DNA of 64,000 bases from Plicaturopsis crispa FD-325 SS-3 (lineage: Eukaryota; Basidiomycota; Agaricomycetes; Amylocorticiales; Amylocorticiaceae), in contig KN832558.1 of assembly GCA_000827205.1 (NCBI GenBank), positions 832,509 through 896,508 of the forward strand. The letters are read 5' to 3'. The position numbers were made by a program, and so were the translations under genes. A model generated the notes under the pieces. It had not been told where the DNA came from. It made no database searches and was given only the letters and a program-made list of their open reading frames with translations. Positions 1 to 64,000 of this stretch are shown here, piece after piece. Every line of letters begins with the position of its first letter. The first letter of the stretch is position 1.

Positions 1-247
1 GTGCCATTTAAGAAGCCTTCGAGTCTCGTTCAGAGAGGCGTCCTGGTCAGGTCCTGGTACGTACAGACGTCCTCAGCCAAGTCTGACTTTGAGTAAAATT
101 GACAGTCCGGTAAATACATTGAATGACATTCGTAGTGTACAATGTAATGAAAAGGAAAGCTAGATATTGCATAGAGGGAGTCAGTAGACAGAACTGTCAG
201 TGCACAGCAGTGCGCGCATTGTTCGTCACGCTGTTATGTCGATAGCC

Positions 248-1137
248 TCACCCACCGCCGCATCCGCCACCACAACCTGAAAAAGAAACACTCGTAAGTA
301 CTCGAGCGCGATCTCATGAAATGCATGCACATACCTCCGCCCCCGCCGCAGCCTCCACCTCCGCCTCCACCTCCGCCGCAGCCTCCTCCTCCACCTCCGC
401 CTCCACCTCCCCCGCCGCCGCCGCCTCCACTTCCACAGCTACCTGAAGAAGTAGCGACGCGCTCAATCAATTGACAATGGAATAGTGACGCAAGAAATCT
501 CACCTCCACCACCGCCTCCGCCACATCTGGCAGCACAAGAAACCCCTCCAGCACCACATGCACTTCCAGATGCGCCCTATGTAGGTAGTGTGCCAGTTAG
601 TACCTGAGCAGACCCCTTCAAGTCAATGATCACTCACGCCGCATTCTCCGCCGACAACGAGGCCGGCTGCTCCAGCACAAGCACCGTACCCAGGGTCATC
701 GTAAAAGTACATCGGAACGGGGTATATGAAAGCGGAATCGTGCTGCGCGCCTCGTTCATACGCAGCACGGTCCATCTTGCCCCTCTCTAGATATTTGGCA
801 TCCCGTTGGCGCCGCGCTTCCTGTTTGGCCGTCCGCCGCTCCCGTGCTTTGTCGCTCGGGTGCGTAGCAGCGAGAACCTCGTTTTCTGGAGGGCGCAGGA
901 AATCGTGCTGGAGCCTGTAATTCTTCGACATGCGCTTTATCTTCTGCCCGATCGTTTCACCGGGGAGGGGACAGCCGCAGTACATGTACGGCACATGGAA
1001 CCGGTTCTGTGCGAGTGATTTTAGATTAGCTGAGATGACATGATTAGTGGGACTGACCTTCCAGGCCCGGTATGTCAGGTCAAAGGCAGTCGCCAGGTGG
1101 TTTTCCTCTACTTTGTCGTCACTGATCACAGTGGCAC
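248..1137 (-). CDS. Protein with Gly/Cys-rich C-terminal tail (5' exon not found)
   Basis: Unrecognised protein with a striking tail. Visible coding exons, in coding order, are 1137-1058, 1006-638, 576-504, 442-335 and 276-248, with standard GT..AG introns of 51-61 nt between them. The first two exons give a basic, charged body with a Y-M-Y-C-G-C-P-L-P-G segment and an Arg/Lys-rich stretch. The last three exons encode almost only glycine with spaced cysteines (runs of five to eleven Gly separated by single Cys) and end in CGGGCGGG before the stop. The 3' splice site at 1138 needs an upstream exon contributing one base, and I could not place it, so the N terminus is open. A Gly/Cys tail like this could be a metal-binding or self-associating region, but that is inference. 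The exon set is convincing; the function is unknown. Confidence 0.55.
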
Positions 1138-1697
1138 CTGTGATTGAGAACATCAGCACCGATAGGGATATAAGAATGCCATTGGGTGATTTTGGCCCGG
1201 TATGTCGTGCTGACCTTCTGCTGATACTCCTTATAAGACGGTGAAAGCAGATACAGTGCTAGTCCTGCCCTTCATGATAGACCCCACCCTCTCTGCGCAG
1301 CAACACCATGGCGATCCTCGAATAATTTCATTTCCTGGGCTCAGTCACTTGTAGCACTCAGGCTCACGCCACATCTGGTCAACAAAATGTCCTGCCGCTA
1401 TGTCTTCCCTGGTCCTCAGGCCTCACCGCTCGAGCTCCTGTTGGTCGACCGAACGAAAACAAAATATCGTAGATATCATGGAGAGCTGGCTACGTACGAG
1501 GCGAATATGCTGTAAGAGGGCCTGGGGCCTGCGGGTCATAGGGCCTATTTTTAGCTCCAAGAAAAACGTTTTCGGGGGGAGGATTTGATCGAATCCGTCG
1601 CAGCCGTAGCCGCATATATAAACCCGGTCGCCCGCAGCCACACAGCGCACCCTTCTCACGTTTACCCCCACGACATCCAGCTAAACCAACGACTACC
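1138..1697. other. Intergenic stretch between divergent genes
   Basis: This should hold the missing first exon of the minus-strand Gly/Cys-rich gene and the promoter of the plus-strand Cys-rich gene. Apart from the TATA element near its right end I see nothing else that can be supported. Confidence 0.4.
1615..1622 (+). promoter_or_regulatory. TATA box of the Cys-rich microprotein gene
   Basis: TATATAAA lies 76 nt upstream of the ATG at 1698, followed by a C-rich leader and an A/C-rich start context (CTACCATGG). Position and sequence fit a strong RNA polymerase II core promoter, as expected for a highly expressed small gene. Confidence 0.6.
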
Positions 1698-2145
1698 ATG
1701 GACGCCGCACACACCCACAACACCGCCAAGGCGACCACCAGCCAGCCCCAGGCGGCGAGCCAGATGAGTGCGTGCCTGTCTTGTATGTGTGATATTGCTT
1801 TTATCTGACGCCAAGCGTAGACGTCATGAGCGCCCCTGCCGCTGCGAGCAAGCAGGAGCACATCGAGTGCAAGCACAAAGCTAACCGTCTCCGTGGTGGA
1901 GGCGCCGGAAAGGTCTGTCCAGTTTTTAAAAAATACAGGGGGTTGCGGAATATTGATGTCGTTACCTGGAAATCCTCTAGGACTGCCTCCTCGGATGCAT
2001 CGGGTGCTTCCTCTGCTTTGAGTGCTGCGAGGACTGCTGCGACTGCTTTGCGGACATCGTCTGTGCGTTATATATCTACCCCTGATACTCATGTTGTAAA
2101 CTAATCAGCGCTTCTACAGGCTGCCCTTGCGAGATGTGCTGCTAG
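1698..2145 (+). CDS. CYSTM-like cysteine-rich microprotein
   Basis: Small protein of 89 residues from four exons (1698-1767, 1821-1912, 1981-2062, 2120-2145). The N-terminal half is polar (His, Ala, Gln, Lys). A Gly-rich hinge (RLRGGGAGK) ends exon 2. The C-terminal 36 residues hold 15 cysteines in CC, CxC and CxxC patterns and finish in CCPCEMCC. This layout, a polar head plus a Cys-dense hydrophobic tail, is that of CYSTM-type stress proteins and of the Cys-rich small proteins common in Agaricomycetes; such tails are thought to sit at the membrane and may be palmitoylated. The family match is by architecture only. A TATA box is placed correctly upstream. Confidence 0.7.
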
Positions 2146-2657
2146 ATGTTTCGACGGACATGTGCCGTGGACTTTACAGAATCAATTATATTGTATTCCT
2201 GCGAGGACTCCTTTGACTGGATATGTTATACCAGATGCTGTTTCACCTTCCGTCGTCATGAACATATTCGTTGCCGAGAGCTGCCTGGGACTGAGAGTCA
2301 GAGGTCGACTTACCAGCATGACGTTGTTATATTACCTCGTGGTGAGTGCATGGGTATGCACGTTCTCACAGGCGCACGGTCGATGTCATAAGTACTTGAC
2401 GAAGTACACATGTATTCAACATGTATTCATTCGACGAGGTACTCCATGCGCGTCACTGATGATTGAATCGGTATCCCTGGTACGGTTACAATGATGAAAG
2501 GGATATGGTGCTAGAGAAAACTATGCGAATGCGAGCAAAATGCAAGGGGGCAAAGTAGGTTGATCTGCGCATGACTTCAGACCATGCTTCAATCTCGAGG
2601 GGGCCAGGCGCAACGCACCAGTAAGATATGAAATATGTACAAAGCACGACTGCGTAC
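2146..2657. other. Gap: 3' regions of two convergent genes
   Basis: Non-coding on both strands as far as I can tell; the Cys-rich gene and the minus-strand BTB gene converge here, so it should contain their 3' UTRs. No repeat or RNA gene recognised. Confidence 0.4.
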
Positions 2658-3883
2658 CTACGGCGGCACGGCCGTGAGATCGCGTCTGAACATCTCCGCC
2701 ACGACGAGGACACTAGGATAGCCACGGGCTGCCTGCAGCGCAGTCGCCTTGCAGCCCAGAGTCATTGTCGCCACCACCTGGTGCGTCTGCATCAGCTCAT
2801 GTACGCGCGCGGCCTTCGAGCGCACATCCGCCGCCGGGATGCGGCGCACACTTGTGTCCGACGCCAACTGGCCCCAGATAATTCTGAACGTAGCGCTGCA
2901 GTGCGCCGCGTGGTGGACCGCCGGGCAGTCAGGCGAGCGGGGGAAGTCCGGGGACCTGTATGGTAGATTGTCCGACAGCCGCACCAGCGCGAAGTAGCCA
3001 GAGAGGAGCCGTGCGCGCTGCTCTTGCGACAGTTTTTGTTCGGTGCTCGAGGGCGCAGCGATGGCGGACTCGGGCAGGTTCAGAAGAACGGAGCGCGGCG
3101 ATATGGCCTCTGCATAGTATGCGTGCCCCTGTAGGTCGGGCAGGTTGTGCTTGTCGGCAAAAATGATGGCGGGCACTGCTGGAAGTTCACCACTGCGAAG
3201 TTTCCGTGTCCAGAGCTTGCAGGCCATCTGAAGGAGCTTGTCGTTAGCTAGTAAGGCTACCTCGACGACACGCTCAATGTAATGCGACTTCCTGAGAATG
3301 CAGCTGGGATGACTGATCACGAGATCGGTGAGAGCATTAAATGCCCACGCAGCCATAGAAGTGAAATGGTATTTGTTGGTGATCCGCGCTATCACGACGA
3401 GGTGTTCGACGTCGGCCTGAGAAGTGTTGTAGGATTGCGTTTCGTGCGGCCTATACGCCAGAGGTAATGTTAGTCCACTTCCCAATGTACCATATAATGC
3501 TCTGGAAAGAACTCACAGTGCATAGAGAATGAACATCAGTGCCCGAAACTCGTCTGCCGTGTCGCCTGGTAGGGTAACAGGGTTCTCATCGCTCGATCCC
3601 TCGGCATCTTTGTCGTGCTCCCCCGGAAGACCGAACATGTCATGAAATGCCGACGAGTCTCGCGAAAGCAGAAATCTGTGAACCTATGGATTTAATTAGC
3701 GACAGCATCTTCGGACAGAATCGTTGCGCTTACCTTGAACAGAATATTTTCGACCAGTATGGTGCAATCCCCATCCTCCATGTAGTACTTGGTGTCGCGG
3801 ACCGGGGGGCGGGGAGAACCATGGTCTGAAGCACTTGGCTCTCCTTCGCACTCGACTCGTTGGCGCTTGCGACTATGTTCCAT
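2658..3883 (-). CDS. BTB/POZ domain protein
   Basis: 369-residue protein from three exons (3883-3734, 3683-3517, 3450-2658). After a basic nuclear-localisation-like start (SRKRQRVE), residues about 25-125 show the BTB order used by fungal proteins: YMEDGDCTILVENILFKV, then VHRFLLSRDSSAFHDMF, then an acidic insert, then DEFRALMFILYAL, and after the last intron a helical segment with ARITNKYHF. The remainder is all-alpha and typical of the Agaricomycete BTB family, without BACK or Kelch repeats that I can recognise. BTB domains dimerise and often link substrates to cullin-3; the partner here is unknown. The splice joins are in phase and the start ATG is unambiguous. Confidence 0.8.
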
Positions 3884-4102
3884 CGAGGGCGCCTTCGTAG
3901 GGTATTGTCGCAGTTGAAGGTGGGTCAGAATATATTTTCATGAGCATTGCAGACACGTTGGAAAGTCGACAGGCGACGGCTACAAGTTGCATAGCCCCTG
4001 AAGGGTCGGTACCGCCGCGGCATTTGCCGGCAAGCTTGTTTCTCAAAAATCCTCGATCTCTCCTCCACGGTTCTGCAACGGTATCCTCTACAAAAACGCA
4101 AA

Positions 4103-5521
4103 ATGGTACGCTCTAGCATTGTTATGCGTCTGCAAAGCAGCTCTGACCAGACGTTTTACAGAGACCTATTCTTCTCCAAGGTCCAACATATCTTCCTCGC
4201 GTTTGGATCTGCCGTCTAATCAGGATGCTTTCGCGGTCATATAGGTCACGAACGGTCATTGACACAGATCAAGTTCAACGCGGAGGGCGATCTCCTCTTC
4301 TCCTGCTCAAAAGACCATGTCATCAACGTCTGGTTCTCCCATAACGGCGAACGCCTCGGCACATACGACGGCAACAACGGGACAGTATGGACGATCGACC
4401 CTGACTGTGAGTTTCCTCGCCATGTTTTTTCCAGCATGACACTCATACATCCAAATATGTGCAGCCGAGTCAAAATATATGGTCTCTGGCGCAGCCGACA
4501 ATACGCTTCGGTTATGGTCGATTCCTACGGGCAAATGCTTGTATACGTGGGAGTTCCCGACCGCGGTGAAGAGGGTGGCGTTCAGCGATGACGACGAGCA
4601 GGTCGTGTGCATAACGGAGCAGCGTATGGGCCACCAATGCGCTATCCGTGTCTTCAACATTAACCGGTCGGGTGACGGGACAAATCGTGCGCCGCAATGA
4701 CTTTCCTACCTCTCTGATGCTCATCTGACATGTTTCGGGCGGACACAGAATCCAAAGAGCCCGCACACTTTTTCAACCCCATAGGCTCGAAAGCGACCGT
4801 GTGCGCTTTCACCTACACTCCGGGGATCATCGTCACCGGCCACGAATCTGGCAAAGTAGCCCTGTTCGACGTGAAGACCGGCGAAGAGATCCTGAACAAC
4901 GAGCGTGCCCACATGGACAGCGTCACGGACTTACAATTAAGCCCCGACCGAACATATTTCATCACGAGCAGCAAAGACAAAACTGCACGGGTGAGTGCAG
5001 GACGATTGGGTTTCGTCGTGTCTGCTGCTGATGTGTTCGTGTGATAGATACACGAGACAAAAACACTGAAAGTGCTTAAGACATTCTCGACGGAGACACC
5101 GCTGAACAGCGCCGCGCTGACACCCAATCGGCCATTTGTAAATACTACGTCCTCTACTAGACTCAACCATTGCTGATCTTGAATCTTTCCTAGGTCTTAC
5201 TGGGAGGTGGCCAGGAGGCGATGAGTGTCACCACGACATCGGCCCGACAGGGTAAATTCGAAACGCGATTCTGGCACAAGATTTTCGAGGAGGAGGTTGG
5301 CCGAGTCAAGGGCCACTTCGGCCCTATCAACACGTACGTTTTCGTCTTTTAAACTGTCGAAGTCGAGGGTCTAATTTTAGGGTCTGGCGCATAGACTCGC
5401 AGTGCACCCTGCTGGTCACTCATATGCATCTGGCGGAGAGGATGGTTTTGTGCGTGTTCATCATTTCGACGAGAGCTACTTCAAGGCGAAGCCGTACGGG
5501 GACCTGTACATCGAGGATTGA
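4103..5521 (+). CDS. TIF34: Translation initiation factor eIF3 subunit i
   Basis: WD40 subunit i of eIF3, which helps recruit the 43S complex to mRNA. 334 residues from eight exons: 4103-4105 (the ATG alone), 4162-4180, 4245-4406, 4465-4686, 4749-4990, 5048-5137, 5194-5333, 5395-5521. The product starts [18 protein letters not shown], the classic eIF3i N terminus, and keeps [22 protein letters not shown] and [12 protein letters not shown]. The most diagnostic parts are LLGGGQEAM plus VTTTS in blade 6 and [13 protein letters not shown] before the last blade, followed by [16 protein letters not shown]. Length agrees with the family (about 330-350). The intron directly after the start codon and the 19-nt second exon are noteworthy. 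Confidence 0.95.
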
Positions 5522-5602
5522 TGTTGTTGTACTATCTCTCGGACACTTACACCTTCATATTAAGGCATTGTGTGACTTTGCAACGTGCAATGGTCAACGG
5601 TT

Positions 5603-6055
5603 ATGCCTGCTGTAGGTACGCACGTTGCATGTATACGGCTTGTATACAGCGTTGTGTCCTGCGAGCGTTAGCATATACGCCTGTGCGGAGCAACCTGGCG
5701 GCAGAGTGAACAGCCGCCCTTGGCGTCCAAACGCGAACGGGAGACGATATCTCTTCTACAAAAGAGAGTGGACATACAGACGCGGTACGCGTCTCGAACT
5801 TTCTCGAGCGTGTTGGCTTGCGGAGGATGTCAGATGCGGAGGTAAAGCTCAACTCGGGCGGGTCGTTACTAGTATATTTTAGGCGGCGGTTGCGGATCGT
5901 TGGTATGAGGGTGAAGGTGGCTACCAGGTGTGGCGGCAGCTCGCGTAAGTGGGCGAGGAGGAAATCGACTGGAGATGTTTCAAAATTTCAGGAGATGGCT
6001 CGTATTCGCGCAGAAGACCAAGATACGAGAGAATGGGCTCTTTGTTGAACGGTAA
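5603..6055 (+). CDS. Small orphan protein, 88 residues
   Basis: Four exons (5603-5615, 5714-5841, 5883-5944, 5992-6055) join without a stop into an 88-residue product. It has a short polar start (MPAVAALGVQTRTGDDISS), then RVSNFLERVGLRRMSDAE, then an aromatic segment with DRWYEGEGGYQVWRQLARRW, and ends KIRENGLFVER. All introns have GT..AG ends; the first is 98 nt. I do not recognise a family. It starts 82 bases after the eIF3i stop on the same strand and converges on the next gene. The composition and in-phase splices support a real gene, but the first exon is short and is the weakest part. Confidence 0.5.
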
Positions 6056-6139
6056 TGCTGGCATAATCGCAATACTGGACTAGGGAGAATGAACAGAAAT
6101 ATGCGAAGATTCGCTGAGTGGGCGCGCTTGAAATGCCTA

Positions 6140-6484
6140 TCACGGTCCTGAGACGACGCCGAGCAGCGCTGCACCACTCTTGATCCCTCTACCTCTCCAA
6201 GCGACCAAACTGATGCCCAAGCAACTTAGCAAAAACCCAGTGAACCTACGGCGATCGTGTAAGAGTACCCACTAAGCAGGAATGGAGCAAGCGCACCTGA
6301 AGAACGCGACGCGCGAGATGGATCGTTCCTCGAATGGCGAACGAGAAGAGGCGAATATACTGCGAAGTACGGCCGGTGTGACAGGTATGCGACTGGGATC
6401 CGCAGGCGGCTGTGGTGGTTGAGACGAAGGAGGAACGCGAGCGGTTATCGTCGAGGAGGTGGTCGACCCGGTGGTGGAAGGCAT
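6140..6484 (-). CDS. Small tail-anchored-type membrane protein
   Basis: 97-residue product of two exons (6484-6297 and 6245-6140). A Ser/Thr/Pro-rich cytosolic-type head is followed by RTP-like polar sequence and, across the splice junction, one hydrophobic segment (FTGFLLSCLGISLVAW) with a basic flank (RGRGIKSG) and a short tail. This is the topology of a single-pass, tail-anchored protein. The ATG at 6484 was chosen because an AT-rich TATA block lies 72 nt upstream; an in-frame ATG at 6574 would start inside or upstream of that block. Family unknown. Confidence 0.5.
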
Positions 6485-6555
6485 CAGACTTGTATACTGG
6501 GCCCGGCGCTCATCAGATTCCACCCATTCGTTCTTCTCGAGCGCTTTCGCAGGCG

Positions 6556-6567
6556 TATATATATAAT
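6556..6567. promoter_or_regulatory. Shared TATA block of a divergent gene pair
   Basis: An alternating TATATATATAAT block sits between the minus-strand gene starting at 6484 and the plus-strand RING gene starting at 6610. It is nearly palindromic, so it could serve as TATA element in both directions; the two ATGs are only 125 bp apart. Confidence 0.5.
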
Positions 6568-6609
6568 ACTTCATACTGCTACACTTGTGACACAGTGTAC
6601 ATATAACTG

Positions 6610-7997
6610 ATGCCTACAACCCGAGCAGCGAAACGCAAACGCGCCGACTCGGTCACCGCAAGTGAATCCCATGCGGGCCCTTCACGTTCGCCCAGCCGTG
6701 ACCAAGGTGCCTGGGATTCAGATACCGAATCTCTCGAGTTGCGTAAGGTGTGCCATCACACCGCTCGACGTCAAGACTTGATCACGCTTGTGTAGGCGCC
6801 GTTCGCCAGTATCAAGCAAAGCTTCCGCAGCTTGCAGGCTAAACTGGCCATCGTGACTAGGGAGAACGCGGAGTTAAGAGAGCAACTGGAGGCGGCTACT
6901 AGTAAGCACGAGACAGGCTCGTCAATTCGCGCTCTACGAGGGAAACATGCCAGTGATGCGGCGCGCATCAAAGCTTTGAGAAACGAGATTGAACGGCTGA
7001 AGAAGGTAGACGGCGCCCCCAATCAATCGACCTAGATTTCCATTGATACGCATACGCTGCACATACAGGTCCATAAGAAGGATAGAGACAAAATACGGGA
7101 GGTTGGAACGTCCATACCGAGATTGTGATGACGACAGGAATTGATATACCCCTCCGTAGATTCGTATCAAAGAGGCTCGGAAGGAGGCCAACGATCTTGA
7201 ACAGGACACCGAAGATGAGGCCATGGACGACAGCGTTCATGACATGAGGAAGGTACGTCGCGTCAACGGTCATGGGAAATCCTCCCATAGACAGCGGTAG
7301 CATGTTGAGTGTATCCCTACTTTTCTTGTCAGCTCTTGCGGAAGTTTACGAGATGGATGGACCTCGCCATAGTAGGCGACGACGAGGAATGCCCGGTATG
7401 TATGGACCAAATGAGACCCGGCTCGTGCGTTAGGTTCGTCGTATTCTTGACCTAGACATGCTCCATCGATTGACCGCGGCATGTCGTAGCCTGGACTGCC
7501 GGCACATGATATGCAGTGGGTGCTTCCCCAAACTGCAAGGGCCCGAAAACGTACAATGCCCGACGTGTCGAAAGACGACAGTCCGCGAAGAAGCGGAACG
7601 TGTGCAGCACACCACGACCGAACAGTGGGACGGGTTACTAGCGGTGGCTAGAGGTTGGGCCGCTATAGACAAAGCCGGAGGGGAGGATACCAGTGAGGAA
7701 GAGGCCGAAGAGCACTTCATCGCAGGCGAATCCAGTGAGGCGAACGAGAACACCGAAAGCAAGTGAGTCGGCTTTAACCCACACTGGAGTTCGGGATACG
7801 GATTAACGCAGTGATAACTCAGTGCTGAACGCGAGTTGTCCGCCGCAGACGCGTCGGTCAAATCTGAGACCCATACCCCTCTTTCAAGCCCGGGACCTGA
7901 TGACTCTTCCTATGCCCATTCACCGCACAAGGAGAAAAAGAAGCGCATGGAGCGGCTGGCTGAGGAACGAGAGAGACGGAAGACCAAGAAAATATGA
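6610..7997 (+). CDS. RING-finger protein with coiled coil
   Basis: Probable ubiquitin E3 ligase of 337 residues from seven exons (6610-6747, 6796-7005, 7069-7101, 7160-7252, 7333-7424, 7490-7762, 7823-7997). It starts with a basic nuclear-targeting-like segment (TTRAAKRKRADS), then a coiled coil (ENAELREQLEAATSKH and RIKALRNEIERLKK). The RING is split by an intron: exon 5 gives CPVCMDQM, exon 6 gives LDCRHMICSGCF and then CPTCRK, that is C-x2-C, C-x-H-x2-C-x2-C and C-x2-C. An acidic stretch and a Lys/Arg-rich tail (EKKKRMERLAEERERRKTKK) follow. The donor after exon 3 (GTTGGA) is unusual, so that join is the least certain. Substrate unknown; nuclear location likely. Confidence 0.8.
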
Positions 7998-8366
7998 AAG
8001 AGTCTGTTATATGGCACTTCCGCTTGCACATGCACGCCAGTGGGTTATGCAGATCGCTGAGCACAGTACTCTGATTCTGTGAAGCGCGTTCTGTAGGAAG
8101 TGCCTAAATAAAAAAATTGTGAAGAACGATCAGCGACTGTTGAAAGCAGATCCTCGCTTCCAGTCAAGGATAGCGGTTACAGCAGAGACGAGCACTAGTA
8201 GTCATGTCTTCCAGCAAGGTGTCCTCGAGAGAAAAACAGGTATGGCGGCGCCGAGATTGAGCGCGATTGCAGACAGCGAAAACAAGGAAACAATTGATCA
8301 AGGGAAATCATGTTACAAAAAAATACAGAGCTCGTACCGCGTCGAACAAATAATTACAGGCCATGT
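7998..8366. other. Gap between convergent genes
   Basis: Contains the 3' ends of the RING gene and of KIN17. A short A-run near 8107 could serve polyadenylation. Nothing else recognised. Confidence 0.4.
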
Positions 8367-9438
8367 CTACGCCACACTCTCTCGATCCATTCGCCGTCTT
8401 TTTCGTTGCTGCTCCTCCAGAATCAATCTCTCAGCGGCGCTCATCGGTGCGGGGCGTTTCTTCTCGTTATCCGGCTGAGGGGTCGCTGACGATGCAGTCT
8501 TGAACACATTTGGCCGTCTCAGGGGATTGGCCTTCAAAGGATTCGCAGCAGACTTGAGCGCGTTCAATTTCAGCCCTGTAGGGGCCGCGGGCGCGGAAGT
8601 GGCGGACAAAGTAGCAGGCTTAGCGGAGAACGAGAGAACGACCTTCTCGGTGCCTTCGTCTCGTTTCAAGCCCTCCTCGACCGGGGGAGAAGCGGGTGAT
8701 GTCGACGCTGATGGTCCTTCGCCTGCTGCAGCGCGCTCGATTTGTTCTGCGATCAGTTGTCGCTCACGCTGCTCGTCGGAGACAGTAGCGCGCTCCTTTT
8801 TCATGGAAGCTTCCTACACAGACAAGGATGTGAGGAAGGTGTCCGAGCGAAAGAGTGGGCGACAAAACGTACAGCTTTAGCGAGTGCTTTCGGGCTGCTA
8901 TCTATCCAAGCAATGAACCATCCCTTCTCCGTCTCGTCTACTCGAGCAACACCTGTTCGTCCCAAGTGCTTGCAGAACTCTGTGAGTGTAACCCATCGAG
9001 TCGAGTTCATGTGCAGGTGGTGCTTGTCTGCGATGTACTCCTGGTAGACCTGGTTGGCTCTTACACGCTTCGTTCCAAAGCTATGGGGACACTGAGTACT
9101 CCGTTTATGGTCTGATGAAGAGAGACAACATACCGGCGAGAGAGTAATGCCACGAACTCAGATTGAAACTGACTCGAGAAGTCGGAGATGTGTTTCCCCG
9201 CATGTTCGCCGACAACGAGCATTTGGCGCAGGTGAGATTCAGAGGCCGCATGACATTTGAATCCGTTTTCGTCTCTGCATTGTTTCTCGCAAACTTGGCA
9301 GTACCATCGTAGGCGCTGCAAGCCCTTGGACTTCATCTTGTTCGCGATATCCTTCGGCGTTCCAGCTGTAGAGTAGCGATACATGAGTTCGGCATCTCGT
9401 AAACAGAAATTAGAGGTCCTACCTTCTGCTCGAGGCAT
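8367..9438 (-). CDS. KIN17: KIN17-type DNA/RNA-binding zinc-finger protein
   Basis: Nuclear nucleic-acid-binding protein linked to splicing, replication and DNA damage responses. 300 residues from four exons (9438-9423, 9365-9134, 9080-8873, 8813-8367). The start MPRAEAGTPKDIANKMKSKG and the following LQRLRWYCQVCEKQCRDENG with FKCHAASESH form the family C2H2 finger (C-x2-C..H-x5-H). The winged-helix middle is clear: FGTKRVRANQVYQEYIADKH, then MNSTRWVTLTEFCKHLGRTG and DETEKGWFIAWID. The C-terminal half is low-complexity with a basic end (EEQQRKRRRMDRE). I see no C-terminal KOW/SH3-like domain, which animal KIN17 has; fungal members are commonly shorter. It is divergent from the Dsc3 gene, sharing a 260-bp promoter. 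Confidence 0.92.
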
Positions 9439-9698
9439 GATGGGCAGATTCTTGTGTCAAGTGGAATGGGTTTGGTTGGTAGCAGACAAGCAGCACAGAG
9501 TGTTTGTAGAGAAGGTCTTGAGCAAGGAGTCGAGCCTCAGAGCTGTCGGGAGCTCATCTTGCTGAGTAATCGGTACTTTCCCACGCCATCTTCGCGGTGC
9601 TGACGCCGGTTATTGGTCCTCTCGAGGCCATTGACACCCACATTCGTCTTGAACTCTTGCAATTTCTCTCTAGACATGCTCACATAGCTGCACCTATC

Positions 9699-10776
9699 AT
9701 GCTAAGCGAAAAGGCCAAGGGAAAACAGCGCGCTGTTGACCCTCCACCCGAGCCTGCTGTCCCGGTCGAACGCGTTCGCGGTTTGGTCATCAGGTTCACA
9801 GAGGGCATACCAGACCTCGTATTACAGGTCAGGGAAAAGGAAGCTATTCGCGACGTGAAGAAGAACGTAAGTGAATGTCTCATCTCTCCGACTTCATTCG
9901 CAGTGACTTCCACGACAGATACGTGAAGCTAGACCACAACTAAAGGACCGACGGCTGCGCCTCATCCACTCCGGGCGGCTGCTAACCGATGGCACATTCC
10001 TTTACGACTGGCTGAGCTCCTTGGAGGAGAGGCAAAATCGTGCAGTCTCTGATACTACTGCCGACAATCAACCCGCCGAGAAGAATGCGACCACTTGGTT
10101 GCACTGCAGCGTTGGACCGAAGATGGATGAGGGCGAAATTGAGGGCGAAGATGTGAAACAACAGGTTAGGACATGTCCTTGTTGGTGTTTCCCTTGGCTG
10201 ATCCATCCTCTTTTAGGCAGCCCAACTACAACCTCTTAGAGGGTTTGATCGCCTAACAGCTGCTGGGTTTTCCGAATCCGACGTAGCGAACTTTCGACGA
10301 CAATTCCACAGCCAATCTGCGTCGAATTATCTAGACACTGATTTTGAAACCGAGGAAGAATGTAAGCGCTCGTGTTTCTCTCCTGTACATCCTGACTGAA
10401 GATGCATTTTCCAGACGATGAGCATGCTCGTGCCCTCGAAGAGCAGTGGATAGACTCTCTCGACAATGCCGGGACTGCTTCTTTGTCCAACTCTTCGTCT
10501 TCCAACGCGGAAGTGATGCAAGGCATTCTCATTGGATTTTTCTTTCCGATCCTGCCCTTTTTCTTTTTGCGCGAGGCAAAACCTGCCGTGTTCTGGGAAG
10601 ACGGCACCGAACATGAGGCAACCAGCAGTGTTGTGTTCTCGTGAGTTTCGTGCAACTCCGTGCCTCTCTTCACTATCTGATCTAGCCACAGGAAACGCAC
10701 GCAAATGGGCCTGGTTGTAGGATTTCTCGTGAACGTCCTGTTTGGCATGTGGAGATATCTCCTTGATGTCTCATGA
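9699..10776 (+). CDS. DSC3: Dsc E3 ligase complex subunit 3
   Basis: Subunit of the Golgi/endosome Dsc (Tul1-like) ubiquitin ligase, which in fungi activates SREBP and degrades orphan membrane proteins. 291 residues from five exons (9699-9866, 9919-10164, 10217-10361, 10415-10640, 10686-10776). An N-terminal ubiquitin-like domain (VRGLVIRFTEGIPDLVLQV, later RLRLIHSGRLLTDG) is followed by a central helical region (LRGFDRLTAAGFSESDVANF) typical of the DUF2407 family. Two C-terminal membrane helices follow (QGILIGFFFPILPFFFL and GLVVGFLVNVLFGMWRYLL). An in-frame ATG upstream exists only by alternative start codons, so MLSEKAKGKQRA was taken as the start. The last acceptor could be six bases further right without changing frame. 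Confidence 0.9.
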
Positions 10777-11160
10777 TACAACATACTCTGCGTTCTTTTG
10801 CATCTTATCTGGATTTCTTCCCTTATCCCTTCGCTGTGCATATAGGAACTTCGCAATTGTACTTTCATGTAACAATCGGAACTTAATTCATAATCTTAGG
10901 ACATATCATTGTGAGACCTGTGGAAGTTGCCGTCAAAGTTGTGGGTGGACCAGTGCGCGTAGGCGCGCGCGTTTTGAGTCGACGCGTGTTTTATTTTCTT
11001 TGCGCGTGACAAGTGCATCGTTTTTCACTTCTCTCTCTTCACCGCCACTGTCATCTTAGTTTCCCTGGACTCGCATAGTATATACCCAGTGACTGTTTCA
11101 GGTGAGTTCATGACGGTCAGCTTGCTCAAATAAGGGACTCAAAATATCGGTGTGCTAGTC
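10777..11160. other. Importin gene promoter and leader
   Basis: Holds the 3' end of DSC3 and the promoter of the importin gene. A CAG/GTGAGT donor near 11101 and a GTGCTAG acceptor a few bases before the ATG at 11161 suggest an intron in the 5' leader. No other element recognised. Confidence 0.4.
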
Positions 11161-14100
11161 ATGGATCTTCAAACAATTTCTAATCTGTATGGGACAACAT
11201 ACAACCCCGATCCCAATGTCCGTAAAGCTGCAGAGCTGCAAATCCGCAAGGTGCGTTAGGCAATGTGCATGGACGCGTATATGCTGTTTCTAATTATCGA
11301 GAGTATCTGTAGATCGGCGGTCAGGAGGGCATGGTCGCTGCCCTGCTGCAGATAATCGCATCTGATGGTGTTGAACTGTACGTGTCGAGCGCGTTTTTTC
11401 TCCTCGAATTTATCTGAAATGACGCGGATCGATGCTCCACACAGCGCTACTCGCCAGTCCTGTACCGTGTATTTGAAAAATCGTGTTTTGAACAGCTACG
11501 GCTCGCTCGAACCATCGCGCACGCATCCCGACCAGACACCCATCGCACAGTCCGACCGTGATGCTCTCAAATCCTCTATCCTCCCGCTGCTCGCCGCGTC
11601 TCCCTCGCGCAGCATCACCGTGCAGCTTGCGCAGGCCCTTAAGACGTTGGTGGCTCACGATTTCCCGGAGAAGTGGCCGAGTCTCCTCGGGGAAGTGAAG
11701 ACACTTCTTCTAAGTGATAATGTACGGCAAGTCGGTGCCGGATGTGTTGCTGCATTGGAAGTTGTCCGCGCATTCAGGTCAGTATTTGCACCAACTATCT
11801 ATAGATCGTGTTTTCACCCGTCTTCAATCAAGGTTCCGCCAGAAAGCAGACATCCTTTCCGAAGTTGTGGCTCAGCTTTTCCCCACCCTAGTCAGCATCG
11901 CGACGCAAATGCTAGCGACACCACCTTCCGCGTCGCCGGATATCCCGACCCTGCTGCATTATATACTGAAAACGTACAAGACGAGCATCCTGGTCAACCT
12001 TAGTGCGCATCAGCAGAGCACGGAAAGTCTCGTTCCATGGGGTAGGCTGTTGTTCCAGGTTGTGAACTTGCAGCTCCCGAAGGACGCGGTGCCTGAAGAC
12101 GAGGAGGAACGTGAGCGAAGCGAATGGTGGAAGGCCAAGAAGTGGGCGTATGGTGTCCTCGGTCGCTTATTCCATCGGTGAGTGGCCTTTTCGTATATTT
12201 TATTCTACCCATTTACCGTTTATGTCAGATTCGGAAACCCTTCGCAGCTACCTAGTCCAATGCAGAAGGAGTATGGTGCATTTGCACAACATTTCATCAC
12301 CTCTTTCGCTCCAGAAATCTTCAAGATATACCTTCAGCAGGTCGAACTATTCGTCTCCGGTCAAGCTTGGCTGTCCAAGAAATGCCAGTATCAAATCTTC
12401 CAATTTTTCACCGAATGGTGCGCTTGTTCTGGCTCACGCGTATGCCCTTGACAAAGCGCTCATGCCCAACGTTGGCTTGTAGTGTAAAACCCAAAACCAC
12501 TTGGCACCTATTGAAGCCTCATTTCGAGACACTCGTGTCCTCGTTTGTATTCCCCCAGCTTTCTTTCAACCAGACAAAGCAAGATCTGTGGGATAACGAT
12601 CCGGTCGAATTTGTCCGCACATCTATTGGTGCGTCAGCTCGTTCTTTCTACGATTCTCTTATTTAAGCATGTTCCCGCAGATGAATATGAAAATTTCTCT
12701 ACACCTGTATCTTCCGCGACGACCTTCCTGTTCTCCCTTGCTAGCAACAGAACCAAATCGACATTCCTGCCCATACTTGGATTTGTTAACACTGTTCTAC
12801 GCTCGTAAGTCCTTCTTCCTGCTTTGCCTTTTGCTCCGCATCAACGTATTCCGTCCTTTTAGCAACGCAGCCGCGCCGCAGAAATTCGGAGCCCTCAATA
12901 TGACTGCTGCTCTTGGGCCCTTCATAATGCGTCATCCGGAAGTGAAGAACAACATGGAGCAATTCATGATGCAGCATGTCTTGCCCGAGTTCTCTGCGAC
13001 AGAGCCCTATCTGCGGGCGATTGTAAGCACCAAAGTCTACAATCCTAAGAGGTGTGCTCATGTATCCTTCTCGCCAAGGCATGCGAAGTTTTGGGAACTG
13101 TCGAGAAATCTGGCATGCATTGGACTGTTGAAGCCGTACGCCCTCAGTCTCTCCAGCTTGGATTGGTTTATTGATTATGCGGACCGTGTAGAATCTTGAT
13201 GCCCACTTCAGAGCTGTAGCCAACGCTTTAGACGATCCTGAAATGCCCGTCCGTGTTCAGGCCGCCCTCGCGCTCACCGAGATGATCACGGTGCACGAGT
13301 CCGGTATGTTCAATCCTCGTATGCATGGCCTTAACTCACTCTTTTTCAGTCAAAGTCGCTGTTGCCCCTCAAGTTGGAAAGATCGTTCAAGGTAGACTGT
13401 TGTTTTACTCGTAGCATCTGAGATGCTAACTTCGTTGCGTTCGCAGATCTGCTCAAACTCTCTGATGAGACGGACTTGGATATTTTGAACAACAGCATGG
13501 AGACTATCGTTGAGCATTATCAGACTGAGCTGATGCCTGTCGCTGCTCAGCTTACCGCGCGCCTGGTAAGTGCAATCCTTATCCTAAATCTAAGCTTCGC
13601 GCGCTTATGCTTTGCAATCTCAGTGCGATTCCTACTTGCGGCTTGCCAAAGAGAGCGCAGCTCAGGATGAAATCGACGGTCAAGCCGATATCGATACTCT
13701 CGTGAGCGCTGATGGAGACGATGACAAGACGTATGCTGCCATGGGCGTCGCAAAGACCATCGGAACGGCACGTCTTCACCAATTTCATAAGTGATGTGTT
13801 CTCATATATTGTGCAGATAGTCTCCTCTATCGACTCAGCGCCAGAAATCCTCGCCCAGGTGCAGGAGGTCATCATTCCGATCGTCATATTTACCCTTGAA
13901 CACAAAATACTCGGTGAGACACTTCATGGCCCTTGCTTGCCCACACCGCTGATACATGAGCTACTGTCTAGATCTATTCGACAACATGTACGACCTCGTC
14001 GATAGCCTCACCTTCAAACTTCACAGCATATCGCCGAACATGTGGCCGGTATTCGAGTTGACCTACAAGTTGTTCAAATCAGAAGCGATAGACTTCTTAG

Positions 14101-15402
14101 ACGGTTCGTGTCCTGTGTCATATGTCGTGTACATTCCTGCTGAAGGCTATGCTTGACTAGAAATGCTTCCGTCGCTGGATAACTTCGTTTCGTATGGTAC
14201 CGACGTATTCAAGACCCGTGCGGACTATAGGCAGATGGTCCTAGACATCTACACGACTTCTATCAATAGTCAACAGCTCGGAGAAAACGACCGGGTAAAT
14301 GGATGCAAGCTCGCGGAGTCAATTTTGCTCAACCTGCGTGGCCACGCCGATGAGGTATGTTATGTCCTTGTCCAGATAGTAAGCAGTGACTTACATCTCC
14401 TGGTCTAGTCTCTGCAACCCATCATTTTAACGGCATACGACTATCTGGATAAACCAGAGACCGCTGCTTTGCGCTTGGCTAACCTAGAAGTCTTGATCAA
14501 CGCGGTTCTGTACAATGCCTCTGCTGCTCTTCATCTTCTGGAGACCTCTCGTCCAGGAGGGGCCCGCATATTCTTCGACAAATGGTTTGCCGCCATTGGC
14601 AACGATGCGCGACTCCCGCGAGTGCACGACAAGAAACTGGCGATATTGGCCCTATGTGCATGCTTGGAGTTGGACCCGGCTGCTATTCCCGAAACATTGA
14701 AGGATGGATGGCCAGGAATCGTTGGCGGCATTTTGAGCATATTCAAGGCTCTGCCCAAAGCCATCGAAGGTAGACTGCTTTCCTGTTTTCTTTCAATAGT
14801 GTTAATACTAAGAAAAGCTCTAGCCCGAGAGGCCCTCGAAGAAGCGTTCCAAGATGATTCGGAAGACGGCGATGATATCGATGATTCGAAGTTGCTCAAT
14901 CTCAACGAAGATGATGGTACGTCTTCGCGCTGAACGTGTCGGGTGTGTTCTCACTTCCCTTCTAGAGGACGTCTGGGACGAGGATTCCGCCTATCTAGAA
15001 ATGCTCGCAAAGGAGGTATGCGAACACCGTTTCTTGTTACATACCGGGAACCTAACAAATTCGCGTAGGGGGCTCGACTGAGGGAAAAGGCCGACAAGCA
15101 GGTCACCGGGGACGACGCTTCCGACGACTCCGTTGAATCTGAGATCGAGGAAGAACTTGGGTACTTCAGCCCGCTCGACAGTGTAGACCCATATGTCTCG
15201 TTCAAGCACGCTTTGACTGGTACGTGTCGCAGTCTGCGTACCTTTTCCTGCTGTCTGATGCCTTCTTTCTCCGTTAGCTTTCCAAATGAAAAATGGCCCG
15301 ATGTACCAGATAGCGACCACGGCGCTCAACGTCGAGCAGCAGACTGCGTTGATGGAAATCATGAGGCTGGCTGATAGTCAGCCTGCTCCTGCTCAAGCCT
15401 GA
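11161..15402 (+). CDS. Importin-7/8-type karyopherin beta
   Basis: Nuclear import receptor of the importin-7/Nmd5/Sxm1 group; the N-terminal domain binds Ran-GTP and HEAT repeats bind cargo. I can assemble 21 exons totalling 1,042 residues, matching the family length of about 1,040. Exon starts include 11161, 11313, 11445, 11833, 12229, 12483, 12681, 12863, 13079, 13192, 13350, 13447, 13624, 13817, 13972, 14161, 14409, 14824, 14966, 15069 and 15278. Diagnostic segments: NPDPNVRKAAELQIRK, LATRQSCTVYLKNRV, HDFPEKWPSLL, ISPNMWPVFELTYKLFKSEA, DFLDEMLPSLDNFVSYGTD and, near the end, an acidic block followed by DPYVSFKHAL. The intron at 13768-13816 appears to be of the GC..AG type. The ATG opens the family N terminus MDLQTISNLYGTTYNPD, so the start is secure. 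Confidence 0.92.
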
Positions 15403-15608
15403 ATGTAGGAGGACGTGTAAACGGTTTGCCGCTTTCGTTGTTGTCTCTTGTAATCCCGTACGTTCTTGCACATAATCTGTCAGTACATATATGCACCTGT
15501 TTTACCCGCACTGGAACCGTAGAATGTGTCTCAAAGTCCATATAACATTGCATAGTAGATAGTGAGAATAACATAGACGACGGTAGAGTATCGATGACTG
15601 GGGGAAAG

Positions 15609-17728
15609 CTATTGCTGCTTCCTGCCCTTGCGCTGATGTCTTCTCAAACATTTGCGGGCGTTCGGAATACCGAACTGAGCGTATGAACATGGAGTCAGTG
15701 TCAGAAGTGCATGTATTCATAGGAGTTCTCACCCGAATGGCTGGGTAAAGCACAAGCAACGTTCCACCGAGCGTCCAGGCATATTTGATATGCACAGGCA
15801 ACGGTTCCGGGAACTGGCCCTGGCTCCATTTGATGATAACGAGCAGCTCCGTGATGACTGTCGCCAGCAGCAACCAAACATGCTGCCCCATTCGCACTGC
15901 ACGTCGCGGGTCATTGATGTACTGGAACAGCTCGCGCACAGCCGGCAAGGCGCAGAGAAAGACGAAAGCAAGGCGCATGATCACTATGGGATGATCAGGC
16001 TCCATCCAAAGCAGACTCTGTGTCCATCTGTGTCAGTTGTGCTTTGAGAAAGCCGTTATACGAATTTACCTTGAGGTAGAAAGGATTGAGTTCCGCAGCT
16101 AGGAAAACCACAAGCAGAAGGACAACTGTGAAGTAATGCGTGAAGGACACCGTGCCTTCCCACTTGAATGCTGGATATATACATCAGACAAAGAGAGCAT
16201 ATAAGTTTAACTTTATAGATACCAGTGAAGTCGTGTGGTGAGAACTGCGAGAGAACACGGCGCGCTTTTGATCGTAGTCCCCGCGTTTGCTTGAAGCCAC
16301 GCCACTGGTACGGCTGTATAGATAGCAATTAACTTCGGAGGGAGGAATGTAGAATACAGAAGAAGACGAACCTTGACTTCAAAGTATTGGCAGGTCTTCA
16401 TTCCAACATATGTCCCAAGCCAGTTGCAAACAAGAACGTCAAGAATCCACTAATGAGACGATGGTGAGAAAAGAAAAACTCGGGTCGAGATGTCATGTAA
16501 GGGGCGGGCGTACATGGTCCCACCAGCACTACACGGACGTGATTAGATCTATGAATGAGAGGGAGAAGGTCTAGAGCGTACCTCCGCAAAGTTAGCCAGC
16601 TGGTGCTGAAGACTGTATTCGGCAAACTCGAATGCAATGCTGAGAATCTGTGCAGGGTCAATAAAAACAAACGAAAGAAGGCGGAATACAATCTCACCCA
16701 GCAAAACCAATAATCGCGCAAAATCATGGCTTTACCGAACCAGCCAAGCGCGTGTGCTAGACAGAAGATATCGATAGCATTCTGATGGTCGTAGTGCGTT
16801 AGTCGCCCGTTCTCAAACAGCAAGGCGTAGGAAAGCACTCACCCAGACGTTGGTCGCGGTGAAAGCACAATCCTCTGCATAGCTTTTTTCCGGAAGTGGT
16901 ACGCCAAGGCTAGGATCTACGAGTAGCATCATGCCACGCGCCGAGTCGAGGTCTTGAAACAACAAGAACACGAGCAGGAGCTCGTAAAGGAGATTTATGC
17001 CGAGAACTATACGCCAGAATGCGGGATGCGGACGAATAAACGGTCCATCTCGAAATTGGAGCATAGAAAATGTGAGGAACGCGACTATGGCAGCATATGC
17101 GCCACTTCTCGTCCGCCGTCGGTCGATTAGTGGCAATCAAGAGGCAGGTAGGCAAAACACATACACCCGGCGTTTATCTCTGCCTTCTGCAATAACATCT
17201 TGCGTAGTTGCAACATACGCAAGGGCGCATAGTCCGAGTGAGAGTACCGTTAAAGTGATAGGCTTGTAGAAAAATCTAGGAAGCGGGAGTAAGATGCCAT
17301 ATAGGAGAGGCGTCTATGCGCGACTCACTCGACGCTAGATATTGCGACTGCTGAATGAGCTGGTACTTGTCCATGTAGCATATAACGTACCTGGTGTCAT
17401 GCTTCTCTTGAAACGGTGTGATTCGTGTGTATGATTCCGTGCGGTCAGCCTTGCACCTGGGTAGTTAGCGTTTGGCACAAAGAAGATATACGCGTCACGC
17501 ACATCATACCCTGTGCGACCAGTACTCAGTATGATTCTACAAATGGGTCAAACTCGACTTACAGCGCACGGGGACACCATCCAGTCCAGGAATGGGCTCT
17601 GGCTCCGGTTGGGGTGAAAAGGCCGCGTCGGAGTCTTCTGCTGGAGAAGTAGGAGACAAATCCCCACTCAGGTCGTTACAAGAATTAATAGCCAATGTCT
17701 TGGAATCTAGCACAGAGTCGTCCCCCAT
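15609..17728 (-). CDS. Phosphatidylserine synthase, base-exchange type (PSS1/2-like)
   Basis: Multi-pass ER membrane enzyme that exchanges the head group of phosphatidylcholine or phosphatidylethanolamine for serine. 465 residues from 13 exons: 17728-17563, 17510-17457, 17406-17391, 17275-17165, 17107-16843, 16781-16698, 16647-16582, 16528-16514, 16449-16372, 16313-16223, 16170-16070, 16017-15733, 15674-15609. Family hallmarks: RPHPAFWRIVLGINLLYELL, VPLPEKSYAEDC, FEFAEYSLQHQLANFAE, CWWDHWILDVLVCNWLG, GMKTCQYFEVKPYQWRG, LSQFSPHDFT, FKWEGTVSFTHYFTV and LAAELNPFYLKSLLWMEPDH. The animal PTDSS type differs from the yeast CDP-DAG enzyme Cho1. Eight or more hydrophobic segments are visible. Two exons are tiny (16 and 15 nt), and the 15-nt one encodes CWWDH of the conserved core. 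The start follows a non-conserved acidic N terminus and is the only in-frame ATG that fits. Confidence 0.93.
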
Positions 17729-20045
17729 TGCTACGAGGTAGAAGTGAAAAGCAAGACAGGTTTAGCTGAAGAGCGTCGTCAACGAAAGCGAAACGTTTAT
17801 GCAAGCCGTCAAAAACGTTCGCCGTCCGGTCAATCTTATCTTATCATCCCCAAATATTGAGATTATCACGAAGTTTACAGTAAAACATATCAGAGGATAC
17901 ACATAGTGCGAAGACAAGAGGAGGAAATACAGGAAGGCTGAACATCGCTATACAGAACAGCCTGCTAAATGACAAGTAATTCTCTCGTCAGGAGGAACGT
18001 TAGAAATGACCTAGAATCAGATTCAGAGTGGGTCGACTCGGTATGTAGGTACGGAGGAGGTAAAAATTACTGCACCATCCTCGACAATTCCTCGAGGATA
18101 ATATCCTAAAGAAGGTATAGCCTTTATCCGTAGTGCCTATAGCGCGGTCGTAGCAGCGAAAAGTTCCGCGCGCTGAAGAATCGGGCTGACATGGGTTCGA
18201 TGTAACTGCTTCCTGCAGACGTCGCTCGTAGGTCGGCCAACGAAGGATGATCGTTGAAAGCTACCAGCCAGGTGGAAACTAGTCGTCTGTTATGACAGGT
18301 GGCTGTGAAAAGGACGGGCGGGAAGTGTCGGTCGCAATCGTACTGCAGAGGTCGGCTTTTGTGACGCTGATATTATGATTTTTCACGTTTAGACTTCTGG
18401 AACAAATGTCACTGGTTAGCACAGGTTCCATGTACTTAGCTTATTCGATTCCAAGAATGCTGCATGGAGGGAGACTAGCCCCCACGAAGGTACCTAGGCA
18501 TGCCCATCCGCAGTCACTTAGTCGCATGGAATTGCAGAACTGAATGTATCGGTGGGTCGCCCCCTCCTTCGTTGACGGGCTGAATGGAGGCCGAACAGCA
18601 CTACGGGGATATCATGATCGATGAGTTACATGAAGGGGTATACACATGGAATTCACGACTCACTAGGGTTGACGAGTCGTGGTTTGCATGTGGTGCTGTA
18701 CCACTGGGGAATGCCCGCCGTGTGTAAGCATGCGCTTGCCAACCTTCTGGTAGGACTCCCGCAATTGCCACTGGCTAGCGAGATGAAAGATTCCCAGAAC
18801 CTCTCTCGATTTGGGGCACACCACGGTAAACTAGAAACAGCCGGCGGAACCAGTAAGTTTCCAGTTCCCCGCGCAGGTCATTCGTCGCGGAGACAGTAGC
18901 AGAGCACCTTCTACGTACCCACATTGAAGGCGTTATCGGTTCTACGCCAGGGCCGGGACTCGGATTAAAGTCGGATAGGTTCTCGAGTGTCGACCTCCCG
19001 CCCGAAAGACCCTAAAACATAGCAAGTAAGTAGCGCAGATCGTCTCGGGCCACCGACGCAGTAAAGCTGGAAGGTCAAGTTCGTGCCGTTGAGCCTACGA
19101 TCGCGATATGCAGGCAATCCATATAGATTAGATGGCCCCACATCAAGAAGACGAAACAGCAGGCAGACTCGAGGACGATCGTTGAAGCAGCAGAGTAATG
19201 TCAAAAGACATCAGCCGCAAAGCGATATTTTCGTTGATTACATACAAACATACGATTGAGCACATTGAATAAAACGAACGACCGTCGAGGATGGAAAGTA
19301 CGTACACTTTCAAGAGGAGCTCGAGAGCCAAGTAACGCTGCTGTTTATTGTCTCGTTTCGGGTTCTGGCGATCGAGTTGACTCGGTGTGAGATCACGGAG
19401 TGCGAGTCCGACCGATATTATCCAGTCCACAAAAATCAATCTACTGATAGATTGGCTGTCCCCCGGTCTCGGGGGCGAAGGCCTTCCTGCGGGTGCGGGA
19501 AAGATCAGCAGCCTGGTGATGGGAAATACATGCTGGGGAAATAATTAGCATCAACAATGGCGCCCATAGAAGGCGCGAAATTCTGAAGAGAAGCGACACA
19601 AGGACAGCAACCACGGTGATCAGCATGCCATTCAAGTCGTGGCACAACGCATGATCACTCACTGAGTCGATACCAAGATTTAGATCCTGAAATTTCGTGC
19701 AATTGTGCGTTCCATTGTTGACGATCACGACCACGCCGCAAAATCGAGGCGTTTTTTTCTCACACCTCAATGTGCGATTCGTGCCGCTTCATCGCACTTC
19801 TCTGGCTATCGCTTTCAGTCTCGAGCGGAAGCCACGATCACGAACGCAGCAACGAATGAAAGGCCCATAGCATTTGCAACTGCGGCACATGGACCTGGTG
19901 AAAGCTATAGTTGGATGTCATTATCAATGATTATGGCGTTTGCAATCTTCTCAAAGCGGGTGACGGCTTACTCTCCTGGTGCACGACTGCGGAGCAGCTT
20001 CATAGCATATATGTAGTCATTGCCGCGCCACCTTTTGTGAGATGC
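17729..20045. other. Gene-poor block, 2.3 kb
   Basis: I find no gene I can support. The minus strand has two hydrophobic open stretches near 19143-19439 and 19441-19770 (segments such as LITVVAVLVSLLFRI), but they are separated by stops and I could not join them with plausible introns. A small inverted repeat with arms ATCCTCGA/TCGAGGAT lies near 18082-18104. Decayed genes or regulatory DNA are both possible. Confidence 0.35.
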
Positions 20046-20640
20046 TCATTTTTGGCCTTGGTGGCGCTGCAAAGCGCCATAGATCCATACTGGACCAGCT
20101 TCGACCCGATGGATCGTCTTCGAAGAACCGGAAGGAACGTTGCAGGCGTTGTCCATCTGTTTCCTGTAGATCAGCTGGATGCTGTACCTGCTCCATGGAT
20201 GAACACATTGCACGATCCCCCATCTAGTGTCGCGTCCGTCAGTACGGGCTACTATAGTCATTCTGGCACAAAGACGTGTAACGTACGATGACTTGTCCAA
20301 ATGCATGATCACATCATGGGACGCATGCCGAACAATACCCCAAAGGTCTTGCGACGATTGCCAAGATATCTCAGGCTCTGTTTCAGATGATCGATGGGTA
20401 AGAGCACCCTCTAGCGTGGACAAGCTCACGAGTTTCAAGACACTCGTCGTGCGTAGCACATGCACAAAGTGTCCTAAACGACCGGGGCTGCAGCTGGCCA
20501 TTATCTGACGAGGAGTATTAGCCAACGCAGTGTTCCGGTATCCGTATCTCAAAACGGCTCTCATTCGTGGGGTTACACTCGCCCAATAACATGGCACGTA
20601 CCTACGAAATTCGTGTGAGACGGTACGCCAAGATCTAAGG
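20046..20640 (-). other. Unresolved reading frame, possibly a decayed gene
   Basis: From about 20640 leftwards the minus strand reads as protein-like sequence for about 115 residues (LRSWRTVSHEFRRYVPCYWA at the start, later SSQDLWGIVRHASHDVIMHL), then loses coherence past a possible GTACGT donor near 20287. The opening resembles the helix after an F-box in fungal F-box proteins, but no clear F-box or start codon was found upstream. It may be an exon of a gene reaching to about 21070 or a remnant. No function is assigned. Confidence 0.3.
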
Positions 20641-21823
20641 CGTCTGGGGGATCAGAGTCCGAGCACTGGAAGCCATAATAAGCCGACGATCCCGAAGTTC
20701 TCGGAATTTCACGTTACCTGAGAACATAGCTCTGATGTGTTCGATATGCACACATCTAGGCGGGAGCGGTGGTAGATCTTCTCCAATACTGCTCTAGGGC
20801 GCGTTGAGGTGCATTCGAGTAGGTAATTTCGTTTGGCTCTTCGTTGCTCCAGTTTCTTTTGGAACGATCATCGATGAAAGCTCCAAAGCGATAACCAATG
20901 TCAAGAAGACCCTGTGAATACCTGCTAGTGTACAGCAAAAAGATAAGTGCATATGACATGAGCATCTTGTTACCGATTGAATATGTACGTGGCACAAAGT
21001 GATGCATACCTCGACTTCGCATTGATGCCATACGGATCCAATGACTGAGCTTCGTTATTTTTTTCCACGACACTTACTTATATGCCGCCGAAGACCGACA
21101 ACGTTCGTGTATCCCTGAGGCTCGGTTTTCATGCTACAAGCCGGCTGCTGGCCGATGTGGTATGCCGTTGCGCCACGGTCATAGTAACCCTCGGCTTCGA
21201 GGCATGATGGAGAGCTAAAAGGTGGGCGTCGCTATCTCGTCGACAAGTAATAACGCTGAACTTACCTCAAGATAAGGCGTTATTTTACATTTCGCCCGCG
21301 CTGTATACCTATCTGGCAAGAGAAAGACTGAGGACGGTGCCCAGTAGCGTTTAGTTCCTGGACGAAGGGAGAAGGAACGAGGAGAAGGGTCGGCAATCGG
21401 ATTTCATTTCCGTGAAGTTGGTGCACTTTGCCACCGCTGAGCCAAATCTTTGCTGCGAATTCGACCGCGAACTTGCCGCGACATTGTTTTCCGGATATCT
21501 GGATTCTTGGGTCCTCGTTCTTGTTCACCGTCAACTTATCGCAGGTGCTCGCTACCTGTTCCTTTCAATTTCTCCTGAGAAGGGCACCATTTGGAGGCCC
21601 GAGGGAGGCGCTCACACGTTTTATTTGTGTCAAAGCCGAGACCGTCGTGACAGCTCGACAGCGCTTATCCCAGGCTGTCCTCCCCAGTTTGGATGTGATT
21701 TGAACAGATTCAAATGTGCTTCGTCCAGGATCACGATTGGCCTGCTATTGGGCCCGGGACCCATAAGGTTATACAACAAAGTAGACGGCAGTACCTTTCT
21801 TTCCTCATCTCCTCAGCACAGAA
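20641..21823. other. Gap upstream of the Zn2Cys6 regulator
   Basis: Short open stretches occur on the minus strand near 20756-21073, without a convincing gene. The right part should be promoter and leader of the plus-strand transcription factor; transcription-factor genes often have long leaders. Confidence 0.35.
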
Positions 21824-23452
21824 ATGTCTTCCGACGCTTTTCAGCCGCCTTTCCTGCTCAAAGGCGAGGACATGGACGCAGAATTCACGCTGGACACGGA
21901 CCACAGGAAACGACGCCGCAATAGGACCACTCAGGTGTGCCTCTCCGTCCGGCCTTCTCGCCTTGTTTGCGGGGTACTCATTCACGTCCTCCCCTTCCCA
22001 GTCGTGCTTGAACTGCCATACATCAAAGCGCCGGGTAAGTGGCCGCGCATGTATTTTCACCGCAAATCCCCTCCCTCGGAATATAGAAGAAAAAATTCAC
22101 CTACTTTTTTCACCAGTGTGATCGTAAAAGGCCTTGCCAGCGTTCGTAAGAAAAATTTATGTTTCTGAACCTCATATTAATCCCATTCGGCAACAGGCTG
22201 TATCCAACTAGGCTTGGTAATGCAGGCGTTTTCTCCCCGTCCACTGTTTCTTATGATATTTCTACCAGACAGGACTTTGCGTGTACGAAGTCGACGATAT
22301 TTCTACCAGGTTCGCAGAACGTTGGCCGAGTTGAAATTGGAATCTGAGCCAATGCCAATCATCACAGGGATGACCCAACGGTCGACGAGAACACCAGGCT
22401 TCGGAACAGAATTGCGGAGTTGGAGCGTTTGGTTAGAGAGCTACGAGGTATGGGCAGTGTTGCTATGCAACAAAAGACTTGAGCCCCACTGACATCTTTG
22501 CTGCGTAGGCAAACCCCATCCTCGATGGGCTGACCCCAACTACGGCGACGGTGACCCATCTGAACGGTGGCACTCTCGAGCCACTAAAAGCACGCCTCAG
22601 ATAAGGCAAATACCCCGCTCGCCTGTACGGGAAGAGGATGGCCGTTTCGCTGGCCCATCCTCGACTCACGTGAAGTCCGAGTCGAGCTCTGACCCGGGAA
22701 ATTCGCGCCTCTATCAGTTCACCCCCTCACCGCGAATCGCGCACTACGAAGACTACCAGTCTAGTAATCCGTCCCCGCCCCTATCGTCTTACGACGGCGG
22801 TCACCCGACATCTTACCAGTCTATCCCGTCAGGGAGCCGCTCGGGCAATCCATATCCTACCCAGTCTCCGACGATGCCCGGCACTACATATAGCTCGGGT
22901 AATCATCCATATACGCAAACCGTTGGAGGGTACCGATCAGTGGAACGGATTCAGCTTGATGATAAAGTAAACACCTCCCATTACGCCTCTGCGAGCCACT
23001 CTTCGCGCTCTCCTTGCGGCTGTCGCACCAATCCAGGGACAAGTAATGCGCTCATCGCTCTGACGCACCAGCTGCAAAGCACCCTCAACACGATGCGACA
23101 CTACACACCCCATTCACCTCATACCTCCTGCACACTCTATAGACGCATCGCGGACCTGAACGATGTAATGCAGTAAGTCATTCTGTTCCGTAGTAATCAT
23201 GAATTCCGACTTATCGACATCTTATCGAGAACTAGTGGCAACGAGCCGAATGAATCTCCCGGACCGTACGGTGCGCTCCCCACACCGACCGGAAGCGACG
23301 TTGTAGCCCCCCTCTCTGCGTCTAGCACGCCCTACAACACACCTTCATCTGCCGTGTCTCACGAGTGGAGCGCAATAGCAGGTGCAGGATACAACCCTTA
23401 TTTCCCTCCGCAGCACGGGGACGGGCACAACATGTACAACACGATTCCATGA
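21824..23452 (+). CDS. Zn2Cys6 fungal transcription factor
   Basis: Nuclear DNA-binding regulator, 396 residues, eight exons (21824-21934, 22002-22034, 22117-22141, 22197-22216, 22269-22309, 22368-22447, 22509-23172, 23236-23452). The binuclear zinc cluster is split over four small exons: SCLNCHTSKRR, then CDRKRPCQ, then RCIQLGL, then TGLCVYEVDD, giving C-x2-C-x6-C-x5-C-x2-C-x6-C. Preceding residues are basic (DHRKRRRNRTTQ), and a short leucine-type coiled coil follows (ENTRLRNRIAELERLVRELR). The rest is Ser/Pro/Tyr/Gly-rich and disordered, with no fungal-specific middle homology domain that I can see. Exon 3 uses a GTTCGT donor, seen also in other genes of this window. Target genes unknown. 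Confidence 0.88.
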
Positions 23453-23692
23453 CCCAACACTCGCTAGCGTCCACTCTAACTATCTTACTGGCTAACCTAA
23501 TTGCACGCTGCGCAGTCAGCTTCTTTCTTGTTTCCTCCGACACTTCCCTATATCGTCTCTGATGCACAGTACTGTTACTTGCTGGACTTGACTCGAGTAT
23601 CGCCGTAGTTGTTCGCGAAACCTATACTATTTTATCGCTACTGTAATATACACCTCTCAGTCACCGATGAAACATTCAATCCTTGGATAGTG

Positions 23693-24765
23693 TTATGCAG
23701 GCGCGCGACCAGATATGTGAAATCGGAATTCGCGTTGAGTGGGAGGATCGGATAACGCAGGTTTCCCATCCTTGTCTAGCTTCCATATATCTCGTTCCAC
23801 GAAGAGGACCCTCCCGTCTCGACGAATAAGGATCACAGTGGACAAGCGTGTGCCGTAGTAAGCCGCAGGATTAGATCCTGGAACCTGGAACGGTTCGACG
23901 TGAATTGCATTTCGCAACTCCATGCGCTGTCGAGGGGGCTCCGGTGGTCGCAAACTTTCGCAAGCGACGGTCGCGGGCTATAAGCTATTTGGCGAAGATG
24001 TAGCAGGAGTGCGAAAACTCACGTCAAAAGTTTGAAAAGGCTCTCTGTGAGCGCTGTCTCCGTGATGTCGGAATGCAAAATGTTGCTGAGCAGCTCGACC
24101 CCGTTACGGACTTTGGGCCATTCTTGTGCTCCCTTGCCGTCGATGCCGTTCGACATGCCCCCACGCTGTCTCTCCTCCACAGAAAGAGGACGAATCGTGA
24201 TCAAGCCTCCCGCGCCACCATTCGAAACGAACGCGGCGTCGAAGCTCAGGGTTTCAAATTCCTGGGACTTCGGGGACAACAACAACAAGTTGAATCCAGC
24301 ATAATTGGCATCCATAGGTGTGATCTTTCCGACTTCGTCCTCGAGGGGATGCGATGATTCAGATAGAAGGAATGATGAGACAAGGTGGCCCCTGGATGAG
24401 TTAACATGGGGAGTCGGTTCTGTGATGTTCGTCCTATGATTTCGTGTAATTAATCACGTCTGTGCACTGAGTGTGTGGGAGTTTGGAATTCCTGCTTACA
24501 ACAAAGCAATTCTCCCCGCCCGAGTCATTCCCAGCCATGTTCCGCCTGCTGTGACGTCCAGACCAGATAGAACAGTGCCACCATCACCGCTGGTGTCTTT
24601 CCCGAACGAATGGAAATGGGCGTCCGTAGTGGGCCTTGCAAGGAATTCGTCGCGGTTGTTACACAGGATACTGTGAACCAATAGTTAGGTCTTGAGAATA
24701 TGCATGCTGTGTATGACTGACAGGGCGTAATCCGGATGTTCAAGCGACCAGAACCCAACACACAT
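23693..24765 (-). CDS. TANGO2/NRDE family protein
   Basis: Member of the NRDE (Ser/Asn-Arg-Asp-Glu) family related to animal TANGO2, which affects Golgi organisation, lipid and possibly heme handling; the biochemical role is debated. 295 residues from four exons (24765-24722, 24670-24500, 24433-24023, 23954-23693). The start MCVGFWSLEHPDYALILCNN and the signature NRDEFLARPT are near-textbook, followed by GLDVTAGGTWLGMTRAGR and LTNITEP. The C-terminal part (STVILIRRDGRVLFVERDIW) matches the family end. The Cys after the initiator Met, important in NRDE proteins, is present. Divergent from ARP6, with 520 bp between the ATGs. The last acceptor (GAAAG) is non-standard but the only one keeping frame. 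Confidence 0.9.
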
Positions 24766-25285
24766 ACTGACGATAAGCGAAAGACGTTGAGGGATTTAAC
24801 CGGGGATGCGAGGGCGTATTTATCCCCAAATTTCAGCGCCTTGCTAAGGTAGATCGATACGCCGTGCCCTTGTGTTTCGCGATCTGGGTTGAGTCCGTCC
24901 GAGCGAGCCTGTTCTAGGTGCAAAAACTCCAGTAGGGTGAGGCTTTGAGGTCGTCTCGAGGATCGTAGGATCTAGGACAAAAACAAGCCTTGCCGAAGCA
25001 ATCCTTGTCCATCGACGAGTCGAATGGCCCACAAGCCACTGGGAGATGGAGGAGGGAAAGAGAGCGCACTTCAAATTCGGATTCGGTTGCATGATCCCGG
25101 TCCCGGTCTTTGGCCAATCGGTGCCAGGGCCGTGGGCACAGTACGACCGACATCGTTGAAGATTATATTGTTCTGAATACATTGTTTACGACTTTACCGT
25201 GACTATAACGTCCAGAGGCATCTCCGACCAGTCGACAAGGGCCACCGTAGAGCAGCTCGTTCAAGCGCAAGGCTGTGCTCAGAAC
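24766..25285. promoter_or_regulatory. Divergent promoter region, TANGO2-like / ARP6
   Basis: 520 bp between the start codons of two divergently transcribed genes; must contain both promoters. No clear TATA box or other motif picked out by eye. Confidence 0.4.
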
Positions 25286-27096
25286 ATGACAGACGCACCG
25301 GTCGTCGTAGTGGACAACGGCGCGTCTACCATAAAGGCAGGCATTGCTATCGCGGACGAGGAGCCAAGGTATGTTTTGCAGATATATATTACTGTCGGGG
25401 CTCATGCTGACCAGATGGCTAGAATCATAATCAACGCTCTTGTACGGTCAAAGGGCGACAAAACGACGTATTTCGGACACGAGTTCGACCGATGTAAAGA
25501 CTACTCGTCCCTCCATTTTCGGCTGCCATTCGAAAAGGTGAGCAATGATAAATCCAACGCTGCTCCTTTGTATCGGAGGAGATATTTTTCTAGTATCTTA
25601 GGGCTACCTGGTCGACTGGGACGCGCAAAAAGCAATATGGGACGGCCTGTTCTCCTCGGATGTTCTTGGGGTAAGCGTTTCATCGAAAACTCAGATAAAT
25701 CATTGCTCAGAGAGGTCTAGGTCATTCCGCCAGAATCGTCGCTTCTCATCACCGAGCCATACATGAACCTCCCGAATATACAAGACGTATACGACCAGTT
25801 TGTCTTTGAGGAGTACGAGTTTCAGTCGTACCATCGAGGCGCACGTAAGTACCCGAGAAACCCTTATCCACGAATGAGGTTCAAATGTATCGACACAGCT
25901 GCTTCGTTTACCCCTCATGGAAACCTCTTCTCAGAGCCCGGCCAACCCCCTGCAGAATGCACCCTCGTAATCGATTCGGGGTTCAGCTTCACACATGCCA
26001 TTCCTATCATGAATGGTAAAATTGTCTGGAATGCCGTGAGGAGGTGCGCTATTTGTTGTATTCTGACCGACTTCTAAACAACCACAATGCAGGTTGGATG
26101 TTGGCGGCAAATTTCTTACCAATCAACTGAAGGAACTTATTTCATTTCGACAATGGAATATGATGGAGGAAACGTATATCATGAACCAAGTGAAAGAGAC
26201 TTGCTGCTATGTGTCGACCAATTTCAAAGGCGACCTTGAAGCGTGCCGGTGCGTCTCAGAAGTTCCCCGTAGACCTGGCGTATCATTTTTTTGACTATGA
26301 AACGTCGTAGGGTTGATCCTAAACGCAATCGGATTGTACAAGAGTATATCCTTCCCGATTTGACCACCGACCGACAAGGGCATGTCCGAAGGCCAGACGA
26401 TATAATCGCAGACAACGATCAAATCCTGTTCATGAACAACGAGCGCTTCACCGTCCCGGAAATCATCTTCCGACCTGATGATATTGGTTAGCGTTTGGCC
26501 CTGGTTCCTACTCGACGCACTCTGACAGTTTTTCTCAGGTTTGGACCAGTCAGGTCTCCCTGCCATGGTCGCAGCATCGATCGCAGCGCTGCCAGATGAC
26601 CTTCGCGGGATGTTCTGGGCTAATATCGGTCTAATAGGCGGCAACACGAAGATGCCCGGTTTTCGGGATCGCCTGTGAGTGTACCTATCGGTACAGCGAT
26701 GCGAAGTAGCTCACGGATATGTGCAGGATGTCGGAATTGCGGTCCCTGGCACCCAGCGAGTGCGAAATCGTCATATACCAGTGTGATGAGTATGCCTTCT
26801 GCGCAGTCACGCTTGTTCTTGGTAACTGACTTATATTTACCAGCCCGATAACGGAGGTTTATCGCTCAGCCGCAAATTTTGCACGACAGCCAGAATATTG
26901 GGACTCTACGGTGACTCGCGCCGAGTATCTCGAAGCGGGAAGTAACGCGTGCCGTCGAAAGTTCAAAGATTGGAAGCCAGACGAGCGAGAGAAAGAAAAG
27001 GTACATATCGACCAGGGTAGATTCAGGGTTAAGGCTGACGACGCACAGCTGCAGCATGCTCCTGGTCGACGCAAGTCGCTAACTCAGAAGCGGTGA
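25286..27096 (+). CDS. ARP6: Actin-related protein 6
   Basis: Nuclear actin-related protein; in the SWR1 complex Arp6 helps place histone variant H2A.Z. 439 residues from ten exons (25286-25368, 25423-25537, 25602-25670, 25721-25844, 25899-26043, 26093-26248, 26311-26486, 26539-26674, 26727-26789, 26844-27096). Clear segments: [16 protein letters not shown] (phosphate 1), [55 protein letters not shown] (phosphate 2), [43 protein letters not shown] and the C-terminal [18 protein letters not shown]. The mix of Arp6-type VDWD/SFRQ features and the divergent nucleotide-loop residues separates it from actin. The tail after EREKEK is basic; an additional intron there cannot be excluded. Confidence 0.92.
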
Positions 27097-27244
27097 CAAT
27101 GCTGGTGAATCTACAGAGCCTCATGTCTCTACGGTGAGTGCATACCCTGCTTGATATCGTCATAAATTATCATAACGTTCGCTGGATTATAGTGTTATAA
27201 TATTGTGGAACCCGAATTGTCCATATACATTCACGAAAATCATA

Positions 27245-28377
27245 TCACTCCTTGATTTCGGTTTCGGTCTCGGTTTCGGTCTCCTCATCACTCTCGGTTT
27301 CTGTCTCGGTCTCAGGCTCGTCTTCCTCGTCGTCCTCATATTGCAAGAGAAGGCTAGAAATGTGAGGTCAGCAACCCACTAGTTCAGCAGCAGTAGAAGA
27401 ACGGACCTTTCCATCTCATCGATCTCATCGAGGAATTTGGACGGCACTCCGTCCGCACCCACCCTAATATCCTGCCAAATCTCGGCAGGGATAGCATTCA
27501 AGGGGACAGCCCAGCGCTCCACCTCATCCGCCTCGTCGTCATCCATATTCGGATCCGACGTGTCGATGGTCTCGTAGTGCTCCACCGCGGCGTCTTCGAA
27601 GCGCTCGAATTCACTGTCCTTGAGGGCGAACGTGAGAGCCGAGGGGTGCATCTTCTCGACCTGCAAACGGATGCCCTGGGTCGTCCACTGCACGGCGTTG
27701 ACCACGGGGAAGAACACGTTCGTGCGCAGAGGCCCCTCGCCGACCGTCGACTTGGCGTCGGCGCCAGCAATGCCCATCCAGTGCTGCTTCGTCGCGGGAG
27801 GGCTCGGCGGCTCGCGCGCTACGTAGTGCAGCACGAGCTCCTCGATCTCCCTGCCACCGTCCTCCTCGTCGACGTACGTGAACGATGTCGTCACCAGCCC
27901 AATGTACCTGCCCGTAGGGAACGCGGCCACCTCGCGGCGCGCCTCGGAGTCCTCAGGGAAGCGCTCGGCGATGGCGTCGGTGGCAAGGGCGAACGCGACG
28001 TACGTGCCTGGCTCTATGGGCGCTGGGTGCTCCGGGACGACGGGCTCCGTGTTGAAGGCGGTGGGGCGCGAGGGTATGCTGTCCGGCGAGCCGGGGGGCT
28101 TGGGGTGGTGGAGCCACGGATAGTGCAGCGGGACATACCCTCCTGCGGACGGGCACCCTGGGCTGAGGGGGTTCCTGCGCTTGGGCTTAGGCTTGGGGCT
28201 CGGGGTCCGTAGTGGCCTCGAGGGGAAGAGCGGTGTCTCGGACGAGAGGAACGCGTGCGGCGAATCAGATGTTGGGCTGTCCATGTCAGATGCGGAGTGA
28301 GGATACAGAGTGAGAGGGGTGAGGGGACCGGTTGGTGTGCGGGGAAAGTTGGGCGAGTTGCGGTCGTAGCGAGACAT
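27245..28377 (-). CDS. Orphan protein with acidic Glu/Thr-rich tail
   Basis: 359 residues from two exons (28377-27407 and 27353-27245). The N-terminal third is Ser/Pro-rich and disordered, with a basic patch (PKPKPKRRNP). The centre holds a compact-looking region from GTYVAFALATDAIAERFPED through GRYIGLVTTSFTYVDEEDGG to EELVLHYVAREPP, and then NVFFPVVNAVQWTTQGIRLQ. It ends with a very acidic, repetitive tail in exon 2 (alternating Glu and Thr). I do not recognise the family. The ATG at 28377 was chosen over an in-frame ATG at 28455 because a TATA box lies between them. The tail could mimic nucleic acid or bind basic partners, which is speculation. Confidence 0.75.
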
Positions 28378-28421
28378 ACTGTAGACGGGTTGATGATTCA
28401 AAGAGCTTGAAAGAGGCTTCC

Positions 28422-28428
28422 CTTTATA
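28422..28428 (-). promoter_or_regulatory. TATA box of the acidic-tail orphan gene
   Basis: TATAAAG on the minus strand, about 45 nt upstream of the ATG at 28377. Its position excludes the upstream ATG at 28455 as the main start. Confidence 0.5.
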
Positions 28429-28790
28429 CGATCTCTTTGTCCAAGCGGTGGACAATGGGCTTTGAGATTACGGTCAAAGCGCGCAGCCACTTTGGCGCTA
28501 GTCACATGGCCATGCCACTCGGGGCGTCGTACCTATAGCGCGAACAAAAGACAATAATATTAATGGCAAGGCTCTTGTTTCCACGTGGTGCTTGAGCGAA
28601 CTTGATGCTTTTGGCCATGAGTCCACACTCGCGATAAATCAGATAAATCAAGTTGAGTGACACAAGTAAGGAAGAAAATGGGGAAGTGGTATTGGTGGTA
28701 ACGCCATATGAAATCGACAATTACTGTTAAGTTGAAGTCATTCGCGAGTTCTCTCAAAACGTATGCATAAGAATGACACACCAATCCCTA

Positions 28791-30587
28791 TCAGATCTGC
28801 AGGAGTGACGAGGACGCGTCGACCACGCCATCCGCTCGCGATGCCCTCTCCTGCCTGCGAACAGCGGCAATACTCCGTATGAACTCCGTGACCTGACGCC
28901 ACTCCACCGCTCTCAGATCGTGATAATTGTCCGGATCAAAATAGGGGAACACGCTAACGTTAGGGAAGGTGTCGGACAGGAACGCAGCGACAGCGGGGAC
29001 ATGCGAAAAGCGCGACTCGCCGACCGCGAAGTGCCTGAGCGACTCGTTCACAACGCCTCCGCCCGGCCTCCGCGTGGGGCGCAGCTCCTCCACGGACGCG
29101 TCGAACGGGAGCCCCAGCTTGCGCAAATTCGGGCACAGCGCCGCCAGGGGCACGAGCCCGCCTAGCGTGACTCTGGTACGCGGAGCCTTCCGTAGAGGAC
29201 CGAGGGTGAGCTCCTGGAGGAGTGGCCACGCAGCGGCCATGTCCCGCAGCAACGCGTCGTCGAGGCGCTCGAAAGAGCTGAACGTGCGGATGGAGAGAGA
29301 TGTGAGACGGCGGAGCGGGATCAGCGAGCGTAGCGGTGCGGGGGGCACGATGAAAGAGCTGATAGATGTGACTTCCATCATCACTTGGTCGATTACGAGC
29401 GTGGTGAGGGAGCTAGCGAAAGCGCCTAACGATGACCACAGGTATTCCAAGTCGGCGGGGGCCGGGACCGTTTCTACTGCCAGATGTATTCTCTCCAGTG
29501 ACGGAGATGTGATGCAGCGAAGCAGATGTGTGCAAGCCACGATGCTTGGCGAGTAGACAGCGATGTGCTTCAAATTCCGGAGAGCATTGGGAGTAAGCCT
29601 CAATGTGGAAGAGTTGGAGACATCGATAGACAGTGGTACGGAGCGAAGGGAGGGAAGAGAGCCAAGTGCAGAGAGCGCCTGTTCTCTGTATATGATGTAC
29701 AGACAGGTGAGTTGTTGCAAGCTACGCAGCTCGCAAATATAGAGCAGAATTCTGGACACTGCGACGGGTGGGCACTGCCCGGTGAGTTCCAAGCTCCCTA
29801 GGGACGGCGAACTGATCACCAACGCGTCGAACACTTTGGAGATACGAGCGGCGCCGAGATCAACGTACAGCATGTGCATATCCAGGTATCGCAGGGTCGG
29901 TCCGGCGAATATCTGCACATTTTCGATGGGCCCTAATCCGCAACTGAGGGAGCGTAGATGGGGTGGGATGGGCCATGGTATATCCAGTACGTGAAATAAC
30001 ACGTGCAGATCCTGGTACTTAAGAGGTTGGGATGTAGTGTAGGCTTCATAGAGAGAAGTTGGGGTTTTGTGTGTGCAGGATCTTGACGCGTTTTGCGTGA
30101 ATCCTCAGCCTGCAGAGCTCGGTTGGAGCTGGTATGCGCTGAAGGACTTGCGATAATTGCTTAGTCTGCGTGAGCGATCGCAAATGTACGGGGTAGATGA
30201 GGTACTCGCCAGACGGGTCAACCCTTCAACTGGGGCACTGTTAGTCAAGGTATCCTGTGGGAACAAATTCACGAGGGGCGCGGCGTCTGGCAATTCATGC
30301 CATAGCACGTCGAGCGCGGGCTCAGTAAACGCGCGGCAAGTGGGTGCAATGGCTAGCAGTGGCACTGCTGGTAAGCTCTCGCCGTTGTCGTAATCATAAT
30401 CCGTGGACGGTGAGAGCACATCCTCAGAACCTCTGAGACATGTTGCTTTTGAGAAATTGAGGTTACTGATGCCACGGTCCCGTCCGCTTAGTCGAGGTTT
30501 GCGATAGACGATAGAGACGATACTACGATGACCGGCAGTCCAAGCACCGTACGCTGGAGTCACACAGATGAGCTTTAAAGTCTGCAA
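28791..30587 (-). pseudogene. F-box/LRR-like protein, probably disrupted
   Basis: The minus strand from about 30205 to 28791 is one open frame of about 470 codons with the leucine-rich pattern of Agaricomycete F-box proteins (PHLRSLSCGLGPIENVQ, LRHFAVGESRFSHVP, DALVISSPSLGSLELTGQCP). Just upstream, in another frame, lies the segment that normally follows the F-box (LLAIAPTCRAFTEPALDVLW, then HELPDAAPLVNLFPQ). The two frames meet near 30206-30270. An intron of 68 nt (donor at CTC/GTGAAT, acceptor GCGAG) could join them but skips better acceptors, so a frameshift is as likely. I found no F-box proper or good start codon further upstream. Either a gene with an unusual intron or a recent pseudogene; substrate-adaptor role inferred from the family. 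Confidence 0.5.
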
Positions 30588-30994
30588 GAGCCCTGAGGAG
30601 AACTTGAGACTGAGTGTATTTTCGCAGCCGCCATCCTAAGTTCTGGACATATCCTGAAAAGTCGAAAGCAAGTGCGAACACGGCCATTCTGTACACAAAA
30701 GTTCATGGAGACTTCCAAGAGGCTTTCCCTGTCAACTTTGCACGAATGTGGCGCAAAAACGGAAGCAATAACATGCCCTAATGCAGTAATACTAAATATT
30801 TGCGCATATTTGGCAAGGACGTCACTTCCGCGATCGCGTCCTTGGCTGAGTGCAAGCCGCGATATTTCTCCTCATCCCGCCCATTTTATCGAGGTCGCAT
30901 TCAATCGACAAGCTTTTCTCGCGGAAATGACGTTTTATCCGGATAGTTCACTTCGCCTCAAAGCTAGACGTCCCCCTTCTCTTCTCCAACCACC
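30588..30994. other. Gap between divergent genes
   Basis: Promoter region of the HAM1-like gene and of the F-box-like gene. The leader right before the ATG at 30995 is pyrimidine-rich (TCTTCTCCAACCACC), usual for fungal core promoters. Nothing else seen. Confidence 0.35.
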
Positions 30995-33900
30995 ATGTCG
31001 CTCCCGCCCGCCCCCAAAGACATTTCAAACCACCCTGCCGCCGTCCGTATTTTTCACGCGTAATTTTTACTATTAACTGACAAGTAGACTCTATATAGGG
31101 CTCCGTTGTTGACCCCATCAACCCAGCTGCAAAAGACGCTGATGTGGACCGAAAGGTATTTCCATATTACGCGTTTTCTCTTTTCAGGACTCACGATACC
31201 CTTCAGATTCGTCTCTATGGCGTGTTTGAGGCGTTTCGCCAAGGTCGCATGCCCGACAACAAGCAGATTGACGAAACGCTCAACTACGTTTTGAGTCACT
31301 CGCCCGTTGACCTCGATGCCCTTTCTCCAGCTGGTCGTGCGCTTATCGCAGACTCGCGCGATATCATCGAAACAGCGCGTCTCATTGTCAGGGAAAAGAA
31401 CGCCGACGAGCTTTTCCAAAACTTTGTTTGGCATACGCGCGATGTCGACATATCCGATGCGAAGAAAGACCCAAGCGAAGTCGTGCCCATTGGCAAGGGC
31501 AAAGCCCAAGATGATGGCAAAATGGGTATGCTACATTGGCAACATCAAATTGCAAAGCTGACTGCGCGTCATTACAGCCGTAAAGCACATGCGTACCATC
31601 CTCACGCTCATCCTCACCAACTCGGAAGTTCGCAAACTTCTCTCCGACTTTTCGCTCATCGGCCGCGACCTCCTCGCGAAAGGTGCTGCCAAGGCTGCTA
31701 CTGGCCTCGCGCCCGACCAGGACCGTCTCGCTCGCGTCGACGAAGCTGCTCCCAAGGACAAGTTTGTCACCGAAGGTGGACGCACAGCCGGCCCGAACGA
31801 GACTCCTGTGCTTGAAGCTAAAGTGCCCGGTACGGGCAAAACGGTGACGCAGCACCCAAAAGACGATATCGGAAGCGGCGCACAGATCAAACACGAGGAT
31901 GGTACTGTTCAAAGTGGCGATGACGCATACAACGAGGGCGCCGCAAAGGCACAGGAGTTGAGGTCCGAAGCTGAAAGCCACCAGGACGCTGCGAAAGGCC
32001 AGGCAGATGCCGTGAAAGGCCAGGTGGAAGCAGCCGCCGATGATGATCCTGAGGCCAAGAAAGGCTTGATGAACAAGGCGAAAGCATTCAAAGTTTTTAT
32101 TCTTCACATTTTCCATTCGACTGAAAGCTGACTGTGTCTATGTACAGGATGGGCTTTCCGACCGCATCCCGCAGAGCTCGAAGTCGAAGGCCAATGACCA
32201 GTTGGAACGTGGCAAGCAGTTCCTCGCCGACGAGTACTTTCCAGAGGAGCGTCGCGAGCAGTTCATCTATCGCGGAAAGAAGGTACCGTACATGCCCTTG
32301 ACTAATTTATGGCTAACCATAACACGTTACCAGGTCATCATTGAATGCCAGAAGCACGACGACTACCAGGAGAGTCTGCGATGGCTGCTCTCTTACGTGG
32401 AGGAATATGTCGGCCACGCACACAGTATAGCCGGCCATGCTAAGGACAGCCATGACACTGCTACTTCGGTGCGCCTTGATCTGCTCTCCGTTTACGTCGG
32501 ATAATAACACGGATTTCATTCCTCAGGATCCGTCTCTCCAGCAAGCAACCAGCGAACTGCGCACGCTTCTCGAGCGCTTCGCCAATGGCCGCTCGATCGA
32601 CGTGATCATAAACGCGTTGAACGATCTCGTCAACGACGCTCGCGAAGACGAAGAATTACGGGCGTGGTTCTCCCATGTAGACAAATACCTGCGTAGGACT
32701 CTTCTTGACGCAGGGTTCGTGCTCGAGCCGCAGTGCTCGACGCAAGGTGAACAACTTCGCGAGAGCGGTCGCCAGTTCTATGACGGGCGATACAAGGGAC
32801 ACTTCGATAACCTATTTCGTACTATCGGGGACTGGTTCGGCGCCATGGGCGACGATCCCCTCAACAAGAGATTCGGAGAGGACTGGGCGAGGTTGACGAA
32901 GGACTTGCTGTTCGACTCGGAAGGTAGCTTGAAGTTTAAGCCTGACCTCTGGAGCGACATCCGGAAGGTTATCTTGCCCACCCTCATCGACAAGGTACGT
33001 TTGCAGTAGGTTTCGCGGCCCATGACGCTCACCCTTTTTCCTTGTAGGTCGGGTATGTACCCATTCCGCGCATCGAGTACACCGACGATGCCGTCGATCT
33101 CGTCGTTGAGAACCTGACGCTGTCCGGGCGGAACCTCTTCCCCAACCAAGTATCGCTCGAGGCGCACAACTTCGTCAAGTTCTCGCCGTACAACGCTATC
33201 ACCGACGAACACCATCACGAGTTCACGCTCACGTTCGCGCAAATTCAAGCGGACATGCGCGATGTTGCGTTTTATTTCAAGAAGAAGACGGGCATGGCGA
33301 AGCTGAGCGACTCCGGTCTCGCCGATGTCGTCCTCGGAGGCTCTGGCTTGACTGTGCGCTCTTGAACCGCTCGTCCATTTTCTCGGGTCACTGACTAGTT
33401 CTGCACGCAGGCAACCGTACATCTCGTTTCGTCGGGCAAAGACCACTCCTCGGTGTTCAAGGTGAAGAACGTGAACGTCAAAGTCGACTCCCTCAAATTC
33501 TCGATCCGCGACTCGAAGCACGATTTCCTGTACAAAGTCGTCCGGCCGCTCGCCACCGGGCTCGTCAAGAAGCAGATCTCCAAGGCCATCGAGGACGCGA
33601 TCACCACCGGCATGGAGTACGTCGACGGACAGCTCGTGTCGGTGCGCGACCGCATGGAGAGCGCGTCGCAGAACGAGAATGAGAGCAGGACGCAGGTGCT
33701 CCAGGACGTGAGTCGCCTTCCGTGTGCCCCGTACCCTGCGTGTATCGGGCTTACTGACTGGGGGGGGGGACTGTAGATGTTCCACCGCAAGGAGGAGAAG
33801 GCGGCTTCGCTGAAGACGTCGGACTCGAAGAACTCGCAGTTCAAGATGGTGGGGAACAAGAGGCAGTCGATCGTCAACACGGGACATCCGTCGGGCTGGG

Positions 33901-34040
33901 TGAACCGCACCACCGAGGTCGAGGACAAGGCTCTCCAAGGCAAGGGCTGGCACTCCCAGGCGTGAGTATCGTCTTTCATAATCCACTTGGTTGTCTGGCG
34001 AACTAATTCGATGGACGTCCATAGGTTCCACATCGTCTGA
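30995..34040 (+). CDS. HAM1-like (BPI-fold) lipid-binding protein
   Basis: Large fungal protein of the HAM-1-like N- and C-terminal domain family (formerly DUF5923/DUF4449), thought to have a BPI/LBP-like lipid-binding fold; relatives were linked to hyphal fusion. 826 residues from 11 exons (30995-31042, 31099-31155, 31207-31525, 31578-32092, 32148-32282, 32334-32468, 32527-32994, 33048-33353, 33411-33707, 33777-33961, 34025-34040). Typical parts: RLYGVFEAFRQGRMPDNKQI, HMRTILTLILTNSEVRKLLS, SLIGRDLLAKGAAKAATGL, a hydrophilic Ala/Glu/Gln-rich linker, PLNKRFGEDWARLTKDLLFD, GYVPIPRIEYTDDAVDLVVE, LTFAQIQADMRDVAFYFKKK, and ISKAIEDAITTGMEYVDGQL. No signal peptide. The donor after exon 4 (GTTTTT) is weak but gives the right frame. 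Confidence 0.88.
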
Positions 34041-36297
34041 GTAGGCCCCTGCACCCCCAGCTTTCTTCCCAGCTCTTTCCATCGTTGCTTCTTACCCGAC
34101 TTTTCTTGGTCACGTACGGGCTGCATACATACCTCCCGGTGTTGATATGGACGCTTGTGATTCCCTTGACCGTTGATGTGAATTTCTCCTCTACTTGTAT
34201 GTAAAACTATCAAACCCGCTTTCCCTTGTTGCAATGCAGTTCATCAGTTTCAAAAAATATGGCGTGTGCTCGCGATCGGGATTCAAAGTGGCACAATGCA
34301 AGCCAAGACTGACGCGAAAGGATTCATCGACATCGTTTGCCTCCGCCTACGCACCGCGATGCCAAGCTTATGTTGCGCTCAGCATGCGCGAGTTTACATC
34401 GTTTTGCCACCGCCTCCGGTTCCGCGGTGCCAAGTCCATATGTTGCGCTCAGCATGTGCAAAGAGGCTTGGCTACGACGCGGAACCAAAAAGTCTAAAAT
34501 CTATCATGCACTTGGCACAGAGCGCTTGTACACTTGGATCCACTTGGATGTATGTAGGCCGCGGTAGACCTGACCGGCGAAGTAGAAAGGCTGTGGCAAG
34601 TTTGTCGATAGAGTCGACGCTTACTCGAGCCTCGAATTATTCAGAGTACTAGTGATTTAGATAAGCCTTTGCATAGTCCTAGTCTCGACAACTACCGACC
34701 GCATACTATCGTCTTGCCCGTTATTCCATTTCTGCCATAGCACATTGAGTGGTACTAGTAGTAGTAGCCTTGCGAATATTCACCTCATAGAACTGGTCAT
34801 CGAGTCCGAGTGATAAGGCCGCGGGCCGTGCCGCGTGCAAACCTTGTGGACTCATGGGGGTATTGAGCACGACGGGCTGGGTAAGCCCGGGGGCATGTTG
34901 GTGGCGTCGGTGCTAACTGTCTCAGTAGTTTTGATAGCTCCGCGAAATTCGATTGTGTGCGGCAGCGCGTCGTCGTGTGACGGGGCTATGTATAGTGCAA
35001 CCCGTATTCGCCATGAGCGTTTCGTCTTCGAATTTCCGAGGTGCCTCAATAAGTGGGCTCTGGCGGCCGCGACGATCTGGAAATTCAGTGCTAGCCAGTG
35101 CTGGGACAGGCGTCCTGGTACTGTTTAAGCAGCCCATTACTTGCTTGCAGGCCGTAGAATTGGAGGGTCAAAGGAGAAATTTCTGAGAGCGAGAGCGAAT
35201 GTCGGGGAAAAATATCGAGGACTGATAAGATCGGAGTGTCAAATCATACTTAAAATTAAAACCACGTTGTGGTCCGAAGTCAGTATGCTTGCAGTATGCG
35301 TTCCTAACATTTGTTCAACTTTTCTCTCTTTCACGACATCTCGCGACATGCGTGGACGTCCGTCGAAGCATACCCATCCACCCGCTGATGGGTGCCTTCA
35401 GGCGGCCAGGAAATATCTTCATCATTGGTGATCGCCGCGAGCTCTGCGAGTGTATCGCTTAGTGACTCGTCGTATCATTTGTGTTGCATGCTTGGATCGC
35501 TGCATGCGTGGAATTCTGGGTAGCAGGTTTAGGTCCCTCACGTCGGGCATCCTTGACCTCTCCGAGAGCAGTAAGTAAGTACGTGTTCGCTTGTTCGGCG
35601 TTCGCCATTTGATACCATATCCCCTACAGCATTAGCGCGTCAGGCGCATGGCTATGAGACACCGCCGCCTTTCTGCTAGGCGGCAGTAGCGTCGGCTCAC
35701 TTAAACAGTCTTTTATGGTCTAGACTCTACGGCACAGATATCGTCGATAATCGCACTCTTGAGGCCCGATTATCGAGTCCCGGATATCTTATCTTCAGGT
35801 GAGTAGATATCCTGTCGACCTTGGCTCGTCGACGGTCGCTCATGTACTCTCTGAGCGGCAGCCGTTTTGACTGGTCGAGGTGGGGATTCCTCGAGTGCAT
35901 GGCGCACGCCCAAGCAGTCTCACGATGCTCGTCCGCCCATGCGCAGTGCTGCATGGCTTCACATCATCCCTACAATGGTCCCTGACGGTGCCTTGTGCGG
36001 TTGTACTACCATCAAAGTGATCGAGCGAGGATTTTCCTCCTCTACGGCGATTTGACCCGCTTTAGTCTATCGGCAGCAGTCTGCGTGCAAGTATAAAGTC
36101 TGGACGATCCTCACTCTGAATTCCTCAGCAGCGCTCACTTACGACTTTCGCATTCGACTTCTCATTCCGCTCGGTACAGTGTACTTGAGTTGTTGCTTTT
36201 CGCACAGCCACATTCAATCCTTTCACGCCCTATCCACGGTCTCTCCTTAATTCCAACCCCCTCGAAACCTAATCCAACTCTCTATCACTTATTCAAA
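34041..36297. other. Gene-poor stretch, 2.3 kb
   Basis: No gene that I can support on either strand. It contains one tandem duplication near 34.4 kb. The right end is the promoter and pyrimidine-rich leader of the repeat-protein gene; the leader ends TTATTCAAAATGG at the start codon. Confidence 0.4.
34330..34463. repeat. Diverged tandem duplication, about 67-bp unit
   Basis: Two adjacent copies, 34330-34396 and 34397-34463. Both begin with ACATCGTTT, contain CCGCG(A/G)TGCCAAG and share the identical block TATGTTGCGCTCAGCATG. Differences between the copies show it is not recent. Confidence 0.6.
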
Positions 36298-37953
36298 ATG
36301 GTTTACACTTCGAACTCCATGCTCGTTGCCGCCGTCGCTCTCAGCGCACTCACCCCCGCACTCGCTGCTCCGTAAGTCGTGTTTTTTTTATGTGTTCTTC
36401 TCCATGATTCTCAACAATTGTCTTCTAGCCTTGACGCACGGGCATCCACCGCTGCCAAAAGCTCAAGCGCCGGAAAGAGCTCCGGCAGTGGCCTCGGTAG
36501 TTCCATCGCGAGCGCAGCAGCCGGAGGCGCTGCTAACGCGGCTCTCACCCAGGGCATCCAATTCGTCGAGGGTCTCTTCAGCCGTGAGCTCGAGCTCCAG
36601 GAGCGTGCGGCGGCCGCCGGCAAGGCCGCATCCTCGTCTTCCAAGTCGACTGGCAGCGGTATCGGATCAAGCGTCGCAAGTGCCGCTGCAGGTGGTGCGG
36701 CGAATGCTGCCGTTACCCAAGGCATCCAATTCATCGAGGGTCTCTTCAGCCGCGAACTCGAGCTCCAGCAACGCGAGCTCGAGCTTGAGGCGCGCGCTTC
36801 GTCGGCCGGCAAGTCCGTCGGCAGCGGTATCGGGTCCAGCGTAGCAAGCGCTGCTGCAGGTGGTGCCGCGAATGCTGCCGTCACCCAGGGCATCCAGGCT
36901 CTCGAGCGCCTCTTCAGCCGTGAGCTCGAGCTCCAGGAGCGCGCCGCTGCGGCCAAGTCCTCTTCGTCGGCGGGCAAGTCGTCCGGCAGTGGCCTCGGTA
37001 GCTCCATCGCCAGCGCAGCTGCAGGAGGTGCCGCCAACGCGGCTCTCACGCAGGGCATCCAATTCGTTGAGGGTCTCTTCAGCCGTGAGCTCGAGCTCCA
37101 GCAGCGTGAACTCGAGCTCGAGGCGCGCGCCTCGGCGGCTGGCAAGTCCGTTGGCAGCGGTATCGGATCCAGCGTCGCAAGCGCTGCTGCAGGTGGTGCC
37201 GCGAACGCTGCCGTGACCCAGGGCATCCAGGCCCTCGAGCGCCTCTTCAGCCGCGAACTCGAGCTCCGTGAACTCGAGCTCCAGGAGCGCGCCAGCGCTG
37301 CCAAGTCCTCTTCGTCGGCAGGCAAGTCGTCCGGCAGTGGCCTCGGTAGCTCTATCGCGAGCGCAGCTGCAGGAGGTGCCGCCAACGCGGCACTTACCCA
37401 GGGCATCCAATTCGTCGAGGGTCTCTTCAGCCGCGAGCTCGAGCTCCAAGAGCGCGCCGCTGCGGCCAAGTCCTCTTCGTCGGCAGGCAAGTCGTCCGGC
37501 AGTGGTCTCGGTAGCTCTATCGCGAGCGCAGCTGCCGGCGGCGCTGCCAACGCGGCTCTCACCCAGGGCATCCAGTTCGTTGAGGGTCTCTTCAGCCGTG
37601 AGCTCGAGGAGCGCGCCGCCGCTGCCGCGAAGGCCGCCTCCTCCTCAGCTGGCAAGACGTCTTCGTCGTCCGGCAAGTCTATCGGCAGTGGTATCGGATC
37701 CAGCGTTGCAAGCGCTGCTGCAGGTGGTGCCGCCAACGCAGCCGTCACCCAGGGCATCCAGGCCCTCGAGCGTCTCTTCAGCCGTGAGGAGATCGAGGAG
37801 CGTGCGCTCTCCCTTGGCAAGCTTGGAAGCGGGCTCGGTGGACAGGTTGCGAGCGGTGTTGCCGGTGGAGCCGCCAACGCCGCCCTGACCCAGGGCATCC
37901 AGGCCATCGAGGGTTTGTTCAGCCGCGAGTTCGAGCTCGATGAGCTGAACTAG
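36298..37953 (+). CDS. Secreted protein of nine glycine-zipper-like repeats
   Basis: 532 residues, two exons (36298-36371 and 36429-37953). The first exon is a signal peptide: MVYTSNSMLVAAVALSALTP ending ALAAP. The rest is nine copies of a 45-65-residue unit: a Ser/Ala/Lys linker, then SG(L/I)GSS(I/V)ASAAAGGAAN with AA(L/V)TQGIQ following, then LFSRELEL and charged ELELQER-type helices. Two unit types occur: L-type (SGLGSSIAS, ALTQGIQFVEGLFSRE) and I-type (SGIGSSVAS, AVTQGIQALERLFSRE); unit 9 is a variant. The G-x3-G and A-x3-G spacing resembles glycine zippers, so membrane association or self-assembly is possible (inference). No Kex2 KR/RR sites lie between units. No family recognised. Confidence 0.8.
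36481..37950 (+). repeat. In-gene tandem repeat array (nine units)
   Basis: DNA-level repeats of roughly 140-190 bp underlying the repeat protein. Copies of the same type share long identical blocks, pointing to recent duplication or gene conversion. Copy number is likely to vary between strains. Confidence 0.75.
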
Positions 37954-38520
37954 GTTTCTTCTTTCACACATGGGGTTTTGGGACTTTAATATTGGGCTTA
38001 TCTTACTTACATTGTGGTGTGCGATCACTTAACAACTCCGTCCGTACTTGACTCGTAATGCACTCGTTCGTCATAACACTTTGGGCGTGTACTAAGTTGA
38101 GTTTCCTTCGCCGTGTTCGAGAAAGTTGTTGCCCAACAGTGAATGTAGCGAGGAACGATGAATGTGGAACGTCAAGGATACCTCACCCTTGTCCTCAGCG
38201 TCGCATGTACCTACGACGTCAAGCGCACCTGGTTGGCTCCGTGATCGGTGGATGTCAGGACAAAGCAGGTCGTGTCAAGGGATGCAGCAGCGATAGTGGG
38301 AACCGTTTTGAGCATATTTAGGCCTTTTGTGGATACTCTTGACGTGGGGGGGCTCGGGAGAGGAACCGGACGACGAGCGAGAGCTAGTGAGCATACAGCT
38401 ATTTCACAGCAAAGTGGACTCAATTACGCGATGGCATGAGTAGAATGTACATATCTGTAGTATGCGCTTCCTTGACATTATTACTTTTCGGACTCGCAGG
38501 ACGTCATTTCAACTGACGAT
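37954..38520. other. Gap between convergent genes
   Basis: 3' regions of the repeat-protein gene and of the MDR oxidoreductase. No gene, RNA or repeat recognised. Confidence 0.4.
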
Positions 38521-40390
38521 TCATGCGAGACTGTAGACCAGTTTTTCACGTCCGTATGCCCCATCCTTCATGATCTGCAGACCCTCACCGATACCTACAC
38601 AAAGGTATCAACATGTTGAACAGCAGTCAACAGCTATGAACGAAACGTACCTTCAAGCCCTCCTGGAAGGCGACGCAGCTTTTGTGGCTTGATGCCTCCA
38701 CCAAGTTGCGAGAAGAGAGCGGGGAACGTTGAGCTTACGTATGCAAGGGCGCGCGTCCTGTCTTCCGGCATGGCGGGGAAAGGCACAACGCCGGCGAAAT
38801 TGAGCTGTTTTGAAAGTTAGCGTTACACGTGAATGGGAAGCTCGGTGAGGAGAGAAACATACAGCTTTGCCTAGCTCGCAGTAAACCAGGGTGAACCTTT
38901 TATGAGCGACAGCTAGTTAGTGGGACTGAACACATTTGGACTAAATATGGTGTACACGCACTCGACACTAACGTCCGCGCGACGATTTTTCACCTCGTCC
39001 GATACCGGGAGCGTCGTGATAACCCTTCCTCCCGACGGACCGATAGCATCCTAAACGAATAGTCGGTCTGAGACAAAGTATACGCATGACTTTGAACAAG
39101 GGACGCACGATGCAGGCCTCTGTGCTGCCCTTTTCGCAGACCGTGTCGAATGCATACTTCACTCCATCTGGGGAATGAGCGTCGCCCGCCGCCCGAATGG
39201 AATGAGAGACGCGTGGGTCGCGGTAGTCAAAACATTCTGAGGCTCCGATGGCTTTGAGGTCTTCGTGAGCGGCTGCGGAGGCGGTCGCAAGAACGTGCGC
39301 GTTCGATAGGCGCGCGAGTTGCACCGCATGATGGCCGCTAGATGTGCGTGTATGTACATGTAAGTCCATGCGGTGGTGTTGACGGGGGAATAGAAGAAAC
39401 GTACACGGCAGTTGAGCCTCCCCAGATTAGGACAGTGGGTCCGGGTTTCGCATTACTTGAGACAGGGGAAGGGAGAGGTAACGATAGCCGCACTTGACGC
39501 ACACATGAGTGTCATGCTCAAGGGGCGGAACATCTCAAAACGTACTGTAAAATGCTTGCACGGCTGTAAGATGAGGGATCTGCAGCGCGATATAGTCAGC
39601 TTGTTGGAGCGCGTCGCGTTTACTACAAACAAATAGACGCACAGGAAAAGAAGCAGCCTCTTCGTAAGACATGCCCTCGGGCAACTTGAAAGTAACAGCA
39701 GAATCAAAGCGAACATATTCAGCGTACGATCCATTGTTGGTTTGGTTGGTTCCATATCTAGGATGCACAGAGTAAATATAGGCGAGTCTTGAGCAAAATA
39801 TCGCTGATCTACATACGTGAAACCAGCGACTCTGTCTCCAACTTTGATATGCTTCACGTCGGACCCGACTTTCACAACGTCTCCGGCGGAATCACATCCG
39901 ACAACAAAGCCTGGCTTTCCCCAATCACCAAGGGTGTGCTAAGTAATTGAGAGACTGTCGCGTCAGATTACGGAATGGAGGCGCTAAGTTGGAAACGAGA
40001 CGCACCTTCCAGTCAGTTGGGTTCAAGCCAACGGCGCGAACACGTATCTGATTGCATATTGGCGTGTTTCTAGAGGATGATGGTACATGGCAAAGCTTAC
40101 GATGAGTTCTTCCGGCTCGACATCAGACGAGAATGCAATCTCTTTTACGGCGACCTTTTTGCCCTCTTGCGACACTAGCGCTTTGATGGTGGTTGGGATA
40201 GACATGAGTTCTGAAGCAGCTCTGACAATGAAGGAATGCAACAGACGCGAGGAGTTATATACCTGAGAGGCGCTTCGTCAGCGAAGTTTAACGGGTTACC
40301 CGCAGGTTTCTGCTTGGAAATTTTCTTCGACGCTTTGGCGAGAGGTGACGAGGCCACAGACACATCCATGACGAATGCTGCGATGCTCAT
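38521..40390 (-). CDS. Zinc-type MDR oxidoreductase (enoyl reductase/quinone reductase-like)
   Basis: NAD(P)H-dependent medium-chain reductase of the group used as trans-acting enoyl reductases and quinone oxidoreductases in fungi. 398 residues, 12 exons (40390-40263, 40221-40101, 40047-40006, 39938-39817, 39757-39643, 39579-39542, 39455-39405, 39337-39109, 39050-38962, 38896-38863, 38804-38651, 38594-38521). Motifs: VRAVGLNPTDWKHTLGDWG, GCDSAGDVVKVGSDVKHIKV plus GDRVAGF, NGSYAEYVRFD, LPEGMSYEEAASFP, the nucleotide fold VLIWGGSTAVGHHAVQLARL, and the end GREKLVYSLA. The catalytic zinc ligands of true alcohol dehydrogenases are absent. The usual start corresponds to the in-frame ATG at 40205 (MSIPTTIKALV); exon 1 adds about 48 residues in frame and could be an alternative N terminus. 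Substrate unknown. Confidence 0.88.
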
Positions 40391-40527
40391 TTGACAGTAC
40401 CGAAGTACAAGCGTGAAAAAACTACACTTAGGGGAAAGACATACTATAACGGGGCTTGTTTCGCTGAGAAAACCGACCGGCTACCGGCACCCGGCTACCA
40501 CGAAGGTGGCTCCAGCACGGGAAGAGG

Positions 40528-40536
40528 GGTATTGCA
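40528..40536. repeat. Left target-site duplication GGTATTGCA
   Basis: Nine bases directly outside the left end of the mobile element, identical to and in the same orientation as 46682-46690. This is the expected footprint of staggered-cut integration. Confidence 0.85.
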
Positions 40537-40769
40537 CAGGCTCCTACCAAGCCGCTGTTCGAGGGTGGGGGGCCCATGCAAGTACGATACTCAGTGTAAA
40601 TACCAGAATTCAGACCATGTGCAAACCATGCGACCCCCACGCGCAAATTCAAACTCCCCCAACTTTCCCCCTCCACCCTCTCTACAGCGGCTTGCATATA
40701 ACATCTGTAAACATTGCGCCACCGAATAGCCACAGGTCCACGGTACCGTGCTTTTCGCCGCGTCGCGCG
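40537..40769 (+). repeat. Left terminal inverted repeat
   Basis: 233 bp, complementary to 46453-46681. The outer 41 bp and the inner 100 bp are nearly identical to the other end, while about 60 bp between them have diverged. It contains its own inverted repeat (40548-40572 against 40667-40694, sharing CAAGCCGCTGT) and a CATATAA motif near 40694 that may act as core promoter. Confidence 0.85.
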
Positions 40770-40818
40770 CCCTTTTGCAAAAGCGCGTCGAACTCGAATT
40801 CGAACGCCTCAGCTCACC

Positions 40819-43520
40819 ATGGATAATGTACCACCAAAGCCTCCTAAAAGACCCCTTCCATCTCTGCTAGAAATCAGGGAGAAAACTTTCAAGCTCCTTG
40901 GCCACAGACCCTGCTTGTGGCAGATCCGAGCAGTTGAGGCAATTTTAAAACACGACCAAGACGTCGTGTGCATCTCCGCGACGGGGTCGGGGAAGACTCT
41001 GACGTTCTGGATGCCTCTGCTATTTACCCAGGGCATACAGGTGATCATTACCCCTCTGAACCTGCTCGGAAATCAAAATGTGCAGGATTTGGCACGCCTT
41101 GGTATTCCTGCCATTGCCATAGATGCCAACACAGCGACAGCGGAAAATTTTAGGGTGAGTGGACAGATAGGCTTCGTCATGTTACTGCAGCTTGACACCA
41201 GTTTTAGGATATTGCAGACCTGAAATACCGTGTAGTCGTGACAAACATCGAGCTTGCGTTGAAAGACGGCAACGGTTTTGGAAAGCTGTGGAAGACTTCA
41301 AACTTCGCTTCGCGCATTATCAGTGTGATCTGGGATGAAGCCCACTGTATCAGCAAGTGGGGAAACTTTCGGCCCGAATACAAGGACGCTGGACGCCTTC
41401 GCTACCTTCTACCCCCCGGCGTTCGGTACTTCATCACATCCGCAACGCTTCCTCCGTTGGTTCTGAATGATGTTCTCGACATCCTCCAAATACGGAAGGA
41501 AAAAGCCCACATGATACATCGCTCAAACGACCGGCCAAATGTGTACGTTGTCGTGCGGGAGATGGCATATCCGCTCAACAGTTTCCGCGACCTCGACTTC
41601 CTCATTCCGAAGAACTGGAAAGCCGGCGACAAGCCACCAAAGTTCCTCATCTTCTTCGACAACATCACGGACTCTATCGCGGCTGCAAAACATCTGCGAG
41701 AAATGTTGCCACCCGAGCTACGTGGCATGCTTAAGTGGTTCAACGCTGATATGTCGCCAACCTTTCGTGTCGACGAGTCGGAGGGTCTGAAGCAGAGTCA
41801 GATTTGGGGCCTCGCATGCACTGACTCATTCGGAATGGTATGTGTGCACATCATGTTTTTATATGTGAGCTCTACTAATTTTCGTTCCGGAATATAGGGG
41901 ATCGACCTCTCAGATATTGAGGTTGTTATCCAATGGAGAGCGACATGCGATATGTGCACATTGTGGCAGAGATTTGGCTGAGGGGCGCGCAGTCATTTGC
42001 GCGTGGCCATTGCACTGTTCCTCGTAGAACCTAAATATTTCGATGCGCAGCGAGCAAAGAAGGCTGAACGGAAAGCGAAAAAGGATGAGAAGGGGTTGAA
42101 GAAACGCAAAGCAGAGAGCAACTCACTCGTGGCGTCAATGCCTTCCTCGAAGAGAGCTCGCACAACGAAGACCCCAGTAGCATCTACTGCGATGCGCGCA
42201 CACCAAACCACGCCCGCTGTGGCACAGCCGGCACAGACGACTTCAGACGCCGAGGGACATTCCGGCGTTGGAAGCACAGGGACGGAGGTGGAACACGCCG
42301 AGGATACACGAGCCGAGAAGAACGCCGAGAGACGCGCACGATACAGCCAAGCTGCAATAGTCAAGAAGGAGCCCAAGAATGGCAAGTCCGCAGACGGAGA
42401 ATTGGAGCCTGCCATCGATGACATGATCAACGCTGGCACTCGACCTGGACTGCACTGCTCGCGCCTTCCAGCAATGCTGTATTTCGAGAACGATACCACT
42501 GGTGAGCTTGTAGTACCAGACTTCTTTGCCCATGCGCAGAACTGACCGTTACCTCATTGAAATCAGTATCTGATCATCTCGAATGCGACCCTAACACGCC
42601 CGGAGGATGCCGTCGCTGTCGTGTCGTGCCCTCCACGGTCTGCTGTGACCTTTGCAACCCAGCGCACTTCACCGATTTTGCTCGCGTCGATCTCGAAAAA
42701 CCAAAGCAGGCACCAAACCGCTCTCGCATCGACAGAAACTACACGGCGTCAGCTCACGACATGGCTCTTCGTGACGATCTCAACGAATTCCGTGAGGAGC
42801 AGACAATCACACGGTTTGGCAGGGCACATTTCCGAAATCTTGGTCCTGGTGAGATTATGTCGGACGAGGTGCTAAAGGATATTGTAGATTTCGCCCACCA
42901 CCAGAAAATCGCTACCAAGGAGGAGCTAGAGAAAGAGACGAAGTGGCAACGTGTAGAGGAATACGGCAGCAAAGTGTTGCAGCTCATAGCAAGACATTGC
43001 ACAGTTCCTCCACCTCCGCCTCCGCATTCCACATCCGCATCGTCTAGCCACACGCCGCTGCAGCCACGCCGAGCCGTTACGAACAACGGGCCGCCAATGG
43101 ATCACACCGGGGCAGAGCTCACTCCCGCAAAGGCCAAGCGCGTCCATTCGTGCAAGGCCTGCGGCGCATCAGGTCACATAGGTGCGTCTATCTTTATGGT
43201 AGTCCTCGGACTGTTCTAACTATCGTTCTGCCTGAAATTTAGCGTCCAACCGACTGTGTCCCAAAAACCCCAAAAACCCACGAGTGCAAGAGTCGTCTAC
43301 TACGACTGCTAGTGTCCCCACGCAGCGTACAGACGAGAATTTGCCGCCACTGAGTGCAGCAGGTTCTGTGGGCAGTATCTACGAGCCTCCGCCATCTACC
43401 ACTTCAACAGCCCATCCTGAAGACGACGACACAGCGACTCCAGCATCACATACAGTCCACACGGCAATCGCTCTCGCAAACGTATCTGGTTCTACGGCCT
43501 CGATTTCACGCACTTGTTAA
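40819..43520 (+). pseudogene. RecQ-like helicase with zinc-knuckle tail, one in-frame stop
   Basis: Five exons (40819-41154, 41208-41837, 41898-42501, 42567-43181, 43243-43520), 820 codons. Superfamily 2 helicase motifs in order: I ISATGSGKT; Ib/II VVVTNIEL and VIWDEAHCISKW (DEAH box); III FITSATLPP; V TDSFGMGIDLSD, spanning an intron; VI begins QRFG. The next codon is TGA (41979-41981) where the motif normally has Arg; the frame then continues with GAR and ALFLVEPKYFD, so this looks like one nonsense change. Further on are a Cys cluster (GGCRRC, VCCDLCNP), a long polar linker, and a zinc-knuckle-like CKACGASGH-x6-C interrupted by the last intron. RecQ enzymes unwind 3'-5'. It probably served the element's mobility. 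Truncated at the stop, it would lack part of the second RecA domain. Confidence 0.82.
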
Positions 43521-43595
43521 GTGCGAAATTCATATCCTCGTACGCCCAGCCGATAAGTTTCCTGGTCTCCGACTGATGTACTGTACAATGTGCAT

Positions 43596-46403
43596 TCAGA
43601 TATCTTCTCCCGCAACATCGTCGACCTCTACACTTCGTTCACCTTCCTCTTCACCGTCAACCTCTGTAGCCGCACTGCCTGTTCCCATCGCGTGTAGCAT
43701 GTGTTCTCCTCGGTCAATTACATTCGGAATTGAATATGCTGTTCCTCGTGCGGGCTTATGTGTGTTCGGCTCGTGCCTCTGAAGATGAGCAGCCAGTAAC
43801 ATAAGTGTGCGCGTTATATCTGCCTGTACATGGGCTGCAATCGGGGGTGCTAGGCCAAGGTTTTGGGCCATATTTTCGTGGCAGCGACGGTAAATTTGGA
43901 TTAGCGTGGACTCTTTCTGAACACGTTCCTTGGTGTAATTGGAATCCTTTCCTCCGTGAACAAACTGTGGAAGACATGAGTGAGCATATACTGTTTCGGG
44001 GACGCGCCGAGGCTCGGGGAGTCTATATCTATAACACACCTTTGTATCAAGGTTTTGTTTCTCCTCAACCCAGTCCGGAGCGCGAAATTTGCCTGGTTTT
44101 CCTGTCGGATTTACGAGCATATGATACCGAATAGCATGCCTGCATACACCTGATTAGTCTTTTGCCGTGAACAAACGTTTTCGGGAGAGCCACTCACTTG
44201 AGGTCTTTCGGATAGACAAAATGAACGTCTGTCATGAATGTTGTCATGTGCGTCGCATACTTGTGCTTTCCCGTGGCCTTGAAGATATAAATCCACGGCA
44301 AGAAAAGGGTCTCAACGCGGCCGATGTCCCCCTCGTTCATTGCGTAGGACATTTCTTCGTATAGAAGGAAATATTGTTGCATGAGAAGAACATTCTCGTG
44401 CTGCTGGTCACGAACGGCCGATGGTTTTGAGCGCAATCGGTATATGTCATTCCCGCCAGCAACGTAGTTGACGGCGAGATAATCAGCAAGTTCCTCCAAC
44501 TGCCTCACCGTGGGCTCCGTTGCGGCAAAGTCGTCCAGCGTCAATGTTACGGTCGATGCCGCCAAGTCGCCTGGCAAAGCTGTTGCGCGTTTGCGCTTCT
44601 GCACCTCGGTTCGCCATGCATCGAGTCGAAGAGCAATGCCGTCGTGGCCAATGACTTCATGCATGCGTCGAAATCCCGGATCCGACCCTATTTTACCCGT
44701 CTCTTTCTGACGATGCAGTCCAAGATATTGCATGAGGCTGTTCGGGTCCTCTCGTGCACGTTTTGGCTCGATAAATATCCGCCACAGCGCATCTGCGCAC
44801 GCCATCTTTAGGTGGAACAATCCCATAACAAAAATAACGAATTGGTAGCGCCGCCATGGAGTTTTCTCGATCGACCGGCGCTCGAGGAGACTTTTAACGC
44901 GCTCGCCAGTCCCAAGGTCCCCAAAAAATAGGGCGACGAATTCGCGGATGTCCTCTAGTTCTGACTCCCAAGGAGTTGACTCGGACTCCTCTGTGGGGTC
45001 GCCGACACCGCCCTGATGGAGCAGATTCGCAATTGCGTCAATCTGGCCGGACACTTTTGCCTCGTTGATGTCCATCGCTTGTGCAGGAGCGTACTGCAGT
45101 TTTGTAACGGGGATCTTCTCGATGGTTTCGGGCTCGCCGAGGGTGGCTTTGAAGCGTCGAAAATAAGCCGGACCGTAGCTATAGAGATCGTGCCGAAATT
45201 TCCAGGAGTTGTAGCGCTCACGACGTGTAAGGCCAGAAGGGTGGTCGGCTTCTGGGTGCAGCTTTTTCAGGTCGGCGGCGGTATGTGGGGCGGGAAGTTT
45301 AGACGCATCGAGCAGGGGGTTCAGTCGTGATTTCTGCCAAAGCAGCTCTGAGCAGCGAAGATGCTCACGGGTTACGCCGTGTTCGAGGACAATCAAGGTG
45401 CCCGATGTCATGTGCGTGAGCGTGTCGGAAGAGTTCTCGACGGTGGCCATGGAACGTTTGAAATTGATATCAAAGTTATCGTAAATATAACCGACGCGGA
45501 GAGTACGGCCCATGGCTGCAAGAGTCCTGCGCGTTTCGTTCGACAGCGAAGTGATGGCATTGTGAATCGTATTCCCCGAGATACAAACGCCCATGCGCGC
45601 GAGGGCTTCAATAACTCTCTCAGGGGTGTTGCACGAATGGCAGAATACACCGACCATGCTTTGAAAGGCGTTGCATTTTTGATTCGTAGTGTTCATCATG
45701 ATATTCAAGACAACTACTGTTCTCTACAAGAGTGTTTATCTCGTTAGTGTGATCATTGGTGCCCGATCAAAGAGAATGTGCTCACAACGCGTACAAGAAT
45801 ACGCCGACGCGCAACACCAGGTGCTCGCCGCTGCCGTTGCTCTTGCGGAGTGGCACCGTCAAATGTCTCGGTGGTGACGTCGTCAACCTCCGCCCAAAGT
45901 GCCGCCTCGTCGGCTGGGATTCCTGCATCGTCGTCTGTGCTGGCATCGTGCATGACTTGATCTCCATCTCGATCGAGACGCTTTTCTCGCGCAGACACTT
46001 TATCTCTGGCCGTGAGCAGTGTGTCCAGTAAATCCCACAGCTCCGGAGCTTGTCCTTCCATTTTCTTCGCCATCTCCTCTATGCGAAAGGCCTCCAGCTC
46101 CGCCGCCGATGCGTTGATGGCTCCGAAATGCCAACCGCTGCCCTTGTCGGACAACTCTTGTACGGACTCCGTGTACTTTCTTTTCATCGTCGTGTGGGCC
46201 CATGACAGAGCTAATTCGGCAGTTTTCTTCGAGCATAATAACGCGGCTTGTATCTCATCATGCGACTCTGCGACGTCGCGGTAAGAGGGATGGTTTTCGA
46301 AGGATTTGTCTTCCAGAAGACCCAGGAGTAATTCTGAGACAGATAGATTGTTCTCTAGCAGAACTTGGAGCGTTTTGGCGACACGTTCCCGACGCGAAGC
46401 CAT
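43596..46403 (-). CDS. DUF6589 protein, candidate recombinase of the element
   Basis: 870 residues from four exons (46403-45786, 45723-44198, 44139-44040, 43964-43596), intact. The N-terminal 200 residues are helical and charged. The DUF6589 region begins VRVRTVVVLNIMMNTTNQKC with NAFQSMVGVFCHSC, as in the family, then VGYIYDNFDINFKR, GVTREHLRCSELLWQKSRLN, FVIFVMGLFHLKMACADALW, a conserved GHDGIALRLDAW segment, LFLPWIYIFKATGKHKYATH, and the end region ending in GGKDSNYTKERVQKES. Several invariant acidic residues (D in YDNFD, E/D around the ALW and GHDG segments) could form an RNase H-like active site; this is inference. The C-terminal tail is acidic. The ATG at 46403 is the first in frame after the inverted repeat. 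Confidence 0.82.
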
Positions 46404-46452
46404 GTAGTCCAAGTCCTGCTTAGAGCAGTAGGCAGCGCTAGCGGCAATTCGA

Positions 46453-46681
46453 CGCGCGACGCGGCGAAAAGCACGGTGCAGTGGACCTGTGGCTATTCGG
46501 TGGCGCAATGTTTACAAATGTTATATGCAAGCCGCTGTAGAGAGGGTGGAGGGAGAAAAGTTGGGGGAGTTTGAATTTACACGTGGATGGCACATGGTTG
46601 GATTTCTGTCTATTATAATCAACGTGAGTGGCGTACTCGTATGGGCCCCCCACCCTCGAACAGCGGCTTGGTAGGAGCCTG
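46453..46681 (-). repeat. Right terminal inverted repeat
   Basis: 229 bp, inverted copy of 40537-40769, with the same internal inverted repeat (46528-46555 against 46646-46670) and the same CATATAA-like motif. Its inner edge lies 50 bp from the DUF6589 start codon, the same distance as on the left side. Confidence 0.85.
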
Positions 46682-46690
46682 GGTATTGCA
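46682..46690. repeat. Right target-site duplication GGTATTGCA
   Basis: Perfect direct copy of 40528-40536, immediately outside the right end of the element. Confidence 0.85.
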
Positions 46691-47299
46691 GCGTCAGCTC
46701 GCCATGGTGGACGAGGGTGTTCTTCGAATGGACCCGGATGTATGCGGAACCAGCCGCGCAAATGATGTCAGCGCCGAACAACGTCGCGGGGAAGATGTTA
46801 CGCAGAGAGTACTGGAAGCAACGTCGACACCCGGTCAACAGGAGTCTTCAGCTCGATCCACGCATGAAAACGCTCACCGACACTCATACAACCCCATTGC
46901 CAAAGTGATTGTGTACATTGCTACGTATTTTCTCGCAACGTCTGCGGTCCTAGTTAGGATTTCCGAGTTCCCGCCACAGAGCGTGTCCCCGAAGCATACG
47001 ACGCATGCTGTAAGCGCTCAAGACAGCCACCAGTCTGAAAAATCATAGAAAACGTTGAGCTCGACCAGAGCTCGACGCTCGTTGAAACTTGACAGAAACG
47101 TCGAGGATGGTCGTGTACAAGGGGAGATCCGAAGTCCGACCGAACACGACAGAAGGCGGCAGACTGATGTAAACACAGGCACATAGTCTGGCTGCCTCAG
47201 CCACCACGAAGGCGACCGCAATGGCCCATATTGTCTCTTGCTTTCGACCACAACAATCGCTATTCTTCCTGCTCTCTGGGCCATTTCGGCGTCTCAGAC
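46691..47299. other. Gap between element and double-RING gene
   Basis: The first 200 bp after the element are open in several frames on both strands (GC-rich), so the element may have landed in or near an old coding sequence, but no frame is convincing. The right part is promoter and leader of the RING gene. Confidence 0.35.
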
Positions 47300-49819
47300 A
47301 TGGATAACATTGACCATGGTGACTTTGCACACGCTTTCCACAACTTCTGGCGCGGTCTCCTCGCACCGCAAGACCACCACGACGACCAGGACGATATGGA
47401 CGAGGATCTGCCTCCTTTAGAGCCTATTTCATCCTCTAATCAGCCTCAGGAGCACGGAGATGATGACTTTGACGACCCAGAACTGCCAGCTCTCGAGCCC
47501 ATAGTGTCGCAGTCAAATACCAGCTCCCGTCCACAGGATGTGTCAATGACCGATAACAACACTATCCGAGGCCCCCTCACTGCGGAGAACCTCGCCTCGC
47601 TTCGTCCACCTCGTAACGATGACGAGGATTCCATGCCAGATCTTCAATCCGTGTCTGACGCCACCTCGGACATGTCCGACGAGGACTCAAGTCGGGACGT
47701 CGACGAGGTCGAAATGATGCCCGACCTACAACCCGTAGATGACGATAATGACTCTTCATGGACAGATGAGGAGGATGACACTCATATCCCTCCCCTGGAG
47801 TCAATTCCACGCGGCAACAGGCGTGCACGCGTCGATGACGATGAAGACGAGGAGCGGGATCGTAGGCACCCGTTCCAGCGCGCAGGTGGGACGAACGCCC
47901 CTAACCCAGGGAACGCTCCACCGCCGTTGGGTCCTATGCCAGGCTTCCCGTTCGCGGGTCTCCATGGCGGGGGCCCGGGACCTATGCCGAACGCTTTCCG
48001 TATGTTCCAACAGATGTTCGGTGCCGGAACGCCAGGCGCCAACCCACCGCCTGAGCAGCCACCTGGCGCCCACGCGCATCATAATCAGCCTCAGGCCTTT
48101 GGTGCCGCTGGTTTTGCAATCCTCATGGATCAGAACGGTGTCCCTCTAGGCCCTCCACATCCTCTTCCCTTCCCGCGCGGTGACCCTGGACACCCGCATC
48201 ACCACGCCCACGATCATATGCATGGTCCTGCGGACTTCTTTGGACCCCCTCCGCCGGGCGGAGAAGACGCGAACTTGACTTTTGCAGAATTTCTCCATCG
48301 CATGGGCGCGGGAATGGGTTTTGGCGTAGAGGACCGCGAAGATCCTGAGCGCGCGCGGCGGTTAGTGAGTGGACTTGAAGAGGTGCCGGTGGGCTTGATT
48401 AAGCGAATGGAGCGGGTGGGCGGGGCCCCAGGTGCACATTTTGACGGGACGGATGGTGTGGATGTACCCGGGTGTGCGGTATGCTGGGATGCGTTGCTCG
48501 ACACGGAGAACGAGGGATTCAAGGTGAAAGCGCCCGCAGCGGCTGAGACGCAAGACTCGCAGCCAGAGACGTCTACTGCAGGTGCAGGCGATGATTCGAC
48601 GATGGAGACGGATGCACCTACAGGAGCTGCGGCCCCTTCTACGGCACCCGCTCAGCCAAAGTCTGAGCCGGAGCTGCCGAAAATCGTTGCGCTTCCGTGC
48701 GCCCATGTTTTCCACTCAGCGTGCCTCATTCCTTGGTTTTCACGACCCAACCAAACCACATGCCCCACCTGCCGATTCAACATCGATCCGGAGAATCTTA
48801 CCTATGTCCATAGGCCCCGCCAAGCTAGACCCAGACCCGGGCCTCGCGCGCCTTTTCAACCGCAGCCCGCGGCCGATGCGCCCCCTCCAGCAGGTATTCC
48901 TCAGCCTGCGAACCCTCCTCCTCCCAATGGTCAACCACAGCCGGATATCCGTCCTGCGGCTCCAGCAGTCACACCGCATGCAAATGCCATACACCCTGCT
49001 ACTATTCTGTCACACGTTACCACTCCTGATGGTATCCCTGTACCTCCGACTGGTAACCCTGCGAGTCGTCCTGTTGACATCAATGCAGGTCATGTTCCCC
49101 AGCCCAACGCAGCCCCTCCTATCAACAATGCCGCGCAACCTCCCCCCGGGCCAGGGCCTCAACCACAACCTGGTACCCTACCGGGAGCTGGCGCATTCTT
49201 CACCGTTGATTTCAACATTTTTGTTGGGCCGGGTCTCGCTGGCGGTGACATGGACGGTGACATGGTTCCCGACCCGCGATTCGATTTCACCGATCTTCTC
49301 ATGGGTCGCAATGGCATAAATACTCCCAACACGAATCCACCCTTCCAATTTGATCTCGGAGTGGGCGTCCCTCCGGCTGGCGGTCCCAACGTCCGGTTCA
49401 ATGGTGCGCCCCCGCCGTTCTCGAGAGCCCGTTCCTCGCAACCCGGCGTGAAGCGGGAGTGGACACTCCCGTCCGCACCGGGGCCGACGCTTCGGCAGCG
49501 AATTGAGCAGAAGGAGCGCGAAGAGGGGTTGCGGTGCTTCGATGTGAGCTGTGGCGTCGGGCCCTCGGACGAGGACCCTTTCCCTGACCGCGCGGACATG
49601 CCGAAGCAGGTGTCAATTGCGTCGCATAACGGCACCGGTCCTGTGTGCAAGCACACGTTCCATCCGGGGTGCCTGGTCAGCGCTGAGCGCGTTGCGGGGT
49701 GGGGTGAAGAGGATAAGAACATGGATGGCGACACCGTCGAAGTGTCGTGTCCGGTGTGCAGGGAAATCGGTTGTATATCGAAGGCTGAGTGGGAGGAGGG
49801 CGCCAGGGCGTTGGCCTGA
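47300..49819 (+). CDS. Large protein with two RING-type zinc domains
   Basis: Probable ubiquitin ligase of 839 residues in a single exon, unusual here where most genes have many introns. The N-terminal 200 residues are strongly acidic with three repeats of the type DLPPLEPI, ELPALEPI, HIPPLESI. A Pro/Gly/His-rich stretch follows. RING 1 is a RING-H2 form with a long insert: CAVCWDALLD, then about 65 low-complexity residues, then LPCAHVFHSACLIPWF and CPTCR. A Pro/Gln/Asn-rich linker leads to a second, C-terminal zinc domain: CFDVSCG, then VCKHTFHPGCL, then VSCPVCREIGC. The ATG at 47300 is the first in frame. Acidic LEP-type repeats may be interaction motifs. Substrate unknown. Confidence 0.85.
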   Translation: MDNIDHGDFAHAFHNFWRGLLAPQDHHDDQDDMDEDLPPLEPISSSNQPQEHGDDDFDDPELPALEPIVSQSNTSSRPQDVSMTDNNTIRGPLTAENLASLRPPRNDDEDSMPDLQSVSDATSDMSDEDSSRDVDEVEMMPDLQPVDDDNDSSWTDEEDDTHIPPLESIPRGNRRARVDDDEDEERDRRHPFQRAGGTNAPNPGNAPPPLGPMPGFPFAGLHGGGPGPMPNAFRMFQQMFGAGTPGANPPPEQPPGAHAHHNQPQAFGAAGFAILMDQNGVPLGPPHPLPFPRGDPGHPHHHAHDHMHGPADFFGPPPPGGEDANLTFAEFLHRMGAGMGFGVEDREDPERARRLVSGLEEVPVGLIKRMERVGGAPGAHFDGTDGVDVPGCAVCWDALLDTENEGFKVKAPAAAETQDSQPETSTAGAGDDSTMETDAPTGAAAPSTAPAQPKSEPELPKIVALPCAHVFHSACLIPWFSRPNQTTCPTCRFNIDPENLTYVHRPRQARPRPGPRAPFQPQPAADAPPPAGIPQPANPPPPNGQPQPDIRPAAPAVTPHANAIHPATILSHVTTPDGIPVPPTGNPASRPVDINAGHVPQPNAAPPINNAAQPPPGPGPQPQPGTLPGAGAFFTVDFNIFVGPGLAGGDMDGDMVPDPRFDFTDLLMGRNGINTPNTNPPFQFDLGVGVPPAGGPNVRFNGAPPPFSRARSSQPGVKREWTLPSAPGPTLRQRIEQKEREEGLRCFDVSCGVGPSDEDPFPDRADMPKQVSIASHNGTGPVCKHTFHPGCLVSAERVAGWGEEDKNMDGDTVEVSCPVCREIGCISKAEWEEGARALA

Positions 49820-50604
49820 TGCCTCCTCGCCGTCCGTAGAGTATCTGTACAACAACGTCAGTATTCTTTCGCGTCTGTATATGCTTCCTGATGCTAATAG
49901 ACGTGCTTGTATTCACAGAATAATATTACTGCCCCTTCCGCTCGTTCATCGTTCCATGCGTGTCTCGCTATATCGCATCCCGAAGCCAATCATCGACGGA
50001 CGTCTCGCATTCTAGTTATAAATTCTCCCCTCCGCTGTAACATTCGTAATCGCACAGTATAGTCTAAGTCTGCATAGTCAATGTCATCGTATTTTTGCTG
50101 AACCGCTTTGTGCACCTACGCGTATTGTAAGAGACGTGAAGAAGACCTTCCCAGAGTATGGTGCTTTGCTGCCTCACGTATATGGCCCAGAAATATCAAA
50201 CTGTGTAAGCCACGTATGTACGGTGTCCGCCTGTACACTCGATGTGAACAGCGAACAGCAAAAGTAAAATAAGAAAGTGCGAGCTATCTGTACATTACGT
50301 CAAAGCGGAAGAGGCTAGTGCTCCTACCGCCATCCCGGCTGCCCCCCGTGCCTTTTCTTGTTCGCCTACTTCTTACTTACCCTTCTCTTTTATACCTGGG
50401 TCTACCTTTTCAAGGTTTTCAAATTGGCGGCTGTGGGTGGCAGACTATTCAGGGCCTCTCCGGTGAGCTCACTGACACGCACGGACAGGCATGCTCTACC
50501 GGTGACTTACTTTCCCATGGGCCAGAATATCAGTGCAGTATCCCTCCCCGTCTCGCCCCAACGATTTATACGCCCCAAACGACCTTAATTACACGTCTAC
50601 CATT
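49820..50604. other. Intergenic region and kinase leader
   Basis: 3' UTR of the double-RING gene, then promoter and leader of the kinase gene. A 23-codon upstream open frame at 50517-50588 is listed separately. Nothing else recognised. Confidence 0.4.
50517..50588 (+). promoter_or_regulatory. Upstream open reading frame of the kinase gene
   Basis: ATG at 50517 in a good context (CCCATGG) opens 23 codons beginning MGQNISAVS and ends at TAA, 16 bp before the kinase ATG. If it lies on the mRNA it would reduce kinase translation. Its own MGxxxS start also resembles a myristoylation site, so an alternative first exon is possible. Confidence 0.4.
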
Positions 50605-52438
50605 ATGGGTGCTGTCTGCTGTCGTCAAACGGTTCGTGGAAATGGGCTGCTACACGCGTCTTTACCCGTCTCATTCTGCGCGGCGCCGGTAGCCCATAGA
50701 TTTCGACGGAGATGTCAATCTCTTCCACTTCGTATTGCTGAAGGCGGTCGGACGGGGTGCGTTTGGAAAGGTGCGTTTGGCACAGCTCGTCCTCGGTCAC
50801 ATATGTTTTGACAAGTTTCGTTGGGCCAGGTTCGCATCGTCCAGCACAAGCAAACACACGAGATGTATGCATTGAAGTACATCAATAAATCCACGTGTGT
50901 CAAGAAGAAATCCGTGGCACACGTTATACAGGAGCGCAGACTACTCGAAGAGGTCTGCATTTTCGTCTTTGTGCCTCAAAACCTTCTGTTGACTAGAGTT
51001 TCCGATAAGATTGACCATCCCTTCATCGTCAATTTGCGGTTCGCATTCCAGGATGACGCGAATTGTTTCTTCGTTCTGGACCTCATGCTTGGTGGCGACT
51101 TACGATGTACGTCTTGCCAGCGCTTCATTCCCGACTTAACTCTGACTGCTCACCGTATCCACTCCAACAGTTTATCTGATGACACAGGAGTCTATACCCG
51201 AAGAAAGAGCACGCTTCTACGTTGCTGAATTAGCATGTGCCCTCGCTTATTTACAAACCAAACGGATAGTTCACCGGTACGTCTGCCATCCGTCGCCCCA
51301 TCGGTCTATAGGCTCATACAAATGCATGTTCAAGGGATATCAAGCCTGACAATATTTTGCTCGATGAGAAGGGCCATGCCCATCTCACGGATTTCAATAT
51401 CGCCGCTCACTACTCCGAGAACCGGCTCCTGACTGGTGTCGCGGGTTCCATGGCTTACATGGCACCCGAAATCTTCACCAAGCGAGGCTACAGCTACTCT
51501 GTCGACTGGTGGTCACTCGGCATCGTCGCATATGAGCTCATCTTTGGGAAGAGACCGTACTCGGGCAGGACCAACTCGGAGCTCACGAACAATATATCGC
51601 GTGAACCTTTAAGGTTTCCTGACGACGCAGAGACCAAATGCAGTCCTGCTGGTATATCAGCATTACGCGCTGTGAGTCTCCTTTGCTAATGAAACCTTCG
51701 CGAGGGCTACTACCTAACACAATCAATCAACTACACCCTCAACCTTGCTATCGATTAATTCTGTCTACTGACTAACCTGATTTCGTTTAGTTTCTGGAGC
51801 ACAACCCTTCAAAACGTTTGGGTTGCAAGCCGTTGGGCCAAGGATTTGAGGACGTCAAACGGCATCCATGGTTCGAGTCCATAAATTGGGAACTTTTGGA
51901 GTCGAAGCAGTTAACGCCACCCTTCATTCCTGATGTACGTTTCGTCTACTCTTTACGGTTTCAATGCTTACGCGCACGCATTAGCCCAAGAAGATGAACT
52001 TCGACCCGTCATATGAGCTGGAAGAGCTGCTTTTAGAAGATCATCCTCTAAAAGCGACGCAGCGGAAGGCTGATGTTGAGAAGATGGGCGTAGAGATGAG
52101 ACAAATGGAGGAGGAGTCAGTCTTCCCTTGTCTCAGTCCATATTTCGCCCACTGATCATTTCTTCAGATTCACTCCCTACGATTTCCACAAGATGCGGCG
52201 GAGATCGTACTATCCTGCAAACCAGCTCGTCTCTACTGTCACCGCTACTTCTTCGAGTGCTGGCATACCCGTCACACCGGAACCCCCACAACATCGTCCC
52301 TCCACCCACACCCAGGAGGCCGTCGACACGGCCGCGGTTGCTTCGTCCCCGGTCATCGAGGCGTATGAAGTCCCGGCTGAGGGTGAGGATAACCCGGCTT
52401 ACGCGACGAATGCGATTGTCCCTGTAAAGGAACCGTGA
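50605..52438 (+). CDS. YANK/STK32-type Ser/Thr protein kinase
   Basis: AGC-related kinase of the YANK (STK32) family, 437 residues, nine exons (50605-50631, 50693-50770, 50830-50952, 51010-51106, 51171-51276, 51335-51671, 51791-51934, 51985-52115, 52168-52438). The N terminus MGAVCCRQT has Gly2 and two Cys, fitting N-myristoylation plus palmitoylation. Kinase motifs: GRGAFGKVRIV (Gly loop), YALKYINKS (catalytic Lys), RIVHRDIKPDNILLD (HRD), LTDFNIA (DFN instead of DFG, a YANK hallmark), GSMAYMAPE, YSVDWWSLGIVAYELIFGKR. After the lobe: LGCKPLGQGFEDVKRHPWF and an extended ELEELLLEDHPLKA tail with SYYPANQLVSTVTATSS. Plasma-membrane location is likely. Substrates are poorly known for this family. 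Confidence 0.92.
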
Positions 52439-52936
52439 TCCTGTCCAGTCTCGTATGAGTGATTGTCCTCTCACTCGACCTTCACGCCCTCTAATCCTCA
52501 TGTCGCAGTTTCCTATGCAATTGGCAGTACTCTTAATATTCTGATTATACCCGGCACCCACACACACTTCCAATCGTTCAACAATATCTACCTTAGTATC
52601 TTTATTCGGCCTGCGATGCGTATGCATATTTCCATCCATCTTTTGCGCGACTTATTCCACGGTTTTTTTGGCCAACGACTTGCACGACGGCTTCCCATTC
52701 CCTATTGCATTCATCTCCAGGGTTTACTTACTTGTATACAGAGTACGCGGTTGTGGCTTCCGAGAAAGGTGAAAAATCGTTCTAAGTAATAAGAATCTAT
52801 TGCACAAAGTTCATGCGTGTTGCGTGTCTATGATATGCGAATCTGTCGAGAAATGAATGACTCTAGCGAAACTGGGTGATGTGGTCCAGCGAGCGTCTAT
52901 GTCTATGGGGGCGTCTTGTATGCGAGAGGTCAGGTA
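52439..52936. other. Gap between convergent genes
   Basis: 3' regions of the kinase gene and the minus-strand F-box gene. T-rich, no gene recognised. Confidence 0.4.
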
Positions 52937-54445
52937 TCAGGGAAGGACAATTTTTTCGGGATGTCGGATGACTGTAACGTGCAATCCATCCCGCAAAAGT
53001 TCGTGGAAGCAGCGAAGGGCATCGTCGGATGGCGGGTAGTCAAACCGGAGTGTAGCGTTCTTCAACCGCCGCGCGCCGTCCGGTGTGGTTTCATCCAAAC
53101 GAGACGAAGACAGCGAAGACGACTTGGATATCGTCTGCCGTGAGCGAAGGAACTCGATCAACAAGTTCTCCGAGGTGCGATAATTGAGGTGATGGACAGA
53201 AAGGAAGTCGAATGTGGCGAGACTCGGGAGTAGATCGGGACGCTGTGGTGGATGCGAGTTCCAAGTGAGCAGTGGCAGAAGACTGTCGACGTTTGCGCTG
53301 CTAACACCTTCGAAAGTGAGCTCCGTCACCGAAGGCATCTCGCCCAGGACCTCGACGAGGCTTGCACATGCAGAACCACCCCAAGCATGCCATGTCTGTT
53401 TTGCTGTGAATGTCTCGATACGGCACTGAGAGCGGCGAAGGAATGCGAGAAAAGAGCTCGGGGGCGCGTCTTTACTGCGTATCGAGAGGTTTCGTAAGTT
53501 GGGGAGAGTGCAACCGTCGAATATCGAGAAAATATCCGTGTCGTCAACCTCAAGATCGAGCGTTTGCAAGCGTCCGTGGGTTCGTGGCACCGCAGTGGTC
53601 GTATCCGCTGGGACTTCCACCTGGCTCAGGTTATACATGCAGCAGTGCAAGACATTTGGCATGCTTTCGAGAACAAAGATGAAATCGCTGATCATGCAGT
53701 CTTCCACCTCGATGTAGGTTAGTTGAGACCACGGCAAGTTGAGCGATTCGTCGAGGAAAGGATGGTTGATGGCCACTTTCCGAAGTAGAGGAGAGTTTTC
53801 GAAGATGAGTGCAGCTTCTGGTGACATCTGTGACTCGCCGCTTTCGAATTCGATGTTGAGGTCCAGCTCTTCGAGAGAGTGTAGGCGACCGCGGACGGAA
53901 TTGAGCATTGACATTTCCGATTCGTGTGGTTCCCACTGTAATGTACGCCAGCGTTCAGAGCACGCAGTGATGGTCTCGATGTACCGTTCGGTGTCGCTGC
54001 CTGAGAGTGGCCCACGCAGCCCGATTCTGAGTGGGCACTGGAGGGACCGAGATAACCATGTCTCCACAGATGCTAAGGGCATGACGTCCACGTGGAAGTT
54101 CAATTCTATAGTATCCCAGAGCCTTGGCATTGTCACTGCCACCGAGCGCCAGTAGCTGCATATGTGAGTTAGGAGAGCAGGTGCGTGCAAGTGTAAGGGA
54201 AGCGACGGTCCCCTTGACGGAAGACAGTGAATGAAAATCTCAGAAAGGAGCTCAGGTGGAAAGCGGTTGAGCGGTGAGATGATCGCCAAGTCGTGGTGCA
54301 AGGATTGGACTAGGGCCAAACGTTTCTGCTTGACGCGTCTTGTGTACGCGTCGAGACGGTCAAGCTCCGCGTCGATTTCGGCGATGTGGGCCTTGGTTTT
54401 TTCCGCGTTAAGCCGAGCAGCCTCGACCTCTATATCGGAAGGCAT
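52937..54445 (-). CDS. F-box protein with N-terminal coiled coil
   Basis: 502 residues, single exon. Residues about 1-50 form a coiled coil (EVEAARLNAEKTKAHIAEID, LDAYTRRVKQKRLALVQSLH). The F-box follows: ISPLNRFPPELLSEIFIHCL, then LLTHICSYWRSVAVTMPRLW and DTIEL. The remainder has irregular leucine-rich repeats (SLEELDLNIEF, LTYIEVEDCMISDF, LQTLDLEVDDTDIF, PNLRNLSIRSKD). This architecture is greatly expanded in Agaricomycetes. It probably acts as substrate adaptor of an SCF ubiquitin ligase; the target is unknown. The ATG at 54445 was chosen because it opens the coiled coil; further in-frame sequence upstream looks non-coding. Confidence 0.85.
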   Translation of the reverse strand: MPSDIEVEAARLNAEKTKAHIAEIDAELDRLDAYTRRVKQKRLALVQSLHHDLAIISPLNRFPPELLSEIFIHCLPSRGPSLPLHLHAPALLTHICSYWRSVAVTMPRLWDTIELNFHVDVMPLASVETWLSRSLQCPLRIGLRGPLSGSDTERYIETITACSERWRTLQWEPHESEMSMLNSVRGRLHSLEELDLNIEFESGESQMSPEAALIFENSPLLRKVAINHPFLDESLNLPWSQLTYIEVEDCMISDFIFVLESMPNVLHCCMYNLSQVEVPADTTTAVPRTHGRLQTLDLEVDDTDIFSIFDGCTLPNLRNLSIRSKDAPPSSFLAFLRRSQCRIETFTAKQTWHAWGGSACASLVEVLGEMPSVTELTFEGVSSANVDSLLPLLTWNSHPPQRPDLLPSLATFDFLSVHHLNYRTSENLLIEFLRSRQTISKSSSLSSSRLDETTPDGARRLKNATLRFDYPPSDDALRCFHELLRDGLHVTVIRHPEKIVLP

Positions 54446-55064
54446 GGACGAGAAAGTGGTGCACTGTGCTACGTGGCGAGAGACTGTGTGTTGTCGTATG
54501 GATCTATTCCGCTCAACCTGCCAGTGTCTCCGTACCACAGGCCGGACTTCGACTTGGTGGTGCAAATTCTTGAATGTGACCTGCGCATGTGGTGTCAATA
54601 ACGATAATACAAGACTCTAAAGGATATCAATGCCAGGACTAGTGACAAACCTCTGAACACCGGCTATCGTCCACTGGCTGCCAATTCTAAGCAGTACTGG
54701 ATGGAGTCTGCAAACAACTCCGCGTCGAACGCGCCGAATCGCGCTACCTGAGGCTTGGCCGTGCAGACAGGCTGCCGATGTTGGGTCCTTGCTGCAGAGG
54801 ATACAGCTGTCGGGTACGCGAACAAGTGGGAGCTTTGGCTCTCAGGATGTCCAACCTGAATCTAGGACGACGTGTCGGTGGTGGGATGGACTCTGGAGGA
54901 GAGCTTCCATCCGAGTTCCGAAAGTATGGACCGTCACGGTGGATGGATCGTGAAAGTCGCCTGGCTACTGTAGTAATTGATTGCACGCATCCGTAAACGC
55001 GCTAAAACACGCAGCCTGAAGCGCAAGATAGGATAAGACTTGATCTAGTAAAGCACAAAAGTGA
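54446..55064. other. Intergenic region
   Basis: Promoter of the F-box gene (left side) and 3' region of the first ferritin-like gene (right side). No other feature recognised. Confidence 0.4.
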
Positions 55065-56151
55065 CTAGAGCGAAAGAGTCTCCAACATGCCTTCCGAGTT
55101 GAAGGCGAGCATCAACATCGCAGGGCCCGCCACAGTATTCGCATCGCTGACCGTCGTCCCGTCGCTTGTTACCACCACGTAGAATGTACCCACCAGCCCC
55201 TTCGGGATAGTAGCCTGCTTCCCTCCGTCTCCCCCCAGAGGCACAAAGGTCGTGGTGAGGCCCTGCACGAAAGCTGCGTAATATTGTGTGTTGGGCTTGG
55301 GCGCAGCGTCAAATGTGAGCGTGCTGGCCTGTCCTGGTACGGGCGTGGATATGGCGAGAGCGGGGAACGCTTTTACGGGAAGCGCCGCGTTGGTGGATGG
55401 ACAAGACTTGATGAAGCCGGATGCGAGAGAGTAGACTTGGTTCAGGCCTAAAGGAGTCTATCATGCGGTGAAGGAGTCCGTCAGGTCGTGTTCCGTTGAA
55501 AAGAAGGATCAGGCTTACCTCGAACGACGTGCTCCAAGGATTGCCATGGCGGACAGCGGAGTTGATCCACGCAGATTGGCGCGTTTCCGTGTCAAGGATG
55601 GTAGCGGCTGCCGTAAGATAGTCCTTGTTGTCTATGAAGCGTGCTGCACCAGTGTATGCAGATACGCCGACTGTCTCGAGCATGTCGCTGACATCGACAA
55701 AGGATTTCGGGTCTGTATCCGGGCTGAGTCGTTCTCAGTATATGAAGCCGGCTCGAGAAAGACATGCAGACTGGTACTCACAAGCTGTATTCACATGGTT
55801 TGACAGCAGCATCGCCGAGGGCCTTCGTCAAGAAGCTGACATGCGTAGATTCATGCTCTGCGATCTCGACGAAGCGGCCGCGCGCCCATGGCTCAAGCCC
55901 TGCATCTAGGAAGTTCTGCTCGCTGTATTTCGCAAGACCTTGGGTGTAGAAGGCGCTCTCGAGGTGCTCAAGAGTGAGCGCGAAGTTTAGAATCTCGATG
56001 TCTGAGAGGTTTTGGGGTGGGTAAGTCATTGATATCTTAAGAAAAAAATGCGGAACGTACCTGTGGGGGCTGCAGGATCGCGTTTTGTAGGAACAGCGTA
56101 TACGGAGGTGACAATGGAGAGTGCCACGGTGAAGGGGATAGAGTATTTCAT
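55065..56151 (-). CDS. Secreted ferritin-like (Rds1-type) protein, copy A
   Basis: 302 residues from four exons (56151-56061, 56001-55782, 55723-55519, 55457-55065). The start MKYSIPFTVALSIVTSVYA is a signal peptide, followed by PTKRD, a likely Kex2-type cleavage site. The ferritin-like four-helix domain is clear: [39 protein letters not shown], then SAYTGAARFIDNKDYLTAAA and TILDTETRQSAWINSA. Glu and His in EHLE, EHExxH and TExRQ could bind metal as in ferritin-like proteins, though activity is unproven for this family (Pfam Ferritin_2; yeast Rds1 is stress-induced). A tail domain begins LGLNQVYSLASGFIKSCPST. It lies next to its paralogue on the same strand; exons 2 and 3 have identical lengths in both. 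Confidence 0.88.
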
Positions 56152-57014
56152 GGTGGAGAGCCGGTGGTATGCGGAGACGACCGGGGGGAGATCAACAACG
56201 GTGGAATGCTGGAAATAGACTCGACGAAAGACTGCAGAGGTAGAGAGTGTGCATGATCCAAATTTATAGAGAGTGGAGAGGCAGTCAGCCTCTGAGTTCG
56301 CAGATCATGGTCAGCCGCGGACAGCCTGGCCTACGATCGTTTCGTGCTCGGTTTTAATTAGGTCCGCTGGTCTCTGTCGATGGTTCTGAATAAAATGATA
56401 GGAAATGATAGCTGCCTGTTATAGTCCGTTAGAGTAAGCAATTTTCGCATGTGTCTGTCGAATCTCGATGTTGCAAGATTGACGACTGTGATCATTTGGG
56501 GCGTGCATATCTCTTTCCCTTCGATCTGGACGCTGTAATACAAGTATGTGAATGATAGGGGATTGAGGGCTATATCATCGAGGGAATATACAGAAACGAA
56601 GTCGTTTCAAGGACAGGGAGCTGAAGTTCTTTAGCAAAGGTTGACGTTGAGCAAAGTTGGAGCAAAGGCTCGGAAATTTCGTCAATGAACCGTTCAAGAC
56701 CAAGCCACGTGGGAGTTCACACTCCGCGAACACCTACTACACGTGGCAGACGGTACTTACATTGCAGAACATGAGAATTGACTGTTGTATATGGGCAGAA
56801 AAGATGTGTACAAGCAAAGTTGTTCTTTTGCAGACGGTTTGCAGAACGAGAGAAAAGCGGGACAAATCATGATCATAAAATTGTTCAGTACATTTTCGCA
56901 TCGCGAGTCATGAGCAAGTCGTTAAAAGAGGCAGTCGTATGTAAAATGGTTGTGAGCGAATTGTTCAGGACAGATATCAGACGTCCAGGTGAATATGCAG
57001 GCAAAGAATCCTCC
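56152..57014. other. Region between the two ferritin-like genes
   Basis: Promoter of copy A at its left end (TATA element listed) and 3' region of copy B on its right. I see no gene in the middle 500 bp. Confidence 0.4.
56263..56268 (-). promoter_or_regulatory. TATA box of ferritin-like copy A
   Basis: TATAAA on the minus strand, 112 nt upstream of the ATG at 56151. Confidence 0.45.
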
Positions 57015-58120
57015 TCACGCGTTCTCAGTCAGGTCCGACGCCTTCTTGGAGCTCGACGGGAATGAGAACGTCAACACGGCAGGGCCCGCGACAATATTGG
57101 CGTCGGTGGCGTTCGTCGAACTGTTGGTGATCACTGCGTATACAGTGCCGGTTAGGTTCGCCGGGATCTTGACCGAGGAGTTGGTCAAGGGGGCAAAGAT
57201 TTGCGTGAGGCCGGTGAAGAAGGCGACGTATTCGGTGCTGTTCGACGAGGACGACGAACTCGTGCTCGAAGAGCTGTTGAACTTGGGCTTGACGGTGGCG
57301 CCTGGCTTAGCGGAGGCCGGGAACGTAAGCGCCGGGAAAGCCGCAACGGGGAGGGCTGGGTTGGTCGACGGGCAGCTGGTGATGAAGGCCGACGCGATAG
57401 TGTACACCTGGTTCAGCGACAAGGGACTCTGCAAAGGGTAGAAGTTAGCGACGCGAGAGACGTGAGATGTAGAGCCGACGTACATCAAAAGCCCCGCTCC
57501 ATGGGTTCAATTTGTTGACAGCGCCAGCGACAAAGGCCGCGTGGCGCGACTCGGTGCTCAGGACGGACGCGGCAGCAGTAAGGTACGTCTTGTCGCTGAT
57601 GTACTTGGCGGCGCCGAGGTACGCAGAGACCCCCGTCCCCTCAAGCGCCTGCGAAAGGGCGGCGAACGACTTAGGGTCGGTATACGGGCTGTTGATCCAG
57701 GCGCATGTGAGTTGATACCGCATGGTCATGGGAGAGAAACTTACAACGAGTAGTTGCAAGGCTTGGTAGCAGCACTGCCCAGCGCAGCGCTGAGGAACTC
57801 GACGTGTGCCGCTTCGTGTGCAGCGATCTGCTCGAACCGGCCGCGCGCGAACGCGGGCAGACCGGCTTTGGTGAAAGCTGCGGCGTCGTACTTCTCGAGG
57901 CCGCCTTTGTAAAATGCAGCCTCGAGGTGCTCAAGCGTGAGTGCGTAATTGAGAATCTGGGTGTCTGATAGGAGCAGGGGATCAGTCGATGATGATAACT
58001 CGTCCGTTATTTTCCTGACAAACCATTTGGGGCTGCTGCATCCCGCTTGTGAAGAGGAAACGCGGAGGCGCTGAGGGCCAAGGCTGCGACTATAGTGGAG
58101 GTGAACATGGTGGAAAACAT
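57015..58120 (-). CDS. Secreted ferritin-like (Rds1-type) protein, copy B
   Basis: 311 residues from four exons (58120-58024, 57964-57745, 57688-57484, 57428-57015). Signal peptide [20 protein letters not shown], then a dibasic LHKRD site. The same ferritin-like domain as copy [78 protein letters not shown]. In the second motif AHEAAH replaces EHESTH, keeping the Glu and His. The tail carries a Ser/Thr-rich insert (a run of serines) missing from copy A and ends [10 protein letters not shown]. Intron positions, phases and the lengths of exons 2 and 3 (220 and 205 nt) are the same as in copy A, so the pair arose by tandem duplication. Confidence 0.88.
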
Positions 58121-59116
58121 GGCAGGGGCTCGTGAAGTGGGAAGGTTTGTTACGAGTATGCACAGATTTCTGTGCACAAGGCCACAGCGGTACTCGCTCG
58201 CCAGCTTTATATATGAACGGAGCGGATGACGCACCGTGGGGTGTTGCAAGACGCGGAACTCACGCGGATTGTATTCTCAGCGGAGCGGGTGGCGGGAGGG
58301 TACGTATGCTATTTTGAAGCAGACGGATATACACAGGAGGCGTTCAACAGTTGAACGGTCCTTGAAGCTTGAAGTCTGTTGGACGAGTAAATAGGCATAG
58401 TCGGATGTTAAATATCGGGTCTATTTGTGCACCCCGGCATACCCGGACGATACCCTCGCGTCGTGCAAATCGTTCGACAACGCAGAAGTGAACCGAGAAG
58501 AACACTCCTTGAATATTTGAAAAAATGCAGGGTATATCAGTGTGTTGGGAGGCAAGTGCGTACTGCAAATACCTTCGATAATATTACAACAATGTCTCCT
58601 ATGTCGTCAATGCCAACCCGGTACTTCAGATTTACTAGCCAGGTTCGACTCCCGAGGGGGATGTTGCTTCCGCTCCGTACATCCATCGAAGGCAGGGGTA
58701 GGTCGTACGCTGGGTGACGAGCACGTTCGTCAAATGGCGGATGTTGTCGATCTCCAGATACTCAAAGGTAGGATCTGAGAGGTGCGTCGGCAATACGGCC
58801 ATCCCAGTTGGTGAGACGATTCGAGCGCAATAGGGTGCTCACGGTGGAGAAACATGTGTAGCACGAGCTCGTAACGAGTTTGGGAAGTGCCTCTTCAATT
58901 GCATGCCCAATTTTCCGAGGTTGGCACGAGAAATAAAGCATAACCAGGAAGCGCAGTCTAAAATAAGTAGTTGTGTATTATAGGAGCGACCGAAGTATGT
59001 GGCCTCATCAGTGTACATGGTGGATATCTCTGCAGCTCACATCAGCAAATTAAACAAGCACATTCTTCATTTAAGACGTACTAATTGCCAATTAGAGTGC
59101 GCGTTTATAGATGAAG
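58121..59116. other. Gap, about 1 kb
   Basis: Promoter of copy B on the left, then sequence with no gene that I can support, and the 3' region of the small membrane protein gene on the right. A GGTTCGACTCC motif near 58642 looked like a tRNA T-loop but has no matching stem. Confidence 0.4.
58206..58213 (-). promoter_or_regulatory. TATA box of ferritin-like copy B
   Basis: TATATAAA on the minus strand, about 86 nt upstream of the ATG at 58120; a better match to consensus than the element of copy A. Confidence 0.5.
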
Positions 59117-59491
59117 TCACTTGGGCGACGCGTGAACCGGACTGGCAGCTGGACGAAACCGAAATTCTTTAGAGTAACTTTCATGGAAGTCAGCATGTCG
59201 TCCTAAATTTGCGCACAAAAACACTTGCCGATTGGTGTCATGTACAATAGGTGCGCCCCGCGTAGGAAAGTGGATGGAAAATGACAGCCAGAAGAGGAGT
59301 GCGACGAACGCGAGCAAGGATACGTGCTTCCAGGCGGACGGCGTCGGCTGTGCCAAGCGCGAGTCATTCTGCAGCTGCTGGGCCTGCTCCTCCCGCTCAA
59401 TGGTAATATTTCTCTCCCTCCCTCCTTGTCCCTTTTCAACTTGATCGTCAGCGACAGTTGGCAAGAGCTTGTAGTCGTGACCAGGGGCCAT
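59117..59491 (-). CDS. Small single-pass membrane protein
   Basis: 107 residues from two exons (59491-59229 and 59177-59117). A polar N terminus with many Glu/Gln (ERNITIEREEQAQQLQND) leads to one membrane helix (HVSLLAFVALLFWLSFSIHF). A short lumenal or cytosolic part follows and ends RYSKEFRFRPAASPV, a motif I recall from a conserved fungal family of unknown function. The motif is restored only if the intron has a GC donor (GCAAGT) at 59228, the usual consensus for GC..AG introns. Not otherwise recognised. Confidence 0.68.
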   Translation of the reverse strand: MAPGHDYKLLPTVADDQVEKGQGGRERNITIEREEQAQQLQNDSRLAQPTPSAWKHVSLLAFVALLFWLSFSIHFPTRGAPIVHDTNRQVFLCANLGRHADFHESYSKEFRFRPAASPVHASPK

Positions 59492-60045
59492 TGTGAGTCG
59501 CTAAACGCCCGTCAGTCTGCTATTCAGATCGCTGCAAAGCATGCTGACATTTTCTAGATTCTCTGTGTTGTATAGACGCAAGGATTGGCAAAACGTTGAA
59601 TGTAGAATGAAACAAAGAGAGGAAAGCGCGTTGTATGGGTGGCACGGTTCAGCCCGGGCAGGATGATGGCCGACTCCGCCACCTTCACGCGTGGCAGATC
59701 TAATCCGGTAAGTAAGTAAGTTCCTCCATCAAATTTCAACGTAGTTGTCCAGCTTTCTCTCTCTTTCTCTCCAGCAAGTATTCCAACTGCATCCTACATC
59801 GTAGTCGAGCCTCGCATGCAGCGGCAGACCTCCCAAGACATCGACAAGGCTCCAGCAGCGTGGTGAATAATACGCGTAATTGTCGTTGCGTCATGTCGCG
59901 TTTCGATCAGTAACTTGTGTAAGTTCGTCAATCAGCCGACAGTCAGCAACAGTCAGCCTCCACTGGGTCGTTCGTTAACTTAAAGACAGGTTTCCACGGA
60001 CGGACCGGGATAGTGTAACGACACTTGCGAAGATCATCACCACTC
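59492..60045. other. Intergenic region
   Basis: Promoter of the small membrane protein gene on the left (T/C-rich stretch near 59757-59775) and the region before the SDR fragment. No gene recognised. Confidence 0.4.
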
Positions 60046-60219
60046 ATGGCCGCGAGTCAGGACAAGCTGTTCGGTAAGAAGGTTGTACTGATTGGGGGCA
60101 CTTCAGGTAATTCGCTAGATTATGCTTGGTGGGACATATCACTGACTGCAACATGTTTAGGCATCGGATTTGCGGTCGCGAATATGACATTATTTTTCGT
60201 TGGAAAATCACAGTCGTGA
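60046..60219 (+). pseudogene. 5' fragment of a short-chain dehydrogenase gene
   Basis: Two exons (60046-60106 and 60161-60219) give MAASQDKLFGKKVVLIGGTS and then GIGFAVAN, the beta1-turn-alpha1 of an SDR Rossmann fold (GGTSGIG cofactor loop, interrupted by the intron exactly as in many fungal SDRs). After VAN the sequence leaves the family and stops at TGA within 12 codons. SDRs are about 250 residues, so only the first 28 remain. It is probably a remnant of a duplication or rearrangement. Confidence 0.65.
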
Positions 60220-60357
60220 TTCTAAGTACTCACGCTTCGGTATTTCTGTGATCTTGACGTGATTTTGCTGTGGTTTTGGTAGGTTCGGTTCAAGTAGTGC
60301 TGCCGCTGATGTGAGTTGAGATCAGCTCAAGGTGAAGTGGCTGTGCATCTCAAGCAA

Positions 60358-60389
60358 CTCAAGGTGATTCCAACTTGATTCACCTTGAG
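60358..60389. repeat. Inverted repeat, 10-bp perfect arms
   Basis: CTCAAGGTGA and TCACCTTGAG are separated by 12 bp; another CTCAAGGTGA lies about 30 bp to the left. Could be a hairpin or a remnant of a short inverted-repeat element. Confidence 0.45.
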
Positions 60390-61250
60390 ATGGCATTCCA
60401 TTTCGGGAACGACGGCAGAGGGTGCCGTGACGCGTTGTTGCGCGTCGCTGCTTGCACTTCGCACTTGCAAGGTGCATACTGCTTACTTATAACGTACCGT
60501 TGACCCTCGCCGCGTCTACCACTACCAGTCTGACTTAATGTTTTCGGGGGATGGCAGCACCCAGCCTAGACGCGTTCACGGTCATAAGTCAGTATTCAGT
60601 GCAAGAATGTTAGTCTTGATAATTGTGATACAGGCTGGGAAAGTTTACTCTTCACTCGACGTCCCTTACAGCGGTTAGAGAGAACAGGAACCCTGGTCCT
60701 GGCTACCTGTCGTGTATGCCATGGTAGACAGTCGGACGACCGACCACCCGCGTGAATGAAGTGGCGCGGATTCCAGAACGACCGTGACTCTTGGACGGCA
60801 GCGGAGCGCCTGTAGCTTTCGAATTGCGTGGCGAAAAATAATGTTCAAATGCTAATATACATGTCACAATAATACTACGCATCTGACAGTGTTGCTGGCA
60901 GGCCATACTCGAGCCCATAGGGTCTCAGGTTTGTGCGATGTTGCTCGCGACGGCGCGTCGCGCAGGCGTCAGGCAAGACTGGCATAATGATGTATTACTA
61001 TCCTGTGGTATCTGCCATGAGTGATGCACACCGAGCTGTCGTTGTCGTCAGGACTTGATGCATGACTTTATCCATGAATATGATCTGCGGTTCTGTCGCG
61101 TAACACTCGCTGATACATCATATTACCGTGGACCGATTGAGTTTCATGTATCCCATTACCGTTGGCACCTCCGCCTGTAAGCATTTCCTGTATCCCAACG
61201 ATGATGTGATGTATCATCCCCAGCAATTGACTACGGTGCGAAACCGTTGT

Positions 61251-61450
61251 GATGCAGCAGGTTACCGTTGGCGCTGCCATATCTTATGCATCACATTGCC
61301 GTTGACACCTTGAGCACCGAATACGGCGCGCAACCGCTGTGATGTATCATGTTACCATCGTCGGCGCTGCCATATCTTATGCATCCCATTGCCGTTGACA
61401 CCTTGAGCACCGAATACGGCGCGAAACCGCTGTGATGTATCATGTTACCG
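61251..61450. repeat. Minisatellite, about 90-bp unit
   Basis: Two full copies (61251-61340 and 61341-61433) and a partial third share GGCGCTGCCATATCTTATGC, GCCGTTGACACCTTGAGCAC and CGAATACGGCGCG. Degenerate copies with ATTACCGTTGGCACC extend left to about 61090. Confidence 0.75.
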
Positions 61451-61855
61451 TGCTATACTCTATCAGTTGGCTCGCACGAATCGCGCTATCTGATTCCGAG
61501 TCTTGTCACCAGTATGTACCGATTATTCCCGGGCATTCCGGCGGTTCGGTTACCGTACTCTGATGTTTGAAGTCGAAATAAATGTCATCCCGCCAAAGTC
61601 TTGCATTGCGACCTCGTCAACTCATACCGGCCTCTGCGGGAACCAAGCAAGTCAAGATGCAAAAGTATTGTATAGATTATTATATACAACAAGATGTGAT
61701 TAGGATTGAGGACACTTGTAACGGTAGAACGTATATAGAATTTAGATACACGGCAAGACATGAGATGAGATGGGCAGAGGACGAGATATACACGACTCGG
61801 AAGAAAAACAAAAAAAACAAGGACTCAAGGATGTGGTACCGACCCGGTGCGCTCC

Positions 61856-63862
61856 CTACTTCACCGTCGCTGTGCCGTTGTGCATGGCAGAGTAGTCCTT
61901 CGGAGCACTATTTCCGTGGTAATGCATCAGTACACGGTAAACGACACAAGCTAGAATCACATACCGCTTGCGCGTGGCAAGGGGAACATTCACCCTGTCC
62001 ACCTCCAGAGGGCCACTACTAGTCGCCTTCGAGTTGTCAGTCTTACCCTTCGACGTGGCCTTTGTCCTCGACTTCGACTCCTTTTTGCCCCGGCCGTCGT
62101 CGTTCTCACCCCGCTTCTGGGCACCGGCCATGCGCTCTAGGCAGCAACGCAAGTCTTTGCTAAGCGCTAGCCACCCATCATCCATCCCCAGCCGGCCTAG
62201 CCATGCGATCGCGATCATGACGACGACAAACCCGTTTGGCCCGCCGGTGCGAAGACCGTCCCAGCCCTCACCATTCTCAGAGGCGTAAATCGCCGGCGGC
62301 AACCGGTCTTCGCCTTGACGCCAACTGGGCTGGATGGCGTGCCACCATTTGCGGCACGCCACACCATAGGCGGCAGCGTTGTCGATGACCGGAACCTTGT
62401 CGTAGTTGCGCTTCTTTGATAGCCACGCAGTGAGCAGCGCAGGACGCTCCTTCGCTCGGAGGGCACACTGCAAGACAACACGCGTCAGTACGAGGATGAG
62501 CGATGGCGGCACCAGTGCACTGATGAGTCCGCGTACCTTGGCTTTTACCCCGCCATACTCTAACGCCTTCTCCGTTATCTCCCAAAGGGAAACGGCCTTC
62601 GACCAGTCATCGCCTAACTTCTCATCCCGCAGATGCTGGAGGGCATGGACAAACCAGCCCGGGGCTTCCGCAATGGAGATCGCCGGTGTCGGTTGCACCA
62701 AACCGCTCGCCGCGACGGGGGCCTGTGGGATGGCCGCAGTCGGCACTCCTACGGAAGGCCGTTGAGCAGGTGGGGCTACGGTCGATGCTGCGGAGGTAGG
62801 CACATTGACGGGGGCAGCGGCAGCAGCCACGACGGGCACGCGAGGCTGAGGGATGACGGGGGCAGCAGCAGCAGCCACGACGGGCACGCGAGGCTGAGGG
62901 AGTGGCCGCTGTGGCCGAAGGAGTGATGGTGCAGGTGCCATAAACATGGGACGAGGCGAGGGAGAATTCAAATCCCTTGACCATTGAGAAGATGGACCGA
63001 TGATGGGAGGACGAGCAAAAGAGAGGATTGGCGCAGCGGCTTTCTTGGCTGGGACGGGCGCGACGGGCGCGGGGAGCGCAGGTTTGATGACGGGTGTGGA
63101 AAAAACGGGCGCGACGGGGAGTGCCAACCCCATCAGCTCGAGGAATCCGTGGGTGTCGTCGGCAGCTTCAGGCACGTCTTCGTCATCCGAGAAAAGCCCT
63201 TCCATCTGATTAAGACCGTCGCTGCTACTGTCAGGTAGATCGCCAAACAGCTCCTCGCTGAGACCTAGGTCCAATCCACCAACGTTGAACGCACTGGCAT
63301 CAAATGCGCCTGGATCAAATGCGCTAGGGTCGAATGTACTGGGGTCGAATGCGCTGGCATCGAATGCGCTGGCATCAAATGCGCTGGCATCGAATGCGCC
63401 AGGATTGAATGCGGCGGCGTCGAGTGAGCCCAGGCCTAGCGCTAAGTCGAAGGATGCGTCCGAGATGGGAGCACCTTCCTCGTCCATATCAGCGAGTGGA
63501 TCGTCGTTGATCTCGTCCTCGTCGAGTTGCTCAGTGAACGTCGGGAACGTGTAAGCCAACGTGTTTTGCGATGCGGCGGCGTCGTCAAGGGCGGTGGGGT
63601 TGCTGAGGAAGGTGGGGTTGCTGAGGACGGTGGGGTTGCTGAGGACGGTGGGGTTGCTGAGGACGGTGGGGTTGCTGAGGACGGTGGGGTTGCTGAGGAC
63701 GGTGGGGTTGCTGAGGACGGTGGGGTTGCTGAGGGCGGCGGGGTTGATCTCAGGGACTGGGCCCGCATTGGCAGCGACAGGAGGCGCAGGAGGCGCGGCA
63801 TCATCTTGAGTGGTCGATGGGTGACCAGGTGCGTCGTCAGTTAAACTGAGAAGGTCGTTCAT
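61856..63862 (-). CDS. Repeat-bearing member of a mushroom-expanded family
   Basis: 668 residues, one exon. After MNDLLSLTDDAPGHP come eight copies of a hexapeptide LSNPT(V/F/A), then a Glu/Asp-rich stretch, then about nine pentapeptides of the type AFDAS/AFDPG, an acidic region and a long Pro/Ala/Val linker. The C-terminal 250 residues are the conserved domain: APGWFVHALQHLRDEKLGDD, WSKAVSLWEITEKALEYGG, KVPVIDNAAAYGVACRKWWH, AIQPSWR and a block ending NGFVVVMIAIAWLGRLG. I recall this domain (Trp pair, QPxWR, GxNGF) as a large uncharacterised Agaricomycete family, often near mobile DNA. Lys/Ser-rich and hydrophobic tails follow. The ATG at 63862 is the first in frame. Confidence 0.75.
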   Translation of the reverse strand: MNDLLSLTDDAPGHPSTTQDDAAPPAPPVAANAGPVPEINPAALSNPTVLSNPTVLSNPTVLSNPTVLSNPTVLSNPTVLSNPTFLSNPTALDDAAASQNTLAYTFPTFTEQLDEDEINDDPLADMDEEGAPISDASFDLALGLGSLDAAAFNPGAFDASAFDASAFDASAFDPSTFDPSAFDPGAFDASAFNVGGLDLGLSEELFGDLPDSSSDGLNQMEGLFSDDEDVPEAADDTHGFLELMGLALPVAPVFSTPVIKPALPAPVAPVPAKKAAAPILSFARPPIIGPSSQWSRDLNSPSPRPMFMAPAPSLLRPQRPLPQPRVPVVAAAAAPVIPQPRVPVVAAAAAPVNVPTSAASTVAPPAQRPSVGVPTAAIPQAPVAASGLVQPTPAISIAEAPGWFVHALQHLRDEKLGDDWSKAVSLWEITEKALEYGGVKAKVRGLISALVPPSLILVLTRVVLQCALRAKERPALLTAWLSKKRNYDKVPVIDNAAAYGVACRKWWHAIQPSWRQGEDRLPPAIYASENGEGWDGLRTGGPNGFVVVMIAIAWLGRLGMDDGWLALSKDLRCCLERMAGAQKRGENDDGRGKKESKSRTKATSKGKTDNSKATSSGPLEVDRVNVPLATRKRYVILACVVYRVLMHYHGNSAPKDYSAMHNGTATVK
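63282..63420 (-). repeat. Coding 15-bp repeat array (pentapeptides)
   Basis: About nine 15-bp units encoding A-F-(D/N)-x-x. Recurrent GCATCGAATGCGCTG-type units point to slippage within the gene. Confidence 0.65.
63593..63735 (-). repeat. Coding 18-bp repeat array (LSNPTx, eight copies)
   Basis: Eight 18-bp units, most of them identical (GGTGGGGTTGCTGAGGAC on the plus strand), encoding LSNPTV. Near-perfect identity implies recent expansion. Confidence 0.75.
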
Positions 63863-64000
63863 GTTGAGAGAGCTGCTAGCATCGTCGGACTCTCTTGAAC
63901 CGGACGGCAGAAGTGCGCGTGATTGGCACAAATCGACGCGCTGTTCTGACCGTTAGTTCATACACATCACCTCCAGGACAGCATATACGCACGGATTCCG

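Follow-up and report, generated by a model that had tools for sequence, protein, structure and literature searches.

The locus examined here raises the question of whether a RecQ-like helicase gene and a gene of the Pfam family DUF6589, which lie together between inverted termini in the mushroom Plicaturopsis crispa FD-325 SS-3, form a mobile element and, if so, of what kind. The window analysed comprised 64,000 nucleotides of contig KN832558.1 (positions 832,509 to 896,508), and a first-pass annotation had read the locus as a transposon. That reading proved correct: the element is a real transposon, as judged from its ends, its exact 9-bp duplication and the further copies described below. 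It is very likely a copy of an AcademH-type helicase-encoding DNA transposon, with the DUF6589 protein as its DDE transposase.

Borders, ends and target duplications

Direct reading of the window, together with a repeat search, placed a 6145-bp unit at 40537-46681, in agreement with the coordinates given in the first-pass annotation. The termini are imperfectly inverted over approximately 240 bp, the repeat search resolving arms of 57, 25, 48 and 123 nt that are 93, 80, 83 and 91% complementary, respectively. The left terminal inverted repeat (40537..40778, + strand) starts with CAGGCTCCTACCAAGCCGC, whereas the right one (46444..46681, − strand) was delimited by the repeat search and by a genome search with the outer 41 bp, which are identical at the two ends. 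The sequence GGTATTGCA is present twice in the window and abuts each end of the element exactly, as a target-site duplication at 40528..40536 on the left and 46682..46690 on the right. The inverted termini, the identical outer 41 bp and the 9-bp direct repeat on both sides, all claimed at the outset, were borne out. Since at least two copies of GGTATTGCA were present also in 9 of 100 shuffles, the word by itself is weak evidence. Its exact abutment at both ends is not, because left and right flanks taken from different elements agreed over 9 bp in 0 of 132 control comparisons, with 4 mismatches as the minimum. A 301-bp piece of the right flank is single-copy in the genome. The strain name, in which SS presumably stands for single spore, suggests that the assembly is haploid, and an empty allele is therefore not expected in this genome.

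The search with the outer 41 bp that had been proposed initially returned, with up to three mismatches, exactly two sites in the 33.2-Mb genome, namely the window ends, and none for the reversed control pattern. When the terminal 241 bp served as query, seven matches were obtained, which fell in the two window ends, in a nonautonomous 1.8-kb copy at C25:91333-93146 and, in three cases, in a copy at C7:992856 that has lost its right tip. The outermost 19 bp, again with up to three mismatches, matched 31 sites versus 15 for the reversed control, some of them closely paired in opposite orientation. A second terminus type, TAGGCTCG.../TAGACTCG... (the TAG type), was found at DUF6589 loci of contigs C14, C15, C1 and C2. 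In this group, similarity between the two ends of an element is confined to the tip and a weakly matching inner stretch, so long inverted ends are not general to all groups.

Further loci with such ends and 9-bp repeats, as the first-pass annotation had anticipated, were found: the flanks are identical over exactly 9 bases, and not 7, 8, 10 or 11, in all 12 complete end pairs. These comprise two pairs with the CAGGCTCCTACCAAGCCGC terminus (the window and C25:91333), four with the CAGGCTCCTACCCATCCGT terminus (C2:3200711, C5:1732706, C8:1356976 and C13:48168), two with the CAGGCTCCTACCCACCCGG terminus (C5:525630 and C7:558292) and four of the TAG type (C14:633312, C15:208001, C1:215489 and C2:509632). 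No obvious common sequence was seen among the 12 duplications. The window pair was given by the initial finding. The C15 pair was picked up in a scan with a duplication as one of its requirements, and its ends were later seen to match the C14, C1 and C2 ends. Flanks served to join the two ends, 30 kb apart, of the C2:509632 pair, and on C14 and C1 a single run looked for the second end both by its motif and by its flank, with the same place as the outcome either way. The remaining seven pairs were set by their ends alone. A third end, C5:527059, has the same flank as 526455 and was counted together with it; C7:992856, which has no right flank, was excluded, as were C1:2472810, C5:666447, C5:648711, C5:671309, C2:2675828 and C23:152805, for which a partner was not found or not sought. 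Other single matches of the 19-bp search lie outside the set of 12 pairs.

Several of these elements have peculiarities of their own. The TAG-type element at C2:509632-539822 (L042 to L049), with the 9-bp duplication AAAAGTCAG, is approximately 23 kb longer than its relatives of 7.1-7.6 kb and probably contains nested insertions. At C5:525630-527059, the right ends at 526455 and 527059 share one flanking sequence, as would result from a local duplication of a segment comprising part of the element and the adjoining flank. The short elements (four CAGGCTCCTACCCATCCGT and two CAGGCTCCTACCCACCCGG) have 9-bp duplications and would take their transposase from another element.

Inverted repeats were also found immediately inside the tips. 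At the left end of the window element, such a subterminal repeat spans 40548..40694 (+ strand), with arms at 40548-40572 and 40669-40694 and a score of 30 against 16 for the best of 20 single-base shuffles; at the right end it spans 46528..46670 (− strand), with arms at 46646-46670 and 46528-46553 and a score of 30 against 18. A repeat of this kind is present in each of 12 long ends of 200 bp (left and right of the window, C25, C15, C14, C1 and C2 copies), with the first arm beginning 10-12 bases inside the tip and scores of 24-37, which exceed the best of 20 single-base shuffles in 12 of 12 cases. These ends are copies of two groups only and count as two, or few, independent cases. The repeat was absent from five shorter ends of 76-80 bp, a length that may not hold the second arm. 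The subterminal repeats may serve as binding sites for the transposase or form hairpins.

The DUF6589 and helicase genes

As annotated initially, the element contains two convergent genes, with the helicase on the + strand and the DUF6589 gene on the − strand. The latter, a probable transposase gene, occupies 43596..46403 in four exons (46403-45786, 45723-44198, 44139-44040 and 43964-43596); its spliced product of 870 aa is 100% identical to PLICRDRAFT_174059 of P. crispa FD-325 SS-3, and the main exon matches DUF6589 in Pfam at E 1.4e-67. A predicted model of the protein (pLDDT 87.9) would consist of an RNase H core with a long helical insertion ahead of the last acidic residue. The first 29 structure matches of this model are all RNase H/DDE recombinases, including Hermes, the P element, ISCth4, RAG1 and Transib; the Foldseek list gave weaker support and, from E values of about 0.3 upwards, also contained unrelated proteins. 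The structural comparison suggested in the first-pass annotation therefore came out as a predicted resemblance to DDE/RNase H recombinases, and the guess that DUF6589 is an RNase H-like recombinase gains support from the predicted fold, from the structure matches and from the conserved acids. Since the first 29 structure matches of the model are all of this class, DUF6589 is very probably the transposase of the element.

Residues D288, D475 and E663 are conserved across DUF6589 sequences, both in the 77-sequence set built on the window protein and in another DUF6589 set, and are likely to form the catalytic triad. E663 was chosen as the third acid because it sits in a predicted helix at 646-670. 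This choice is tentative, as E649 shares the same helix and D672 is an alternative; D645, E649, D737 and E741 are likewise conserved in both sets. E677, which is invariant in the 77-sequence set, was rejected as the third catalytic residue, because most sequences of the other DUF6589 set have V, L or I in its place. No protein of solved structure matched the DUF6589 profile significantly at the sequence level (best E 0.71), and tblastn of phage records gave no match. Among the best 120 of 448 related proteins, from a search aimed at relatives outside the fungi, all entries with a species name belong, judging by those names, to Agaricomycetes.

The RecQ-like superfamily 2 helicase gene lies at 40819..43520 on the + strand and comprises 820 codons in five exons (40819-41154, 41208-41837, 41898-42501, 42567-43181 and 43243-43520). 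It is similar to RecQ, WRN and BLM, with 36 distinct sequences from solved structures matched at E <= 0.001, and encodes a cysteine motif near the C-terminus that we take to be zinc-knuckle-like. The gene contains exactly one in-frame stop, at codon 350 (41979-41981), and is broken in this copy. A related locus, L054, has VQRVGRGGR at the position of the stop, which is presumably motif VI. The description of the element as intact-looking consequently holds for the DUF6589 gene, which is open, but not for the helicase, and the window copy would depend on an outside helicase if the helicase is essential. The public model PLICRDRAFT_697180 (807 aa, 98% identity to the window helicase) has no Helicase_C match, whereas nearly all of the best 120 of 6663 relatives, inspected by eye, have one, and annotated relatives bearing both helicase domains are present in other species among the matches listed. 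Given its 807 aa versus 820 codons and the missing domain, the annotation may have bypassed the stop via other splicing.

The pairing of the two genes recurs across the genome. The 56 DUF6589 matches, grouped by eye, make up 28 loci; one of these lies below the family cut-off, and two (C2:515495 and C2:538493) are parts of one element. For 17 of the 20 helicase matches, a DUF6589 locus is situated no more than 6 kb away, against a chance expectation of approximately 1% per match, in support of the earlier view of the helicase as a partner within the element; conversely, 17 of the 28 DUF6589 loci have a helicase within 6 kb. Judged by strand, the two genes converge in 15 of the 17 pairs and diverge in the two pairs on C14 and C15. 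Ends were seen at seven of the 28 DUF6589 loci and not found at a few others, in an analysis that covered both sides of only part of the set. Both ends were identified at three (the window, C14 and C15) out of five helicase-paired loci examined, of 17 in all. For L054 and C6, the latter read with a gap, inverted ends scored 22 and 23 versus 21-27 for shuffled controls (shuffles of L055), a weak negative, since the same alignment gave C15 (L055) a score of 25 although other evidence establishes its ends as real. Ends of these types were not recognised at C24, C2:2027727 or C7:1702324 in a scan made within single stretches and not across their borders. A long inverted repeat, with 144 shared 13-mers on one diagonal, was observed at L044 3910-7297, near the C24 DUF6589 locus.

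Pairs in other species were read by eye from the best 120 of 388 DUF6589 matches and the best 120 of 6663 helicase matches. Both genes have neighbouring locus tags in Phlebia brevispora (NM688_g272/g273) and Cerrena zonata (QCA50_004608/004609), and one tag lies between them in Bondarzewia mesenterica (EW146_g2697/g2695). Both occur also on contigs of 5.8-6.4 kb, taken as the same contig on the basis of species and length, in Leucogyrophana mollusca, Gloeophyllum trabeum and Schizophyllum commune Tattone D. The genes were unpaired, among the matches listed, in Athelia sp. TMB, Trametes cinnabarina and Hypsizygus marmoreus.

Relationship to described transposons

The AcademH lineage of the Academ superfamily was reportedly described by Kojima in 2020. 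Target duplications of AcademH are 9 or 10 bp and those of AcademX 3 or 4 bp, a difference tied to the presence of a helicase versus a nuclease, according to the available portion of PMC10045372. AcademH is described as low-copy in Basidiomycota, Ascomycota and Mucoromycota, and listed as one source of DEAD and Helicase_C domains, in the available text of PMC10799480; putative nonautonomous Academ elements are reported from another mushroom, Marasmius oreades, in an excerpt of PMC8290104. The initial statement that no described family combines the two genes consequently falls, AcademH being a described fungal helicase-encoding lineage with duplications of this length. As far as those descriptions extend, no difference was found between AcademH and the window element in the features compared: the duplication is exactly 9 bp in 12 of 12 end pairs, a RecQ-like helicase (broken in the window copy) lies between the ends, a DDD/E transposase with an RNase H fold is predicted from the model and the conserved D288/D475/E663, and copy number is low, at 28 DUF6589 loci in 33.2 Mb. 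The assignment rests on published descriptions, the protein sequences of Academ elements lying outside the comparison. If it is right, AcademX belongs to the same superfamily, but its described duplication of 3 or 4 bp and nuclease set it apart from an element with 9 bp and a helicase, and AcademX itself was rejected on duplication length.

Alternatively, elements combining DUF6589 with a RecQ helicase could form an independent superfamily outside Academ, the helicase and the 9-bp stagger having been gained separately. In favour of this alternative, the case for AcademH is built on shared features rather than on sequence similarity to a named Academ element, and the word DUF6589 did not appear in a search of the full text of 5.39 million papers that left supplements aside, which does not show that a link with AcademH is unpublished. 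This alternative is nevertheless improbable, as the helicase, the duplication length of 9 bp, the occurrence in a basidiomycete and the low copy number agree with AcademH as described in the portions available. Equally improbable is a version in which a separate superfamily extends across Agaricomycetes and its subterminal repeats fold as hairpins that the element's own helicase opens during transposition.

Mutator-like elements (MULEs) typically have long inverted ends and duplications of approximately 9 bp; a MULE was kept in consideration because the window element has both. It is, however, very unlikely to be one: a Pfam scan of eight element ORFs, at E up to 1, assigned the transposase to DUF6589 and matched no MULE family, and a dedicated helicase gene is not, to our knowledge, a MULE feature. 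KolobokH, a fungal lineage that likewise has a DDE transposase and a RecQ helicase, is the subject of PMC9587614, in the available part of which it is confined to fungi and a red-algal Kolobok encodes its RecQ helicase on the complementary strand, an arrangement shared by the window element. In the same text, however, the KolobokH helicase lies downstream of the transposase domain, whereas the window element has a distinct helicase gene on the opposite strand. An origin from this lineage is extremely unlikely, since all 12 duplications found here are 9 bp long with no obvious common sequence. Kolobok elements insert at TTAA, and both Kolobok and KolobokH were rejected on the 9-bp duplication.

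Duplications of 8 bp for KDZ/Zisupton, 2 or 3 bp for Plavaka and 5 to 8 bp for hAT are given in the consulted section of PMC12730594, and all three were rejected in view of the 9 bp observed here, hAT despite the resemblance of the predicted fold to Hermes. With hAT (Hermes), RAG1 and Transib, DUF6589 would share an RNase H core and a helical insertion before the last acid, but it had no significant sequence match in the solved-structure search. A Helitron is ruled out by the inverted ends and the target duplication.

As the element type is already described, the discovery value of the AcademH-type copy in the window is modest. What is added is the link between DUF6589 and the transposase, the subterminal inverted repeats at 12 long ends and the two gene layouts. 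A Pfam family often labelled 'hypothetical protein' in Agaricomycete genomes is thereby tied to a transposase of predicted fold, to defined ends and to a defined duplication, so that DUF6589 genes become recognisable as mobile DNA. Relatives are also pointed out here in which the part played by a RecQ-type helicase in DNA transposition could be studied.

Possible mechanism and surroundings

End pairing, tip cleavage, staggered strand transfer and any role of the helicase are inferred here by analogy with other DDE transposases. The DUF6589 transposase would probably bind the terminal and subterminal repeats, bring both ends together and cleave at the CAG...CTG tips, and the cleaved ends would probably be joined to target DNA over a 9-base stagger, the filling of which would yield the 9-bp duplication observed. 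The RecQ-like helicase would probably unwind the ends or their hairpins, or aid replication or repair of the gaps. Transposition could be either cut-and-paste or replicative.

Elsewhere in the window, an open frame of 883 aa with RING-finger-like cysteine patterns, recognised by eye, occupies 47168-49819 (+ strand). It starts approximately 0.5 kb downstream of the insertion, and the element may therefore occupy its promoter region. A 525-aa open frame at 36376-37953 (+ strand) contains about nine repeats of approximately 56 residues rich in Gly, Ala and Ser, and a 91-bp tandem duplication, 97% identical, is present at 61266-61449.
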